Source of the DNA: Gordonia polyisoprenivorans NBRC 16320 = JCM 10675
Lineage (GTDB): Bacteria > Actinomycetota > Actinomycetes > Mycobacteriales > Mycobacteriaceae
Direction: 5' to 3'
Length of the DNA stretch: 64,000 bases
Assembly (NCBI RefSeq): GCF_000241325.1
Contig: NZ_BAEI01000018.1
Location: 1 to 64,000 of the forward strand
The first letter of the stretch is position 1, and every line of letters begins with the position of its first letter. The position numbers and the translations under genes are program-made. This document shows, piece after piece, positions 1-64,000 of this stretch. Under the pieces are notes generated by a model. The model saw only the letters and a list, made by a program, of their open reading frames with translations, did not search any database and was not told the origin of the DNA.

Positions 1-55
1 TTCGATGAGCTTGTTCTGTTTCTGAAGTGTTAACCCCTTCCGGAGCAACTCTTCC

Positions 56-84
56 AGAGTACCAGGCACTTCACCCGTCCGCAA
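56..84 (-). promoter_or_regulatory. Candidate promoter firing leftward out of the window
   Basis: Read on the minus strand there is TTGCGG (79-84), a 17-bp spacer and TACTCT (56-61). A purine-rich GGAAGGGG follows at about 35-42. This would drive a gene whose start lies left of the window. It rests on hexamer matching only. Confidence 0.25.
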
Positions 85-326
85 CCCTCTCGGTTGGCGG
101 CCAGATCCGCATCCGGCAACCCCGGGTCCTCGTCCTGGCACATGACTGTGCCCGGATCGATTTCTCGGGGGCGGTCAACGTCTACCCGGTTTCCTCTCCC
201 CTACCGAACTCCTCTCGGAGCCCTCCGGGGCGGCGCCGCGGCGCGCTGACTTCGAATAAGTTACGCACAGAGCCCCCGCGAATCAAATCGCCAGGTGGGT
301 TCTGACTGGTCGCACATCAGCCCTGG

Positions 327-482
327 TCAGCGGGCCAGCCCCAGCCGTCGGAGGTCGTGCATCCGGCCGTTCCGGCCGCTCGCGATAATTGTGATCTGGG
401 CCATGCGGGCGCGGCGATCGCCTCTCCGTTCGGTCAGCAGATGCACCCGTTCGGGCAGTTTCGCGGCAAAAGTCCAGGTCAT
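327..482 (-). CDS. Possible 51-residue basic protein
   Basis: This short minus-strand frame (ATG at 482, TGA at 327) encodes an Arg-rich 51-residue peptide beginning MTWTFAAKL and ending LGLAR. Third codon positions are mostly G or C, as in real genes of this genome, but the plus strand is also open here. It faces mftM with a 12-bp gap. No family is recognised and no Shine-Dalgarno is obvious, so it may well be a chance frame. Confidence 0.2.
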   Translation of the reverse strand: MTWTFAAKLPERVHLLTERRGDRRARMAQITIIASGRNGRMHDLRRLGLAR

Positions 483-494
483 AGCGTTGTGGTC

Positions 495-1337
495 ATGAGC
501 GTCACGACGATGAGTGCCGGACTACCGACCACTCGCCGCATCACGGTGCGGCACGTTGATGCGCTGCCTGCCGATCTTCCCCATGCCGGACGGGTTGCCT
601 GGTCCATCGACCGGGATGGAGGTCGGGTCGAACTCGTCCACACCTTCACCGTCGCCGAGATCTCGGATGACGCAATGGTCCTCGCGCTCGAAGGCGTGAT
701 CGATGCCGGCGCGTTGTGTGGCCAGTGGGAGTTCGAGGAAGCCGCGGTCGGTCTGATCCGGTCGTGCAGCGAGCGCGCCGACGACGCGTGGGCCGGGTTC
801 TACGACAACTCGCTGCGCGCGCTGCGCGACGGGACGGCGTCGTTCGCCCCGGTACACCGACGGGCGCGCTCCCTGATCAGCGGTTCGAGTGTGCTCGAAG
901 TGGGTTGTTGCTTCGGCTTCTTCGCGCTCCGATGCGCCGAGGACGGTCTCGATGTCGCTGCGTGTGACATCTCCGTCGGTGCGGTCGACCTGCTGACTCA
1001 GGCCGCACGTCGCCGTGACACCCCCGTGCTGGCGACTGTCGGAGACGCCACCGACCTCGACCACGCCGACTCCTCGGTCGACACCGTCACGTTGATCCAC
1101 CTGCTCGAGCATCTCCCCGCGGACCAGGCGCGTGCCGCCATCATCGAGGCATTGCGGGTCGCGCGTCGGCGGGTGGTGATCGCGATCCCTTATGAGGACC
1201 GTCCGAGCGAACACTTCGGCCATCTCGTTCGGTTGGGGCCCGAGAACCTGCACGCCTGGGCGGACGCAGCCGATCACGCCGGGGCCGAATTCCTCACCGA
1301 TCACGGCGGCTGGTTGGTGCTCACCCCGCGCAGCTGA
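495..1337 (+). CDS. mftM: SAM-dependent methyltransferase, mycofactocin MftM type
   Basis: The 280-residue protein has a class I methyltransferase core: the SAM-binding motif VLEVGCCFGFFAL about 130 residues in, an acidic residue ending the next strand (ACDIS), and the later IHLLEHLP stretch. In M. smegmatis MftM (MSMEG_6237) methylates the oligoglucosyl chain of the redox cofactor mycofactocin, and it sits between a response regulator and a sensor kinase gene. Here it converges on the same regulator with only 6 bp between stops. Mycofactocin is the cofactor of the NDMA-dependent dehydrogenase encoded at 7767-9059, which supports the assignment. The core mft biosynthesis genes are not in this window. 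Start: ATG 495 is chosen over the in-frame 357, whose extra residues look non-coding; ATG 510 is also possible. Confidence 0.8.
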   Translation: MSVTTMSAGLPTTRRITVRHVDALPADLPHAGRVAWSIDRDGGRVELVHTFTVAEISDDAMVLALEGVIDAGALCGQWEFEEAAVGLIRSCSERADDAWAGFYDNSLRALRDGTASFAPVHRRARSLISGSSVLEVGCCFGFFALRCAEDGLDVAACDISVGAVDLLTQAARRRDTPVLATVGDATDLDHADSSVDTVTLIHLLEHLPADQARAAIIEALRVARRRVVIAIPYEDRPSEHFGHLVRLGPENLHAWADAADHAGAEFLTDHGGWLVLTPRS

Positions 1338-1343
1338 GCCTCA

Positions 1344-2003
1344 TCAGATCAGCCCGCGCTTGCTCGCGATGTAGACCGCGTCGGTCCGTTTGGTCACGCC
1401 GAGCTTGCGAATGATGTTGCGGATGTGGAACTTCACGGTCGACTCGGAGATGAACAAGGTCGTACCGATGCGCTTGTTGCTCATCCCGTCGGCGAGTAGC
1501 CGCAGCACCTCGCGTTCACGTTCGGTCAGGGTCTCCGATCCACCGCCGTCGCCGGACACCGTGCGCAACACGATCGCAGCGCTACGCGGGTCGAATGCGC
1601 TGCCGCCCCCGGAGACCGACTGGATGGCACGCACCAACTCGGTGGTGTCGACGTCCTTGACGACGTAGCCACGTGCCCCCGCCTTCACCGCCCGCACCAC
1701 GAGGTCGTCGTCGAGGAATGTCGTCAACACCAGACTGGCCACCTCGGGATGCCGGGCCGCGATCTCGGTGATCAGTCGTAACCCCTCGTACTCGGTGCCC
1801 GCCGTCAGTTTCAGGTCGACGACGACCACATCCGGCCGTGACCGCTCGACCTCGGCCAATGCATGGTCGAACGAATCCGCCTCGCCCACAACCGAGATCG
1901 TCTCCTCCCGTTCGAGGAGGGAGCGAATGCCTGCACGCAGGAGTGCATGGTCGTCGACCAGCATGGTGCGCACCGCCGTCGTCGCGATATCGGGGTTGTT
2001 CAT
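1344..2003 (-). CDS. mnoR: LuxR/NarL-family response regulator (MnoR-like)
   Basis: This 219-residue regulator has an N-terminal receiver domain with the DD pair at residues 17-18 and the phospho-acceptor Asp63 (VVVVDLKL), then a C-terminal LuxR helix-turn-helix (LTEREREVLRLLADG, then a VKFHIRNI recognition helix). Its start overlaps the stop of the sensor kinase in an ATGA, so the pair is translationally coupled. In M. smegmatis the equivalent pair MnoS/MnoR controls mno, the NDMA-dependent alcohol dehydrogenase. The same target is likely here, with the intergenic region at 9060-9245 as the expected binding region. Confidence 0.88.
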   Translation of the reverse strand: MNNPDIATTAVRTMLVDDHALLRAGIRSLLEREETISVVGEADSFDHALAEVERSRPDVVVVDLKLTAGTEYEGLRLITEIAARHPEVASLVLTTFLDDDLVVRAVKAGARGYVVKDVDTTELVRAIQSVSGGGSAFDPRSAAIVLRTVSGDGGGSETLTEREREVLRLLADGMSNKRIGTTLFISESTVKFHIRNIIRKLGVTKRTDAVYIASKRGLI

Positions 2004-3484
2004 CTGCTGACCTCCTGATGCAGTGACGATCGTGTTCCGGCGGAACGCCGGACCGATTCGGTGGTGGCGCGCGGCAACGACGTGGATTCGGTGACGGTGC
2101 CGGCCGGGATCTCCACCCCGACCCGCACGCCGCCGATCCGGGATCGGCGGATCCGGAACTCACCACCGAGTTCGCGCGCTCGAGCCGACATGTTCGCCAG
2201 GCCCCGATGTCGCCCGGCCAGGTCGCCCAGCGTCGCCGCACGCAGCACGCGACGCATGTGTCCCGGGTCGCCGACGCCGTTGTCGTCGACGGTCAGACTC
2301 ACGTCGTGATCGCCGTAGGTGAGCACCACCCGCGCCAGTGTCGCCTCGGCGTGCACCGCGGTGTTGAACAGCGCCTCACCGGCGATGCGCAGAATGGCGT
2401 GTTGCACGTCATCGGGCAGGTCACGGGGCCGGCCCACCACCCGGACCTCGGTCTCCAGATCGGCCGGCATGTGCATCGAGCACAGTTCGTCGAGAACCTC
2501 ACCCAGGCTCAGCCCCTCCACGGACGGGGACTGGTTCAGGGCGTAGATCACCGAGCGCAGTTGTTCGACCGCGTTGCGGGTCAGCGTTCCTGCGACCTCG
2601 AGTCGCTCGGCGGTCTCCGGGTCGCACTCCATCCGGCATACCTCGATCTGCACACCCGCCGACAGCACCGACTGCGTCACCGAGTCGTGCAACTCCCGGG
2701 CGATGCGTTCACGCTCCTCGGTGACCAGCCGTTGTCGCATCACCGCCGACAACTCACGTTGTGTGCGTTGCAATTCCACGTTCTGCACCGCCAGATCGGT
2801 GGCCTGCTCGCGGGCCTTGGCGTAGGCATCCTCGGCGCGGGCGAGTTGATGGCGACTCTCCTCGAGCAGCGCCGCATTGAGCAGGGCCACCACCGCTTGT
2901 CGGGCGAGGATGCGCATCACCACCAGGTCGGCGGAGTCGACGACGTGGCGCGGTGGCGTCCACGCCGACAGCCCGCCGACCACCCGGCCGTCGAGGTGCA
3001 CCGGCACATGCAGATGGTGATCGGCGACGACCGGTCGGACGAGCTCGCCAAGCTGGTTGCGCAGGATGTCGTTGAGGCGGTTGAGCACCTCGTCGGGCAG
3101 GTGGCTCGGCGTGCGCGCGACCTGCACGCCCTCGAAGGCGTAGATGGTGCCGTCGCCGTCCATCATCAGGTGGCGCGGACCCGTGCGATCGAGTTCGCCG
3201 TCGCACAGGGCGAACACCACCCAATCGGCCTCGAGGTGTTCGGCCACCGCACGCACCACCGAGAGCACGAGTGTCTCCGGCCCCTCCGCGGTCTGCACGA
3301 GGGCTCGCGAGATGCGGTCCAGTGCGCCGACCACACGACCGAGGCGCTCCTCGACCCCACGGAACTGCGCGTAATGCGAGCCCTTCACCGAGTGCAACCC
3401 GATCAGCGAATCGAAGTCCGTTCCGCCGACCTCGTCCCCGCCGGGCGTCAGGTCGCGGTCGCCGAACCTCGAGGAGACGCTCAT
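2000..3484 (-). CDS. mnoS: GAF-domain sensor histidine kinase (MnoS-like)
   Basis: This 494-residue protein has no obvious membrane segment, so it is probably cytosolic. It has a GAF-like sensor domain (about residues 55-205), a coiled-coil linker, a HisKA_3 dimerisation domain with the phospho-accepting His near residue 264 (ERIARELHDSVTQ) and a C-terminal HATPase domain (TVDDNGVGD, then GLANMSARA). Start: the ATG at 3484 overlaps the upstream dehydrogenase stop as ATGA, which decides it; the longer frame runs through the dehydrogenase gene. Its own stop overlaps mnoR as ATGA, so dehydrogenase, kinase and regulator form one coupled unit. The GAF ligand is unknown; an alcohol, aldehyde or redox signal would fit. 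Confidence 0.85.
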   Translation of the reverse strand: MSVSSRFGDRDLTPGGDEVGGTDFDSLIGLHSVKGSHYAQFRGVEERLGRVVGALDRISRALVQTAEGPETLVLSVVRAVAEHLEADWVVFALCDGELDRTGPRHLMMDGDGTIYAFEGVQVARTPSHLPDEVLNRLNDILRNQLGELVRPVVADHHLHVPVHLDGRVVGGLSAWTPPRHVVDSADLVVMRILARQAVVALLNAALLEESRHQLARAEDAYAKAREQATDLAVQNVELQRTQRELSAVMRQRLVTEERERIARELHDSVTQSVLSAGVQIEVCRMECDPETAERLEVAGTLTRNAVEQLRSVIYALNQSPSVEGLSLGEVLDELCSMHMPADLETEVRVVGRPRDLPDDVQHAILRIAGEALFNTAVHAEATLARVVLTYGDHDVSLTVDDNGVGDPGHMRRVLRAATLGDLAGRHRGLANMSARARELGGEFRIRRSRIGGVRVGVEIPAGTVTESTSLPRATTESVRRSAGTRSSLHQEVSR

Positions 3485-4701
3485 AGTGCCTCGCGATAGA
3501 GACGGGCGACATCGGCCGGGGTCGGCTGGCGCGGGTTCGTCCGCATGCAGGCATCGACCAACGCGTTGGCGGTCAGCGCGTTGATGTGTGCGGCGGAGAC
3601 TCCGAGCTGCGACAGGCGAGCCGGCATCCCGATCCGTCGTGAGAGCTCGCACACCGCATCGGCGAATCGCTCGGCGGTCACGAACGCCGACGACGACGTC
3701 GGCACACCGACGGCCGGGGCCAGATCGACGAAGGGGGTCGGGTCGGTCTCGGCGTTGAACCGGATGACGTGCGGGAGCAGAACCGAATTGATCGCTCCGT
3801 GCGCGGCGTCGCACAGTCCGCCGACCGGATGGCTCATCGCGTGGGTGGCGCCGAGAATGGCATTGGTGAACGCCATCCCGGCCTCGAGCGCGGCGTAGGC
3901 CATGTCGAGTCCGGCGTCGGGGTCACCGGGAGCGTCAACGAATCGCTCGATCGACCGCCATGCGGTCCCGATGGCCGACAGGGCCGAACGATCGGTGAGC
4001 CTGGTGTGCGCCAGCGATGCATAGGCCTCGATGCAGTGCGTGATCGCGTCCATCCCCGACTGCGCGGCCACCTCGGGTGGCAGCGTGGCCAGTGCGTGGG
4101 GATCGATCACCGATACATTCGGCACCAATCCGCGTCCGATGATCGTCACCTTCGTCATGCGATCCACGTCGTTGACGATGCAGAACTGCGACACGTCCGA
4201 CCCACTGCCCGCAGTGGTCGGCGCAGCGACCAACGGCGGTAACGGGATGCGGGCGCGATCGATGCCCTCGTAGGACAGGATGTGGCCCCCGTTGGCCGCG
4301 AGGATGGCCACCCCCTTGGCGGCGTCGATCACCGATCCCCCGCCGAGCGCCACGATCCCGTCCGAGCGTGTCTGCTCGTAGTGTTCGAAGCCCAGGGCGA
4401 TTTCCGGCGCCCGGGGATTCGGTGAGACATCGGTGAAGGAGGCCACCTTGAGGTCTGCCGCCCGCAACCGTTGCGCGAGGCGCGGATACCACGGGGTGGC
4501 CACCAGATTGCGGTCCGAGACGATCATCAGCCGACGCATCCCCAGACCTGCTGCGGCCGTGGGGATCTCATCCAGAGCCCCGGGACCGACGATCACCTCG
4601 GGGGTATGGAACTTGACGACCGGGATCCGCGTCGCCCGCGCTCGGGGTTGCGGCCGTTCCGAATCCACCTCGGGTCGGGCCTCACCGATATCGGCGTGCA
4701 T
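3481..4701 (-). CDS. Group III iron-type alcohol dehydrogenase (1,3-propanediol dehydrogenase-like)
   Basis: The 406-residue protein shows Fe-ADH signatures: the nucleotide-binding GGGSVIDAAKG, the TTAGSGSDVSQF segment, and metal-ligand stretches with GMDAITHCIEAY and ATHAMSHPVGG followed by DAAHGAIN. The family oxidises primary alcohols or diols with NAD or a tightly bound nicotinamide, using Fe or another divalent metal. The M. smegmatis counterpart next to mnoS is annotated as a 1,3-propanediol dehydrogenase, but the substrate here is not proven. Start: ATG 4701 has AGGTGG nine bases upstream. The longer frame would enter the VWA gene. It lies 62 bp downstream of the VWA gene and overlaps mnoS. 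Confidence 0.85.
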   Translation of the reverse strand: MHADIGEARPEVDSERPQPRARATRIPVVKFHTPEVIVGPGALDEIPTAAAGLGMRRLMIVSDRNLVATPWYPRLAQRLRAADLKVASFTDVSPNPRAPEIALGFEHYEQTRSDGIVALGGGSVIDAAKGVAILAANGGHILSYEGIDRARIPLPPLVAAPTTAGSGSDVSQFCIVNDVDRMTKVTIIGRGLVPNVSVIDPHALATLPPEVAAQSGMDAITHCIEAYASLAHTRLTDRSALSAIGTAWRSIERFVDAPGDPDAGLDMAYAALEAGMAFTNAILGATHAMSHPVGGLCDAAHGAINSVLLPHVIRFNAETDPTPFVDLAPAVGVPTSSSAFVTAERFADAVCELSRRIGMPARLSQLGVSAAHINALTANALVDACMRTNPRQPTPADVARLYREAL

Positions 4702-4763
4702 CCCGTTCACCCACCTCGTCGCCCCACCAGTCGTTGCCGAAATCCTACGCGGCCGCCTGCGGT

Positions 4764-6290
4764 TCACGCGCCGTATGCGCTGACCGAGACCTGCTCGAGC
4801 GCCGCGAGGTCGTGGACGACGTGCACACGGTCGCACAGCGTGGCGTAGGCCGGCAGGTCGCACGACCCGAGACCCCACGAGTAGCTGGGTTCGGGGGTGA
4901 TCCAGATGGTCTCCCGGGCCCGGCGGCTGATCTCCTCCAACGCGTCGAGGTTCGGGTCGCGGCCGTTGTTGCGACCGTCGCCGAGCACGATCACGGTGGT
5001 GCGCCGGGTGATCGCGCCGCCGAACTCGTCGAGGAAACACTGCAGAGCGTTCCCGTAATCGGAGTCGGCGTCGGTGTCGAGGACACCGCCGGCCGGCAGG
5101 CCCGAAACGACCAGGGACAGCGCCTCCTCGGCCGGGTGTTCGGCGAAGAGATCGGTGATCTCGACGAGGTCGGACACGAAGGCGAACGACCGGACGTGGG
5201 CCACCATGCTCTGCAGTCCGTGCACGAGTTGCAGGGTGAAACGGGCTGCGCTGCGCACCGACAACGACACATCGGCGAGGATCAGCAGCGACGGGCGGTC
5301 CTCGACCTTGGCAACGGTGATGGGCCGGAACGGCACCCCGTCGAATCGCAGGTTCGCGCGCATCGTGCGGGCCGCGTCGACAGTGCCGCGGGCGGCCAGT
5401 TTGCGTCGGGCACGCGGCGCGCCGTGCAGCGATCGGATGAGCCTGCGGATCGACTCCTCCAGGCTGGCCCGCTCGTGCTCGTGAATGGCATCGCGCACCG
5501 ATGCCTTCACCTCACGATCCTCGATCTCGTGGTCGGTCGCCATGAGCGCCTCGAGGTGATCACGCAGCTTCTCGGGCAAACCGTCGAGCAATCCCGCCAG
5601 TGCGCTGCGCAACCGGGCGATCTCCTCGCGGTCGGGCTGCGGACCGGACAGTCCCCCGGCGTCGTCGAGCCAGTCGAGCAGCGCCATCTCCTGCGCCACC
5701 GACAACTCGGCGTCGAGCTGGGTCGGATTGCCGGTGACGAGCTCACCCGGCCGACCCGGGTTGTGCAGGCGGGACACCGTCAGTTGCACACGGGCGGCCT
5801 GCTCGGAGTTCGGCACCGAATCCGCCGACAGCACGATCTCGTCGGTCAGCGACGCCATGTCGAGTTTGTTGGCCTCCTGATGCAGGTTGTACTGCTCGGC
5901 GAGGTCCTCGGGGTCGAAGTAGTCGCGGATGTTCGACGGCGGGCCGTGACTGTGACCTTGCTGCGGGGTGTTACTCACCTCGTCGGACAGGGTGTACTCG
6001 GCGAGCTCACCGGTGTCGGAAAGATCGTCGTGACTGTGCGAATGTCCGTGTCCGTCATCGGTGTCGAGCACCGGACGCAACGAGAAGTACTTGTCGAAGA
6101 CCTCGTCGAAGGTCTGCTCGTCGCGTCGGTCCTTGACCAGACACGCCTGCAGCGCCGAGCGCATGAGTTCACGGTCGGCGAGGATCTCGGCGGTACCCAC
6201 GGCCGCAATCGCGTCCATCGCCTCCGAGACGCCGATGCGCACGCCGTGCAAACGCAGTAGCCGGACGAACCGGTGGACCGCTCCTTCCAT
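4764..6290 (-). CDS. VWA-domain (CoxE-like) protein with His-rich segments
   Basis: This 508-residue protein has an alpha-helical N-terminal half and a C-terminal von Willebrand A domain with an intact MIDAS (ADVSLSV near residue 340; GDGRNNGRD later). Two His clusters occur, GHGHSHSHDD near residue 83 and GHSHG near residue 112, which look like metal-binding loops. MoxR ATPases and VWA partners commonly act together as chaperones that insert metals or remodel enzymes (CoxD/CoxE, RavA/ViaA, NorQ/NorD). The partner moxR gene ends 11 bp upstream. Between two metal-dependent alcohol dehydrogenases, a maturation role for one or both is the natural inference. Confidence 0.8.
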   Translation of the reverse strand: MEGAVHRFVRLLRLHGVRIGVSEAMDAIAAVGTAEILADRELMRSALQACLVKDRRDEQTFDEVFDKYFSLRPVLDTDDGHGHSHSHDDLSDTGELAEYTLSDEVSNTPQQGHSHGPPSNIRDYFDPEDLAEQYNLHQEANKLDMASLTDEIVLSADSVPNSEQAARVQLTVSRLHNPGRPGELVTGNPTQLDAELSVAQEMALLDWLDDAGGLSGPQPDREEIARLRSALAGLLDGLPEKLRDHLEALMATDHEIEDREVKASVRDAIHEHERASLEESIRRLIRSLHGAPRARRKLAARGTVDAARTMRANLRFDGVPFRPITVAKVEDRPSLLILADVSLSVRSAARFTLQLVHGLQSMVAHVRSFAFVSDLVEITDLFAEHPAEEALSLVVSGLPAGGVLDTDADSDYGNALQCFLDEFGGAITRRTTVIVLGDGRNNGRDPNLDALEEISRRARETIWITPEPSYSWGLGSCDLPAYATLCDRVHVVHDLAALEQVSVSAYGA

Positions 6291-6301
6291 GACGCCGCTC
6301 C

Positions 6302-7603
6302 CTAGAACGGACGCTTGCGGCGGGTACCCGAACCCGAGCGGGAACGGCCGGTGTCGCCGAATGAGCGACTGCCCTGCGTGGCACTCACCGCCCGGGTACC
6401 GGCATCGCTCTTGGCCCCGGGCGAGCCGTAGTAGTCGTCGCCGTGGCGCCCGGGCTTGTCCTTCTCGGCACGTTTGGCGCGACCACCGTGCGGGTCGTCA
6501 TGCGTGTGTTCGCCGTCGTGGGCGTCGTCGTGGGTGTGGGAATGCCCGTCGTGCGAATGGGAATGGCCCTGATCGTGGGAATGTCCGTGGGTGTGCAGGT
6601 GATCGGGCACCTGCGCGTTCGGATCCACCAGCCGGGGCAGGGCGTCGAGTGCGCGGGTGAGGTCGCGGTCGTACTTGACGACCACGTTGGCGGTCTGACC
6701 GAGGATGTCGGCGGAGAGTTCGTCGGCGCCGAGCACCGCGAGGGTGCGCGCCCAATCGATCGCCTCGGAGATACTCGGCGCCTTGCGCAAGTCGAGTTCG
6801 CGCAGACCGCGCACGATCTCCACGAGTTTGGCCGCGAGCGTCTCGGCCAGGCCCGTGTTCTTGGACTTGATGATCTCCAATTCCCGTGTGGCATCCGGGT
6901 AATCGAGCGACAGATGCAGGCACCGGCGTTTGAGTGCCGCCGACAGATCGCGAGTGTTGTTGGAGGTCAACACGATCATCGGCTGGTGCTTGGCGACGAA
7001 GGTACCGATCTCGGGCACCGACACCTGGTATTCGGCGAGGAGTTCGAGCAGCACCGCCTCGAGCGCCTCGTCGGCACGATCGACCTCATCGATCAGCAGG
7101 ACGACCGGGCGTTCGCTGCGCACCGCCTCGAGCAGCGGCCGGGGGGCGAGAAAGCGCTCGGAGAAGAACACGCTCTCCTCGGCACCGATGCGGTCGACCG
7201 CCTCCGACAGTGAGTCGGCGTCGGCGACGACCGCAGAGATCTTCTCCCGCAACACCTGGGTGTAGAGCAACTGCTTGCCGTAATCCCACTCGTAGAGCGC
7301 GGTGGTCTCGTCCTGACCCTCATAACACTGCAGCCGCAACAGATCTCGGCCCGTCACCTCTGCCAGGGTCTTGGCGAGTTGCGTCTTGCCAACGCCTGCC
7401 GGACCCTCGAGCAGGACCGGTTTGCCGAGCCGGCTCTGCAGGAAGACGGTGGTCGCCAGACGTTGATCGGCCAGGTAACCCGCCTCGGCGAACCGGGCGA
7501 CCACGTCGTCGACATCACGGAATCCGCCCGGATCGGGTTGGCTCGCAGCATCTTCGACGTGCGGGGCGACGGTGTCGTCGGTGGTGACGGTGGAGGTGGG
7601 CAT
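6302..7603 (-). CDS. MoxR-family AAA+ ATPase with His-rich C-terminal tail
   Basis: This 433-residue AAA+ ATPase has Walker A GPAGVGKTQ near residue 64, Walker B LLIDEVDRAD near residue 169 and a sensor LTSNNTRDLS. After the AAA+ core (to about residue 330) comes a tail with roughly a dozen His in HxHxH-type runs (about residues 334-374), then a basic Arg/Ser/Gly end. The tail is unusual for MoxR proteins and suggests Ni, Co, Zn or Fe storage or delivery. Start: ATG 7603 is preceded by AGGAGA; the frame extends upstream without Shine-Dalgarno support. It probably works with the adjacent VWA protein to mature the dehydrogenases. Confidence 0.85.
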   Translation of the reverse strand: MPTSTVTTDDTVAPHVEDAASQPDPGGFRDVDDVVARFAEAGYLADQRLATTVFLQSRLGKPVLLEGPAGVGKTQLAKTLAEVTGRDLLRLQCYEGQDETTALYEWDYGKQLLYTQVLREKISAVVADADSLSEAVDRIGAEESVFFSERFLAPRPLLEAVRSERPVVLLIDEVDRADEALEAVLLELLAEYQVSVPEIGTFVAKHQPMIVLTSNNTRDLSAALKRRCLHLSLDYPDATRELEIIKSKNTGLAETLAAKLVEIVRGLRELDLRKAPSISEAIDWARTLAVLGADELSADILGQTANVVVKYDRDLTRALDALPRLVDPNAQVPDHLHTHGHSHDQGHSHSHDGHSHTHDDAHDGEHTHDDPHGGRAKRAEKDKPGRHGDDYYGSPGAKSDAGTRAVSATQGSRSFGDTGRSRSGSGTRRKRPF

Positions 7604-7648
7604 CGATCTCTCCTGAGGTCTGGTGGATGTGGGCCGGCGGCCGGTGGC

Positions 7649-7697
7649 CACGCCGGTGGTCACCCGAATTGGGGGCGTTCGGGTGACCACCGGCGTG
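7649..7697 (-). terminator. Perfect 20-bp inverted repeat between mno and moxR
   Basis: The arms 7649-7668 (CACGCCGGTGGTCACCCGAA) and 7678-7697 are exact reverse complements separated by 9 nt. The RNA hairpin would be very stable. No U-tract follows on the minus strand. It lies in the 163-bp gap between the mno stop and the moxR start, so it may partially terminate transcription or protect the mno 3' end, letting the dehydrogenase be made in excess over its chaperone. Confidence 0.6.
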
Positions 7698-7766
7698 TGG
7701 TGATGTGGGGACACGCTATTCGGGGCAGACACATCCCCACATCGGTCTTCATCGGCGACGCACCTC

Positions 7767-9059
7767 TTACGGGAGCAATTCGTCCAGATCGCCGTTGACG
7801 CAGTGCTCGACGACCGGGCGAACGGTCTCGAAGGTGCACTCCTTGGGGTTACCCGGGGTGCACGCGTCACCGAGCACGTGGTTGGTCAGCGCGTCGATGG
7901 TGGCCGCGTCGGTGGTGATCTCCTTGCGGTTCTCGTAGTACTTCGTCGGCCCCTCACCGAGACGGTTCTTCGGGTAGGTGTTCTGCTTGACGTCGGCGAA
8001 CTTCTCGACGATGCCCACGTCGCGCAGCAACCGGATCGCCGCTTCGAGCGCGGCATCGGCGGCCTGGACCTTGGTCATACCGTGGGTGTCGACGCCCATC
8101 GCGTCGGCCATGTCGGCGAAGCGCTCGTACATGACCGGCATGTTGAAGGCCCACACGCGCGGCAACGCAATCGCGTTGTTGAGTCCGTGGTGGGTGTCGA
8201 AGAACGCCGAAACCGCATGGCTGATCGAGTGGATGATGCCGAGACCACCGGAATTGAACGCCTGCGCGGCGATGTACTGCGCGTACATCATGCCCTCGCG
8301 GCCGGCGAGTTCGGTCGGGTTCCAGGTGGCCTCACGCAGATGACGAGCCGTCATCCGCACCGCGTGCAGGGCGTTGCCCATCGACGGCGGGAAGTTCAGG
8401 CGCGACACATACGGTTCCGAGGCGTGGGCGAGCACGTCGAAACCACACTGGGCGGTGAAGGCGACCGGGCAGTCGTAGTAGAGCACCGGGTCGTCGATCG
8501 CCAGGGTGGTCACCGCCGCGTCGTCGAAGGCGACATACTTGTGCGGCTTGTCGGGATCGGTTGTGGTGTCGGTGATCACGTAGGCCCACGAGGTCTCCGA
8601 CCCGGTACCCGCGGTCGTCGACACCGCGATGTGCGGCGGGTTCTTGGGGTTCTCGCTCTTGTTGAAGCCCTCGAACTCGTTGACGTTGCGGCCGTCGTGC
8701 GCGACCGAGATGCGCGCACCCTTGCAGGCGTCGTGCGCCGAACCGCCGCCGATGGAGATGAACGAGTCGCACTTCTCCGAGTTGTACAACGACACGGCAT
8801 CCATGACGTTGTAGTCCTTGGGGTTGGACTCGACCTGGTCGTACACGACGACCTCGAGGCCGTGGTACTTGCACGACTCGACGATCTTGTGGACGGTATC
8901 GCTACCCCGCAGACCGGTGGTCATCACGAGGGTCTTCTTGAACCCGAGTTTGAGAGCCTCGGGGCCGATCATCTCGTGCGCGCCCGGGCCCATCATCGCG
9001 CGCGGGAACGGGTGAAACTCCTTGATGGGAAACGGTTTGAGTAGTTCGTCTACCTGCAT
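7767..9059 (-). CDS. mno: NDMA-dependent methanol/alcohol dehydrogenase (Mno/Mdo)
   Basis: This 430-residue Fe-ADH superfamily enzyme carries the features of nicotinoprotein methanol dehydrogenase: GGGSAHDACKG near residue 98, STTAGTGSETSWAYV, and the metal-ligand regions LAHASEPYVS (about 206) and HSISHAVSAFFDTHHGLNN (about 275-292). The family oxidises methanol and short primary alcohols or diols with bound NAD(H). Electrons leave through mycofactocin in vivo, or the dye NDMA in vitro. ATG 9059 has AGGAGG 9 bases upstream. It is the first gene of the cluster reading mno, moxR, VWA, dehydrogenase, mnoS, mnoR, and matches MSMEG_6242 in context. Methanol versus diol preference cannot be read from sequence. 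Confidence 0.92.
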   Translation of the reverse strand: MQVDELLKPFPIKEFHPFPRAMMGPGAHEMIGPEALKLGFKKTLVMTTGLRGSDTVHKIVESCKYHGLEVVVYDQVESNPKDYNVMDAVSLYNSEKCDSFISIGGGSAHDACKGARISVAHDGRNVNEFEGFNKSENPKNPPHIAVSTTAGTGSETSWAYVITDTTTDPDKPHKYVAFDDAAVTTLAIDDPVLYYDCPVAFTAQCGFDVLAHASEPYVSRLNFPPSMGNALHAVRMTARHLREATWNPTELAGREGMMYAQYIAAQAFNSGGLGIIHSISHAVSAFFDTHHGLNNAIALPRVWAFNMPVMYERFADMADAMGVDTHGMTKVQAADAALEAAIRLLRDVGIVEKFADVKQNTYPKNRLGEGPTKYYENRKEITTDAATIDALTNHVLGDACTPGNPKECTFETVRPVVEHCVNGDLDELLP

Positions 9060-9245
9060 CTGACCTGTCCTCCTTCATCCGACGCACACCGCGTGACGCC
9101 GACTTGAGCACCGGCGACGTTACGCGCGTCACACCATGTGTCAGAAGTGTTGTGAGGCCAAACCGTCCCTATTGCACCGAGTGCCAACCGAAGGGCAGTG
9201 CGCCCCCTGCCCGAGTGGTCAGGGTGATGCCATCCGGAGGGTCAG
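9060..9245 (-). promoter_or_regulatory. mno upstream region, expected promoter and MnoR target
   Basis: The 186 bp between cbiO and mno contain the mno Shine-Dalgarno (AGGAGGACAGGT) but no clear -35/-10 pair. An imperfect dyad TGACACATGGTGTGA (about 9127-9141, 5 of 7 positions paired) is a possible regulator site. cbiO ends just upstream on the same strand, so some read-through from the cbi operon is possible. Confidence 0.35.
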
Positions 9246-10016
9246 TCACCGGGCCGACACCTGAGCGGAACGCGCCCGGCGCACTGCATCGATGTCGAAA
9301 CCCCAGGGCATCTCGAGACGATGCGCGGCAAGCAATTCCGAATCCGACAGGATGTCGTCGACGTCGCCGTCGGCGACCACTCGTCCGGCGTCGAGGACCA
9401 CCGCGCGGTCACACAACTGCGCCGCATACAGCAGGTCGTGGGTGACCACGAGCATCGTCGTCCGCAGCGTCAGCAGAGTGTCGGCAAGTTCGCGCCGCGC
9501 CTGCGGGTCGAGGTTCGCCGACGGCTCGTCGAGAACCAGAATGTCTGGGCGGCAAGCCAATACGCTCGCGAGTGCACCACGGCGGCGCTGCCCTCCGGAC
9601 AGGTGGTGCGGACTTCGCCTCGCATGCTCGGTCATCGAGACCGCCGCCAGCGCCTCCTGCACACGGTCGGCGAGTTCGTCACCGCGCACCCCGAAATTGG
9701 CGGGCCCGAATGCCACGTCCTCGGCGAGCGTGGGCATGAACAACTGGTCGTCGGGGTCCTGGAAGACCAGGCCCACGCGGCGTCGGACCTCGCGCAGGGT
9801 GTCCTTGCCCACGCGGGAGCCGTGGACGGTCACCGACCCGGCACTCGGCAGAAGGACTCCGTTGAGCTGCAGCATCAGTGTCGTCTTGCCCGCGCCGTTG
9901 GGGCCGAGCAACGCGATCCGCTCGCCCGGTTCGACGACGAGATCGAGGTGGTCGATGGCGAGGTGTCCGTCGGGGTAGGCGTAGCGCAGTCCGGCGATCT
10001 CGATGGCGGGAGTCAT
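9246..10016 (-). CDS. cbiO: Cobalt/nickel ECF transporter ATPase CbiO
   Basis: The 256-residue ABC ATPase has Walker A GPNGAGKTT, Q-loop VFQDPDDQLF, signature LSGGQRRR, Walker B ILVLDEPSANLD and the H-loop VVTHD. It energises the CbiMNQ metal importer at the inner face of the membrane. The Q-loop followed by DPDDQ is typical of ECF-type ATPases. Start: ATG 10016 overlaps the cbiQ stop as ATGA. It is the last gene of the cbiMNQO operon. Confidence 0.9.
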   Translation of the reverse strand: MTPAIEIAGLRYAYPDGHLAIDHLDLVVEPGERIALLGPNGAGKTTLMLQLNGVLLPSAGSVTVHGSRVGKDTLREVRRRVGLVFQDPDDQLFMPTLAEDVAFGPANFGVRGDELADRVQEALAAVSMTEHARRSPHHLSGGQRRRGALASVLACRPDILVLDEPSANLDPQARRELADTLLTLRTTMLVVTHDLLYAAQLCDRAVVLDAGRVVADGDVDDILSDSELLAAHRLEMPWGFDIDAVRRARSAQVSAR

Positions 10017-10789
10017 CGCAACACCCAGGCGGCCGCGGCGATCGCGGTCGCGGCCAGCGCGGGTGTCACGATCACCAACCACTGGCCGGCGCTCGCACGG
10101 GCGGAGGTCACCACCCCGGGCATCTCCGGGATCGTGCCGGTGAAACCCCGCGACATCATCGCCAGATGGACCCGCTCGCCGCGCTCGTACGAACGGAGGA
10201 ACAGTGCGCCAACACCTTTGGCGATCGCACCGATCTGGTGGATCGCTCGCGGTGAGTCCCCGCGGGCGACGCGGGCGATCTGCATGCGTCGGATCTCGGC
10301 GGTCAACAGATCGACGTAACGCAGCATCATGACGAAGATCGGGGTGATCGACGCGGGCACGCCGAGTCGGGTGAGCGCCACCGGCAGCTCACGCGCCGGC
10401 GTGGTGGCAGCGAAGGTCAGCGATGCCGCGACTCCGAGCGTGCCCTTGATGACGATCCCCCACCCGGCGTACAGCCCGGGCACCGACAACGAGAGCCCGG
10501 CGACGGCGACCCGCTCGCCACCTTCGGCGAAGGGCAGCAACACCGCAAGAATCACGAACGGGACCTCGATCAGCATGCGTGGAGCAATCCATGCCGGTGA
10601 GATCCGGGCGACGACCCACACCGCGGCCAGGACGATCGCGAAACCCGCGTAGGGCCAGAACATCTCACGCGGGGTGGCGACCACCGCGAAGACGAAGAAG
10701 ACCAGGCAGACGATCTTCACCTCGGCGGGCGCGCGGTGAACCGCGGAGTCGCCGGCGCGGTAGACCGGGTGCGGGTGTCCGGCTCCCAT
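10013..10789 (-). CDS. cbiQ: Cobalt/nickel ECF transporter transmembrane protein CbiQ
   Basis: The 258-residue membrane protein has about five to six hydrophobic segments and the coupling-helix region of EcfT/CbiQ proteins (ARGDSPRAIHQIG and a second Arg-containing motif, MMSRGFTG). It is the scaffold that transmits ATP hydrolysis by CbiO to the substrate-binding unit CbiM. ATG 10789 lies 4 bp after the upstream cbiN stop. The frame upstream of 10789 only overlaps cbiN. Confidence 0.88.
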   Translation of the reverse strand: MGAGHPHPVYRAGDSAVHRAPAEVKIVCLVFFVFAVVATPREMFWPYAGFAIVLAAVWVVARISPAWIAPRMLIEVPFVILAVLLPFAEGGERVAVAGLSLSVPGLYAGWGIVIKGTLGVAASLTFAATTPARELPVALTRLGVPASITPIFVMMLRYVDLLTAEIRRMQIARVARGDSPRAIHQIGAIAKGVGALFLRSYERGERVHLAMMSRGFTGTIPEMPGVVTSARASAGQWLVIVTPALAATAIAAAAWVLR

Positions 10790-10793
10790 CGAC

Positions 10794-11213
10794 TCAGTCT
10801 CCCGATCCGGTCCCCGACCGGGCGACACCGGTACGGGCACGTCGAGCCCCGCCGATGATCCAGAACAGGCCCGCGGCGATCACGAGGGTGATCACCACGC
10901 CGATCACCCCGGCGATCCCGTTGGTGTAGCCGATTCCGCGAAAGCTGTAGTCGGCCAGCGGCGATGAGGCCATGGCGTGGTCGGTGGCATGCTGCGCGAT
11001 GCAGTCTCCGGTGAGTTGCTCGGCACCGTCGACCTCGGTCGTCTCGCACCCCCGCAGCGTGGTCGAGTCCAGACCGTCCGGTGACGAACTGGCCAGATAG
11101 GACACCAGACCTGCGATGAGCAAGGCCACCACACCGAACGCGATGAGGAAGGTCCTGCGATGGACCCGGGGCGAGCGGTCGCGGCGATCGCCGGAGGTTC
11201 CGGTGGCGGTCAT
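10794..11213 (-). CDS. cbiN: PDGLE-domain CbiN-like transporter subunit
   Basis: The 139-residue protein has two transmembrane helices (residues about 20-43 and 100-125) around an extracytoplasmic loop that begins with the family signature SSPDGLD. PDGLE/CbiN proteins assist metal loading of CbiM. ATG 11213 overlaps the cbiM stop as ATGA. The loop carries Cys and His residues (GCETTE, CIAQHATDHAM) that could touch metal. Confidence 0.85.
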   Translation of the reverse strand: MTATGTSGDRRDRSPRVHRRTFLIAFGVVALLIAGLVSYLASSSPDGLDSTTLRGCETTEVDGAEQLTGDCIAQHATDHAMASSPLADYSFRGIGYTNGIAGVIGVVITLVIAAGLFWIIGGARRARTGVARSGTGSGD

Positions 11214-11935
11214 GCCGTCGCTCCGATCAGCGTGGCGGGAGAGTCGGTGCGACGCAACAGGTAGACGAGATCGGGGCGGGCCCGGGCGACCGCCACCACG
11301 GTCGCCGCGGTGATCAGCCCTTCGCCGACCCCGATCAACAGGTGCGTGCCCCACATGTAGCTCGCGACCGCGGTCATCGACGTCGCCGCCGCTCCACCGA
11401 TGGCGTATTCGACGACGAATCCGGTTGCCGCGCACATGGTCCCGCAGAGCGCCGAGACGAAGGCCACCACCCCCAGACCGGCGAGCGGGTGATCCGACCG
11501 GCCCCGGCGACCAACACGCAGCAGTCGCGACGCGACCACCGCGACGCCGTAGCCGACGAACGTCGAGAGGAGAGCCATGTTGGTGAGGTTGGCCCCGAGG
11601 GCGGTGATGCCGCCGTCGGCGAACAGCAGGCACTGCACGATCAACACGATCGCGATGCACAACGCGCCGGTGTAGGGCCCCACCAGGATTGCGGCGAGTG
11701 CACCTCCGAGCAGATGCCCGCTCACACCGGGGAGGACGGGGAAATTGATCATCTGGACGGCGAAGATGAAAGCGGCCACGAGGCCGGCCATCGGCACGGT
11801 CTTCTCGTCGAGGTCGCGGCGCGCACGCCAGGCACAGAAGGCCAGTCCGACCACGGCGATGGCGCCGAACAGGAGCGAGGTCGGTGCGTTGATGATGCCG
11901 TCGCTCATATGCATGGCGACTGGGGTGGTGGACAT
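11210..11935 (-). CDS. cbiM: Cobalt/nickel ECF transporter substrate-binding protein CbiM
   Basis: The multi-spanning protein carries the family start motif MHMSDGIIN. In CbiM/NikM the Met-His N-terminus itself ligates Co or Ni. Two starts are possible. ATG 11935 has a good Shine-Dalgarno (GAAGGG) but adds seven residues before MHM; ATG 11914 gives the canonical MH terminus but lacks a Shine-Dalgarno. If 11935 is used, the extension would need processing. First gene of the operon cbiM-cbiN-cbiQ-cbiO, all with ATGA overlaps or a 4-bp gap. Cobalt is favoured because pduO, an adenosylcobalamin-forming enzyme, is nearby, but nickel is not excluded. Confidence 0.87.
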   Translation of the reverse strand: MSTTPVAMHMSDGIINAPTSLLFGAIAVVGLAFCAWRARRDLDEKTVPMAGLVAAFIFAVQMINFPVLPGVSGHLLGGALAAILVGPYTGALCIAIVLIVQCLLFADGGITALGANLTNMALLSTFVGYGVAVVASRLLRVGRRGRSDHPLAGLGVVAFVSALCGTMCAATGFVVEYAIGGAAATSMTAVASYMWGTHLLIGVGEGLITAATVVAVARARPDLVYLLRRTDSPATLIGATA

Positions 11936-12009
11936 GAGCAGTGCCCTTCGAGATCCCTGGAGGTACACGCCCGGACGGCGCGATACGGGAAACACTAAAA
12001 CCGGACATC

Positions 12010-12033
12010 ACATCTGTCCACTTATTCAGATGT
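12010..12033. promoter_or_regulatory. Inverted repeat upstream of cbiM, possible operator
   Basis: ACATCTG (12010-12016) and CAGATGT (12027-12033) are exact inverted 7-mers around an AT-rich 10-bp spacer, about 75 bp upstream of the cbiM start. A metalloregulator site is a reasonable guess. The B12-box of cobalamin riboswitches was not found here. Confidence 0.35.
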
Positions 12034-12056
12034 TGAGGTGCTCAGACTGTCCGACC

Positions 12057-12076
12057 GGTCAGGTGTGGCCCTGACC
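12057..12076 (-). terminator. Short hairpin after the MerR-type gene
   Basis: GGTCAGG (12057-12063) and CCTGACC (12070-12076) form a 7-bp stem with a 6-nt loop between the end of the MerR-like gene and cbiM. There is no T-tract, so termination is only a possibility. Confidence 0.3.
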
Positions 12077-12128
12077 ACAATTCGACGACGCATTGTCGGG
12101 TCGGATCGGCACGCCCTGTTGGAGCGGG

Positions 12129-12896
12129 TCAGGACGTTGTTGGCGCTGCGGCGAACAGTCCCGCTGAGCGAGGCTGTTCGATGGGATCTGCCAGGATCGC
12201 TCCGGAGCGGAGTAGTGCGAATGTGCGCTGGGCGATGGACGGGAGTCGGGAGTCGAGCGCGGTGAGTGGGGTGGTGTGATCCGTGAGTTCACGGACTGCG
12301 CTGATCGCCTTCTGTACTTCGGGGATGCGGTAGCCGCCCGCGCGAAGGGCAGCGACGATGCGGGCGTCGCGGATCGCGACACCCGGGTAGCGTCGTACAC
12401 TTCCGGCCGGCGTGGAGACTCTTTGAGGCGTGATCAGGCCGACACTTTCCCAGAAGCGAAGCGTGGACGCCTTCACTTCGAGGGCTTGCGCGAGCTCGGT
12501 TATGGTCATGCAGTCGTCTTCGGTGGGCGCGACGTCGGCGGTTTCCTCGGAACTGATGGACGTCAGTGCCGATCGCGCGGCCAGTGTGTGTTCGCGTTCC
12601 CTGTTGAGCCTGGTGTGGAGCTCGCTGATCATGGCTGCAGCGTAATCGCTTGGAGCACTGCGGATTTGCCGCATCGTGCGGCACGCCACGACCGGTCGGA
12701 CGGCGTACGCCAGGTCGCGGTAGGCACACAAGCTGTGCACGTGCTCTGGCGAGAACTGTCGGTAGCCGCTGCGGGTTCTCGGCGCCGGCGGAATCACGCC
12801 GAGTGCTTCCAGGTCACGCACTTGCTGAACCGAGTACCCCGCTGCCGCTGCTACATCGGCAGTCGTCATCGTCGGCGATAGTCCCTCCGTGCGCAT
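12129..12896 (-). CDS. Transcriptional regulator with two MerR-type helix-turn-helix domains
   Basis: The 255-residue protein contains two MerR-like winged helices. The first is at about residues 10-75 (DVAAAAGYSVQQVRDLEALGVI, then RSGYRQF). The second is at about residues 130-200 (MTITELAQALEVKASTLRFWESVGLI, then VRRYPGVAIRDARIV). A helical C-terminus follows, with no Cys cluster typical of metal-sensing MerR. Start: ATG 12896 has GGAGGG five bases upstream; the longer frame overlaps the divergent gene. It is divergent from the DUF6194 gene, with a perfect dyad between them (12914-12933), so autoregulation and control of its neighbour are likely. The signal is unknown. Confidence 0.8.
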   Translation of the reverse strand: MRTEGLSPTMTTADVAAAAGYSVQQVRDLEALGVIPPAPRTRSGYRQFSPEHVHSLCAYRDLAYAVRPVVACRTMRQIRSAPSDYAAAMISELHTRLNREREHTLAARSALTSISSEETADVAPTEDDCMTITELAQALEVKASTLRFWESVGLITPQRVSTPAGSVRRYPGVAIRDARIVAALRAGGYRIPEVQKAISAVRELTDHTTPLTALDSRLPSIAQRTFALLRSGAILADPIEQPRSAGLFAAAPTTS

Positions 12897-12913
12897 GCAA
12901 CCCTCCATAAACG

Positions 12914-12933
12914 CTTCAAGTACATGCTTGAAG
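12914..12933. promoter_or_regulatory. MerR-type operator between the divergent genes
   Basis: CTTCAAGTACATGCTTGAAG is a perfect dyad with 7-bp arms and a 6-bp centre, the form typical of MerR-family operators. It sits 18 bp upstream of the regulator start and ends one base before the DUF6194 start, so bound protein would control both promoters. Confidence 0.7.
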
Positions 12934-12934
12934 T

Positions 12935-13438
12935 ATGAACATGGACCAACTGTTGCAAACAATCCGATCGTTTGATGGGCTGCTCGAGTTCGCACCTACC
13001 GAGGGTGACGAGTTCCCGCCAACCGCTTGGGGCGATCACTTCTTCTACTACGCCCCCGACGGCCAGGTGCCGAAACGTCAGCAGCCCTACGCCACCATCG
13101 TCACAAAGAACTACCCCGACGACTCCCTGTCCGACCTTGACAAGCCCGGCCGGTGGCGACTGAACATTCACGTCGGCACCACCACGGCTCGTGAACTGAC
13201 CGACAAAACGGCTGTGCCTACTGATGATCAGTGGGACTTCGCAGCGCCCGACGTTGTCTTTCCGCACCCCCTGTATCGCCACCAGGGGTGGGTATCGATC
13301 GTCAACCCGGGTGCTCGCACCAGCATGCTGGCTGTCCGCCTCCTTCGTCAGGCGCACGAGGCCGCACGTCACCGCCTCGAGCATCGACGTTCCCGGGAAC
13401 GGATCGAACGCGAGCCCGGAGCGGGCGGCACCCGATGA
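12935..13438 (+). CDS. DUF6194-family protein of unknown function
   Basis: The 167-residue protein resembles the actinobacterial DUF6194 family. It has a conserved aromatic and charged N-terminal half (WGDHFFYYAPDG, ATIVTKNYPDDSLSDL), a central WRLNIHVG strand and FPHPLYRHQGWVSIVNP near the end. No catalytic motif or signal peptide is seen, so it is likely cytosolic. The C-terminal tail after about residue 145 is Arg/Glu-rich. ATG 12935 or 12941 could start it; no Shine-Dalgarno is present, so a leaderless transcript from the operator region is plausible. It is divergent from, and probably controlled by, the tandem-MerR regulator. Confidence 0.7.
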   Translation: MNMDQLLQTIRSFDGLLEFAPTEGDEFPPTAWGDHFFYYAPDGQVPKRQQPYATIVTKNYPDDSLSDLDKPGRWRLNIHVGTTTARELTDKTAVPTDDQWDFAAPDVVFPHPLYRHQGWVSIVNPGARTSMLAVRLLRQAHEAARHRLEHRRSRERIEREPGAGGTR

Positions 13439-13557
13439 CACCGCAGTGCACCGCTCACCGTCGAAGGTAGACGACGGCTGATCGAGCAATGCCGTACCTC
13501 CACACCGCGCCTGCACATAGTGCACCTGGGCGTAAAGGTCGTCATGACCTCATCCAC

Positions 13558-13857
13558 CTAGTGGTGGTGGCCGGCCCCGATCCAGTGCAGGAGTTGATGA
13601 ACGGTCTCGTCCTCGAGTCGGTAGCTGACCGAGCGGCCCTGGCGGGTGGAGGTGACCCATCCCTGATGTCGCAGCACGCGCAGGGCCTGCGAGACCGCGG
13701 TCTCGGTTCGCCCAACCTCGGTGGCGAGGTCGCCGACGATGATGCCCGGCGTCCGGTGCAGTACCAGCAGGATCTCGAGGCGGTGGGGATCGGACAACAG
13801 GTCGAAGCGACTCGCCCACGCGGCGATGTCGACCTCGCCGGTCGGGTGGGCGCTCAT
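13558..13857 (-). CDS. ArsR-family transcriptional regulator ending in three His
   Basis: The 99-residue winged-helix protein has the ArsR fold: [16 protein letters not shown], the recognition helix region [20 protein letters not shown] and the wing [12 protein letters not shown]. It ends [11 protein letters not shown], a His-rich last helix where SmtB/NmtR/KmtR sensors bind Zn, Ni or Co. The canonical D-x-H pair is replaced (Thr at the His position), so metal binding is unproven. Its ATG overlaps the murA stop as ATGA. The cbi importer genes lie 1.6 kb away and are a possible target. Confidence 0.8.
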
Positions 13858-15110
13858 CCCCGGACCCGCTCGATGCCGCCACCGAGCCGGGTGAGGTTCT
13901 CCTCGAAGTTCGGGTAGCCGCGGTCGATGTGCTCGATGTCGTGCACCTCGGTGACCCCGTCGGCGACGAGGCCGGCCAGGACCAACCCGGCGCCCGCACG
14001 GATGTCCGAACACCACACCGGGGCACTCGAGAGTCGCTCGATACCGCGGACGACGGCGTGATGGCCGTCGGTGCGGGCGTCGGCTCCCAGACGCACCATC
14101 TCCTCGACGAAGCGGAAGCGCGCCTCGAACACGTTCTCGGTGATCACCGACATGCCGTCGGCGACCGCCGCGAGTCCGATCGCCATCGGCTGCAGGTCCG
14201 TCGGGAACCCGGGAAACGGCAGGGTCGACACGTTGACCGCGGTGGGCCTGCCGTCGTGGCGTACCCGGAAACCGTCGGGCAGGGTATCCACCCGGGCGCC
14301 GGTGTCGACCAGTTTGTTGAGGACGAGCTGCAGGTGCGCGGGCGCGACGCCGCGCACCGTCACGTCGCCACGGGTCATCGCCGCGGCGATCCCCCAGGTG
14401 GCACCGACGATCCGGTCGCCGATCACCCGATGCTCGGTGGGATGGAGTCGATCGACACCGGTCACCGTCAGCGTCGAGGTGCCGGCACCGTCGATCCGTG
14501 CACCCATCTGCGAGAGCATCACGCACAGGTCGACGATCTCCGGCTCGCGGGCGGCGTTGTCGATCGTGGTCTGCCCGTCCGCGAGCACCGCGGCCATCAG
14601 GATGTTCTCGGTCGCGCCGACCGACGGGAATTCCAGCGCGACCGGTGCACCGACCAGGGCGTCCGCCTCGGCGACCACACAGCCGTGCTCGATCGCGCTG
14701 TGCGCACCGAGCGCGCGCAGACCGGCCTGATGCATGTCGAGCGGCCGGGACCCGATCGCGTCCCCACCGGGGAGTGCGACGACCGCCCGGCGGCAGCGAG
14801 CCATCAACGGCCCCAGCACACACACCGACGCGCGGAACTGTTTCACCGCGTCGAAGTCGGCGTGGTACTTCGGCTCGGCGGGCGCATCGATCACGACGGT
14901 GTCGCCGTCGATGGAGACCGTCGCACCCAACCCCCGCAGCACGTCGGCCATCAGCGGTACGTCGGCGATCTCCGGCGAATTGGTCAATGTGGTCGTGCCC
15001 TCGGCGAGCAATGCGGCGGCCATCAACTTCAGGACGCTGTTCTTGGCGCCGCCCACCGAGACCTCACCCTGCAGACGGGCTCCCCCGGTCACCAGATAGC
15101 GATCAGTCAC
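13854..15110 (-). CDS. murA: UDP-N-acetylglucosamine 1-carboxyvinyltransferase MurA
   Basis: This 418-residue enzyme, the same length as M. tuberculosis MurA, transfers enolpyruvate from PEP to UDP-GlcNAc as the first committed step of peptidoglycan synthesis. The active-site loop reads [14 protein letters not shown] with Asp117 instead of the usual Cys, the mycobacterial substitution that gives intrinsic fosfomycin resistance. [13 protein letters not shown] carries the catalytic Lys-Asn pair. GTG 15110 is chosen: a TAAGCT -10 element (15118-15123) ends 7 bases upstream, so the transcript is probably leaderless. arsR overlaps its end. Confidence 0.95.
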
Positions 15111-15117
15111 GCCAGAC

Positions 15118-15160
15118 AGCTTATCCGCCCGCCACCGCCACCCTGGCGAGGCGCTAGATT
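15118..15160. promoter_or_regulatory. Divergent leaderless promoters of murA and pduO
   Basis: On the minus strand TAAGCT (15118-15123) ends 7 nt before the murA GTG. On the plus strand TAGATT (15155-15160) ends 8 nt before the pduO ATG. Both place the transcription start at or within about two bases of the start codon, and neither gene has a Shine-Dalgarno. Confidence 0.55.
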
Positions 15161-15168
15161 CGGGACCT

Positions 15169-15783
15169 ATGGCCGTACATCTCACCCGCATCTACACGCG
15201 CACCGGCGACGACGGGAGCACCGGGCTCAGTGACTTCTCGCGCGTATCCAAGACCGATCCGCGAGTGGTCGCCTACGCCGACTGCGATGAGGCCAATGCG
15301 GCGATCGGGGCGGCGCTATCGCTCGGCGGACCGGTTCCCGACGACATCGCGGCGGTATTGCGGACGGTCCAGAACGACCTGTTCGATGCCGGCGCCGACC
15401 TGTCCACACCGGTGGTCGAGGACCCGAAGTACCCGCCGCTGCGCATCGAGCAGGACTACATCGATGCACTCGAACACTGGTGTGATGCGTTCGGCGAGCC
15501 CCTGCCGTCACTCGATTCCTTCATCCTGCCCGGCGGCAGTCCCCTCTCGGCTCTGCTCCACCAGGCCAGAACCGTCACCCGGCGCGCCGAGCGATCGGCG
15601 TGGGCGGCCGTCGACGCCGACCCCGACGCCACCTCGGTGCTCCCGGCGCGCTACCTGAATCGGCTCTCGGATCTGCTGTTCATCCTCTCGCGCGTGGCCA
15701 ACCGACCACCCCACGGCGACGGCGACATCACCTGGGTACCGGGCGGTCAACGTCACCGGCCGGATAAGACGGCGTCCGAGTGA
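15169..15783 (+). CDS. pduO: Corrinoid (cob(I)alamin) ATP adenosyltransferase, PduO type
   Basis: The 204-residue protein has the PduO hallmarks: [13 protein letters not shown] at the N-terminus (ATP site), [20 protein letters not shown], and a second ATP/substrate segment [25 protein letters not shown], with the end helix [15 protein letters not shown]. It converts cob(I)alamin to adenosylcobalamin for B12-dependent mutases or dehydratases. The orthologous position in M. tuberculosis is Rv1314c, next to murA. It is divergent from murA and likely leaderless. Confidence 0.92.
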
Positions 15784-15810
15784 TCACCGCGTGATCTGAT
15801 TCTCGAACGC

Positions 15811-16254
15811 TCAGGCGCTGCGGCGTTCGGCGCGAGCCGACCGCCGGGACTCCAACCAGGACTGGAATGCGGTGACCCCACCGGCGTCGAAGGCGATCTC
15901 GTAGTCCTTGCCGGCACCCGAGCCGACGGACTGGTGCACGTGCAGGATGATCAAGCCCTCGAGGATGTCGCGTTCGCTGCCGACGGCGCGTCGGCGTCCG
16001 GAGATCTCGATCGAACGCCGGGGCAGGGTGTGTGACGGACCCGCGCGCAGAGAACTCAGCCGGAAATATCGCAGTGCTTCGTCACTGTAGTGGACAGTCC
16101 CGTGCCGCCAGCCCTCGTCGACATCGGCCGGCAGGGTCCGCAGCAGCACCGGTGTACCACCGCGCCGCAGCTGGCCCACCCGGTAGGCGAGCAGACCGCA
16201 CACGCACAGGGCGATGAGGAGCAGGACGCTCAGCGTGATCACGAGTTCGGACAC
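15811..16254 (-). CDS. DUF2550 membrane-anchored protein (Rv1312-like)
   Basis: The 147-residue protein has one N-terminal transmembrane helix (residues about 4-24), a short basic stop-transfer and a soluble C-terminal domain with the conserved segments WRHGTVHYSDEALRYFRL and ISGRRR. The family always follows atpC in mycobacteria, but its function is unknown. Here it lies 168 bp downstream of atpC, beyond a strong hairpin, so it may have its own promoter. Confidence 0.82.
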   Translation of the reverse strand: MSELVITLSVLLLIALCVCGLLAYRVGQLRRGGTPVLLRTLPADVDEGWRHGTVHYSDEALRYFRLSSLRAGPSHTLPRRSIEISGRRRAVGSERDILEGLIILHVHQSVGSGAGKDYEIAFDAGGVTAFQSWLESRRSARAERRSA

Positions 16255-16359
16255 CCTGGTGCACCTCCTCGTTGCCGCCCGGAGCGCATCGATGCCGTCC
16301 GGTCATGACGTGGCCGTGGTCGTGCGTGGGTCTCCTCCAGGATGCCACCCCGGAACAGC

Positions 16360-16397
16360 ACACGACCGGCCACCCGCACTGGGGTGGCCGGTCGTGT
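16360..16397 (-). terminator. Terminator of the ATP synthase operon
   Basis: A perfect 16-bp stem (16360-16375 with 16382-16397, arm core CACGACCGGCCACCC) and a 6-nt loop begin 26 bp after the atpC stop. The downstream minus-strand sequence TGCTGTTCC is only mildly T-rich. It should end most atp transcription before DUF2550. Confidence 0.75.
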
Positions 16398-16422
16398 CAT
16401 CACTGTTGACGTGTTCGGCGGT

Positions 16423-16803
16423 CTACGAGGCCAGTTGCTCGGCCGCGGACAGACGAGCCTGCGCGTGGTTGTACTCGTCGGAACCGGGCTCGGCCGACTC
16501 GAGAGCCGAGCGTTCGGCGGCGACGTCGACGTCGTCGGCCCACTCGGCCGACTCGGCGAGGATCGTCACCGACTGCCCGGTGATCGACAGGAATCCGCCC
16601 TCGATCGCGGCCGCCTTTCGCTCACCGCTCTCCTCGACGATCACCACGTATCCGCCGGGCACCAGCTGGCCCAGCAGTGGCTCGTGGTTGGCCATCACAC
16701 CGAGTTCACCCACGGTGGTGCGGGCGATCACGAAGGTCGCCTCACCGGAGTAGAGTTCGGCGTCGGCCGAGACGACCTCGACGTGGAACGCTTTGTCTGC
16801 CAT
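16423..16803 (-). CDS. atpC: ATP synthase epsilon subunit
   Basis: The 126-residue F1 epsilon subunit has an N-terminal beta sandwich (FHVEVVSADAELYSGEA, GELGVMANHEPLLGQL) and a C-terminal helix pair (DVAAERSALESA, then YNHAQARLSAAEQ). It couples the rotor to catalysis and can restrain hydrolysis. It starts 9 bp after atpD and is the last gene of the operon. Confidence 0.95.
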   Translation of the reverse strand: MADKAFHVEVVSADAELYSGEATFVIARTTVGELGVMANHEPLLGQLVPGGYVVIVEESGERKAAAIEGGFLSITGQSVTILAESAEWADDVDVAAERSALESAEPGSDEYNHAQARLSAAEQLAS

Positions 16804-16812
16804 GTCGACCCG

Positions 16813-18312
<1,500 letters not shown>

Positions 18313-19260
18313 CTAGTTCGCCAGGGCGCTCGAGCCGCCGACGATCTCGCTGATCTCCTGGGTGATCTGGGCCTGGCGGAGCTGGTTGGCCTCGCGTGAC
18401 AGCGAGGTCGACAGTTCCTCGGCGTTGTCGGTGGCCGCCTTCATCGCGGTCCGCCGGGCTGCCGACTCCGACGCCGACGAGTCCAGCAGCGCCGCGTAGA
18501 CGCGGGTGGCCACGTAACGCGGGAGGAGCGCCTCGAGCAAGGACTCCGCGCTCGGCTCGAAGGTGTAGTTGCGCGATTCGGTGTCGGCCTTGTCGACCTC
18601 TCCGTCGCTCTGGTCTGCCTCGTCCTCCTCGGTGACGACCAGCGGTGCCATCCGTCGAACCTCGGGGACCTGCGTCAGCATCGAGACGAACCGGGTGTAG
18701 ACCAGGTGCAGTTCGTCGACACCCTCCAGAGTGCCCTCACCGTCGGGATTCTCGACCTCCACACCGCTACCGGCGACGAACAGATCCACCAGGAACTTGC
18801 TGGCAGCCGAGGCATCGGAGTACTCCGGTGCCTGCGAGAAACCGGTCCACGACTGGGCGTAATCGGCACCGCGGAACGTGAAGTACCCGACGCCCTTCTG
18901 CCCCATCACGAAGATGACCGGCTCCTTGCCCTCCTCACGCAGCAACGCGAGGAGTTCCCGGGTGGCCCGCAGGACGTTGGCGTTGTAGCCACCGCACATG
19001 CCGCGGTCACTGGTGATCACCAGCACGCCCGCCCGCTTGGGATTCTCCCGCTCCTGGAGCAATGGGTGATCCAACGTCCCGGCGCTGCTCGCGAGTTCGG
19101 AGAGCACCTTGGTCATCTCCGTCGCGTAGGGCTTGGCAGCCGCCACGCGCGCCTGCGCCTTGGTGATGCGCGAGGTCGCGATCAGTTCCTGGGCCTTGGT
19201 GATCTTCTTGGTCGACTGAACCGACCGGATGCGTGAGCGCAGCTCACGGATGCTTGCCAC
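18313..19260 (-). CDS. atpG: ATP synthase gamma subunit
   Basis: The 315-residue central stalk subunit has N- and C-terminal coiled-coil helices ([34 protein letters not shown], ending in QEISEIVGG) around the Rossmann-like domain with [12 protein letters not shown]. Compared with E. coli it has the mycobacterial-type extra loop before [11 protein letters not shown] and, in addition, an acidic insertion of about 20 residues ([19 protein letters not shown]) near residue 215, longer than in M. tuberculosis. Confidence 0.96.
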
Positions 19261-19279
19261 GAGCCCTCACCCCTTCCTT

Positions 19280-19340
19280 GCCATCAGTGTGCCTCGCCGG
19301 GCCATCAGTGTGCCTCGCAGGCTCCGGCGGCCATCAATGC
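19280..19340. repeat. Short direct repeats between atpA and atpG
   Basis: GCCATCAGTGTGCCTCGC occurs at 19280-19297 and again at 19301-19318 (21-bp period). A degenerate third start, GCCATCAATGC, is at 19330. The copies lie in the 113-bp atpA-atpG gap just upstream of the atpG Shine-Dalgarno. Confidence 0.7.
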
Positions 19341-19373
19341 GACGAAGGCCACGGCGGTGCTGCCCCGAGTCGA

Positions 19374-21002
19374 TCACTTGCGGATCTTGATCTCTTCTTG
19401 AGCGACATCCTCGGAGTCCATCGGGGTCGCCTCGGCCTCGTTGACCACGCGCTTGCCGTCGTGGGTGAGGTAGCTGTTCTTGAACTTGTTGGTCTCGGCG
19501 ACCAACGCCTCGGCCTCGTCGTCGGAGAGCACCTTGCCACCGGCGATCGAGTCGTAGACACCCTTGGCATTGTGATGCAGGTGCGAGAGCAACTGAGTCT
19601 CGAAGTTGCGCACGTCGTCGACGGGCACCGAGTCGTAATGTCCCTCGCCGCACAGGTAGATCGAGACGATCTCGTCCTCGACCGAGTACGGGCTGTACTG
19701 ATCCTGCTTGAGCATCTCGACCCAGCGGGCACCACGCTCGAGCTGCGCCTTCGACGCGTCGTCGAGGTCGGAGGCGAACGCCGAGAAGGCCTCGAGCTCA
19801 CGGAACTGGGCGAGCTCCAGACGCAGCGACCCCGACACCTTCTTCAGACCCTTGGTCTGGGCGGCACCACCGACACGCGACACCGAGGTACCGACGTTGA
19901 TGGCCGGGCGGACGCCCTTGTTGAACAGGTCGGATTCGAGGAAGACCTGGCCGTCGGTGATCGAGATGACGTTGGTCGGGATGAACGCCGACACGTCGTT
20001 GGCCTTGGTCTCGATGATCGGCAGACCGGTCATCGAGCCCCCGCCGAGCTCGTCGGAGAGCTTCGCGCAACGCTCCAGCAGACGCGAGTGCAGGTAGAAG
20101 ACGTCGCCCGGGTAGGCCTCGCGGCCCGGCGGACGGCGCAGCAACAGCGAGATCGCACGGTAGGCCTCGGCCTGCTTGGTCAGGTCGTCGAACACGATCA
20201 GAACGTGCTTGCCCTGGTACATCCAGTGCTGACCGATGGCCGAACCGGTGTAGGGGGCCAGCCACTTGAAGCCCGCCGAATCCGAGGCGGGGGCGGCGAC
20301 GATGGTGGTGTACTCCATCGCGCCAGCCTCTTCGAGAGCCGTCTTGACGCCGGCGATGGTCGAGCCCTTCTGGCCGATCGCGACGTAGATGCAGCGAACC
20401 TGCTTGTTCTCGTCGCCCGACTCCCAGTTGGCCTTCTGGTTCAGGATGGCGTCGACGCAGACGGCGGTTTTGCCGGTCTTGCGGTCACCGATGATGAGCT
20501 GACGCTGTCCGCGGCCGATGGCGGTCATCGCGTCGATGGCCTTGATGCCGGTGGCCAGCGACTCCTCGACCGGCTGACGCTCGAGCACCGAGGCAGCCTG
20601 CAGCTCGAGCACGCGCTGCTCTTCGGCCTCGATGTCGCCGAGTCCGTCGATCGGCGCGCCGAGCGGGTCGACGACACGACCGAGGAACTTGTCGCCGACG
20701 GGAACCGAGAGCACCTCGCCGGTCCGGCTGACCTGTGCGCCCTCTTCCAGGGTCTCGTAGTCACCGAGGATGACCGCACCGATCTCGTCCTCGTCGAGGT
20801 TCAGGGCCACGCCGAGCACGCCGCCGGGGAACTGCAGCAGCTCGTTGGCCATTGCGCTCGGCAGGCCGCTGACGTGGGCGATGCCGTCCGCGGTATCGGT
20901 GATGATGCCGACCTCGTCGCGCGAGGCTTCGGCGTCGAACGACGAGACGTACTGCTCGATCGCTCCCTTAATCTCGTCTGCTGAGATCGTCAACTCCGCC
21001 AT
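19374..21002 (-). CDS. atpA: ATP synthase alpha subunit
   Basis: The 542-residue non-catalytic F1 subunit has P-loop GDRKTGKTA, the adenine-site segment [19 protein letters not shown], the signature [14 protein letters not shown] and, past the canonical end, a charged C-terminal extension of about 35 residues ([18 protein letters not shown]). Mycobacterial alpha subunits carry a comparable tail that suppresses ATP hydrolysis. The following gap to atpG is 113 bp and contains the short repeats. Confidence 0.97.
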
Positions 21003-21099
21003 GGGTTCTCGTCTTCCTTGCTCAGTCCGTGCAGTGGTTCGTGGTGGGTGGTGCGTCGGCGCCGGTCGGCCGGGGTGGTTCCCACCGACCGGCTCGCGA

Positions 21100-22449
21100 T
21101 CAACGCGGCAGCGTCTCGGTCGCCTTCGCCAGTCTGGTGGCGATGTCGGCCTCGATCACCTCGTCGCCGACGCCGATGCGTAGGCCGCCGATGATCGACT
21201 CGTCGACCTCGGTCTGGACCGAGATCGTGCGGTGGTAGATGTTGCCCAGCACCTGTGCCAGGCGGGTGCGCTGCTCGTCGGTCAACTCGACCGCGGACAC
21301 CACGTGCGCGACGATCTCCCCGCGACGGGCGGCGGCCAGCTCGGCCAGATGCGCCACTGCGGTCTCGGACGGCTGTCCGTGCAACAGCGCAACGGTGTGC
21401 GAGAGCAGATACCAGGTGTGCGGACCGACCTGATCGCCGATGAGTGAACGCAGCAACTCCACGCGACCGTCCGCCGGACGCTGGAAATCGGCCAGCAGCG
21501 AAGCGAATTCGGGGTTGGCGTCGAGTAACCGGCCGACGCGGAACAGCTCATCCTCGGTCTGCTCGATGGTCCCGTCGCGTTCGGCGGCGGTCAGCACGAT
21601 CAGCGCGTTCTGGCGACGCAGCGCGGTCACGAAGTCGAGGCTCTGCGACCACCGCTGGGCGGCGGCCGAGGCCACCGTGTCCACGACGATCGGTGCGACC
21701 TTGCCGTCGAGCAGGGTGTGCACCATCTGCTTCTTGCCCGCGTCGTTGTCCTCGTCCTCGGTCAGCTTTTTGCGCAGGACCGGGTTGTCGAGCAGGAACT
21801 TGATGACCGAGGCCATCTCCTCGGACGCCGAGGTCAGTGCCTGCGCGTCGAGATCCTTGGCCGCCGACTCGAATTCGGCGCCAACCGCACGCGCCGCATC
21901 CCGGCTGGTGGCGTGCAGCGAGTGCAGGCCGATCAGTTCCGAGCTGGCCGGGACCGACGAATCGGCCTGCCCGGCGGCCATGCCGTCGAGTTCGTTGATC
22001 GCCCGATCGATGGCCGCCGACTGGTTGTCGGCCGACGAGAGATGTCGTCGGACGATCTCGCCCGCGCCGTCGACGGCGTTGAGTCCGAGCTCGAGCCGCA
22101 GTTGGCGGACAAGGCTCGTACGGGCCAGTTCGGCCTGCGACTTGCCGTGCTCGCTGATGCGCCGGACCTCCGCGTCGGCGAGTGCCTTGAGGTCCTCTTC
22201 GATCGACTTCGCATCCTCGAGTGCACCCGCGTGGAGCTCTTTGGCCTCCGCCTCGGCCTTCTCGACCGCGCGGTCGTGGGCGACCCGCGCGTCCTCGGCG
22301 CGGCTCTTGGCCTCTTCGCTCTCGACGATCTGCTGACTGATCGCGTCCTTCTGGGCGAGCACTGCCTTGCGCAGCGGCGGCAACACCCACTTGACGAAGA
22401 TCGCCACGATCACGAGGAAGCCGACGAGCTGCCCGATGAAAATGTCCAC
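21100..22449 (-). CDS. atpFH: Fused ATP synthase b'-delta subunit
   Basis: The 449-residue protein joins a b-type stalk (one transmembrane helix at residues 4-22, then about 150 residues of charged coiled coil) to a delta (OSCP) domain in the C-terminal 270 residues, with [23 protein letters not shown] near the end. This b'-delta fusion is characteristic of mycobacteria and relatives. It pairs with the separate b subunit at 22453-22965 to form the peripheral stalk. It starts 3 bp after atpF. Confidence 0.95.
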
Positions 22450-22452
22450 GGG

Positions 22453-22965
22453 TTACTTCACCGTCCCACTCTGCTGGGCCCCGGCACCGGCCGAGGCGAC
22501 GTCGGTTCCCAGAACGCGGCCGGCCAGTGCCTCCGACAGCCGGCTCACGTCCTGCTTGGCGGTGGTGACCGCCTTGTCCGCCTCGACCTTCAGATCCGCG
22601 GAGATCTTGGCGAGTGCGGCATCGGCCTCCTCGGTGGCCTTGTGCTTGGCCGCCGACACATGCTCGTTACCACGGGCGCGGGCCTCGTCACGGATGCCGG
22701 TGGCGTCGCCACGAGCTTCCTTCAGACGTGCCGCGTACTCCCGGTCGGCGTCCGCATAGCTCGCCGCCGCAGCCTTGTTGTCCTCGACCGTCTTGGCCAC
22801 CCGTGCGTCACGTTCGTCGAGCACCTCGAGGATCGGAGGGACGACGAAGGTACGGATGACGACCAGGACGACAATGAAGATCAGCAGGCACGCGATCAGA
22901 GTGGCGTTCGGGATGAGGAAGTTGGACGTCTTCTCCCCGGCTTCTTCTGCGGCGAGACTCATCAT
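22453..22965 (-). CDS. atpF: ATP synthase b subunit
   Basis: The 170-residue peripheral stalk subunit has one N-terminal transmembrane helix (LIACLLIFIVVLVVIRTFVV, about residues 23-42) and a long Ala/Glu/Lys-rich coiled coil. It starts with two Met codons; AGGGGA lies 8 bases before the first. It lies between atpE (59 bp) and the b'-delta gene. Confidence 0.95.
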   Translation of the reverse strand: MMSLAAEEAGEKTSNFLIPNATLIACLLIFIVVLVVIRTFVVPPILEVLDERDARVAKTVEDNKAAAASYADADREYAARLKEARGDATGIRDEARARGNEHVSAAKHKATEEADAALAKISADLKVEADKAVTTAKQDVSRLSEALAGRVLGTDVASAGAGAQQSGTVK

Positions 22966-23024
22966 GTTGGATGTCCCCTATCGGGATTGCGAACTACGAG
23001 CAGCTGAACGGACGGCGCTTCGAC

Positions 23025-23438
<414 letters not shown>

Positions 23439-24197
23439 CTAGTGGTGCTCGTCTTCCATCGCCTGGCTGAAGTAGAGGATCGTCAACAGGGCGAAGATGA
23501 AGGCCTGGATGAGGCCGATGAACATGTCGAAGGCTTTCCAGATCGCGTTCGGTGCCCACAGGATGTACGCGGGGAACAGTGCGATCAGGGCGACCATGAC
23601 GCCACCGGCGAAGAGGTTGCCGAAAAGTCGGAGAGACAGCGAGAGCGGCTTGGCGATCTCTTCGATGATGTTGATCGGTGCCAGGCCCGCCGCGTGTCCC
23701 TTGACCAGCTTGCCCAGGTGGCGCAGCGGACCGCGCCGACGCATGCCGGCGGCGTGATACCAGACGAAGACGAAGATCGCGAGCGCGTAGGTGAAGTTGG
23801 CGTCACCCGAGGCCGGTTTGATGAGCTCATGGGTTGCGCCGCTGTCGACGCCGTACTGCACCGGCAGTACCGAGAACCAGTTGACGATCAGGATGTAGGT
23901 GAACAAGGTGACCGCGAGCGGCAGCACGAACGGGGCGATCTTCATACCGATCGCACTCTCGATCTGACTGCGCATCTGCACGGTGATGACCTCGAAATAC
24001 AGCTGCACGGTGTTCGGCCGGCGCGAGGTCATCTTGGCCTTGACGAAGAACGCGAGCGCGATCACGATCAGCGCGGCAATGGCCGCGGCGATGATCGTGT
24101 CGAGATTCCAGGTCATGCCCAGCCATTCCACCTCTTGGTGGTGGCCGACCTCGATCTTGGCCTCAGCCAGGTACAGCGCGTCAGACGGTGCGGTCAT
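23439..24197 (-). CDS. atpB: ATP synthase a subunit
   Basis: The 252-residue membrane subunit has about five to six helices and the essential Arg in [14 protein letters not shown]. It forms the proton half-channels against the c ring. [17 protein letters not shown] precedes the first helix. ATG 24197 overlaps the atpI stop as ATGA. Confidence 0.95.
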
Positions 24198-24610
24198 AGC
24201 TGCTTACGAAGTCCTTTCATCACCGGAATCACCGTGTTGAGGACCAGGACAACCTGGCCAAGGGCGAGTCCGAACATCACGCCCAGCCCCTCGGGCCGGA
24301 CCAGAATGGCTGCGGCCAATGCCAGCACGGTGATCACACCGAGCCGCAGCGCGGAATTGACGGCCAACAGTTTCTTACGGGGGTCGGCTTCGGCAGCCAC
24401 ACGCGAGACGGCCATCGTCACCATCTTCGCGTTGACCAGAACCGCCACCACACCCACCGCGAAGAAGATCGCAAACAGGAAGTGCCCCACATAGATCGAT
24501 ACGCCCGCCACGATCAGCGTGAACGCGCCGGCGATGATCCCCGGTCGCACCAGGCCGGTGGGAGCGGCCGGGTAATACACGGGAGCGGAGTCAGGGGCAG
24601 ATGTCGTCAT
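24194..24610 (-). CDS. atpI: AtpI-like ATP synthase assembly protein
   Basis: The 138-residue protein has about four hydrophobic helices. It heads the operon as in mycobacteria (Rv1303), where AtpI-type proteins help c-ring assembly or cation uptake. Sequence signatures are weak, so the name rests on position and topology. Confidence 0.75.
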
Positions 24611-24904
24611 CGCCTCTCCTCACCTCTCGTCGGAACCCTCCGTGCGGTAAACACAGGACGGCACACGGGATCGGGCGTACTCACTGGCAGCCGAGAGCCA
24701 CCGAGCGTACGCTCCGCATTGCTGAGACCCTACCAAGCGCCGTGACCGCCACCACCAGGGGGTGCGGGACCGCGGAGCAGGTAGGTGAACCGGCGTCGAA
24801 CAGCCGATCCGTTGCCGACGGCACCGTGCCCACCGCCGAACTACTACGGCTCATAGTACATGGTCTTTACCATCGGGTTACCTGGCCCCATGGACAGGTG
24901 CGTC
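24611..24904 (-). promoter_or_regulatory. Leader and promoter region of the atp operon
   Basis: No gene is seen in these 294 bp. TACTAT on the minus strand (24853-24858) is the best -10 candidate, without a good -35. It would give a leader of about 235 nt. ATGGT/ACCAT around CTTT (24860-24873) is a small dyad just upstream of it. Confidence 0.3.
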
Positions 24905-26143
24905 TCAGCGGCCGCCGCGACCGCCGACCATCGGTCCCGCGTGCGCGGTGCGCATCTGCGCGATCCGACGGGACAGGCGCGGGGCCATGGTCACCAACAT
25001 CGCCAGCACCAGACCACCGGCGAAGGCGGGCGCGACCACCGCCATCGGGAACAGGGTGCTCGCCGCCGCCGAGAACGCCAGGATCGCGACCCACAGATAG
25101 ATGATCACCGCGACCCGTCGCTGTGAATGCCCGAGTTCGAGCAACCGGTGATGCAGGTGCATCTTGTCCGGCGTATAGAACCCGACTCCGGCGCGGGTGC
25201 GGCGAACGATCGCCATCAGCATGTCGAGCATCGGGACGAACACGATCGCAGCGACCAGGATCAGCGGCAACAGCAGCGTGAACACGTCCGCCGGCCCGTA
25301 GGCATAGACCGCGATACGACCGGAGGCGCTGGTCGACGCGGCCGCGAGCATCAGCCCGATCAGCATGGCCCCGGAGTCGCCCATGAAGATACGCGCGGGC
25401 GAGAAGTTGTGCGGCAGGAAGCCCAGGCACGCACCGGCCAGAACCACCGAGATCAGCGCGGGCGGGTAGTAGCTGACGTCGCCGCCCTGGTCACGCAGCA
25501 GTCCCAACGAGAACAGGCAGATCGCCGACGCCGCGATGAACCCCAGACCTGCGGCGAGACCGTCGAGCCCGTCGACGAAGTTGACCGCATTGATGGTGGC
25601 GACGGTGATCACGACGGTCAGCAACCCGGACTGGAACGGGTCGAGGACCACCGTGCCGATATCGCCGAAGGGCACCGGGAACTGGATCCAGCTGACCCCC
25701 ATCACCACCATCACACCGGCGGCGGTGAGCTGACCGACGAACTTGGTCAGCGCGTCCAGACCCCATCGGTCGTCGATCGCACCGACGATGACGATCACCG
25801 CGCCCGCCGAGATCACCGCCCCGATGTCATTGGTGTAGGCGAAACCCCGGTTCAGCGCGGGCAGATTCGCGGCCAGGGCGACCGCCGCGACCATCCCGGC
25901 GAACATCCCGAGGCCACCGAGACGTGGGGTCGGGATGACGTGCACGTCACGTGCCCGTGGCACGGCCACCGCCCCGATCTTGATCGCGAGGACCCGTACC
26001 GCAGAGGTGAGCAGGTAGGTGACCGCGGCCGCACTCAATCCGACGAGCAGCAGCTCGCGGAACGGCACACCGAGCCCCTCACCCACCCCGGGCGCGGCCA
26101 GTGCCGCGACTGTGTGCGCCACGCCGGGCTCGACCACGCTCAT
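24905..26143 (-). CDS. wecA: Decaprenyl-phosphate GlcNAc-1-phosphate transferase WecA
   Basis: The 412-residue polytopic protein (about 11 helices) has the phospho-GlcNAc/MurNAc-transferase motifs GAIDDRWGLD, NAVNFVDGLDGLAAG, FSPARIFMGDSGAMLIG and the HIHH-like DKMHLHHRLLELGHS. It loads GlcNAc-1-P on decaprenyl phosphate, starting the linkage unit that joins arabinogalactan to peptidoglycan. It precedes the atp genes as in mycobacteria (Rv1302). Its Gly/Arg-rich C-terminal tail is unremarkable. Confidence 0.92.
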   Translation of the reverse strand: MSVVEPGVAHTVAALAAPGVGEGLGVPFRELLLVGLSAAAVTYLLTSAVRVLAIKIGAVAVPRARDVHVIPTPRLGGLGMFAGMVAAVALAANLPALNRGFAYTNDIGAVISAGAVIVIVGAIDDRWGLDALTKFVGQLTAAGVMVVMGVSWIQFPVPFGDIGTVVLDPFQSGLLTVVITVATINAVNFVDGLDGLAAGLGFIAASAICLFSLGLLRDQGGDVSYYPPALISVVLAGACLGFLPHNFSPARIFMGDSGAMLIGLMLAAASTSASGRIAVYAYGPADVFTLLLPLILVAAIVFVPMLDMLMAIVRRTRAGVGFYTPDKMHLHHRLLELGHSQRRVAVIIYLWVAILAFSAAASTLFPMAVVAPAFAGGLVLAMLVTMAPRLSRRIAQMRTAHAGPMVGGRGGR

Positions 26144-26199
26144 CGAGGACCTCGCTCGGTGGCGCGCAAGGTCGAGAGGGGTTCCGGCACGCGAACAGG

Positions 26200-27414
26200 C
26201 TACCCGCCGAGCAACTCGGCAACCGAGCCGCGGATTCGTGCGTGTTGGGACGGATCGGACAATGCGGCGACCATCCAGTCGGCGATCTGCGTCATCGCGG
26301 CGGCGTCCGCGCCGGCGAGGGTCGCGATCGGGGTGCCGATGCGAATGGCCGACCCCTCGGCGACCGGCCGGTGCTCGAACGGAAGCACCGCCTTGTCGAC
26401 GACGATCCCGGCATCGTGGAGGCGCTGCTGCGCCTGGACTCCGCTGAGCCCGGTCGCCGAGACGTCAACGACCGCGAGATGGGTGTCGGTGCCACCGCTG
26501 ACGATGCGTAGCCCGCGCTCGGTCAGCGCAGCGGCGAGGGCCCTCGCGTTCTCGACGGTCCTCGAGACGTAATGCGCGTGGGTAGCCGTCGCCGCCTCGG
26601 CGAACGTTGCGGCCTTGGCCGCGATCACATGCATCGACGGAGCGCCCTGGGTGAACGGGAACACCGCTTTCTGCAGCGCTGCACGATGACGGTCGGCGCC
26701 CAGCAGCAGCCCACCGCGTGGACCACGCAGCACCTTGTGCGTGACCATCGTCACGACGTCGGCATGGGGCACCGGACTCGGCGCCACCCCACCGGCGACC
26801 AACCCGCCCAGGTGTGCGGCGTCGACCCACAGGATGCATTCGGCCTCATCGGCGATCTGGCGAAGAGTCGGAAAATGGAACAGCCGTGAATAGGTTGCCG
26901 ACCCGGCGACCAGCAACCGCGGACGGTGCAGCAGCGCGAGATCACGAATCTGGTCGTAGTCGACGAGTTCGTCGACCTCACCGACGGCGTACCGGATGGT
27001 GGTGAACCAGCGACCGGAGAAATTCGCGCGCGAACCGTGCGTCTGATGGCCCCCGTGATCGAGTCGCAGCGACAACACCGGGTCGCCCGGCTGGGCGAAT
27101 GCCGCATAGACCGCCGACGCCGCCGCCGTTCCCGACACCGGCTGCACGTTGACATACTCGGCGCCGAACAACGAGGCGGCACGGGCGATCGCCAGCTCCT
27201 CGATCTCGTCGACAACCTCGCACCCGCCGTGGTAGCGCGCGCCCGGATATCCCTCGGCATAGGTGTCGGCCAGCGGTGTCGCGAGAATGCGCCGAACCGC
27301 CGGGCTCGCGACCGTCTCCCCCGCGACCAACTGCAATGTCTGCGCGCGACGCCGGGTTTCGCGGTCGATCAGCGTGGCGAGCTCGGCGTCGATCGCATCG
27401 TCGCCGGCACCCAT
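26200..27414 (-). CDS. Serine hydroxymethyltransferase paralogue, divergent
   Basis: The 404-residue PLP enzyme is clearly of the GlyA fold: YAEGYPGARYHGGCE, LDHGGHQTHGSRANFSG, DAAHLGGLVA, the PLP Lys in VTHKVLRGPRGG, SGGTDTHL and IRIGTP. Several active-site positions differ from canonical SHMT (E. coli numbering): Ser35-Glu-Asn becomes Gly-Glu-Thr, Tyr65 becomes His, NVQPHSG becomes NVQPVSG, and the folate-loop VPND is replaced. PLP contacts (His126, Asp200, Lys229, Arg363) remain. It may act on another beta-hydroxy or alpha-methyl amino acid, or without folate. M. tuberculosis lacks a gene at this position. ATG 27414 follows an in-frame GTG at 27417. Confidence 0.8.
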   Translation of the reverse strand: MGAGDDAIDAELATLIDRETRRRAQTLQLVAGETVASPAVRRILATPLADTYAEGYPGARYHGGCEVVDEIEELAIARAASLFGAEYVNVQPVSGTAAASAVYAAFAQPGDPVLSLRLDHGGHQTHGSRANFSGRWFTTIRYAVGEVDELVDYDQIRDLALLHRPRLLVAGSATYSRLFHFPTLRQIADEAECILWVDAAHLGGLVAGGVAPSPVPHADVVTMVTHKVLRGPRGGLLLGADRHRAALQKAVFPFTQGAPSMHVIAAKAATFAEAATATHAHYVSRTVENARALAAALTERGLRIVSGGTDTHLAVVDVSATGLSGVQAQQRLHDAGIVVDKAVLPFEHRPVAEGSAIRIGTPIATLAGADAAAMTQIADWMVAALSDPSQHARIRGSVAELLGG

Positions 27415-27430
27415 CACCGGATCGGACCCG

Positions 27431-28087
27431 TCACTGCTGCACCAGGCTCGCCGGGTCGATGTCGAGGACCGCTGCGATGTCGTCGGCGCTCACCGCCCCC
27501 TGACGCAGGATGCGCGGCGCCCGGCCGGTCAGATCGACGATCGTCGAGGCCTGTGCCTTCGGCGACGGTCCGCCGTCGAGATAGACCGACACCGAATCAC
27601 CGAGTTGCGTGCGGGCCTCCTGCGCGGTCGTCGACGGCGACTGGCCCGAGACATTGGCGCTCGACACCGCCATCGGCCCGACCTCACGCAGGATCTCGAT
27701 GGCCACCGGATGCAGCGGCATCCGCAGCATCACAGTGCCGTCGGTGTCGCCGAGATCCCAGGCGAGTGACGGCGCCTGCTGCACCACCAGCGACAACCCA
27801 CCCGGCCAGAACGCCTCCACGAGCGCGCGCGTCGCGGAGCTGACGCCGAGAACGAGTCCGTCGACGGTATGCCAGGAGCCGACGAGCACCGGAACCGGCA
27901 TGTCGCGGCCCCGACCCTTGGCCGCCAACAGCTCCGCAACAGCTTCGGAATCAAATGCGTCGCAACCGATTCCGTACAGCGTGTCGGTGGGCATGACGAT
28001 CAGCCGGCCGGACTTGGCGGCACCGACCGCCGCCCGGATTCCGGTGGCTCGCTGGTCGGGATCTGCACAGTCGAAAAGTGAGCTCAC
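27431..28087 (-). CDS. tsaC: Threonylcarbamoyl-AMP synthase (Sua5/TsaC)
   Basis: The 218-residue YrdC-fold protein has the ATP/threonine site IVMPTDTLYGIGCDAF, the KGRGRDMPVPVLV Lys-Arg segment, and MAVSSANVSGQ. It makes L-threonylcarbamoyladenylate for the t6A37 modification of ANN-decoding tRNAs. GTG 28087 overlaps the prmC stop (GTGA). Confidence 0.93.
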   Translation of the reverse strand: MSSLFDCADPDQRATGIRAAVGAAKSGRLIVMPTDTLYGIGCDAFDSEAVAELLAAKGRGRDMPVPVLVGSWHTVDGLVLGVSSATRALVEAFWPGGLSLVVQQAPSLAWDLGDTDGTVMLRMPLHPVAIEILREVGPMAVSSANVSGQSPSTTAQEARTQLGDSVSVYLDGGPSPKAQASTIVDLTGRAPRILRQGAVSADDIAAVLDIDPASLVQQ

Positions 28088-28940
28088 CGGTCCATCCTCG
28101 CACGGGCCGTGACGAACCTCGGACGGCCGGCGAGATCCCGATGTTCCTGCACCTCGTCGAAGGCGCCCGACCCCGTCATCACCGCAACCACCGACGCCGA
28201 CGTCGTGTCGTCGTGTTCGATCCCGACCCGGCCACCGGACCGCAAGATCTCGGCGATCACCCCGACCATCGGGGTGATCACCGACATGCCGTCGCCACCA
28301 CCGAACACCGCTTCGGCCGGGTCGGCCTGCACCTCCTGCGACACCGGCACACCCGTGGGCACATAAGGAGGATTGCTCACCACGAGGTCCACCGGGCCGC
28401 CGACGAACGCCGACACCGCGGCGGAATCGGTCGCATCGCCGAGATGAACGTGGACGCGGTCGGTGACCCCGGCGTCATCGACGTTGCGGCGCAACCACTG
28501 TGCCGCGATCGGGGAGCGCTCCACGGCGTGCACCCGCGCCCTCGGCAGCGACACGGCCAGCGCGATCGCCAGCGCCCCACTGCCACTGCAGAGGTCGACG
28601 ATCGTGGGACTGTCCCCTTCTGCCACCTCGAGCGCCCACGCGTAGAGCAGCTCGGTCTCCGGACGCGGGACGAACACCCCCGGCCCGACGGCGAGCTCGA
28701 CCGGCCCGAACGATGCCGATCCGGTGAGATGCTGCAGCGGAACCCGACGGGCACGCGCGGCGACGAGATCGTCGTAATCCTTCGCCACGGCGTCGCTGAT
28801 ATCGTCGACCAGCAACAGCCGACCCTGCGAGACGCCGAGCACGTGGGCGAGCAGCCATCGCGCGTCAGCGGCCGGGGAGTCGACCCCCACAGATGCGAGA
28901 ACCGTGGTCGCCGAAGCGATCACGTCCCGGACCGATCGGG

Positions 28941-28944
<4 letters not shown>
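28084..28944 (-). CDS. prmC: Peptide chain release factor glutamine methyltransferase PrmC
   Basis: The 286-residue SAM enzyme has [15 protein letters not shown] and the substrate motif [11 protein letters not shown]. It methylates the Gln of the GGQ motif in RF1 and RF2. It directly follows prfA, which encodes its substrate, and GTG 28944 overlaps the prfA stop (GTGA). Confidence 0.95.
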
Positions 28945-30023
<1,079 letters not shown>

Positions 30024-30047
<24 letters not shown>

Positions 30048-30319
30048 CGCTCTTCGTCCTCATCACGTCGTCGCTGCGCTCCTCGTTCTTCGTCCTGCAT
30101 CGCGGCGCGGCGCAGTGCCTTTGGCACCGGCTCCGCCGGTGCGGTGTTCGCGCCCTGATGCGCCGCTCTTCGTCGTCATCGCCTTGTCGCTCCGCTAGCA
30201 CCATTGGCACCGGCTCCGCCTGTGCGTGCACTCGCGCCTTCAGTCACCGCTCTTCGTCCTCATCACGTCGTCGCTGCGCTCCTCGTTCTTCGTCCTGCAT
30301 CGCGGCGCGGCGCAGTGCC
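30024..30319. repeat. Duplicated intergenic element, 200-bp period
   Basis: A 76-bp segment is identical at 30044-30119 and 30244-30319, and similarity extends leftward to about 30024 and 30224. Between them a diverged partial copy (about 30160-30220) repeats CGCTCTTCGTCGTCATCG and TTGGCACCGGCTCCGCC. GCACCGG/CCGGTGC hairpins (for example 30125-30142) lie at unit ends. The element occupies the whole prfA-rpmE gap and enters the prfA 5' end. Confidence 0.85.
30044..30100 (-). CDS. 18-residue charged frame in repeat copy 1, coupled to prfA
   Basis: ATG 30100 opens a frame encoding [18 protein letters not shown] whose TGA overlaps the prfA GTG start as GTGA. The same peptide is encoded in copy 2 (30244-30300). 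Its composition and the identical DNA suggest it is a by-product of the repeat, but translation through it would deliver ribosomes to prfA. Confidence 0.3.
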
Positions 30320-30359
30320 GCTGGCTCAGCGATCACCGCCGCGGGCCGTGCAAAGACAA

Positions 30360-30400
30360 ACGACGCCCGGCCGGTTCTTGCTGAACCGGGCGGGCGTCGT
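30360..30400 (-). terminator. Terminator after rpmE
   Basis: Arms 30360-30377 and 30383-30400 pair at 17 of 18 positions with a 5-nt loop. On the minus strand they are followed by TTGTCTTTG. It begins 8 bp past the rpmE stop, so rpmE and prfA are probably separate transcripts. Confidence 0.8.
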
Positions 30401-30408
30401 CGACGGGT

Positions 30409-30636
30409 CTACTTGGCGGCGTCGGCCTTCTTGCGCTTGCCGTAGCGAGCCTCGAACTTCGCGACGCGACCGCCGGTATCGAGGATCTTCTGCTTGCCCG
30501 TGTAGAACGGGTGGCACTGCGAGCAGACTTCCACGTTGATGCGACCGTTGGCAGCGGTGCTGCGGGTCTCGAACGTGTTGCCGCAGCCGCACACGACGGT
30601 GGTCGCGTGGTAATCGGGATGGATTCCCTGCTTCAT
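30409..30636 (-). CDS. rpmE: Ribosomal protein bL31, zinc-binding form
   Basis: The 75-residue protein has the zinc cysteines (VVCGCGN and [11 protein letters not shown]) that mark the C+ form of bL31. GAAAGGGA lies just upstream of ATG 30636. A rho-proximal rpmE followed by prfA is the mycobacterial order; here the gltB-like operon is inserted between rho and rpmE. Confidence 0.96.
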
Positions 30637-30837
30637 CTCTGGTGTCCCTTTCTCGTGGTCGCCGGGTCACCGACGCGGATCGTCGGTGTGAACCGGAACC
30701 GGACTCGACCGATCAGTATGCCACGCGTACCGCACCGGACCGAAATCGTCGGTGACCGGTGACGACGTGCCCCACCGAAGGGTTCACCGGCCTCAACAGA
30801 CCCACCCACGGGTTCATTCCCGCCATCGGCGACATAT

Positions 30838-30879
30838 TTAGGGCACGCTCATGTTGGTAAGGCTTGGCTAAGTTATAGT
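30838..30879 (+). promoter_or_regulatory. Promoter with overlapping IdeR-like iron boxes upstream of the gltB-like operon
   Basis: TATAGT (30874-30879) is a good -10. It overlaps TAAGGCTTGGCTAAGTTAT (30858-30876), which matches 13 of 19 bases of the IdeR consensus TTAGGTTAGGCTAACCTAA (14 of 19 allowing A/T at position 2). A weaker match starts at TTAGG, 30838-30856, exactly 20 bp upstream. Overlap with the -10 is the layout of iron-repressed promoters. Transcription would start near 30886, where an ATG (30887) also lies. Confidence 0.45.
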
Positions 30880-30988
30880 GCCTCTGATGTTCGCTTCATC
30901 GTCGCAGCGGACATCGCCGACCGGCTCACTCGGACGTCACCGCCGAGGCCGGCACATCGAGTGGATACGCGGGCACACGAGGAGACGA

Positions 30989-33900
30989 ATGCAGGCCGAT
31001 CGGCACGGTCACCAGCAGCTGCTGGTCGACCCCAGCGACGAGAAGAGCAGTTGTGGGGTGGGCTTCATCACCCGTAAAGACGGCGTCCAGAAGCACAGCG
31101 TGATCGACAAGGCGCGTGCCGCACTGTGTTCGGTACCCCACCGCGGCGGCATGTCCGCGTTGGGCGTCGGCGACGGCGGCGGCATCTGCATCGACCTGTC
31201 CCAACGGTTCTTCCGCAAACTCACCGGCCGCCCCGACCTGCGCCTTGGCCAGTTCTGCGTCGGCAACTTCTTCTTGCCGACCACCGAGGAGTCGGCCGCC
31301 AAGGCCACCCGGTTGATCGAGCGCACGATGGCCGACCGCGGATTCACCGTGTTGTGTGTGCGCGACGTGCCGGTCGACGACGACGTTCTCCGCGAGGCCG
31401 CCGTCGACTTCCAGCTCCCGATCCGCCAGTGGATCTTCGCAGCACCGCAACCGTGCCCCGAGCCGGTGGCCCTCGACCGTCTCGTCGAGCAGGCGCTTCT
31501 GCACATCGAGGCGATCGGCTACACGGCGCCCGCGCTTGCCGGGCTCTATCCGCTCTCACTGTCGGCACGCACACAGGTCCTCAAAGGACGACTGTCCTCC
31601 CCGGAGGTCATCGACTACTTCCTCGACCTCGCCGATCCCGATCATCGCGTGCACACCCTGTTCTTCCACACGCGCTTCTCCACCAACACCGACCCGCATC
31701 CCACGATGGCGCAGCCGTTCCGGTTCCTCGCGCACAACGGCGAACTCAACACCGACAAAAAGAACCGCATCGCCCAGGTCTCCGCTGCCGCGGCAGCCCG
31801 ACGGCCCATCGTGCGTCCACCCGGCCAGTCCGACTCCAGCCGCCTCGACCAGACCGTGGCCGCTCGGGTGATCAACGACCAGACCGACCTGGTCACGACG
31901 ATCGTGTCGATGATGCCGCCGGCATGGGAGAACGATCCGACGCTGTCGGACCGCGTCCGGGCGATGTTCGAGTACTTCTCGCTCTACGAGGAGAAGAACG
32001 ACGGACCCGCCGCGGTCGTCTTCGGTGACGGTACGATCATCGGCGCGCGACTGGACCGTCTCGGCTTGCGGCCGCTGCGCACCGTCGAGACCACCGAATA
32101 CCTGTGCGCCTTTTCCGAAGCCGGGCAGGTCGACTTCGATCCCGACACCGTGATCGCCCGCGGCCGCGTCTCCGCGGGCGGGATGATCTACTACGACCAT
32201 CGCGAGCATCGCGTCTACACCACCGCCGACGCCTACGAAAAGCTCTCCACCGCACGGGATTACCCCGCCTTGCTGCGCGCGGCGAAGGTCGATCTCGCCG
32301 ATATCGCCGCAGCGCACACCTCGGCCGAGTCCTCGTCGAACGGCATCCCGGCCACGGCCGCCGAGCACGATCTCACCGATCATCAGCGCTACCGCGCCTA
32401 CAATCTGGATCAGGAGAGCTTCCGGTACTTCATCGACCCGATGCTCGCCGACGGCGTCGAGCGGGTCTCCGCGATGGGCTTCGGCAACGCCATCAATCCG
32501 CTGACCAACGTCGAACCCAATGTGTCACGGTTCTTTTCGCAGCGTTTTGCGCAGGTGACCAATCCGCCACTGGACTCCATCCGGGAGGCCGACGGGATGA
32601 GCCTGCGGGTCGCACTCGGCCGGCGCCCGGACATCAACGCCGAGCCGGACCCGTCCGAAGGACGCCAGATCGTACTCGGCACACCGATTCTCACCGCCGG
32701 CGAACTCGGACTGCTGATGGCACAGTCGGAATCACCGGTGCAGCTCTTCGACGCGACATTCGAGCGGGGAGTCGACGCCGACGCCGATCGCATCCACCTC
32801 GTCGAATCGATCGACCGTCTCGGCGCTCGAATCGTCGAGTTCGCTTCGGCCACCGGCGGTATCGCCGTCCTCAGCGACCGCGGGATCGGTCCCGAACGGG
32901 CGGCGCTGCCGATGATCTTCACGGTGTCGGCGGTCAATCAGCAACTCATCTCCGCCGGGGTGTGCCTGCGGATCTCGGTCGTCGTCGACACCGGCCAGGT
33001 CGAATCGTCGCATCATCTCGCGGCGATCCTCGGGTTCGGTGCCGCCGCGGTGCATCCACACACGGTGGCCCGGCGGGCACCCGACGAGGAGGGGTTCGCC
33101 CGGTGGCGCAAGGGCGCCGAGAAATCGCTGTGCAAGACCATGGGCCGGGTCGGGCTCTGCACGGTCGAAAGCTACATCGGCGGTGAGTTCTTCGAACCGG
33201 CCTTCCTCGACACCGCCGAGCAGGATCTGCACCGCTGGTTCCCGAATCTACGGGCACCGGTCGGCGGCGTGGGCCTGCAACCGATCGTCGAGGCCCTCGG
33301 AGCCGCACACAGCGCGGCGATGAACGCCCCGGTACCGGCTGCCGACGCCGACCTACCCCTGCTCGGCCTGTTCAAGGAACGTGCCGAGGGCGCGGGACAC
33401 TCGTTCGGCGCCGCGGCCGTCCGCGGATACGGCGCCCTCGTCGACGAGAAGATCCATTTCTCCTCGGCGCGAGGCGAATCGACGAAAGCAGAGGCCGAGG
33501 GGCTCGGTGACACGGTCCGCCTGCTCACCCTGGCCACCCTCGCCGACGCGTTCGGTCTGGGTGACGAGGTCTACGAGGACAGCAGCTTTGCGGCATTGAG
33601 TCCCGCCGAGATCGATCGGTTCACCGTCACCGACGCCTATCGCGGTTTCGTCGCTGATCTGGCGGCCACGCGGGCCCGCCGCCCGAGCGCGTTGCGCGAC
33701 ATCCTGGAGCCGGTGGCCGACACCCCACCGATCGCGCTCACCGACGTGCAACCCGCACATGAGATCACGGCGACCTTCGCCTCCGGCGCAATGAGTCACG
33801 GCGCACTCGTCGCACCCGCCCATGAGGCGGTCGCCCACGGCACCAACATGGTCGGTGGCCTGTCCAATTGCGGCGAGGGGGGCGAACATCTCTCGCGCTA

Positions 33901-36271
33901 TGGGACGTTGCGCGCCTCGCGGATCAAGCAATTCGCCTCCGGACGATTCGGGATCTGGGCCGGATACCTCGCCGACCCGATGCTCACCGAGCTCGAGATC
34001 AAGATCGGCCAGGGAGCCAAACCCGGTGAGGGCGGCCAACTCCCGGCACCCAAGGTGACCGTCGAGATCGCCGCCGCCCGTGGCGGTACGCCCGGGGTCG
34101 AACTCGTCAGCCCACCGCCGCACCACGACACCTACTCCATCGAGGATCTCGCCCAGCTCATCCACGACTGCAAGGCCGCGCGTGTTCGGGTGATCGTCAA
34201 ACTCGTCAGTTCCGAGGGCATCGGCACCATCGCGGTCGGTGTCGCCAAGGCCGGCGCCGACGTCATCAACGTGGCGGGCAACACCGGCGGAACAGGCGCG
34301 GCGTCGGTGACGAGCCTGCGGTATGCGGGCCGAGCCGCCGAGATCGGGCTCGCCGAGGTCCATCAGGCGTTGTCGGTGCACGGGCTGCGCCAGAAGGTGG
34401 TGCTGCGGACCTCCGGCGCCCACCAGACCGGACGCGACGTGCTCGTCTCTGCTCTCCTCGGTGCCGACAGCTTCGAATTCGGCACCGCCGCACTGATGAT
34501 GATCGGTTGCGTGATGGCCAAGAACTGCAACATCAAGTGCCCGGCCGGACTCACCACCAATCCGGAGGTGTTCGACGGCGATCCACGGGCGATGGCGCAG
34601 TATCTGCTCAATGTCGCCCACGAGGTCCGCGAACTCCTCGCCGATCTCGGGTTGCCGGATCTGCGCGCCGCCCGGGGACGCACCGATCTGCTCCGGCTGA
34701 TCGATCATCCCGCACTGGTCTCCGGTCTGCGCCCGCAAGCCCTGCTCGCGCGGATCGAGGCACCCGAGATCACCGATCCGGTGTATCTCGAACGGGATTA
34801 CCGCGTCGATGACGCGCTCGGCGAACAGGTCTGGCGCGCGCTTGTCGATGAGTCCCGCGACAGGGTCCACACCACACCGGTGGTGCTGACCAACCGCAAC
34901 CGAAGTGTCGGTGCACAACTCGCCGTCGACATCGAGCGGCGGCTCAATCACGGGACCGTCCCCGAGGTGGCCGCCGCGATCCGCGACGATCGCGGCCGAT
35001 GCCACCTCGACGCCGATACCGTGGTCGTCGCCACCTCCGGTTCGGCCGGATTGTCCTATGCCGCATTCTGCAACGACGGGATGCGGCTGGAACACCACGG
35101 AACCTGTAACGACGGAGTGGGCAAGTCCATGTGCGGCGGCACCGTCGTGGTGCGGTCCCCCGGAGGCGGCTCCCCCGCGCTCGGTGGCAACGTCCTCATC
35201 GGGAACTTCGCCCTGTTCGGGGCCACCGGCGGGCGCCTGTTCGTCGAGGGTGAGGCCGGAGATCGCTTCGCGGTCCGCAACTCCGGTGCCACCGCCGTCG
35301 TGGAGGGGCTCGGCGAATTCGGTTGTGAGTACATGACAGGCGGTGCCGTGTTCAACCTCGGCGGCTACGGCAACGGCCTGGGAAACGGGATGAGCGGCGG
35401 CTTTCTCTATCAATACGATCCCGGATGCGAACTTGCCGAACGGATCAGCAACGACTCGGTGCTCGTCGGTGCGATCACCGGCGTCGGCGATCCACTCGCC
35501 CCGATCCATCACCATGCCGCGTTCACCCTGCTGCAGATGCACGCCGAGGCCACCGGCTCGGCGTTGGCCACACGGCTGCTCGAGAATTGGGAGACCGAAA
35601 GGCATTACGTCAGCTATGCGTTACCCCGGGCGTTGCTTGCCCACCAGGACGCCGACACCCTCATGGCGACGCTGAGCCCGCGAGCGCTACGCGATGAACT
35701 CGTCGGGGCGATGGCACTCGGCCAGATCCGAACCCTCAAGACCGATCTGCGCTCCGGGACACCCGTCGTCGAGGGTGTGGTGCCCGAGTACGGCCACACC
35801 GACGATGCCGACATGTACCGCTTGCTGGGTGCTTTCACGGTTTTCGGACTCGCCCGCGAGGTCGCCGGCGCGCGACTGAACCACCGGGGCGCCAGGGCGG
35901 CAACGGGTTCGCCGAGTGAGGAGTTCCTCGCGCGTTCGGCACGCAATCTGATCCTGACCGAGGATCACGATCTCATCGCCCGGGTATCCCGTTACGTGCG
36001 AGACATTCTGGCGCAGTACGACTCCGAGCAGATCGCCGCGCTCATCTCCGCCAAACGCGTCGACGACTACAAGGCGGCACTCGAACGCCGCAACGTGCGC
36101 TCGATGGATGCCCCCGGCACCTACGGCTGGATTCTCCACCAGGACCGCCGCAATCGAGAACGACTCGGTCGGCTACCGAGTTTCGACGAACTGTTCGCCA
36201 TGCGGGCGATCCCCGACGTCGCCGAGTCCCTCGCGCGTTCGGCCGCCGCAGTCCTACCGGAGGTCTCCTGA
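30989..36271 (+). CDS. Very large GltB-like glutamate synthase
   Basis: The 1760-residue protein has the full GltB order: N-terminal nucleophile amidotransferase (Cys22 in SSCGVGF, so a 21-residue propeptide; [18 protein letters not shown]), a central domain, the FMN synthase domain ([37 protein letters not shown]), and the C-terminal GXGXG helix ([14 protein letters not shown] to [14 protein letters not shown]). Some 270 further residues follow, which ordinary GltB lacks. The 3Fe-4S cysteines are C1174-x5-C1180-x3-C1184, one residue shorter than the usual spacing. No gltD is adjacent; a diflavin reductase follows by 1 bp. Start: ATG 30989 with GAGGAG upstream; leaderless ATG 30887 is an alternative. 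It probably makes glutamate from glutamine and 2-oxoglutarate, but the odd context leaves room for another reaction. Confidence 0.8.
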
Positions 36272-36272
36272 G

Positions 36273-38123
36273 ATGCAATTGCCCTACATTCCCTCCGACG
36301 TCCCGTTCACCGGCGATCAGAAGGCTTGGCTGGCGGGATTTCTCGCGGGATTGAACACCAAGATCGCGATGGCCGGATCGGCCACCGCGCAGCCCATCGG
36401 CGCGGTCCAGGCGGCCGCGCCGACCGGGATCGCCCTGCAGGTCGTGTTCGGCTCCCAGACCGGGACCGCCGAATACCTCGCCGAGCAACTCGTCGAACAG
36501 GCCGGCGCGCAGGGATTCGTCCCCCAGTTCTGCGGTCTCGACGCCCTCGAACTCGGCGACCTGACTGCGGTGCGACGACTGGTGGTGATCACCTCCACCT
36601 ACGGCGAGGGCGACATGCCCGACAACGGTGAACTGTTCTGGCAAGCACTCGCCGCACCCGACGCACCCCGCCTGGACGGGTTGTTCTACGGCGTTCTGGC
36701 GCTGGGTGATTCGATCTACGACGGGTTCTGTCAGGCCGGGAAGAACATCGACGCCCGACTGGCCGAACTCGGCGCCACCCGGGTGATCGACCGGGTCGAC
36801 TGCGACGTCGACTACGAGGAACCCGCCCGCGAGTGGATCTCGGGCGCGATCACCGCGCTGGCCACCGTCGACACCGACACCTCCGATTCCACCGCCCCCG
36901 ACTCCTCGGCATATGACTCCTCGGCACCGGCCACCCAGCCTTCGGTCCCCGCTGCGGCCGAAACCGTTGCCCCCGTCCCGGCAACCAGGCCCCGTACGCC
37001 GGCGAAGTGGGGGCGCAAGAATCCGTATCCGGCGACCATCGTCGCCAACACGGTGTTGTCCGGCCCGGGATCGGACAAGGAAGTTCGTCATCTGGTGATC
37101 TCGTTGGGCGACAGCGGAATCACCTACGAGCCGGGCGACGGTATCAGCATCGCCCCGGTCAACGACGCTGCTCTGGTGGAACGCGTGATCAGCCGTCTCG
37201 GAGCGACCGGCGACGAGCCGATCACCGATCGCAAGTCCACCCGCACGTTGCGTGATGCCCTGACACGTCAGTACGAGATCGCGACGCCGTCGAAGTATCT
37301 CGTCGACTACATCGCCTCGCGCAGTCAGGATCCGGAGTTGCTGCACCTGGTGTCCACCGGCGACAAGGAGGCACTCGACGCGTGGCTGTGGGGCAAGGAC
37401 GTGCTCGACCTCCTCGAAGTCGACCCGTCCCTGACGATCACCCCCGAGGAGTTGCTCGCCGAACTGCGTCCGTTGGCGCACCGGGTGTACTCCATCTCGT
37501 CGAGTCCCCGTGCACACCAGGGCACCGTGCACATCACCATGGCCACCGTCCGCTACCGCTCCGGCGAACGCGAACGTGGTGGGGTGTGTTCGACGTTCCT
37601 CGCCGATCGCCGCCACGACGGCGACACCGTCGACGTCTTCATCACCCCCAACAAGTCGTTCCGGCTGCCGGCCGACGACGCCGCGACGATCATGATCGGG
37701 CCGGGTACCGGAATCGCACCGTTCCGTGCGTTCCTGCACGAGCGGCAGGCCCGCGGCTGTTCGGGACGGAACTGGCTGTTCTTCGGCGACCGGCATCACG
37801 CCACCGACTATCTCTACGCCGATGAGATCGACCAATTCCGCGCCGACGGTGTGCTCACCCGTGTGGATCTCGCGTTCTCCCGTGATCAGGATCGCAAGGT
37901 CTATGTACAGGACCGGATGCGTGAGCAGGGGGCGGAACTCTTCGCGTGGCTGGAATCCGGTGCGCACCTGTATGTGTGCGGCGACGCCACCCGGATGGCG
38001 CGCGACGTGGAGACCACACTCACCGAGATCATCGCCGAGCACGGTTCCCGCTCTGCCGATCAGGCCGGTGACTACCTCGATCAACTGAAGAAGGACAAGC
38101 GCTACCTGCGCGACGTCTACTAG
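36273..38123 (+). CDS. CysJ-like NADPH diflavin reductase
   Basis: The 616-residue protein joins a flavodoxin domain ([42 protein letters not shown]; about residues 55-200), a Ser/Thr/Pro-rich linker, and an FAD/NADPH reductase of the CysJ/P450-reductase type ([46 protein letters not shown], ending in Tyr). It passes electrons from NADPH through FAD and FMN to a one-electron acceptor. No sulfite reductase hemoprotein is near. Its ATG is 1 bp after the gltB-like stop, so the GltB-like protein or the HmuS-like product downstream are the likely partners. Confidence 0.88.
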
Positions 38124-38138
38124 GAAAGGAAGGGCGTC

Positions 38139-39176
38139 ATGCCCACCAACCCCGAGTCCACTCCCGGCCATGAAGACGCCCCCGACGGCTCCGGCACGTC
38201 CCTGTCGCGGGGCTGTCGGCGCGACCAGGGATGTGGTTGTGCGCCAGGGAGTTCGGGTACCAGCGATCTCGCGACGCTGATGGCCTCCCCGGGTTTCACC
38301 GGCACTGTACTCGGCGTCGAGCCCGCCGTCGTCGGAGCGCATCTTCCACATCTCGACCAGGTGGTCGGCGTCACCGTGGCGGGGCCGGTGGTGTGCAATG
38401 ACGTCGGCGCCCACGAGCCGCCGGTGCATCCGGGTGGACCGATCCGGTGCGATGCCTCGCGTATCACGTTGCGGCTCAACCCCGCTCGTCTGGGGTCGGC
38501 GCTGATCACCGAACCCGCCGCGCATGTCCCGCCGACCCTGCGGTTCTTCGACGTCGACGGGAACACCGCTCATGCCACGTATCTCACCGAGCTCAGTGAC
38601 CGGCTGGCCTTCGAGTCGATCGGACTCGGGCGCGCCGATCCGAGCTTCGCCGACGCCGCCGGCCTCGACTCATACGGTCCCGACGCCCCTGCGAGCTGGT
38701 CGACGCCGACACCTGTCCGCGCCGACGACGACCAGATCACCCAATTCGATTCCATCCTTGCCGACGGCGGTGTCGCGCGACGCACCGAACTCCCGGGTCT
38801 TTCCGATGCCGGTTTCCGCAGGGTCGACGACCGGCAGGTGATCGCCGCGCTCGAACACGCTGCACTCCTGGGCATGGCGATGACGACGGCCACCTGTGCA
38901 CCCGGGTGTATCCAGATGCGCCACGACCAGCTCGACGGCGCCCGCGAGCACCGCGGCCAGATGGTCGTGGCCTCCGGGCGCGCGCGGGCGATGATCAATT
39001 TCGGTCTGGTCGCCGAGTCCTGGATCACCTGGTCGGACGGAGTGTGGGGACGCACCGGCTCGATCGAGCTGTACGACCGGCACGGCGCCTGCAGCCTCGT
39101 GCTCACCCAGACCGGCCCGGTTCCCGCACCGGTCTTCGCTGCCTGGGATCATCTACTGACCGACCTGGTCGCCTGA
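38139..39176 (+). CDS. HmuS/HemS-like heme-utilisation protein
   Basis: The 345-residue protein matches the two-repeat HemS/HmuS fold by pattern: LRFFDVDGNTAHATYLTELSD in the first half and GCIQMRHDQL, ESWITWSD and SIELYDRHGACSLVL in the second. The family binds heme and traffics it or breaks it down with a flavoprotein electron donor. The N-terminus has an extra Cys-rich stretch (GCRRDQGCGCAPG) that could bind metal or a cluster. It has a strong Shine-Dalgarno (GGAAGGG) 15 bp after the diflavin reductase gene. The combination with the reductase and an iron box supports a heme-iron role, but no hmuTUV-type importer lies in the window. Confidence 0.68.
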   Translation: MPTNPESTPGHEDAPDGSGTSLSRGCRRDQGCGCAPGSSGTSDLATLMASPGFTGTVLGVEPAVVGAHLPHLDQVVGVTVAGPVVCNDVGAHEPPVHPGGPIRCDASRITLRLNPARLGSALITEPAAHVPPTLRFFDVDGNTAHATYLTELSDRLAFESIGLGRADPSFADAAGLDSYGPDAPASWSTPTPVRADDDQITQFDSILADGGVARRTELPGLSDAGFRRVDDRQVIAALEHAALLGMAMTTATCAPGCIQMRHDQLDGAREHRGQMVVASGRARAMINFGLVAESWITWSDGVWGRTGSIELYDRHGACSLVLTQTGPVPAPVFAAWDHLLTDLVA

Positions 39177-39217
39177 GCCGCCCGCGCCCGCAACAGGCAG
39201 GCCACCGGACGAATCGA

Positions 39218-39253
39218 GCCGCCCTCGACCATCGCTGGATGGTCGAGGGCGGC
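39218..39253. terminator. Bidirectional terminator between the HmuS-like gene and rho
   Basis: A perfect 15-bp stem (39218-39232 with 39239-39253) and 6-nt loop separate the convergent genes. T content after it is low in both directions. Confidence 0.7.
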
Positions 39254-39303
39254 TTGAGGTGGTCAAGGCCCAGCGGGCCAAATGCCCTGTGGCGAGACCT
39301 GTC

Positions 39304-41292
39304 TCAGTCGTCCTTCATCGCGCCTGGCGCATTGGTCTGCACCTGCATCAGGAACTCGACGTTGGTCTTGGTCTTCTTGAGCTGGCTGATCAACAGGTCG
39401 ATCGCCTGCTGCGAATCGAGGCCGCTCAGCACACGACGGAGTTTGTAGACGATCCCGAATTCCTCGGGCGACATCAACAGCTCGTCCTTACGTGTGCTCG
39501 ACTGATTGACGTCGACGGCCGGGAACACCCGGCGGTCGGCGATCTTGCGGTCGAGTTTGAGTTCGGCGTTACCGGTGCCCTTGAATTCCTCGAAGATCAC
39601 CGTGTCGCCGGTGGAGCCCGTCTCGACCAGCGCGGAGGCGATGATCGTCAGCGACCCGCCGTTCTCGATATTGCGCGCGGCGCCGAGGAAACGCTTCGGC
39701 GGATACAGCGCGGTCGAGTCGACACCACCGGAGAGGATGCGACCCGACGCCGGCGAGGCGTTGTTGTAGGCGCGACCGAGACGGGTGATGGAGTCGAGCA
39801 ACACCACGACATCCTTGCCACCCTCGACCAGACGCTTGGCGCGCTCGATGGCCAGCTCGGCGACGGAGGTGTGATCTGACGGCGGACGGTCGAACGTCGA
39901 GGCGATGACCTCACCCTTGACCGAGCGCTGCATATCGGTCACCTCTTCGGGGCGCTCGTCGACGAGCACCACCATGAGATGGCATTCCGGGTTGTTGGTG
40001 GTGATTGCGTTCGCGATGTCCTGGATGATCGTGGTCTTACCGGCCTTCGGCGGCGACACGATCAATGCTCGCTGCCCCTTGCCGATCGGCATGATCAGAT
40101 CGATCACGCGGGTCGACAGGCGATCAGGGGTCGTCTCCAGGCGCAGGCGCTGATTCGGATAGAGCGGTGTCAGCTTGCCGAACTCCGGGCGCTTTCTGGC
40201 GGCCTCGACCTCGGCACCGTTGACGGTGTCGAGTCGCACCAGCGGATTGAACTTCTGCCGCTGATTGGGCTGCTCACCCTCGCGGGGCACCTTCACCGCA
40301 CCGGTGATGGCGTCACCGCGGCGTAAGCCGTTCTTGCGCACGAGATTCATCGAGACGTATACGTCGTTGGGGCCGGCGAGGTACCCCGAGGTGCGGACGA
40401 ACGCGTAGTTGTCGAGCACATCGAGAATGCCCGCGACGGGAGCGATGACGTCGTCCTCGGAGATCTGCGGCTCGCCCGAGGTGTTCTCGCGGTCGCGCCC
40501 ACGACGCCGCTCGCGGAACCGACGTCCGCGGCGTCGGCCGCCCTGGTCGTCGTCGTCGTCGCGGTTGTTGTCGCGGTTGCCGTTCTGGCCCTGCCCGCCC
40601 TGGTTGTTACCGCCCTGGTTGTTACCGCCCTGGTTGTTACCGCCGTTCCGGTTGCCCTCGCGATTCTGGCCCGACTCGCGGTTCTGGCCACCCTCACGGT
40701 TCTGGTTGTTGCGGTTGCGATTGCGGTTGCGCTGGTTGCCCGACGCGTCGTCGCCCTCGGCGTCGGCGCGATTGTCGCGCCGCTCGGTGCGGGCCTCGCC
40801 GCCACCGCTCGTCGACTCGCCGGAAGTGTCGGTGGACTCGCGCTCGGAGCGCTTCTTCGGTGCCGCGTCGGTCTTCTCGGCGCCGGCTGCGGCGTCGGAG
40901 TCCGCGGCAGACGTCCGGGAGGTGCCGTTCTCGCGTGCGCTGGTCTCGCCTGCGCCGGTCTCGGCGGCGCCGTTCTTGCTCGCGCGTCCACGCGCCGGAC
41001 GGCCGGTGGGCTCGTCGGCGGTGATCGTCATCTGTTCGGGGGAACCGGCCTTGGCCTGCTCGCCGGTTTTCGGCGATCCGCCGGACTGGCGCTCCTTGAT
41101 CGCAGCGATGAGGTCACCCTTGCGCATGCCTGAGGTGCCCTTGATGCCCAGTTCCCCGGCGAGCGCACGGAGTTCGCTCAGCACCATGCCGGACAGTCCG
41201 GTTCGGGCGCTGCGGGCGCGGGTCTTCGGCGCCGCCGCTTCGGTGGTCGTGTCTGCGGAAGCGGGTGCGGTGATCAGGTCCGTATCGGTCAC
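39304..41292 (-). CDS. rho: Transcription termination factor Rho, actinobacterial long form
   Basis: The 662-residue hexameric RNA helicase has an N-terminal SAP-like helix region (LSELRALAGELGIKG), a disordered insert of about 200 residues rich in Arg, Asn, Gly and Asp (NNQGG units, RRRGRRFRERRRGRDRE), the RNA-binding domain (VAGILDVLDNYAFVRTSGYL) and the ATPase core (SPPKAGKTTI, ELAIERAKRLVEGG, LLDSITRLGRAYN). The insert is typical of high-GC Gram-positives and adds RNA binding. GTG 41292 is chosen: AAAGGA lies 6 bases upstream, whereas the longer frame has none. Confidence 0.95.
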   Translation of the reverse strand: MTDTDLITAPASADTTTEAAAPKTRARSARTGLSGMVLSELRALAGELGIKGTSGMRKGDLIAAIKERQSGGSPKTGEQAKAGSPEQMTITADEPTGRPARGRASKNGAAETGAGETSARENGTSRTSAADSDAAAGAEKTDAAPKKRSERESTDTSGESTSGGGEARTERRDNRADAEGDDASGNQRNRNRNRNNQNREGGQNRESGQNREGNRNGGNNQGGNNQGGNNQGGQGQNGNRDNNRDDDDDQGGRRRGRRFRERRRGRDRENTSGEPQISEDDVIAPVAGILDVLDNYAFVRTSGYLAGPNDVYVSMNLVRKNGLRRGDAITGAVKVPREGEQPNQRQKFNPLVRLDTVNGAEVEAARKRPEFGKLTPLYPNQRLRLETTPDRLSTRVIDLIMPIGKGQRALIVSPPKAGKTTIIQDIANAITTNNPECHLMVVLVDERPEEVTDMQRSVKGEVIASTFDRPPSDHTSVAELAIERAKRLVEGGKDVVVLLDSITRLGRAYNNASPASGRILSGGVDSTALYPPKRFLGAARNIENGGSLTIIASALVETGSTGDTVIFEEFKGTGNAELKLDRKIADRRVFPAVDVNQSSTRKDELLMSPEEFGIVYKLRRVLSGLDSQQAIDLLISQLKKTKTNVEFLMQVQTNAPGAMKDD
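40596..40640. repeat. 15-bp tandem repeat inside rho
   Basis: CGCCCTGGTTGTTAC is repeated three times exactly (40596-40610, 40611-40625, 40626-40640), encoding NNQGG units of the disordered insert. Copy number is likely to vary between strains. Confidence 0.9.
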
Positions 41293-41598
41293 GGATGTCC
41301 TTTCATTCCCTTGCAAACCGTGTGCCGCAAGGGGCTTCATTCCGCCGTCGCCCTCGGTTGTCAGATGCCGAGGTTCGTCGGGCATGCCCGCCCTCGGTGG
41401 ACGGGTGAGAGATCGTGGTCTCCGGCTGCGAGTGTCACTCCTGTACTCGGGTGCGCCAGTTGGGTGCCGGCTCGAGGAGGTGATTGTCGGGTCGGTATCG
41501 GTGAACCGTTCGTTCCGCTGTGGAGGCGGCTCCTCCACGGAGTGGACCACCAAGCTGATTACCCGAGAACATGGCTGAACGAGCCTTCGCGGCTAGAC
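41293..41598 (-). promoter_or_regulatory. Long rho mRNA leader
   Basis: If transcription starts at the promoter described at 41605-41633, rho has a leader of about 305 nt. It contains a GTGGAGG/CCTCCAC hairpin (41520-41538). Rho genes are often autoregulated through long C-rich leaders, so a self-termination role is plausible. Confidence 0.4.
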
Positions 41599-41604
41599 GA
41601 GGAT

Positions 41605-41633
41605 ATGATAACGCGTCGTCCCAGATGGGGCAA
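41605..41633 (-). promoter_or_regulatory. Candidate rho promoter
   Basis: On the minus strand TTGCCC (41628-41633), a 17-bp spacer and TATCAT (41605-41610) make a good sigma-A-type promoter, with start near 41598. Confidence 0.5.
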
Positions 41634-41639
41634 CACGCC

Positions 41640-41693
41640 GTGTCCCCGCCGTATTCCGTGTCCCTGCGGTACTCCGTGTCCCTGAGGTACTCC
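41640..41693. repeat. 18-bp tandem repeat between thrB and rho
   Basis: Three units of GTGTCCCTGCGGTACTCC type (41640-41657, 41658-41675, 41676-41693; copies 2 and 3 differ at one or two bases) followed by a decayed fourth. Because 18 is a multiple of three, minus-strand frame 41559-41744 reads GHGVPQ units, but no family is recognised for it. The rest of 41694-41805 shows no clear gene. Confidence 0.75.
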
Positions 41694-41805
41694 GTGCCGC
41701 ATTCGGCGTGTGCATTCCCCGCTCGTCCTCCCCGACGTCATCACATCCCGACCCCCACCGGCTCGACCTCGGCGAATGGGTCGTTGCCCGTGCCGGCCTC
41801 GGGCG

Positions 41806-42747
41806 TCAGCCTATCTCGACTCCGCCCGCGATTTCGACGGTCTGCGGAACGAATCCGTACTCGATTCCGAGGTCACGGGCGTCGGATGGGAGCGGTGCAC
41901 CGCCGAGGACCAGTACGCTCGGTCCCGCGCCGGAGACCGTGGCCGCATGTCCCCGCTTGCGCAGCGCGGCGACGAGCTCTGCGGTCGGTCCCATCGCGGC
42001 TGCCCGGTATGGCTGGTGCAGACGATCCTCGGTGGCCGCGAGCAGGCAACTAGGGTCGCTGGTCAGCGCAACCACCGCCAGGGCCGCACGGCTCAGGTTG
42101 TGCACGGCGTCGGCGCGTGGCACCTCGTCGGGCAGCAGTCCGCGCGTGAAGGCGGTCGACGACTCGGTGGACGGCACGAACACGGTGGCGCTGATGTCGG
42201 GGTGCACCCGAAGACCACGAGCCTGGTAGCGGTCGCGGTCGTCGGTGCGTTCGGTCCAGGTCACCACGGCCGAGCCGAGTACCGATGCGGCGGCGTTGTC
42301 CGGGTGACCTTCGAACTCGCTGGAGAGTTGCACGAGTTCGTCGGTGGTCAGCGGTGCGGCGACCCCCGACGCCGCCAGTAGTCCCGACGCGGCGGCCAGG
42401 CCGGAGACCGAGGCGGCCGCCGACGATCCCAGACCGCGCGAGTGCGGGATGACGTTGACGCAGCGCAGGTGCATGCCGGACACCGAGAAGCCGGCGTGCG
42501 CCAGACCGCTCAGGATGGCGCGCACGACGAGATGGTTCGCGTCGAGAGGAACCTGCTCGGCCGCCTCACCGATCACCTCGACCGTGAGCCCGGTGTCGGT
42601 GGTCGTGACCGTCACCTCGTCGTGGATGCCGAGCGCGATACCGAGGCAGTCGAATCCCGGCCCCAGGTTCGCACTCGACGCCGGAACCCGAACCCGAGTT
42701 GAAATACCTTCGGGCAGTTGCCGATACACCGTGTCCGGGGTGACCAT
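41806..42747 (-). CDS. thrB: Homoserine kinase
   Basis: The 313-residue GHMP kinase has VPASSANLGPGFDCLG at the N-terminus, the ATP loop HSRGLGSSAAASVSGLAAA, and VSGAGPSVLVLG near the end. It phosphorylates homoserine ahead of threonine synthase. ATG 42747 (7 bp after thrC) is preferred; ATG 42774 inside thrC would add nine residues. It is the last gene of argS-lysA-hom-thrC-thrB. Confidence 0.94.
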   Translation of the reverse strand: MVTPDTVYRQLPEGISTRVRVPASSANLGPGFDCLGIALGIHDEVTVTTTDTGLTVEVIGEAAEQVPLDANHLVVRAILSGLAHAGFSVSGMHLRCVNVIPHSRGLGSSAAASVSGLAAASGLLAASGVAAPLTTDELVQLSSEFEGHPDNAAASVLGSAVVTWTERTDDRDRYQARGLRVHPDISATVFVPSTESSTAFTRGLLPDEVPRADAVHNLSRAALAVVALTSDPSCLLAATEDRLHQPYRAAAMGPTAELVAALRKRGHAATVSGAGPSVLVLGGAPLPSDARDLGIEYGFVPQTVEIAGGVEIG

Positions 42748-42754
42748 GAGCGAT

Positions 42755-43849
42755 TCAGGCGACGCCGAGGGCATGGGCCACCGCCACCGGGTCGACGTCG
42801 ATCGCTTCCACCTCGGGCATCCCCGACAACGCGGTGTCGGGATCCTTGAGTCCGTTGCCGGTCACGGTGCACACGACGGTTTCCCCGGCACGCACCCAGC
42901 CCTCCTCACGCGCGGCGAGCAGGCCCGCGACACTGGCCGCCGACGCGGGTTCGACGAAGACACCCTCGCGGCCCGCGACGAGACGGTAGGCCTCGAGCAA
43001 CTTCTCGTCGGTGGCGGCGCGGAACTGCCCGCCGGATTCGTCCTTGGCGGCCACGGCCTGATGCCAGCTGGCCGGGTTACCGATCCGGATCGCGGTGGCG
43101 ATGGTCTCCGGGTCGGCCACGGGCTCCCCGCTGACCAGCGGCGCCGCGCCGGCCGCCTGGACACCGAGCATGCGCGGACGCGACGAGGCGATCCCGTCGG
43201 TGTGGTACTCCGAGTAGCCCTTCCAGTAGGCGGTGATGTTGCCGGCGTTGCCGACCGGCAACGCATGGACATCAGGAGCGCGGCCGAGGACGTCGACGAT
43301 CTCGAAGGCCGCGGTCTTCTGCCCCTCGATGCGGGCCGGGTTGACCGAGTTGACGAGCTCGATCTCGGTGAATTCGGCGGTCGCCTTGCGGGCGAGCTCC
43401 AGACAGTCGTCGAAGTTGCCCTGCACCTGAATGATCTTGGCGCCGTGCATGACCGCCTGCGCGAGCTTGCCCATCGCGATCTTGCCCTGCGGGATCAGCA
43501 CCGCACAGGTGATCCCGGCGCGGGTGGCGTAGGCGGCCGCCGACGCCGAGGTGTTGCCGGTGGACGCGCACAGCACCGCGGTCTTGCCGTTGTTGACCGC
43601 GTTGGAGACGGCCATGGTCATACCGCGGTCCTTGAACGACCCGGTCGGATTCAGACCCTCCACCTTGAGGTACACCTCGCAGCCGGTGAGCTCCGAGAGA
43701 TACGGCGCCGCAACGAGCGGGGTCGCGCCCTCGAGCAGGGTGATCACCTTCCAGTCGTCGGCGACCGGCAACCGCGACCGGTAGGCCTCGATGAGTCCGG
43801 GCCACCCCGAATGCACGGGGGCGAGCGGGGTCGACGGGGCGTCAGTCAT
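42755..43849 (-). CDS. thrC: Threonine synthase
   Basis: The 364-residue PLP enzyme has the Schiff-base Lys in [13 protein letters not shown], the phosphate-binding loop PVGNAGNIT and the [20 protein letters not shown] segment CASTGNTSA. It converts O-phosphohomoserine to threonine. ATG 43849 has GGAAGG upstream and overlaps the hom stop by 8 bp. Confidence 0.95.
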
Positions 43850-45176
43850 CGGTACCTTCCAATCGCAGAACACTCGACACCTTGAGTACTTCGTCCATGT
43901 CTTCCAGTGCCGCAACGCATTCGGACTGAGCACGGTCGGGAGCGCGGTGGGTCACGACGATCAGCCGGGCATCCTCTCCCGCGCCTTCCTGCCGTACGGC
44001 GGCCAGACTGACCGAACGCTTGGAGAACTCACTGGCGATCTGCGCGAGCACTCCGGGGCGGTCGGCGACCCGCATCGACACGTAGTAGCGGGTGGGCACG
44101 TCGCCGATCGACGCGATGGGCAGTTTGGCGTAGGTGGACTCCAACGGTCCACGACCTCCGTGCACCTTGTTGCGGGCGGCCATCACCAGGTCGCCGAGGA
44201 CCGCCGAGGCGGTCGGTGCCCCGCCGGCGCCTTGTCCGTAGAACATCAATCTCCCAGCGTTCTGTGCCTCGACGACGACGGCGTTGAATGCACCGCCGAC
44301 CGTCGCGAGCGGATGGCTCAACGGGATCAGCGCCGGATAGACACGAGCGGAAACACGTTGCGTGCCATCGGTATCGCGCACACGTTCGCAGATCGAGAGC
44401 AGCTTGATGGTGCAGTCGAACTTGCGGGCGGCGAGCAGATCGGCGGAGGTCACCGCGGTGATGCCCTCGCGGTACACATCCGCGGCGGTGACCCGGGTGT
44501 GGAAGGCGATGGACGCGAGGATCGCCGCCTTCGCCGCCGCGTCGTATCCCTCGACGTCGGCCGTGGGATCGGCCTCGGCGTAACCGAGCCGACCGGCCTC
44601 GGCGAGCACCACGTCGTAATCGTCACCGTCGGCATCCATCGCCGACAGGATGAAATTGGTGGTGCCGTTGACGATTCCGGCCACCCGCTCGACGGTGTCG
44701 CCGGCCAGCGACTGCGTCAGCGGACGGATCACCGGGATGGCACCGGCCACCGCCGCCTCGAAGTACAGGTCGGCGCGGGCGGTCGCGGCCGCGGTCGCGA
44801 GTTCGCCGGTGTATTCGGCCAGCAGTGCCTTGTTGGCCGTGACGACCGACTTGCCGCTCTCGAGCGCATGACGGATCAGGCTGCGGGCCGGGTCGATTCC
44901 GCCCATCAGCTCGACCACGACGTCGACGTCGTCACGGGCGACCAACGACCCCGGGTCGTCGGTGAGCAGCTCGGAGTCGATCTTGCGGGGTTTGGCGAGA
45001 TCGCGCACCGCCACGCCACGCACCTCGAGTCGCGCGCCCACCCGGGCGCGCAGATCGTCGGCACTCTCCTCGAGAATGCGCACGACCTCGGTGCCGACGT
45101 TGCCCATACCGAGCACCGCGACTCCGATGGATCGTGTCTGTGTACCCGCTCCGGTGGGGTCTTGTGTCTGGCTCAC
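43842..45176 (-). CDS. hom: Homoserine dehydrogenase
   Basis: The 444-residue enzyme has an N-terminal Rossmann domain ([14 protein letters not shown]), the substrate region [14 protein letters not shown] and [23 protein letters not shown], and a C-terminal ACT domain (about residues 360-440, [15 protein letters not shown]) that normally gives feedback inhibition by threonine. Its GTG start follows the lysA stop directly. Confidence 0.95.
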
Positions 45177-46595
45177 CTAGGTCACCTCCAGCCTCAGGAA
45201 ATCGTCGATCGTCTCTCGCCGCAGGATCACCCGGGCCGTCCCGTCGGCAACACCGACGACGGCCGGGCGGGTGACCATGTTGTACCGCGAGGACATCGAA
45301 TAACAGTAAGCCCCGGTCGCAGCCACCGCGATCAGGTCACCGGGCGCCAGATCCTCCGGCAGCCAGCAGTCCTTGATGACGATATCGCCGCTCTCACAAT
45401 GCTTTCCGACGACGCGACTGACCACCGCGGGGGCGTCGGACACCCGCGAGACCAACCGCACGTCGTACTCGGCCTGATAGAGCACCGTGCGGATGTTGTC
45501 GCTCATGCCGCCGTCGACCGACACGTACCGTCGAATCGCTCCCCCACCGAGTTCGACGTCCTTGATGGTGCCGACGCGGTAGAGGGTGATGGTGCCGGGG
45601 CCGGCGATCGCGCGGCCGGGCTCGACCGCGAGCGTCGGCATCGGCAGCCCGACCGCCGCCGATTCGCGCTTGACGATCTCGGCCAGAGTTTGTGCCACCG
45701 CGACGACCGGCAACGGCCGATCCTCCGGAACATAGGAGATACCCAGTCCCCCACCGAGATCCACGATCGACATCTGCGAGGTCTTGTCCACGCCGAACTC
45801 GGCGACCACGTCGTGCAGCAGGCCGAGGACACGGTGTGCGGCGAGCTCGAAGCCGTCCATGTCGAAGATCTGCGACCCGATGTGACTGTGGAGGCCGACC
45901 AGCCGCAGGTTGTCGGTCGCGAAGACACGGCGGACCGCTTCCATGGCGACCCCGCCGGTCAACGCGAAACCGAACTTCTGGTCCTCGTGCGCGGTCGCGA
46001 TGAATTCGTGGGTGTGGGCCTCGACGCCGACGGTGACCCGGATCAGCACGTCGGCGACGAGTCCCCGTTCGCCGGCGAGTGCGTCGAGTCGCTCGATCTC
46101 GGTCATCGAGTCGCAGACGATGTGCCCGACTCCCGCATCGAGTGCCGCGGCGAGCTCGGCAACACTTTTGTTGTTGCCGTGGAAGGCGATTCGCTCGGGC
46201 GGGAACCCGGCGTGCAACGCGATCGCCAGCTCACCACCGGAGCACACGTCGATCGACAAGCCCTCCTGATCGACCCACTTCGCGATCTCGGTGCACAGGA
46301 AGGCTTTTGACGCGTAGTGCACGCGACCGTAGGGCCCGAAGGCGTCGATCATGTCCGCGCAGCGCGACCGGAAATCGGACTCGTCGATGACGAACAACGG
46401 CGTGTCGAAGGTCTCGGCGAGTTCGCTCACCCCGACCCCGGCGATCTGCAGTTCACCCGAGGAGTCGCGAACGGCGTTGCGCGGCCACACCTGGGCCGGG
46501 ATCTCGGCGAGCACCGCGGGATCGTTGGGTTTCTGCGCCAGATGCGGGGCAGCCACGAGGTCGGCGTGCCGAGGCCCGGCGGGGTGGGCGTTCAC
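45177..46595 (-). CDS. lysA: Diaminopimelate decarboxylase
   Basis: The 472-residue PLP enzyme has the Lys in [10 protein letters not shown], the glycine loop [10 protein letters not shown] and the dimer-interface Cys segment GKHCESGD. It makes lysine from meso-diaminopimelate. GTG 46595 overlaps the argS stop as GTGA. It shares the operon with the aspartate-family genes downstream. Confidence 0.95.
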
Positions 46596-48244
46596 ATCCG
46601 CTCCGGTGCGCCGACGCCGACCAGGGCCAATCCGTTGGCCAGGACCTGACGGCTCGCCGCACACAGGGCCAGCCGGGCGCGGTGGATGTCGCCGGCCTCT
46701 TCGTCGCCCTGCGGCAACACGCGGCAGTGCGCGTAGAAGCGGTGATAGGTCCCGGCGAGGCTCTCGAGGTAGCGGCAGATACGGTGCGGCTCACGCAGAG
46801 TCGCGGCGGTCGCGACCACCTCGTCGAAATCACCGAGGGTCTTGATGAGGTCGCCCTCTTCGGCGGTGTCGAGCAGGTCGAGGTGCTCGGTGCTCGCCGA
46901 GAGCCCGAGGTCGTCGGCGTTGCGTCCGAGTGCGGCGAGGCGGGCATGCGCGTACTGCACGTAGTACACCGGGTTGTCGTTGGACTGCTTGGCGAGCAGA
47001 TCGAGGTCGATGTCGATGTTGACGTCGATCGACGAGCGGATCAGCGCGTACCGAGCGGCGTCCACACCGACCGCGTCGACGAGGTCGTCGAGGGTGATGA
47101 CCGTGCCGGCACGCTTGCTCATCCGCACCGGCTTGCCGTCGCGCACGAGGTTCACCATCTGCCCGATCAGCACCTCGACGGTCTCCGGGTCGTCACCGAG
47201 GGAGGCCGCGGCCGCCTTGAGCCGCTTGATGTATCCGTGGTGGTCGGCGCCGAGCATGTAGATGCACAGGTTGAAGCCCCGGTTGCGTTTGTCGCGGTAG
47301 TAGGCGATGTCGCCGGCGATGTAGGCGGCCTCGCCGTCACTCTTGATGACGACGCGATCCTTGTCGTCGCCGTACTGTTCGGTGCGCAGCCACCAGGCGC
47401 CGTCGGACTCGTACAGGTTGCCGTTGGCCTTGAGCTCGGCGATGCACTCGTCGACGAGCCCGGTCTCGAACATCTTGTTCTCGTGGGTGAAGACGTCGAA
47501 GTCGGTGCCGAACTCGTGCAGGCTCTTCTTGATGTGGTCGAACATCAAATCGACGCCCACGGCACGGAAGGTCTCGACCCGCTGCGCCTCCGGCTGGTCG
47601 AGGACATCGGGAACATGCTCGGTGACCTGACGCGCGATGTCGACGATGTACTCGCCCGCGTACCCGTCCTCGGGCGTCGGCTCGCCGAGTGCCGCGGCCT
47701 CCAGCGACCGCGCGAATCGGTCGATCTGGGCGCCGTGGTCGTTGAAGTAGTACTCGCGCGTCACCGCCGCTCCTCGTGCGGCGAGCACACGTCCGAGTGC
47801 ATCGCCGACCGCGGCCCACCGGGTGCCACCGAGATGGATCGGCCCGGTCGGGTTGGCCGAGACGAATTCGAGGTTGATCACCTTGTCGGCGAATTCGTCG
47901 CCGCGACCGTACTGCGTGCCCCGGTCGAGGACCGTCGCGACGACGGTGTTCTGCGCGGCCGCCGCCAACCAGATGTTGACGAATCCGGGGCCCGCGACCT
48001 CGGCCTTGGCGATCCCAGCGGCGGCAGCGAAGGCGTCGGCCAGCCATCCGGCGAGCTCACGCGGATTCACCCCGAGCTTCTTGCCCAGTTGTAGTGCGAC
48101 GTTGGTGGCGTAATCACCGTGGTCGGCATGGCGCGGTCGCTCGATGACCACGGCGTCGGGGACCAATGACGTATCGAGGTCATGGTCTGCCACGACGGTG
48201 CGGGTGACAGAGCTCAGCAGCGCGGCGAGATCGGCGGGAGTCAC
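46592..48244 (-). CDS. argS: Arginyl-tRNA synthetase
   Basis: The 550-residue class I synthetase has the HIGH motif in [12 protein letters not shown], the KMSKS-equivalent VRMSKRAGT, the N-terminal Add-1 domain ([14 protein letters not shown]) and a DALR anticodon-binding C-terminus. GTG 48244 gives the mycobacterial length. TAGGAT (48253-48258) ends eight bases upstream, so the operon transcript is probably leaderless. Confidence 0.96.
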
Positions 48245-48252
48245 AACACACC

Positions 48253-48258
48253 ATCCTA
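48253..48258 (-). promoter_or_regulatory. Leaderless -10 of the argS-thrB operon
   Basis: TAGGAT on the minus strand is 8 nt before the argS GTG; no Shine-Dalgarno precedes the gene. Confidence 0.45.
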
Positions 48259-48328
48259 TGGTCCCGCCGCAGGCCGGGAACAATCGGCTCGACCGGGCCC
48301 GCGCTGCCCGGCCGCTCCGCGGGACACG

Positions 48329-49207
48329 TCAGGCGGCCGGCGTCGGGTCGAACTCCTCGACGACGGGTTCGGTCCCGGCCCGCAGGGTGACGAACGACCA
48401 TTCCGGCACCGCCGTCCAATGCGTGTCCCGGTACTCCAGTTCGAGCGGCTCGGACACCAGAATCCGGCCGTCGGCGGGCAGCTCGATATGCGCTCCCGGA
48501 TCGGCCGCCGACAACCGCATGTGTCCCGTCGAGTGATACAGCGTGCGCGAGGACCGGTCGCTCGAGTACCTCAGCGCGTAGAGCGCGTCGCCGTCGGCGG
48601 CGCAGAAGGTACCGACAAAGGGTTCGACGACGCCGTGGTCGGCGCGCGCCCGCTCGATACGGGCCACCATCCGCGCGAACGCGCCCTTCGGGTCGCTCGC
48701 CAGTCCGTAGGTCAGGGCGAGGAAGAAGCACACCTCGGTGTCGGCGTTGCCCTCCACGAACGGGTACAGCTCGGGATCGATGTCGAAGGTCAGGTCCCGC
48801 TTGAGATCCGAGAACCGCGGAATCTCCCCGTTGTGCTGAAACAGCCAGCGCCCGTGCACGAACGGATGGCAGTTCACACGTTCGGTGGTGCCGCCGAGCG
48901 CCGCGCGCACATGCGCGAGGAACATCGGTGACCGGATCTGCTCGGCGAGTCGCTGCAGGTTGTGGTCGCTCCAGGCGGGCCGGGTGTCGCGGTATTGGCC
49001 GGGAAAATCGCGATCGCCGTACCACCCGAATCCGAAGCCGTCGCCGTTGGTCGGCCAGTCGTGATGCCGAATCATCGTCGTCATCGGCGAGCCCGGGAGA
49101 TAGAGCTGACGCGCCTCGAAGCTCTGGTCGACCAGCGAGTGCGACGGCCTGGTCAGCAGGTCCTCGAGATGAATCGGGGAACCGGTGTAGGCCAGCCAGC
49201 GACACAT
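48329..49207 (-). CDS. Class II glutamine amidotransferase (YafJ/EgtC-like)
   Basis: The 292-residue Ntn-hydrolase begins MCRWLAYTG, so Cys2 becomes the nucleophile after Met removal. Further glutaminase motifs are FLAHVRAALGGTTERVNCHPF and WLFQHNGEI. No synthase domain is attached, and no ergothioneine genes lie nearby, so YafJ type is favoured. A TACGGT -10 six bases before the ATG suggests a leaderless mRNA. Substrate unknown. Confidence 0.85.
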   Translation of the reverse strand: MCRWLAYTGSPIHLEDLLTRPSHSLVDQSFEARQLYLPGSPMTTMIRHHDWPTNGDGFGFGWYGDRDFPGQYRDTRPAWSDHNLQRLAEQIRSPMFLAHVRAALGGTTERVNCHPFVHGRWLFQHNGEIPRFSDLKRDLTFDIDPELYPFVEGNADTEVCFFLALTYGLASDPKGAFARMVARIERARADHGVVEPFVGTFCAADGDALYALRYSSDRSSRTLYHSTGHMRLSAADPGAHIELPADGRILVSEPLELEYRDTHWTAVPEWSFVTLRAGTEPVVEEFDPTPAA

Positions 49208-49297
49208 GGACCGACCGTAGCAATCACCCGCACCGCGCAATGCCCAACCGCAGCGGCTCGGCACCGGCAGACCTCGGCGAATCGATAGGGTGACCCC

Positions 49298-49675
49298 ATG
49301 ATCCGAGCCATCCGCCTGCACAACGACGAGAACGGACGTTCGCACGTCCGGCACGGACACATCGATCTGGTGGAGAACGCGGTGCGCTCGGCCGCGGCGG
49401 CCACGACGACCTCGGCGTTCCAGGAAACCGAGAGCGGCGGGTCACTCGATTGGCACACCGCGCCGCGACGGCAGTACGTGATCACCCTCGCGGGTGTTCT
49501 GGACTTCGTGACCCGCGACGGGGAGCAGTTCCGGCTCGAGCCGGGGATGGTGCTGGTGGCCGAGGACACCGTCGGCACCGGACATCGGTGGCATCTCGTG
49601 GGCCACGACCCGTGGCGCCGCCTCTACGTGGGGCTCGCCGAGGGCGCCGACAGCGGGTTTGTCCCCGACGCCTGA
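49298..49675 (+). CDS. Small cupin-domain protein
   Basis: The 125-residue protein is a single cupin barrel (WHTAPRRQYVITLAGVLDFVTRDGEQFRLEPGMVLVAEDTVGTGHRWHLVG in outline). The first metal motif is weak, with His52 but mostly Arg/Gln; the second keeps GHRWH. Enzymatic role unknown. TAGGGT (49286-49291) six bases before ATG indicates a leaderless transcript. Confidence 0.75.
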   Translation: MIRAIRLHNDENGRSHVRHGHIDLVENAVRSAAAATTTSAFQETESGGSLDWHTAPRRQYVITLAGVLDFVTRDGEQFRLEPGMVLVAEDTVGTGHRWHLVGHDPWRRLYVGLAEGADSGFVPDA

Positions 49676-49709
49676 GGTTCTGGCGAGCGCGCTCTCGTCG
49701 AGCGAGTTC

Positions 49710-50147
49710 TCAGCCGATGTTCTGGGCGAGTCCCACCAGGATGTTCTCGGGCCCGCGGATGTAACAGAGGCGATAGACGTTCTCGTACTGCACCACTTCG
49801 GGGCCGACGAGACGCGCGCCTTTGGCGACGGCTCGGGCGAGGGTGTCGTCGAGGTCGTCGACCTCGAACATGACTCGCAGATATCCGAGCGCGTTCACCG
49901 GCGCGTTGCGATGGTCGTCGATCACCTCGGGTGCGAGGAACCGTGAGAGTTCGAGCCGACCGTGTCCGTCGGGCGTGCGCATCATCGCGACCTCGACGCG
50001 CTGATCGGCCAGCCCGGTCACCCGACCGGCCCACTCCCCCTCGGCCATCGCGCGACCCTCGAGCTCGAGCCCGAGTTCGACGAAGAAGTCGATCACCGCC
50101 GAGAGATCCTCGACGACGATGCCGACGTTGTTCATCCGGATCGTCAT
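49710..50147 (-). CDS. VOC-family (glyoxalase/dioxygenase fold) protein
   Basis: The 145-residue protein has two beta-alpha-beta-beta-beta modules (NNVGIVVEDLSAVIDFFVELGL; LGYLRVMFEVDDLDDTLARAVAKGARL). The usual first metal His is Asn (MNNVGI) and the last Glu is replaced (ENILVGLAQ), so a metal-independent or binding role is likely. It lies 37 bp downstream of the crotonase gene and is probably cotranscribed with it. Confidence 0.8.
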   Translation of the reverse strand: MTIRMNNVGIVVEDLSAVIDFFVELGLELEGRAMAEGEWAGRVTGLADQRVEVAMMRTPDGHGRLELSRFLAPEVIDDHRNAPVNALGYLRVMFEVDDLDDTLARAVAKGARLVGPEVVQYENVYRLCYIRGPENILVGLAQNIG

Positions 50148-50184
50148 TCGTGACCGCCTTCTAGGGGAATTGTGTTGCGCCCGT

Positions 50185-51000
50185 TCATTGTTGATCCTCC
50201 GGATCGGCGAACACGGGAGTGCGGCGGCTCATCCCCGCCGCGACCGCCTCCAACTGATTCGGCGAACCCATCAGACCGACCTGCAGTTCGCTCTCCAGCA
50301 GCAGCGCCGACGCCGGGTCGGAGCTCGTCCAAGTGTCGTCGTAGAGACGCTTGGCGGCCTGAACCGCATGCGGGGATTTGCCGGCGATCTCGTGAGCCAG
50401 CGCCAATGCCTCGGCGAGCGGGTCGTCGGCGACACGGGTGACGAGGCCGAGCGCATCGGCTTCGGTTCCGCTCAGGATGCGTCCGGTGAACGTCAACTCC
50501 TTGGCGACGTCGATGCCGACGAGCCGCGGCAGGGTCTGGGTGATACCCATGTCGGGCACCAGACCCCACTTGACCTCCATGATCGACAGTCGGGCATCCG
50601 GTGCCGCATACCGAATGTCGGCACCGAGCGCGATCTGCATGCCGCCGCCGAAGCAGTTGCCGTGCACAGCGGCGATCACCGGCGCGGCGATGCGCGACCA
50701 GTCGTAGGACACGCGCTGGGCCAGATTGGCGGCGCGGCCGTCCTCGCGTGCCATGAGATCCATCGGACCGCTGCCCTCGCTGTCGCCCAGGCTCGTGATG
50801 TCGAGGCCCGAACAGAAACTCTTGCCGTCGCCGTGGAGTACGACGGCGCGCACGGTGCGATCGGCGGCCAGCTTCTCGGTGACGTCCACGAGCGCCTCGA
50901 ACATCGCAGCATCGAGAGCGTTGTGCTTCTCGGCGCGATCCAGCGTCACCGTGGCGACGCCGTCAGCGTCGACGTCGAGGCGGATTCTGTGCTCGCTCAT
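50185..51000 (-). CDS. Crotonase-family enoyl-CoA hydratase/isomerase
   Basis: The 271-residue protein has the oxyanion-hole segments DGKSFCSGLDI and VHGNCFGGGMQIALGADIRY. At the catalytic region it reads MEVKWGLVPDMGITQTLPR, with Asp where hydratases have Glu, which is closer to dienoyl-CoA isomerase-like crotonases. An isomerase-type role is therefore possible. Start ATG 51000 has GGGAG 12 bases upstream. Confidence 0.82.
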   Translation of the reverse strand: MSEHRIRLDVDADGVATVTLDRAEKHNALDAAMFEALVDVTEKLAADRTVRAVVLHGDGKSFCSGLDITSLGDSEGSGPMDLMAREDGRAANLAQRVSYDWSRIAAPVIAAVHGNCFGGGMQIALGADIRYAAPDARLSIMEVKWGLVPDMGITQTLPRLVGIDVAKELTFTGRILSGTEADALGLVTRVADDPLAEALALAHEIAGKSPHAVQAAKRLYDDTWTSSDPASALLLESELQVGLMGSPNQLEAVAAGMSRRTPVFADPEDQQ

Positions 51001-51234
51001 ACTGATACCGATCTCCCGGGGGTCGGACGTCACGACTGCACGCTGTTGTCCAGGGTGCGCTGCCGACGTTACAGGTGGGTGCGGTGGCACGGTAGACGTT
51101 GCGCGTGCAGGATGTCGCGCCGTCTCGCACGAACAGAGGGGGTGTAGCGGCTGGGGAAGTCACGGTGCGCCTCCGTGGATCTCTTTCAAACACAGCAGGC
51201 GCACACCGGCCGGAGGCCGGAAGGGATGTCACGG

Positions 51235-51307
51235 TGCCCCCGGCAGGATTCGAACCTGCGGCCTTCTGCTCCGGAGGCAGACGCTCTATCCCCTGAGCTA
51301 CGGGGGC
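51235..51307 (-). tRNA. tRNA-Arg(CCG)
   Basis: The minus strand folds as a 73-nt tRNA: acceptor GCCCCCG/CGGGGGC, D-arm TAGCTCAGGGGATAGAG, anticodon stem TCTGC/GCAGA with loop CTCCGGA (anticodon CCG, reading CGG), and T-arm GCAGGTTCGAATCCTGC. No CCA is encoded. It lies between sbcC and the crotonase gene. Confidence 0.97.
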
Positions 51308-51362
51308 TCAACGGGCGGCACTCAGAGTAGCGCACTCCGGTCCGGCAACCCAATCCGGCAGG

Positions 51363-54329
51363 TCACGACACGCCCACCACGCCGTCCATGCGCACCGAGG
51401 ACCCGTTGGTCCCCCGCACCACGTGCAGTTGCGCCGGAATCCTCGCGCGCATCTCGTCGACGTGGCTGACGACGCCGACCACCCGTCCGCCCGAACGCAA
51501 CTCGTCGAGGACGCCCATGACGAGGTCGAGCGCCTCGGGGTCCAGGGAACCGAAGCCCTCGTCGATGAAGATGGTGTCGAGGACGCGGCCACCGGATTCC
51601 GCGGACACGACATCGGCCAGTCCGAGGGCCAGGGCCAGCGAGGCGAAGAAGGTCTCTCCACCGGACAGCGTGGTGGCCGCACGAACGGCGCCGGTGTACT
51701 CGTCGTGCACCTCGATGCCCAGACCACCGCGGCGACCGCGCGGACCGGCCGCATCGGAGTGGACGAATTCGTAACGGCCCGAGGACATCTGATGCAGCCG
51801 AACCGACGCCGCCACCAAGACCTCCTCGAGACGCGAGGCCAGCACATAGGAGTGCAGCGACATCTTGCGCGCGTTCTGGCCGCGCCCGGCGACCAGATCG
51901 GCCAGACCCTGCACGCGAGCGTGCCGCTCCCGGGCCGGTGCCAGCACGTCGAGCGCCGACCAGAACTCGGCGACGAGCTCCTCGAGTCGCGTCACCGTTC
52001 GGGCGGCCAGGGCGTGCTCACGCGCCGCCGCCTCCTGCCGCCGTTGGGCCTGCGCCAGCGCCTCCGACAAAACGCCGGTGTCGACCGGCTCGGTCGACAG
52101 CGCCGCAGCGACATCGGCGTCTGCCATCGTTTCCTGGGCGCCGGCGCGCAGCTCCGCCGCCCGAGAGATCATCGTCTCCCAGGCATCGAGCTGCGCGGGC
52201 GTCGCCGCCGCGTCGCGCAGCGCCCCCACATCACTGAATCCGGCTTCGGACAACCGCAATTCGAGTCGACCGGCGAGGTCGTCACGGTGTCGGACCGCGC
52301 GGTGCAGGTCGGCTCGCGCATCGCGCAGGGCCCGAGCCCGACGACACAGCTCGGCCAGCTCGGCACGTCGCTCATCGACACCGATCCGCCCGCCGGTGGC
52401 CTGTGCGACCTCGTCATCGAGATCGTCGATCTCGCGACGCAGCGTCGAGCGGCGTTCCGCGCGCGCGGACGTCGACGCCGCGAGACGGCCGAGTTCGGTG
52501 CGCCAGGTCTCGATCTCGGCATCGATGGCGTTGACGGCGCGTTCGAGGGTCGGGATCGACGCCACCCGGGTCCGGGCGTCGGCGAGCTCACGGTCGAGTG
52601 CCTGTCGACGCGATCGCACCACATCCGCGGACTCCTCACCGATCTCCTCCTCGAGGTGCACACGGCGCGCCTCGAGCGTGGCCAGCGCCGTCTCGGCTCG
52701 CCTCCGGCGCTCGGCCGCACGATCTTCGGCGGCCGCCGCCGCGGCCTCCGCGGTCTTCGCGACGTCGGTCTGCTCGCCGGCGTCGGCGGGCGCCGGGTGC
52801 TCGGTTGATCCGCACACCATGCACGGCTCTCCCGGGGTGAGCGTCGAGGCGAGCTCGGCGGCCATGCCGGCGATCCGACGCTCCCGCAGATCGAGGTGGT
52901 GTTCGCGCGCGGCGGTGTGTGATTCACGTGCGGCGAGCACCTCCGTCCGAGCCTGCGTGAGCTCGGCGTCCAGCGCTTGCCGCGCGACGAACGCTGCGAC
53001 CAGCTCCTCGCATCGTTCGCGGTCGGCGGCGAGCCGTTGCACGTCGGATCTCGCCTCGGATGCGGCCCCCAACGCGGTCACCGCAACCTGACGGCGGTCC
53101 GGCGCGGCCTCCAGCATGCCGGTCAGCTCGGCGGTACGGGCTTGTGCGGCAGCCACTTCGGCGTCGAGCCGACGAAGGTCGGTCAGCAGCGTGGGACGCT
53201 GTTCGACGCGTCGCGCGAGCGGCTCCCACCGCGCCGACTCCCCGGTCCACCGTTCGATCGCCGCATCGAGATCAGCGTCGGAGCCCGCGAGCGCGGCTCC
53301 CTCGGGTAGGTCGGCGAATCCCGCTGCGGCAGAGTCGTATGCGCGGCTCGCGGCGGCCGCAGCCGACGCTGCGGCGTCGTGGTCGTCGGCGAGCGGAATG
53401 ATCGGTGCCGCGGCGCGAGCTGCCCGCGCCGCGACGCGTGCCTGCTCGAGATCGGCAGCTCCGGCATCGAGCTGAGTCAATCGCGCCTGCGCCTCGAGGC
53501 CTCGACGCCGTAACTCCGCCAGCCGATTTCCGTTCGCGAGTGTTGTCTGCGCACCGTCGAGCTCGGCCTGCGCCGCGGCGAGTCGCCGGTGGGCGGACTC
53601 GACGGCCTCCCGGGCGTTGGCCAGACACCCTTGCGCCCAGTCGATCTCCGCCTCCGCCGGTGGTTCGCAGTCGAGCACTGCTGCCATCTGACCGGCGATG
53701 CGTTCGACCGCCGCCGCCTTCTCACCGAGAGCTGCTTCGGCCTGCCGGGCACGGTCCTTGAGCCACTCCTCGACCCCACCGAACCGCTCGGTGTCGAACA
53801 GCCGCTCCAGCAACGCTTCTCGATCCTCGGAGCTCGCGCGCAGGAATCGCGCGAAGTCGCCCTGCGGGAGGAGCACGACCTGGAAGAACTGATCGGCACT
53901 CATCCCGAGCAGTCGCGTGATCGACTCACCGATCTCCGGTAGCCGGGTCAGTGCCGGGCCCGAGTCGTCGAGCCAGGTCATCGTGGCCTTTGCCTGGACC
54001 TTGGTGGTGCCGGTTCCGCGCTTCTTGGGTCGATGGTATTCCGGTGCGCGCACGATGCGCATCCGTCGGCCACCGATGGTGGCCTCGAGCTCCACTTCCG
54101 GAACCTGCTGTGCATCAGCATGATCGGAGTGCAGTCGGCGTCCCTCCTGCCGCGAGCCGGGCACCCTGCCGAACAGCGCGAAGGCCACGGCGTCGAGCAC
54201 CGAGGTCTTTCCGGCTCCGGTCTGCCCGTGCAGCAGGAACAGGCCGTCGGCACCGAGGGCGTCGAAATCGATCTCGGTGTCCGCGGCGAACGGCCCGAAC
54301 GCCGTCATCCGTAAACGATGCAGTCTCAT
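51363..54329 (-). CDS. sbcC: Exonuclease subunit SbcC
   Basis: The 988-residue SMC-like ATPase has Walker A GQTGAGKTSVLDAVAFALFG at the N-terminus, long coiled coils, a zinc hook CMVCG near residue 505, and the C-terminal signature LSGGETFFASLALALGL with Walker B TIFIDEGFGSLD. With SbcD it cuts hairpin DNA and processes double-strand ends. It starts 10 bp after sbcD. Confidence 0.95.
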   Translation of the reverse strand: MRLHRLRMTAFGPFAADTEIDFDALGADGLFLLHGQTGAGKTSVLDAVAFALFGRVPGSRQEGRRLHSDHADAQQVPEVELEATIGGRRMRIVRAPEYHRPKKRGTGTTKVQAKATMTWLDDSGPALTRLPEIGESITRLLGMSADQFFQVVLLPQGDFARFLRASSEDREALLERLFDTERFGGVEEWLKDRARQAEAALGEKAAAVERIAGQMAAVLDCEPPAEAEIDWAQGCLANAREAVESAHRRLAAAQAELDGAQTTLANGNRLAELRRRGLEAQARLTQLDAGAADLEQARVAARAARAAAPIIPLADDHDAAASAAAAASRAYDSAAAGFADLPEGAALAGSDADLDAAIERWTGESARWEPLARRVEQRPTLLTDLRRLDAEVAAAQARTAELTGMLEAAPDRRQVAVTALGAASEARSDVQRLAADRERCEELVAAFVARQALDAELTQARTEVLAARESHTAAREHHLDLRERRIAGMAAELASTLTPGEPCMVCGSTEHPAPADAGEQTDVAKTAEAAAAAAEDRAAERRRRAETALATLEARRVHLEEEIGEESADVVRSRRQALDRELADARTRVASIPTLERAVNAIDAEIETWRTELGRLAASTSARAERRSTLRREIDDLDDEVAQATGGRIGVDERRAELAELCRRARALRDARADLHRAVRHRDDLAGRLELRLSEAGFSDVGALRDAAATPAQLDAWETMISRAAELRAGAQETMADADVAAALSTEPVDTGVLSEALAQAQRRQEAAAREHALAARTVTRLEELVAEFWSALDVLAPARERHARVQGLADLVAGRGQNARKMSLHSYVLASRLEEVLVAASVRLHQMSSGRYEFVHSDAAGPRGRRGGLGIEVHDEYTGAVRAATTLSGGETFFASLALALGLADVVSAESGGRVLDTIFIDEGFGSLDPEALDLVMGVLDELRSGGRVVGVVSHVDEMRARIPAQLHVVRGTNGSSVRMDGVVGVS

Positions 54330-54339
54330 CGGCGGCGCC

Positions 54340-55581
54340 TCACGCCGACTTCGGTTCGGTGTCGAGGGCGAACAGCGCCCACTGCCCTTGATCGGCCTCG
54401 ATGGCCTCGATGTCAGCAGCACCGACCTCGGCAGCACCGGCCTCGACCACTTCCGGTTCGCCGACGACCTCACGCAGCGCACGCTCGATCAGGTCCCGCT
54501 CGGCCGCGGACGGCTCGTCACGGACGTCACCGACGAAGGCAGCGATGATCTCTGCGTCGGTGCGTCCGCGTATGCGCGACCGGTAATCGAGACGACCGAG
54601 GGCCTCCGGTCGCTCCCAGTGCACGTGCACCGCGTAGGGGAATCGCTCGCGCAGTCGGCGCATCGCGTCGAGCGGCCGGATGGTGTCGGTGAGCGTCGCC
54701 TCGATGTAGTGCTCATGCGCGTCGGCGTACTTCTCGTCACCGAGGAGCTCATCGAGAGTGCCTCGCAGGGAGGACAACCCACGCAGGGCGGGCAGCTCGT
54801 GCAGGCGAACGTCGGTCACGCCGTCGGCATCGAGATCGACGAGCCACACGCCCTTGCGATGACTGTTCTCACCAAAGGAGTACGGCATCGGCGAGCCGCT
54901 GTAGCGCACCGCCGGGGTGATCTCCTGCGGTGAGTGCAGGTGACCGAGCGCAACGTAATCGATCCCTGAGAACGTATCGGCGGCAACCGTTTCCACCCCA
55001 CCGACGCTGATGGACCGCTCCGATCCGGTACTGACGGCCCCGCTGACGAACGCGTGGGCGGCGACGACGGTACGCGCGCCGCGTGCGGTGGCGTCGGCGC
55101 GCACCCGGTCCATTGCCGCGCCCAGGACGCCCTGATGACCGCACGGGGCATCGATGTCGAAAGCCTTTCGGACGGCGTCGGGTTCGAGGTAGGGAATCCC
55201 GTAGAACGCCACCGGGCCGAACTCGTCGTCGAGCAGGACCGGTGTGTCGATGGCAGCCACACTCGTGCGCAGGTGCAGTCCGCCCGCGGCCGCGAATGCC
55301 GATGCGGCACCGAGTCGGGTCGGTGAATCGTGGTTGCCGGAGGTGACGACGATCTGCGCCCCGGCGGCGGCGATGTCACCCAGGCCGGCGTCGTAGACGG
55401 ACACCGCATCCGCCGAGGGAACCGAACGGTCGTACACATCGCCCGCCACCACGACGACGTCGACCGACTCGGCGGCGACGATCGCAGCAATGTCGGCGAG
55501 CATCCGACGTTGATCGGAGAGGAGCTCGACACCGTGGAACGTCCGGCCGAGGTGCCAGTCCGAGGTGTGCAGAATCCGCAT
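54340..55581 (-). CDS. sbcD: Exonuclease subunit SbcD
   Basis: The 413-residue Mre11-type nuclease has the metallophosphoesterase motifs HTSDWHLGR, AGDVYDRSVPS, TSGNHDSP and GHLHSPQ. ATG 55581 is chosen because TACGGT (55589-55594) ends 7 bases before it, giving a leaderless transcript, and it matches the usual MRILHTSDWH start. It is the nuclease partner of SbcC. Confidence 0.95.
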   Translation of the reverse strand: MRILHTSDWHLGRTFHGVELLSDQRRMLADIAAIVAAESVDVVVVAGDVYDRSVPSADAVSVYDAGLGDIAAAGAQIVVTSGNHDSPTRLGAASAFAAAGGLHLRTSVAAIDTPVLLDDEFGPVAFYGIPYLEPDAVRKAFDIDAPCGHQGVLGAAMDRVRADATARGARTVVAAHAFVSGAVSTGSERSISVGGVETVAADTFSGIDYVALGHLHSPQEITPAVRYSGSPMPYSFGENSHRKGVWLVDLDADGVTDVRLHELPALRGLSSLRGTLDELLGDEKYADAHEHYIEATLTDTIRPLDAMRRLRERFPYAVHVHWERPEALGRLDYRSRIRGRTDAEIIAAFVGDVRDEPSAAERDLIERALREVVGEPEVVEAGAAEVGAADIEAIEADQGQWALFALDTEPKSA

Positions 55582-55588
55582 GTCCAAC

Positions 55589-55594
55589 ACCGTA
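55589..55594 (-). promoter_or_regulatory. Leaderless -10 of sbcDC
   Basis: TACGGT on the minus strand ends 7 nt before the sbcD ATG. Confidence 0.45.
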
Positions 55595-55612
55595 CGATCG
55601 GCCACCGACAGA

Positions 55613-55655
55613 TCGGGGGAGGCGCCGCGGGGACATCCCGCAGCACCTCCCCCGA
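55613..55655 (-). terminator. Terminator after the MFS gene
   Basis: TCGGGGGAGG (55613-55622) pairs exactly with CCTCCCCCGA (55646-55655), with an inner GCGGG/CCCGC stem. It separates the efflux operon from sbcD. No T-tract. Confidence 0.6.
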
Positions 55656-55680
55656 CCTGGGACGGACTCGGCGAACCGGG

Positions 55681-57192
55681 CTACGCCGCGCCGGCTCCCT
55701 CGACCTCGCCCTTGGAGACCGCGGCCGCCGCGGTGAACGGCGACGCCTGGTGCTTGGGCCGCGTCAGGAACAACGTGGCGAGAACACCGATCAGCAGCAC
55801 CCCGGCCGGCAGGTACAGCGACTGGCCCATGGCGGTGGCGAACGGCTCACGCACGAACGCGGGCAGCTGACTGACCGCACTGCTCTGCTCGGTGGTGTTC
55901 ACCCCGGGCAGTTCGGCGGCCAGTCGGGTCTGCATGATGGCGCCGACGGCCGCCGAGCCGATCACCGAACCGATCATCCGGGTGGTGTTGTAGACCCCCG
56001 CTCCCGCGCCGGCCTGTTGCCATGGCAGGTTGCGTGTCGCCGTCGCCGCCAGCGGCGCCCAGATGCCCGCCGAGGCGATGCCCATCAGACACATCGGAAT
56101 GATCAACTGCCACACCGGTGTCGACGGGCGGGCGATCACGCCGACCCAGCCGACGGCGATCGCCTGCAGCAGCAACGCGGTGGCGATGATCGCGCTGGGA
56201 TGGACCTTGTCGAGGACCCGACCGACGATCGGCGCGAGGATGCCGGTGAGCACCGCCATCGGCACCATCATCACCGCCGAGCGGGTCGGCGACATCCCGC
56301 CGACGAGCTGCAGGAAGAACATCACGGGGATCATCAGGCCGGAGATCGCGAAACCCATCGACGCGATACCGATGTTGGAGAGGGTGAAGTTGCGGTCCTT
56401 GAACAGCGAGAGCGGCACGAGTGGTTCGGTGCGGATGCGCGACTGCCAGTAGATGAAGACGGCCATCACCGCGATGCCGCCGATGATCAGCACCCAGATC
56501 CAGGCCGCCCAGTCGTACTTCTCGCCATCCTGGATGCCGAAGACGAGCGCCGACAGACCGACCGCCGACAGCACCACGCCGATCCAGTCGAAGGAATGGT
56601 CGTGGGTGTCGACCGAGGGCACCAGGGTGGCGGCGAGGATCAGCCCGACGATGCCGACCGGCAGGTTCACGAAGAAGATCCACTCCCAACCGAATTGGTC
56701 GGTGAGGATCCCACCGAGCAGCGGGCCGACCAGGGTGGCGACACCGGCGACGGTGCCCCACACGCCCATGGCCGCGCCGCGCTTCTCGGGCGGGAAGATC
56801 CGGGTGATGAGCGCCATGGTCTGCGGGGTGATCAGCGCGGCACCTATGCCCTGGAGGGCGCGTGCGGCGATCAGTTCACCGATCGAACCGGCGAAACCGC
56901 ACCACACACTCGCGGCGGTGAAGACGACCAGCCCGACCTGGTAGACGAGTTTGGGGCCGTATTTGTCACCGAGCCGTCCGGTGATCAGCAGCGGTACGGC
57001 GTAGGTGAGCAGGTAGGCGCTGGTGACCCACACGATGCCGTTGACGTCGGTGCGCAGGGCGACCTGGATCTCGGGTTGGGCGACGGCGACGATCGTCATG
57101 TCGACGAGGATCATGAAGAACCCGACGCACAGCGCCATCAGGGACAGCCAGGGGCGGTTGGTCACCGCCGCCGGGGAGGTGGACGTACTCAT
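55681..57192 (-). CDS. MFS drug efflux transporter, DHA2 (EmrB/QacA) type
   Basis: The 503-residue protein has about 14 transmembrane helices and MFS motifs (motif A GRLGDKYGPK, motif C GVATLVGPLLGGILTD, QGIGAALITPQ, RGAAMGVWG). It probably exports toxic organic compounds by proton antiport. ATG 57192 overlaps the PadR regulator stop as ATGA, so the regulator and pump are cotranscribed. A DHA2 pump also neighbours kgd in M. tuberculosis (Rv1250). Confidence 0.9.
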   Translation of the reverse strand: MSTSTSPAAVTNRPWLSLMALCVGFFMILVDMTIVAVAQPEIQVALRTDVNGIVWVTSAYLLTYAVPLLITGRLGDKYGPKLVYQVGLVVFTAASVWCGFAGSIGELIAARALQGIGAALITPQTMALITRIFPPEKRGAAMGVWGTVAGVATLVGPLLGGILTDQFGWEWIFFVNLPVGIVGLILAATLVPSVDTHDHSFDWIGVVLSAVGLSALVFGIQDGEKYDWAAWIWVLIIGGIAVMAVFIYWQSRIRTEPLVPLSLFKDRNFTLSNIGIASMGFAISGLMIPVMFFLQLVGGMSPTRSAVMMVPMAVLTGILAPIVGRVLDKVHPSAIIATALLLQAIAVGWVGVIARPSTPVWQLIIPMCLMGIASAGIWAPLAATATRNLPWQQAGAGAGVYNTTRMIGSVIGSAAVGAIMQTRLAAELPGVNTTEQSSAVSQLPAFVREPFATAMGQSLYLPAGVLLIGVLATLFLTRPKHQASPFTAAAAVSKGEVEGAGAA

Positions 57193-57848
57193 TGCGGGGT
57201 CACTTTCTGTGGAGACTCTGGGGAGGAGAACATGTGCTGCATGGCGGCATAGGGCGAATCCGGGTCGTCGAGCCATTCGATCTCTCCGGACTCCAGACGG
57301 CCGAGAAGACCGGCGAGCCACTCGATCTGGGTCCGCAGGGTGACGATCCGACAGCCGGCGTCGAGGAAGAACATCTCCGGGATGCCCTTGCCCGACGCCC
57401 ACTCGGCGGCGTCGACGAACTGCGCGAGATCGGCGCGCATCGCCTCGATGCGGGCCGAGAGCAACTCGATCACCCGCGGCCGGGGAAGGGCATGGGCTTC
57501 CGACAGCGCGAGGTAGAGCTCGGGATACTCGGGTGAGTGCTGGGCGAGGATGCGCTCGAGATTGACCACGAGCGCCTCCTGTCCGGCCTCGGTGATCGCA
57601 TAGACGGTGCGTTCGGGCCGGTTGCCCTCGCGTCGGACGTCGTGGACCTCGATCAGTCCGTTCCCGAGAAGCCGGTCGACCGTGTGGTAGAGCGTGCCCG
57701 GCCGAAACTTCACCAGCCGATCCTCACGTCGCTCGAGCGTGATCTGCACCATCTCGTACGGGTGCAACGGTTGTTCGGCGAGCAGCCCGAGCACCAGCAC
57801 CGCCAACGGAGCCAACACATGCTCACCCCCACCGCGACCGGCACCCAC
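57189..57848 (-). CDS. PadR-family transcriptional repressor
   Basis: The 219-residue protein has an N-terminal PadR winged helix (LAVLVLGLLAEQPLHPYEM, FRPGTLYHTVDRLLGNGLI, RTVYAITEAGQ) and a C-terminal helical dimerisation domain of about 100 residues. GTG 57848 is chosen with GAAAGG eight bases upstream; GTG 57857 is possible, and the longer frame crosses the promoter. A perfect palindrome lies 26 bp upstream, suggesting autorepression together with the MFS pump. Confidence 0.85.
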   Translation of the reverse strand: MGAGRGGGEHVLAPLAVLVLGLLAEQPLHPYEMVQITLERREDRLVKFRPGTLYHTVDRLLGNGLIEVHDVRREGNRPERTVYAITEAGQEALVVNLERILAQHSPEYPELYLALSEAHALPRPRVIELLSARIEAMRADLAQFVDAAEWASGKGIPEMFFLDAGCRIVTLRTQIEWLAGLLGRLESGEIEWLDDPDSPYAAMQHMFSSPESPQKVTPQ

Positions 57849-57874
57849 GACGCCCACCTTTCGACCCACACCAA

Positions 57875-57892
57875 ATATTCCACGTGGAATAT
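57875..57892. promoter_or_regulatory. PadR operator candidate
   Basis: ATATTCCACGTGGAATAT is a perfect 18-bp palindrome overlapping the -10 of the padR promoter. Confidence 0.75.
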
Positions 57893-57916
57893 ACACCCTG
57901 GAGTGTTCGGTGCCAA
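57888..57916 (-). promoter_or_regulatory. padR-MFS promoter
   Basis: TTGGCA (57911-57916), 17-bp spacer and TATATT (57888-57893) on the minus strand. The -10 is inside the palindrome, so the bound repressor would block polymerase. Confidence 0.65.
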
Positions 57917-57945
57917 TGTCGTGAGCGCTGATTAGTGTGGTCGTC

Positions 57946-59019
57946 ATGGACACCGACACCACCCCCGCAGCAGCGGGCTCATCCGGCTCGTCAACGTCCG
58001 GCACGCAGGGTTCGTACGTCACCGGCGGCCAGGAGTTCGTCCGCGACACCAAATACATCGAGACCCGCATCACCCGGGACGGCCGGGACGGCTATCCCGT
58101 CGAGGCCGGCCGCTACCGGCTCGTCGCCGCCCGCGCGTGCCCGTGGGCGAACCGCACGCTGATCGTGCGCCGGCTCCTCGGACTCGAGGACGCCATCTCC
58201 CTCGGCCTGTGCGGACCCACCCACGACGCCGACTCGTGGACCTTCGATCTCGACCCCGGCGGTGTCGATCCGGTGCTCGGCATCCCCCGCCTCAAGGACG
58301 CCTACGACAAGCGTTTCCCCGGCTACCCCAAGGGCATCACCGTGCCCGCGATCGTGGACATCCCGACCGGCGAGGTCGTCACCAACGACTTCCCGCAGAT
58401 CACCATCGACTTCGAACTCGAGTGGACCGATCACCACCGCGACGGCGCACCGCAGCTCTACCCCGAGCATCTGCGCGACGAGATCGACGCCGTCAACAAA
58501 GGGGTGTACACCGAGGTCAACAACGGCGTCTACCGATGCGGTTTCGCCGGTAGTCAGGACTCCTACGACAAGGCCTACGCACGGCTGTTCACCAAGCTCG
58601 ACGAGCTCTCCGAACGACTCGCGACACAGCGATACCTGGTGGGCGACACCATCACCGAAGCCGACGTGCGACTGTTCACCACCTTGGCGCGGTTCGACGC
58701 CGTCTATCACGGCCACTTCAAGTGCAATCGCACCAAACTCGCCGAGATGCCCGTGCTGTGGGCCTATGCCCGCGACCTCTTCCAGACCCCGGGCTTCGGC
58801 GACACCACCGATTTCACCCAGATCAAGCAGCACTACTACATCGTCCACCGCGACATCAATCCCACCGGGATCGTTCCGCAGGGCCCCGACCTGCGCAATT
58901 GGCTGACCCCGCACCACCGCGAGGAGCTCGGCGGCGCCCCGTTCGGCGACGGCACCCCGCCACCACCCCCGCGTCCCGCCGAGGTCGTCCCCGCCGAGCA
59001 CTGGGTACCGACGTCATGA
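57946..59019 (+). CDS. Xi-class GST-like hydroquinone reductase (ECM4/YqjG type)
   Basis: The 357-residue protein has an N-terminal thioredoxin-like domain with the active-site Cys in ARACPWANRTLIVRRL and a C-terminal helical GST domain (EVNNGVYRCGFAGSQ, RYLVGDTITEADVRLFTTLARFD). The family reduces S-glutathionyl-hydroquinones. Mycothiol replaces glutathione in these bacteria, so a mycothiolyl-hydroquinone is the likely substrate. ATG 57946 is 7 bases after TAGTGT (57933-57938), so leaderless. Divergent from the PadR/MFS operon, it may belong to the same quinone or aromatic stress response. Confidence 0.88.
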   Translation: MDTDTTPAAAGSSGSSTSGTQGSYVTGGQEFVRDTKYIETRITRDGRDGYPVEAGRYRLVAARACPWANRTLIVRRLLGLEDAISLGLCGPTHDADSWTFDLDPGGVDPVLGIPRLKDAYDKRFPGYPKGITVPAIVDIPTGEVVTNDFPQITIDFELEWTDHHRDGAPQLYPEHLRDEIDAVNKGVYTEVNNGVYRCGFAGSQDSYDKAYARLFTKLDELSERLATQRYLVGDTITEADVRLFTTLARFDAVYHGHFKCNRTKLAEMPVLWAYARDLFQTPGFGDTTDFTQIKQHYYIVHRDINPTGIVPQGPDLRNWLTPHHREELGGAPFGDGTPPPPPRPAEVVPAEHWVPTS

Positions 59020-59738
59020 GCGAGAAGACGACTCCCGCGTCCGGGCGGTCGGTGGAGTTCACCGGCAACATGCTCGACAAGGCGCAGCGGCTGCAGGCAC
59101 CCGCTGTCGCCAAATATGTTCGGGCGCTTCGGGAGAAGCATCCCGACGACTCCCCCGCCCAGATCATCACCCGCCTGGAGAAGCGCTATCTCACCGCGGT
59201 CACCGGGTCCGGGTCGGCGGTCGGCGCGACCGCCGCGGTCCCCGGCGTCGGCACGTTCACCGCACTGGGCGCGATGACCGGCGAGACAGCGCTGTTCCTC
59301 GAGGCGTCGGCGCTGCTGGCACTCGCGATCGCCGAGGTGCACGGCATCGGGGTGCATGAGAGCGAACGTCGTAAGACGCTGGTCCTGACCGTCGCCCTCG
59401 GCGAGGAGGGCCTGAGCATCCTCGGCCGTGTCGTCGGAACGCAGGGTGGCGCCCTACGCCGACTCGGGCGCGCCTCGGCCCCGAGTGGCGCCTTCGCGAA
59501 ACTCAACAAGAACCTGATGAACCGGATCGCCAAGAAGTACGCGCTCAAACGCGCTCCGTTGGTGATCGGCCGCCTCCTCCCCGCGGGTATCGGGGCGGTC
59601 ATCGGCGGAGCGGGTAACCGGGTGCTGGGCAGGCGGGTGATCGCCAATGCGCGCGAGGCCTTCGGTCCCCCACCACAGCACTGGACGCTCGACGGCACCG
59701 TTGTCTCCGACCCCTGGTTGCCCCGCGGCAACCCGTGA
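59016..59738 (+). CDS. Putative membrane protein of unknown function
   Basis: The 240-residue protein has a hydrophobic, Gly/Ala-rich central part (VGATAAVPGVGTFTALGAM, ALFLEASALLALAIAEVHGI) and a second one (VIGRLLPAGIGAVIGGAGN), with basic flanks. No family is named with confidence. By position next to a DHA2 pump and kgd it could correspond to Rv1249c. ATG overlaps the GST-like stop (ATGA), and its stop overlaps the ABC transporter start (GTGA). Confidence 0.7.
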   Translation: MSEKTTPASGRSVEFTGNMLDKAQRLQAPAVAKYVRALREKHPDDSPAQIITRLEKRYLTAVTGSGSAVGATAAVPGVGTFTALGAMTGETALFLEASALLALAIAEVHGIGVHESERRKTLVLTVALGEEGLSILGRVVGTQGGALRRLGRASAPSGAFAKLNKNLMNRIAKKYALKRAPLVIGRLLPAGIGAVIGGAGNRVLGRRVIANAREAFGPPPQHWTLDGTVVSDPWLPRGNP

Positions 59739-62700
59739 CCGCCTCGACCCGCTGGACCCAGGTCGATCCACCCGCCACCGGGCCGGTCGTTCCGGAAGCC
59801 GGCTCACCCGACGACGGTGGACGCGGCTGGGTGCGCCGTCTGACCGCCGAATGCCTGCAGTACCGCCGGCTCGTGATGGTGACGTTGACGGTCACCCTGG
59901 TGGCGGTCGGCGTCGACCTGGTCGCGCCATTGCTCGCGCGCGCGGCCCTCGACCGCGCCACCGGCATCCCCGGTTCGTGGACCATCCCGACGATCGTGGT
60001 CGCGATGATCGGCCTCGCGATCGTGCGGTATTTCTGCCAGTTCGGTCGCCGGCTGACCGCGGGTCAGCTGTCGATATCGGTGCAGAATGCGTTGCGGCTC
60101 AAGCTCTTACGTACCTTACTTCATCTCGACGGCGCCACCCAGACCGACATCCGTACCGGCCAGGTCGTTTCGCGGTCGATCTCGGATCTGCAGATCGTGC
60201 AGGGACTGCTGGCGATGGTGCCGCTCTCCGCTGGCGCCGCGGTCCAGGTGGTGATCGCGCTGGGCATCATGCTCTATCTCTCGCCACTGCTCACCGTGAT
60301 CTCGCTGGCGATCCTGCCGATGGTGGCCGTGGTCGTGCTCACCACCCGCCGCCGATTGTTCGCGGCCACCTGGTCGGCGCAGCAGGCCGCCGCCGATGTG
60401 GCACAACACGTCGAGGAGACGGTCACCGGCGTCCGCGTCGTCAAGGGGTTCGGGCAGGAGACGCGCGCCGTCGATGAACTCGTCGGACTCGGACGCGATC
60501 TCTTCGCCAAGCGGCTGCGTGCGGGCAAGATCAACTCATACTTCACCCCGACCATGTCGGCGATCCCGCAACTCGGCCTGGTCGCGGTCATCGGTGTCGG
60601 TGGCTACCTCACCCTCAACGGGTCGATCACCGCGGGCACCTTCCTCGCGTTCGCGACCTACGTCACGACCATGACCACCCTCGCGCGACTGCTGACCAAC
60701 GTGGTGGTCAGCGGTCAACTCGCCCGCGCCGCGGTGGAGCGGGTCTACGACGTCGTCGACGCACCCACCGACCCCGACGACGCGAACACCGCCGGTCTGC
60801 CCGACGGCCCGCTGGGACTGGAGTTGTCCGGTGTGGTGTTCGGCCACGACGACCGCACCGTCCTCGACGGTATCGATCTGCAGATCGCGCCGGGCGAATG
60901 CGTCGCCGTCGTCGGTCCGCCCGGATCGGGCAAGTCGACCCTCGCCGATCTCGTCAGCCGCCACCGACGCCCCGACCGCGGGACCATCGCGCTGCTGTCC
61001 GGACCGGATTCCTCGACGCGTCATCCGCTCTCCGAACTCTCTGCGGATGCCCTGCACTCGGCGGTGGGCGTCGTCTTCGACGAGCCGTTCCTGTACTCGG
61101 ACACCATTGCCACCAACATCACCCTCGGCGATCGTCCCGAGCAGTCCCCCACCCCCGGCTCCGGGCCGGTGGCGCCGCGCCTGCTCGCCGCCGCCCGGGA
61201 CGCCGACGCCCTCGACTTCATCACCGCACTGCCCGACGGATTCGACACCGTCGTCGGCGAGCGCGGCCTCACCCTGTCCGGCGGGCAACGCCAGCGGGTG
61301 GCCCTGGCACGTGCGCTCTACGCCGACCCCCGCTTGCTCGTCCTCGACGATGCGACCTCGGCGGTCGACGCCTCCACCGAGTCACGCATCCTGCACCGTC
61401 TGCGTGACCGCTCCACCGACCGGCCCACCATGCTGGTGCTCGCGCACCGGCGGTCGACCCTCATGCTCGCCGATCGTGTCGCCGTCCTCGACGAGGGCCG
61501 TATCGTCGACGTGGGCACCGTCGCCGAGCTCGAAGAGCGCAGCCCGCGTTTCCGTGCGCTGATGTCGCCGATCCAGTCGATCGCCGACGACGCCGCCGCA
61601 ACGTTCACCCCGGCGCCGCCGCAACACACCGAGGACCTGTGGCCCGCCGATGCGCCTGCGCCGGAAGAGGATTCGACCACCCGCGCCGGGAGCGCCGCGC
61701 CGGCCGGTGGAACCGGGGGCCGCGGCGGTCGGGGCGCGGGGATCGCCGGCGCATTGGGTGCCATGCCCGCCACCCCGGCCCTGCTCGCCTCCGTCGCACG
61801 ATTGCGACCCGCCGACGAGGATCCGCGGGTCGACGTCGACGCGATGCGGGTGGAGAATCCGCATTTCTCGCTGTGGCAGATCCTGGCGCCGGTGCGCTGG
61901 CTGCTGGCCCTGGCCATCGTGGCGATCGGCGTGGACACCCTCACCGGGCTGGTCTTCCCGTCGTTGGCACGCACCGTCATCGACGCTGCCACCCACACCG
62001 ACGAACGCACCCTGCTCATCGCGACCGGGATCGGCGTGGGCACCGTCGTGCTCGGCTGGTTCGCCGCCGCGGGCATGACGCTGTACTCGACCCGCGCGGG
62101 TGAACGAGTGCTGTTCGGCTTGCGTGTGCGCAGCTACGCGCACCTGCAGCGACTCGGCCTCGACTACTACGAGCGCGAGTTGTCCGGGCGCATCATGACG
62201 CGGATGACCACCGACGTCGACGCCCTCTCGACGTTTTTGCAGACCGGCCTGTCGACCGCGATCGTGGCGGTGCTGACGCTGGTCGGGGTCACCGTGGCGA
62301 TGCTGTTCACCGACCTCGAACTCGGCGCGCTGATCCTGCCGGTACTGCCGGTCCTGATCGTGGCGACCGTGGTCTTCCGTCGGATCGCCTCACGCGCCTA
62401 CACGCGCTCCCGAGAACTGGTCAGTGCGGTCAACGCCGACTTCCAGGAGAACATCGCCGGCATCAAGACCACCCAGGCCTACCGCAACACCGCCCCGGCC
62501 ACCCGCCGCTTCACCGGGCTGACGTTGGACTGGGTACGCGCGCGAATGACCTCGCAGCGGGCGATCTCGGTCTACTTCCCGTTCATCACGTTGTGCAGCG
62601 ATCTGGCGACCGCGGCGACGATCGCGGTCGGCGCGCACCAGATCACGACGGGCGCGTTGTCGGCGGGCACCCTGGTCGCCTTCATCCTCTACTTGTCGCT

Positions 62701-63619
62701 GTTGTTCGGTCCTGTACAACAACTTTCACAGGTTTTCGACGGTTATCAGCAGGCGGTCGTCGGTCTGCGGCGCATCGCCGACCTCTTGCGTACCGAGACG
62801 ACCGTCGCCGAACGCAGCGATGCCATCGATCCCGGGGGTGCACGGTTCACCGGTGACGCGCGGCTCGACGACGTCGCGTTCCGGTATTCGGGGGCGAGCG
62901 TCGACGCGCTCGGCGGCATCGACCTGCACATCCCCGCCGGCACCTCCCTGGCATTGGTGGGCCGTACCGGCGCCGGCAAGTCCACGATCGTGAAACTGCT
63001 CGCCCGGTTCTACGACCCCACCGACGGGGTCGTGCGGATGGACGGCACCGACATCCGCCGGTTCACGCTGCGCGGCTATCGCCGCCACATCGGCATCGTG
63101 CCGCAGGAACCGCACCTGTTCACCGGCACCGTCGCCGACAACATCGCCTACGGGCGGCCCGACGCCGACCACGAACAGATCGCCGCCGCCGCCGCGGCGG
63201 TCGGTGCCACGACGATGATCGCCGGTCTGCCGGGCGGCATGCGGCACCCGATCGGCGAGCGCGGGGCCGGACTGTCGTCCGGGCAGCGCCAGCTCATCGC
63301 GCTCGCGCGAGCCGAGCTCGTCGAACCCGACCTACTCCTGCTCGACGAGGCGACGGCCACCCTCGACCAGGCGACCGAGGCGATGGTGCTCGCCGCCGGC
63401 GACGCGGTGACCCGCAGCCGGACGTCGGTGATCGTCGCGCATCGCCTCGCGACCGCGGCGCGCGCCGATGTGATCGCGGTGGTCGACGGCGGCCGGATCG
63501 TGGAGATGGGAACACACGACGATCTGCTCACGTTGGGCGGTAGGTACCGCGCGTTCTGGGATGCCGGTGTCGACCCGGACGCCGACGGTATCGAACCTGC
63601 CGACGAACTCATCCGCTGA
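59735..63619 (+). CDS. Fused ABC exporter with two complete halves
   Basis: The 1294-residue protein reads TMD-NBD-TMD-NBD. NBD1: Walker A GPPGSGKST near residue 394, signature LSGGQRQRV, Walker B LVLDDATSAVD with Asp in place of the catalytic Glu, and an atypical Q-loop (VVFDEPFLYSD). NBD2: Walker A GRTGAGKST near residue 1075, signature LSSGQRQ, Walker B LLLLDEATATLD. The Asp in NBD1 and the altered signature in NBD2 together make one degenerate ATP site, as in heterodimeric exporters such as TM287/288. A Pro/Glu-rich linker of about 60 residues joins the halves. It resembles in layout the M. tuberculosis multidrug exporter Rv0194. GTG 59735. Confidence 0.9.
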   Translation: MTASTRWTQVDPPATGPVVPEAGSPDDGGRGWVRRLTAECLQYRRLVMVTLTVTLVAVGVDLVAPLLARAALDRATGIPGSWTIPTIVVAMIGLAIVRYFCQFGRRLTAGQLSISVQNALRLKLLRTLLHLDGATQTDIRTGQVVSRSISDLQIVQGLLAMVPLSAGAAVQVVIALGIMLYLSPLLTVISLAILPMVAVVVLTTRRRLFAATWSAQQAAADVAQHVEETVTGVRVVKGFGQETRAVDELVGLGRDLFAKRLRAGKINSYFTPTMSAIPQLGLVAVIGVGGYLTLNGSITAGTFLAFATYVTTMTTLARLLTNVVVSGQLARAAVERVYDVVDAPTDPDDANTAGLPDGPLGLELSGVVFGHDDRTVLDGIDLQIAPGECVAVVGPPGSGKSTLADLVSRHRRPDRGTIALLSGPDSSTRHPLSELSADALHSAVGVVFDEPFLYSDTIATNITLGDRPEQSPTPGSGPVAPRLLAAARDADALDFITALPDGFDTVVGERGLTLSGGQRQRVALARALYADPRLLVLDDATSAVDASTESRILHRLRDRSTDRPTMLVLAHRRSTLMLADRVAVLDEGRIVDVGTVAELEERSPRFRALMSPIQSIADDAAATFTPAPPQHTEDLWPADAPAPEEDSTTRAGSAAPAGGTGGRGGRGAGIAGALGAMPATPALLASVARLRPADEDPRVDVDAMRVENPHFSLWQILAPVRWLLALAIVAIGVDTLTGLVFPSLARTVIDAATHTDERTLLIATGIGVGTVVLGWFAAAGMTLYSTRAGERVLFGLRVRSYAHLQRLGLDYYERELSGRIMTRMTTDVDALSTFLQTGLSTAIVAVLTLVGVTVAMLFTDLELGALILPVLPVLIVATVVFRRIASRAYTRSRELVSAVNADFQENIAGIKTTQAYRNTAPATRRFTGLTLDWVRARMTSQRAISVYFPFITLCSDLATAATIAVGAHQITTGALSAGTLVAFILYLSLLFGPVQQLSQVFDGYQQAVVGLRRIADLLRTETTVAERSDAIDPGGARFTGDARLDDVAFRYSGASVDALGGIDLHIPAGTSLALVGRTGAGKSTIVKLLARFYDPTDGVVRMDGTDIRRFTLRGYRRHIGIVPQEPHLFTGTVADNIAYGRPDADHEQIAAAAAAVGATTMIAGLPGGMRHPIGERGAGLSSGQRQLIALARAELVEPDLLLLDEATATLDQATEAMVLAAGDAVTRSRTSVIVAHRLATAARADVIAVVDGGRIVEMGTHDDLLTLGGRYRAFWDAGVDPDADGIEPADELIR

Positions 63620-63718
63620 GTTCACCGGCGCCCGGCGGCGACCCGACGACGTGCGCCCTCGGTGAGGTGGGACTCACGACGTCCACAGCGTGGTGGGCGC
63701 GTACCATCGGCAGGTGGT

Positions 63719-63752
63719 TCACGACGATCTTCACAAGAGACTTTCGTCGTGA
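63719..63752. promoter_or_regulatory. Inverted repeat upstream of kgd
   Basis: TCACGACGA (63719-63727) and TCGTCGTGA (63744-63752) are exact inverted 9-mers with a 16-nt spacer in the 177-bp gap before kgd. It could be a terminator of the exporter gene or an operator for kgd. Confidence 0.4.
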
Positions 63753-63796
63753 CGTGGCGACCCGACACCTTCAGGGAATTGAGGCGAGAAACCGCT

Positions 63797-64000
63797 GTGA
63801 GCAGTTCGACATCCGAAACCGACTTCGGACAGAACGAATGGCTGGTCGAGGAAATGTACCAGCAGTACCAGAAGGATCCGAACTCGGTGGACCCGAGTTG
63901 GCACGACCTTCTGAAGAACTACACACCGAACGGTGGCGACACCGGCGCGAGCGGGTCGTCGAACGGGACCGGTGCCCGCGCCGCATCCGCGAACGGCGCC
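63797..64000 (+). CDS. kgd: Multifunctional 2-oxoglutarate metabolism enzyme, N-terminal part
   Basis: From GTG 63797 the frame stays open to the window end (68 codons). It encodes the typical Kgd/OdhA N-terminus: [20 protein letters not shown] and [11 protein letters not shown], followed by an Ala/Gly/Ser-rich linker. The complete protein, over 1200 residues in relatives, combines a succinyltransferase domain with the E1o 2-oxoglutarate decarboxylase/dehydrogenase. The gene is cut by the window edge. Confidence 0.93.

Follow-up and report, generated by a model that had tools for sequence, protein, structure and literature searches.

An operon of three genes between rpmE and rho

The window, a stretch of 64,000 nucleotides of Gordonia polyisoprenivorans DNA, contains three plus-strand genes separated by gaps of 1 bp and 15 bp. 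The first (positions 30989 to 36271, in an open reading frame covering 30878 to 36271) encodes a GltB-like glutamate synthase large subunit of 1,760 aa, counted from a likely ATG start at 30989 that is preceded by AGGAG; a database protein with 98% identity to this product also has 1,760 aa. The second (36273 to 38123, in an open reading frame covering 36108 to 38123) encodes a CysJ-like NADPH diflavin reductase of 616 aa from the conserved ATG at 36273, and we predict that it delivers electrons to the GltB-like protein. The third (38139 to 39176) encodes a HemS/HmuS-like protein with a Cys-rich N terminus. On the upstream side are prfA (28941 to 30047) and rpmE (30409 to 30636), both on the minus strand, and the L31 leader of rpmE (30657 to 30702); rho (39304 to 41553, minus strand) lies downstream. 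Among the named Gordonia loci, prfA is on the upstream side in 11/11, although in L033 and L040 several kilobases separate it from the operon; rho is downstream in 9/11, the remaining two loci ending too early.

Upstream of the operon, two overlapping 13/19 matches (30853 to 30871 and 30858 to 30876) to TTAGGTTAGGCTAACCTAA, the IdeR consensus used for scoring, form a candidate IdeR operator at 30853 to 30876. The second match overlaps a likely −10 element, TATAGT (30874 to 30879, plus strand), proposed from the sequence. An earlier note on this DNA had described a three-gene operon inserted between rpmE and rho, with an IdeR-like box overlapping its promoter. The intergenic gaps, the domains of the three products, the positions of rpmE and rho, and the recurrence of the box in related leaders (see below) bear out this description.

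The GltB-like protein is a divergent glutamate synthase subunit

We then analyzed the sequence of the GltB-like protein. It contains the four Pfam domains GATase_2, Glu_syn_central, Glu_synthase, and GXGXG, all above cut-off, in common with the bacterial NADPH-dependent GltBD of Azospirillum and E. coli, which is its best structural and sequence match. The nucleophile Cys predicted for the amidotransferase (SCGVGF; 31052 to 31054, plus strand), the HNGE and SDS motifs, and the main FMN/2-oxoglutarate motifs are conserved in no fewer than 95% of the 74 family rows. As the canonical rows of that alignment do not cover the N-terminal half, conservation of the amidotransferase motifs refers to family members alone. 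Identity to canonical sequences is 33% overall (a rhizobial GltB) and about 45% in the synthase half, and the protein scores 990.7 bits against PRK11750 (NCBI equivalog cut-off, 1047), some relatives reaching 1050 to 1065 bits with pieces summed and others staying below the cut-off. In the synthase site, GHDGGTG of canonical GltB reads GNTGGTG and SNSGEGGED reads SNxGEGGEH.

The cluster-type cysteine motif is CX5CX3C (34508 to 34540, plus strand) in 99/99 family rows covering the site, whereas it is CX5CX4C in 8/8 canonical rows. Three rows (L003, L018, and L031) have no residues at this motif owing to the frame or contig taken, and L031 does show CX5CX3C in another part of the analysis. With its three cluster cysteines retained, the large subunit may yet be an iron protein. 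A predicted model of residues 936 to 1797 had a mean pLDDT of 68.8 with low values in the catalytic loops, and we therefore make no claim on cluster geometry. Past the part matching canonical GltB, a conserved C-terminal extension (35675 to 36268, plus strand) is predicted to be helical; the fold comparison of the model hardly covered it.

The GltB-like protein and the reductase form a conserved pair

The reductase has Flavodoxin_1, FAD_binding_1, and NAD_binding_1 domains, the same flavodoxin, FAD, and NADP order as CysJ of NADPH sulfite reductase. Its best family model is cysJ, with 599.6 bits for an equivalog cut-off of 668.15, and no CysI above cut-off was found in the Gordonia genome. Annotated relatives file it as "sulfite reductase subunit alpha."

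We looked into the gene neighborhood of the family, which was sampled from the best 80 of at least 579 matches, so that our counts understate its size; of nine plasmid records matching over the full length, five were taken in. Among the matches listed, the pair occurs in Actinobacteria (33 loci) and Proteobacteria (51 loci), and the reductase gene adjoins the GltB-like gene in 82 of these 84 loci, the two misses being contig ends. The GltB-like proteins are monophyletic (76/76) and differ by 67 type-defining substitutions from 15 canonical GltB rows, which do not include the E. coli region. In a tree, the linked reductases group together in a single clade (support, 0.97) that excludes 13 further CysJ-type sequences, including the CysJ of three enterobacteria and forms located in frames of more than 1,300 codons. 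Pairwise distances of the two partners are strongly correlated (r = 0.93 for 82 pairs, compared to at most 0.17 in 1,000 permutations). Gordonia sputi (L038), in which the GltB-like gene is broken and lies in two frames, was left out of the reductase tree and of this correlation. Together, these data indicate that the pair is a distinct type of glutamate synthase, found in both phyla, and the core of the operon.

The third gene is distributed differently. Its product scores 34.2 bits against the HemS Pfam model (cut-off, 24) and shows homology to the heme-binding HemS/HmuS proteins along the greater part of its sequence (profile E value against HemS, 6e-30). It differs from them in its Cys-rich N terminus and in the region of the axial heme ligand, His196 of HemS, where it reads TDQIxQFD-like with no His aligned, although a shift of the alignment is possible. 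Among the matches listed, a HemS-like gene adjoins the pair in 24/33 actinobacterial loci and in 0/51 proteobacterial loci (tblastn, E value of 1e-4). The co-occurrence of the three families, for which the earlier note had suggested a search, thus holds for the pair, in both phyla, but not for the HemS-like gene, which on gene content is an actinobacterial add-on; a constant three-gene pathway was rejected on these grounds. Other neighbors vary. A flavodoxin-like gene directly follows the pair in two Rhodococcus loci (L086 and L093, the domain being confirmed in L086), but in the loci compared, no flavodoxin or ferredoxin gene regularly came next after the pair. Siderophore uptake genes lie next to the pair in Ketogulonicigenium, and genes for an ECF sigma factor, FecR, and a TonB receptor are upstream of it in Methylobacillus gramineus.

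The pair probably stands in for gltBD in Pantoea and Erwinia

In the nine Pantoea/Erwinia-type genomes checked, the pair was the sole GltB found, and 8/9 showed no GltD; in G274 (locus L107), which belongs to these nine, the GltB-like gene is split into several frames. In one survey, up to four candidates were scored per genome, and two in two other surveys, so that absences are soft there. The pair is located between arcB and sspB/sspA/rpsI in 19/19 enterobacterial loci, and the same interval of E. coli contains gltB and gltD. All 10 genomes having canonical GltB carry a GltD homolog no more than 1 kb from it, whereas 11 of 12 genomes with the flavin type only gave no GltD match above 34 bits, all candidates or at least 45 per genome having been scored. 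In G270, one of those with the flavin type only, a different contig carries an 821-bit match to TIGR01318, a GltD-like family. A separate CysJ above cut-off is present in all three Pantoea/Erwinia-type genomes checked.

A link to physiology comes from Pantoea ananatis. In a study of this species (PMC12364357), it is reported to be without a close homolog of E. coli GOGAT, its gltB (PAJ_RS19710) is described as "64% to A. tumefaciens," and the gltB knockout is reported to be a Glu auxotroph; the passages on this gene name it GOGAT and mention neither a reductase partner nor a separate class. The protein of strain LMG 2665 has 68% identity to Agrobacterium members of our family and at most 39% to canonical rhizobial GltB. 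From these identities and the published 64% figure, P. ananatis gltB evidently belongs to the flavin-type family. Because the pair is the sole GltB found in the Pantoea/Erwinia-type genomes and because of the auxotrophy reported for P. ananatis, we consider it very likely that the pair makes glutamate, with a flavin reductase predicted to replace the Fe-S protein GltD. No iron-related context was seen at the Pantoea locus examined and, judging from genome content, the pair of Pantoea and Erwinia is part of housekeeping nitrogen metabolism, not an iron-starvation module.

The situation is different in Actinobacteria, where canonical gltBD is kept alongside the flavin type in 5/5 genomes checked. 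The Gordonia genome itself has two gltBD pairs.

An IdeR-like box and an RNA hairpin in actinobacterial leaders

Within the 64 kb, two further sites score 13/19 and none scores higher. A single 13/19 match is weak alone, but the box recurs in relatives, and we therefore regard that of the window as more than chance. Among the matches listed, 31/33 actinobacterial leaders have a box of at least 12/19 (range, 12 to 16), which is the best or tied for best of its locus in 30; it is missing in two Rhodococcus leaders (L069 and L090). As for proteobacterial leaders, 9/50 reach 12/19 and 0/50 reach 13/19 (L107, without an intact start motif, was left out of the leader analysis). Both canonical gltB leaders of the Gordonia genome reach only 10/19, and DtxR-type repressors are encoded in the same genome. 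Fur and Irr boxes were also considered for the proteobacterial leaders and rejected: a scan with consensus strings, controlled by mononucleotide shuffles only, gave matches that were not consistent among leaders, good Fur-like sites occurring singly in L114 and a few other loci. The retention of canonical gltBD together with the IdeR-like box suggests that the pair may be an iron-saving spare in Actinobacteria.

Covariation also revealed an RNA hairpin in the leader (30887 to 30914, plus strand), with a 9-bp stem and a conserved 10-nt loop (UCAUCGUCGC here). Among 12 distinct rows, 7/9 pairs of the stem show changes on both sides, and 0/500 shuffles matched the covariation score. The hairpin model (R1) gave one strong match in the genome (E value, 1.5e-5; next, 0.089) and was not found in mycobacterial leaders; no Rfam family matched the hairpin strand at E values up to 1. 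As a weak lead, the loop seemed to pair better with its own Shine-Dalgarno region than with a swapped one in Gordonia/Rhodococcus (7/5,000 permutations as low), but not in mycobacteria/Nocardia (3,366/5,000); the choice of Shine-Dalgarno sequence is uncertain.

Proposed function of the pair

Glutamate synthase is one of the main routes by which nitrogen enters metabolism, and it is rich in iron, GltD holding two 4Fe-4S clusters. We propose a distinct glutamate synthase in which GltD is likely replaced by the diflavin reductase, and that the Gordonia operon is switched on under iron shortage, a reading to which we assign a probability of about three in four. Electrons from NADPH would pass to the FAD and FMN of the reductase and from there to the GltB-like protein, which would use ammonia split off glutamine to convert 2-oxoglutarate into glutamate on its FMN centre. 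The donor role of the diflavin protein is inferred from gene linkage, co-evolution, and the absence of GltD. Dispensing with GltD would save most of the iron of glutamate synthase. In Actinobacteria, iron-loaded IdeR would repress the operon, and the HemS-like protein might contribute to the handling of heme iron; under low iron, the operon would come on and nitrogen assimilation would continue. The wider picture is more tentative, though we hold it to be somewhat more probable than its opposite: a diflavin-powered class that crossed phyla, replaced gltBD in Pantoea and Erwinia, and became in Actinobacteria an iron-saving spare under IdeR control, with the hairpin as a second level of control.

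This proposal retains part of the earlier note, which had seen in the operon an iron-starvation module whose diflavin protein feeds the GltB-like enzyme, heme breakdown, or both. The iron connection is supported by the IdeR-like box in Actinobacteria, but not for Proteobacteria, whose leaders are without the box and whose Pantoea/Erwinia members appear to use the pair for housekeeping. As for electron flow, delivery to the GltB-like enzyme is the best reading of the linkage and co-evolution, whereas we found no evidence for delivery to heme breakdown.

Other explanations bear on different parts of this proposal. One that overlaps with it keeps the diflavin-type glutamate synthase and supposes that IdeR does not act at the box or that the operon responds to something other than iron. 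The modest score of the window box against the consensus and the two Rhodococcus leaders without it leave this some chance, but a low one, given the recurrence of the box in actinobacterial leaders and the proteobacterial leaders as a negative control. Only slightly less probable is that a ferredoxin or flavodoxin feeds the GltB-like enzyme and that the linked reductase serves something else or merely recharges the carrier. Ferredoxin-dependent glutamate synthases of cyanobacteria and plants have a homologous large subunit and work without GltD, two such structures (1llw and 1ofd) are among the best structural matches, and a flavodoxin-like gene follows the pair in Rhodococcus loci L086 and L093. 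The ferredoxin-dependent enzymes are more distant in sequence from the GltB-like protein than Azospirillum GltB is, and here a dedicated NADPH diflavin partner gene adjoins. Against this reading, the reductase brings an FMN domain of its own and its distances follow those of the GltB-like protein; wherever one of the 84 loci extends beyond the first gene, the reductase gene is there, while no carrier gene was seen as a regular neighbor.

A heme- or iron-release module, in which electrons of the diflavin protein would go to a reaction of the HemS type while the GltB-like protein would have drifted to another task, could account for the box, the third gene, and the iron-related neighbors in Ketogulonicigenium and M. 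gramineus. We find it improbable, as the HemS-like gene is missing in 9/33 actinobacterial loci and was not found in the 51 proteobacterial ones, the amidotransferase and main 2-oxoglutarate/FMN motifs are kept, and the pair is the sole GltB found in Pantoea, where it is evidently needed for glutamate, given the auxotrophy reported in PMC12364357. Least credible of all is an ordinary CysJ lying by chance beside a glutamate synthase gene. The cysJ model is indeed the best match, but the score is below the cut-off, no over-cut-off CysI accompanies it, a separate CysJ exists in the Pantoea/Erwinia-type genomes checked, and the linked forms are a clade of their own tied to the GltB-like gene; a role in sulfite reduction was rejected for these reasons.

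The diflavin-fed glutamate synthase that we favor differs from GltBD in its reductase partner, its CX5CX3C motif, its C-terminal extension, and its separate clade, and no diflavin-dependent or IdeR-controlled glutamate synthase was found described in the titles and abstracts of open-licence papers. If correct, it would indicate how nitrogen assimilation can continue without the usual iron cost. For comparison, two reports describe glutamate synthase as lowered under iron shortage in B. subtilis (PMC9938188) and as a target, predicted and probed, of the staphylococcal iron-sparing RNA IsrR (PMC9410917). It would also explain the missing close homolog of E. coli GOGAT reported for P. ananatis, and the gene filed as a sulfite reductase subunit would likely encode a glutamate synthase reductase.

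Pairing of the GltB-like and diflavin reductase genes

The operon anatomy described in the earlier note, three genes separated by gaps of 1 and 15 bp and placed between rpmE and rho behind a box-like promoter, was borne out in the window sequence. The GltB-like gene (30989..36271, plus strand) has its likely start at ATG 30989, with AGGAG upstream, and comprises 1,760 codons. The second gene (36273..38123, plus strand) encodes an NADPH diflavin reductase whose closest family is CysJ, with a score below the CysJ family cutoff; no CysI scored over the cutoff in the window's genome. An L31-Actinobacteria ribosomal leader (RF03158, 60 bits) precedes rpmE at 30657-30702 on the minus strand.

Loci of the GltB-like family were examined in relatives, for which the best 80 of 579 matches were kept, the family being larger than the loci counted. 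The closest named relatives belonged to Gordonia, which makes it very likely that the window's genome is from this genus. The reductase gene adjoined the GltB-like gene in 77/79 loci from the genome collection and in 5/5 fetched plasmid loci; the two others (L037 and L044) stop at a contig end, and the reductase was present at every family locus extending far enough. Co-occurrence in relatives was found for the GltB-like protein and the reductase (82/84 loci) and was only partial for the HemS-like protein (24/33 actinobacterial loci and 0/51 proteobacterial ones at a tblastn E value of 1e-4). Rather than a new three-part pathway, we recognize a type of glutamate synthase that comprises two genes and is linked to a diflavin reductase (flavin type), of which the literature searched contained no description as such.

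In a phylogenetic tree, the pair-linked reductases formed a single clade (support, 0.97), separate from 13 other CysJ-type sequences, and the distances between GltB-like proteins correlated with those between reductases (r = 0.93 over 82 pairs; maximum in 1,000 permutations, 0.17). The adjacency, the single clade, and this correlation indicate that the two genes travel and evolve together, also across phyla. The actinobacterial sequences were split in two; a large group of proteobacterial sequences was the sister of one part (support, 0.98), and the placement of the Gordonia group had a support of only 0.01. In two Gordonia loci, the GltB-like gene is preceded by a second, partly matching copy of the diflavin reductase gene (L033, 8569-9807; L040, 4887-6047), and both second copies belong to the clade of pair-linked reductases.

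Genomes containing the flavin type alone

The pair is located between arcB and sspB-sspA-rpsI in 19/19 enterobacterial loci (Pantoea, Erwinia, and strains labelled Enterobacter); in E. coli K-12, this interval contains gltB and gltD, among other genes. A glutamate synthase search in 22 genomes revealed the flavin type alone in 12 (nine enterobacterial, one Methylobacillus, and two possibly incomplete metagenome-assembled genomes) and together with canonical GltB in 10. A GltD homolog (326 to 366 bits) was found at most 1 kb from canonical GltB in all 10 of the latter, and 11 of the 12 flavin-type-only genomes gave no GltD match above 34 bits. The exception (G270) showed an 821-bit match to a 656-codon frame, probably AegA-like, located on a different contig. 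GltD is thus nearly always missing where the large subunit of the flavin type stands alone. Based on the linkage, the co-evolution, and the loss of GltD, we infer that the linked reductase is the electron donor to the GltB-like protein.

In one of the nine enterobacterial genomes, that of "Candidatus Pantoea haifensis" (G274, locus L107), the GltB-like gene is split over different frames. The same holds for Gordonia sputi (L038, 10001-15330), and in both cases true loss and sequencing error are possible. Among 198 genomes of Pantoea's family, with two candidates scored per genome, five contained the flavin type alone, one contained both types, and 71 gave no match, the remainder having canonical or broken copies.

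Passages of PMC12364357 report that Pantoea ananatis AJ13355 lacks a close homolog of the E. coli GOGAT, that its gltB is 64% identical to the Agrobacterium tumefaciens large subunit, and, citing a 2012 genome paper, that a gltB knockout is a glutamate auxotroph. The sole GltB that we found in P. ananatis LMG 2665 is a member of the flavin-type family, with ∼68% identity to Agrobacterium family members over 97 to 98% of its length versus 39% or less to a canonical rhizobial GltB. Given the reported auxotrophy of the knockout and the family membership of the LMG 2665 protein, it is very likely that proteins of this family synthesize glutamate in the living cell.

The third gene and distribution in the genus

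The third gene (38139..39176, plus strand) encodes a HemS homolog. In nine of the 24 actinobacterial loci where it adjoins the pair, its longest frame overlaps the reductase gene by 11 bp. The HemS-like proteins, which frequently have a Cys-rich N terminus, show a TDQIxQFD-like sequence aligned to the HemS segment in which the axial histidine lies. The third position is occupied by a flavodoxin gene, with the domain confirmed, in Rhodococcus opacus (L086, 17327-17776) and by a flavodoxin-like gene in R. tibetensis (L093). The HemS-like gene is most plausibly an addition to the pair that would help to handle heme or iron.

The flavin type is accessory in the genus: it occurred in 22/59 genomes, the window's own counted, and 42 other genomes of the same sample, scored for at most four candidates each, had no flavin-type match among the matches listed. 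An order-level sample, with two candidates scored per genome, contained it in 4/200.

Iron box and genomic context

Leaders were scored against the 19 positions of the IdeR consensus (box at 30853..30876 in the window). Among 33 actinobacterial leaders, 31 matched at ≥12 positions and 26 at ≥13, and the leader box was the top or tied-top site of the entire locus in 30 (strictly top in 21). The same measures gave 9, 0, 7, and 1 for 50 proteobacterial loci, and the leaders of the two canonical gltB genes in the window's genome, which also encodes DtxR-type repressors, scored just 10/19 each. We predict from these sequences that the operon is under an iron switch in Actinobacteria.

Iron-related neighbors are sporadic in Proteobacteria. 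On the Ketogulonicigenium vulgare plasmid pYP1, typed as conjugative, the pair is followed by genes for a hypothetical protein, an AraC regulator, and a TonB siderophore receptor, and further on by a siderophore ABC transporter and a siderophore-interacting protein (L112, 11974-27835). In Methylobacillus gramineus (L070, 5224-9322), the pair is immediately preceded on its own strand by genes for an ECF sigma factor, FecR, and a TonB receptor, and Fur-family genes lie downstream in one Pseudovibrio and one Agrobacterium locus; no iron-related neighbors were seen at the single Pantoea locus examined or at the two rhizobial plasmid loci with annotation. Sixteen alphaproteobacterial pair leaders (L054, L060, L062-L066, L068, L076, L079, L110, and L111, and L034, L039, L041, and L044) have in common an operator-like repeat (TAGGTCAGCAnnnnTGAC type), which adjoins a TTGACT/TATA promoter in 12 of them.

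The simplest reading would be that the flavin-type enzyme, without GltD, needs less iron, and that it may serve as the housekeeping glutamate synthase in some lineages and as an iron-controlled spare beside gltBD in Actinobacteria. gltBD was retained in 5/5 actinobacterial genomes checked; besides the operon, the window's genome has two canonical gltB genes, each with an adjacent gltD (contigs C83, 132240-135711, and C76, 37102-40549). A passage of PMC9938188 reports that glutamate synthase is lowered in Bacillus subtilis when iron is short, so a spare of this kind would meet a genuine need.

A conserved hairpin in the leader

Between the box and the GltB-like start, the window contains a hairpin (30885-30916) with a covarying stem and a conserved 10-nt loop, shared with leaders L031-L033, L038, L040, L042, L045-L051, L053, L069, and L090. 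The stem had 12 distinct sequences, with 88% of cells paired and both-side changes in 7/9 pairs, and its covariation score was matched by 0/500 shuffles. A model built from 13 leaders recovered L040, L042, L051, and L069, all outside the training set (L051 being identical to a training row), and gave a single strong match in the window's genome. No Rfam family matched the hairpin at E values up to 1. Mycobacterial leaders contain a related hairpin-like element with the loop CUCAACGnCGAG, which the model does not detect. Our guess is that the hairpin acts in translational control. Its loop might pair with the Shine-Dalgarno region in Gordonia, and the Gordonia jacobaea leader (L042) carries, as judged by eye, three tandem copies.
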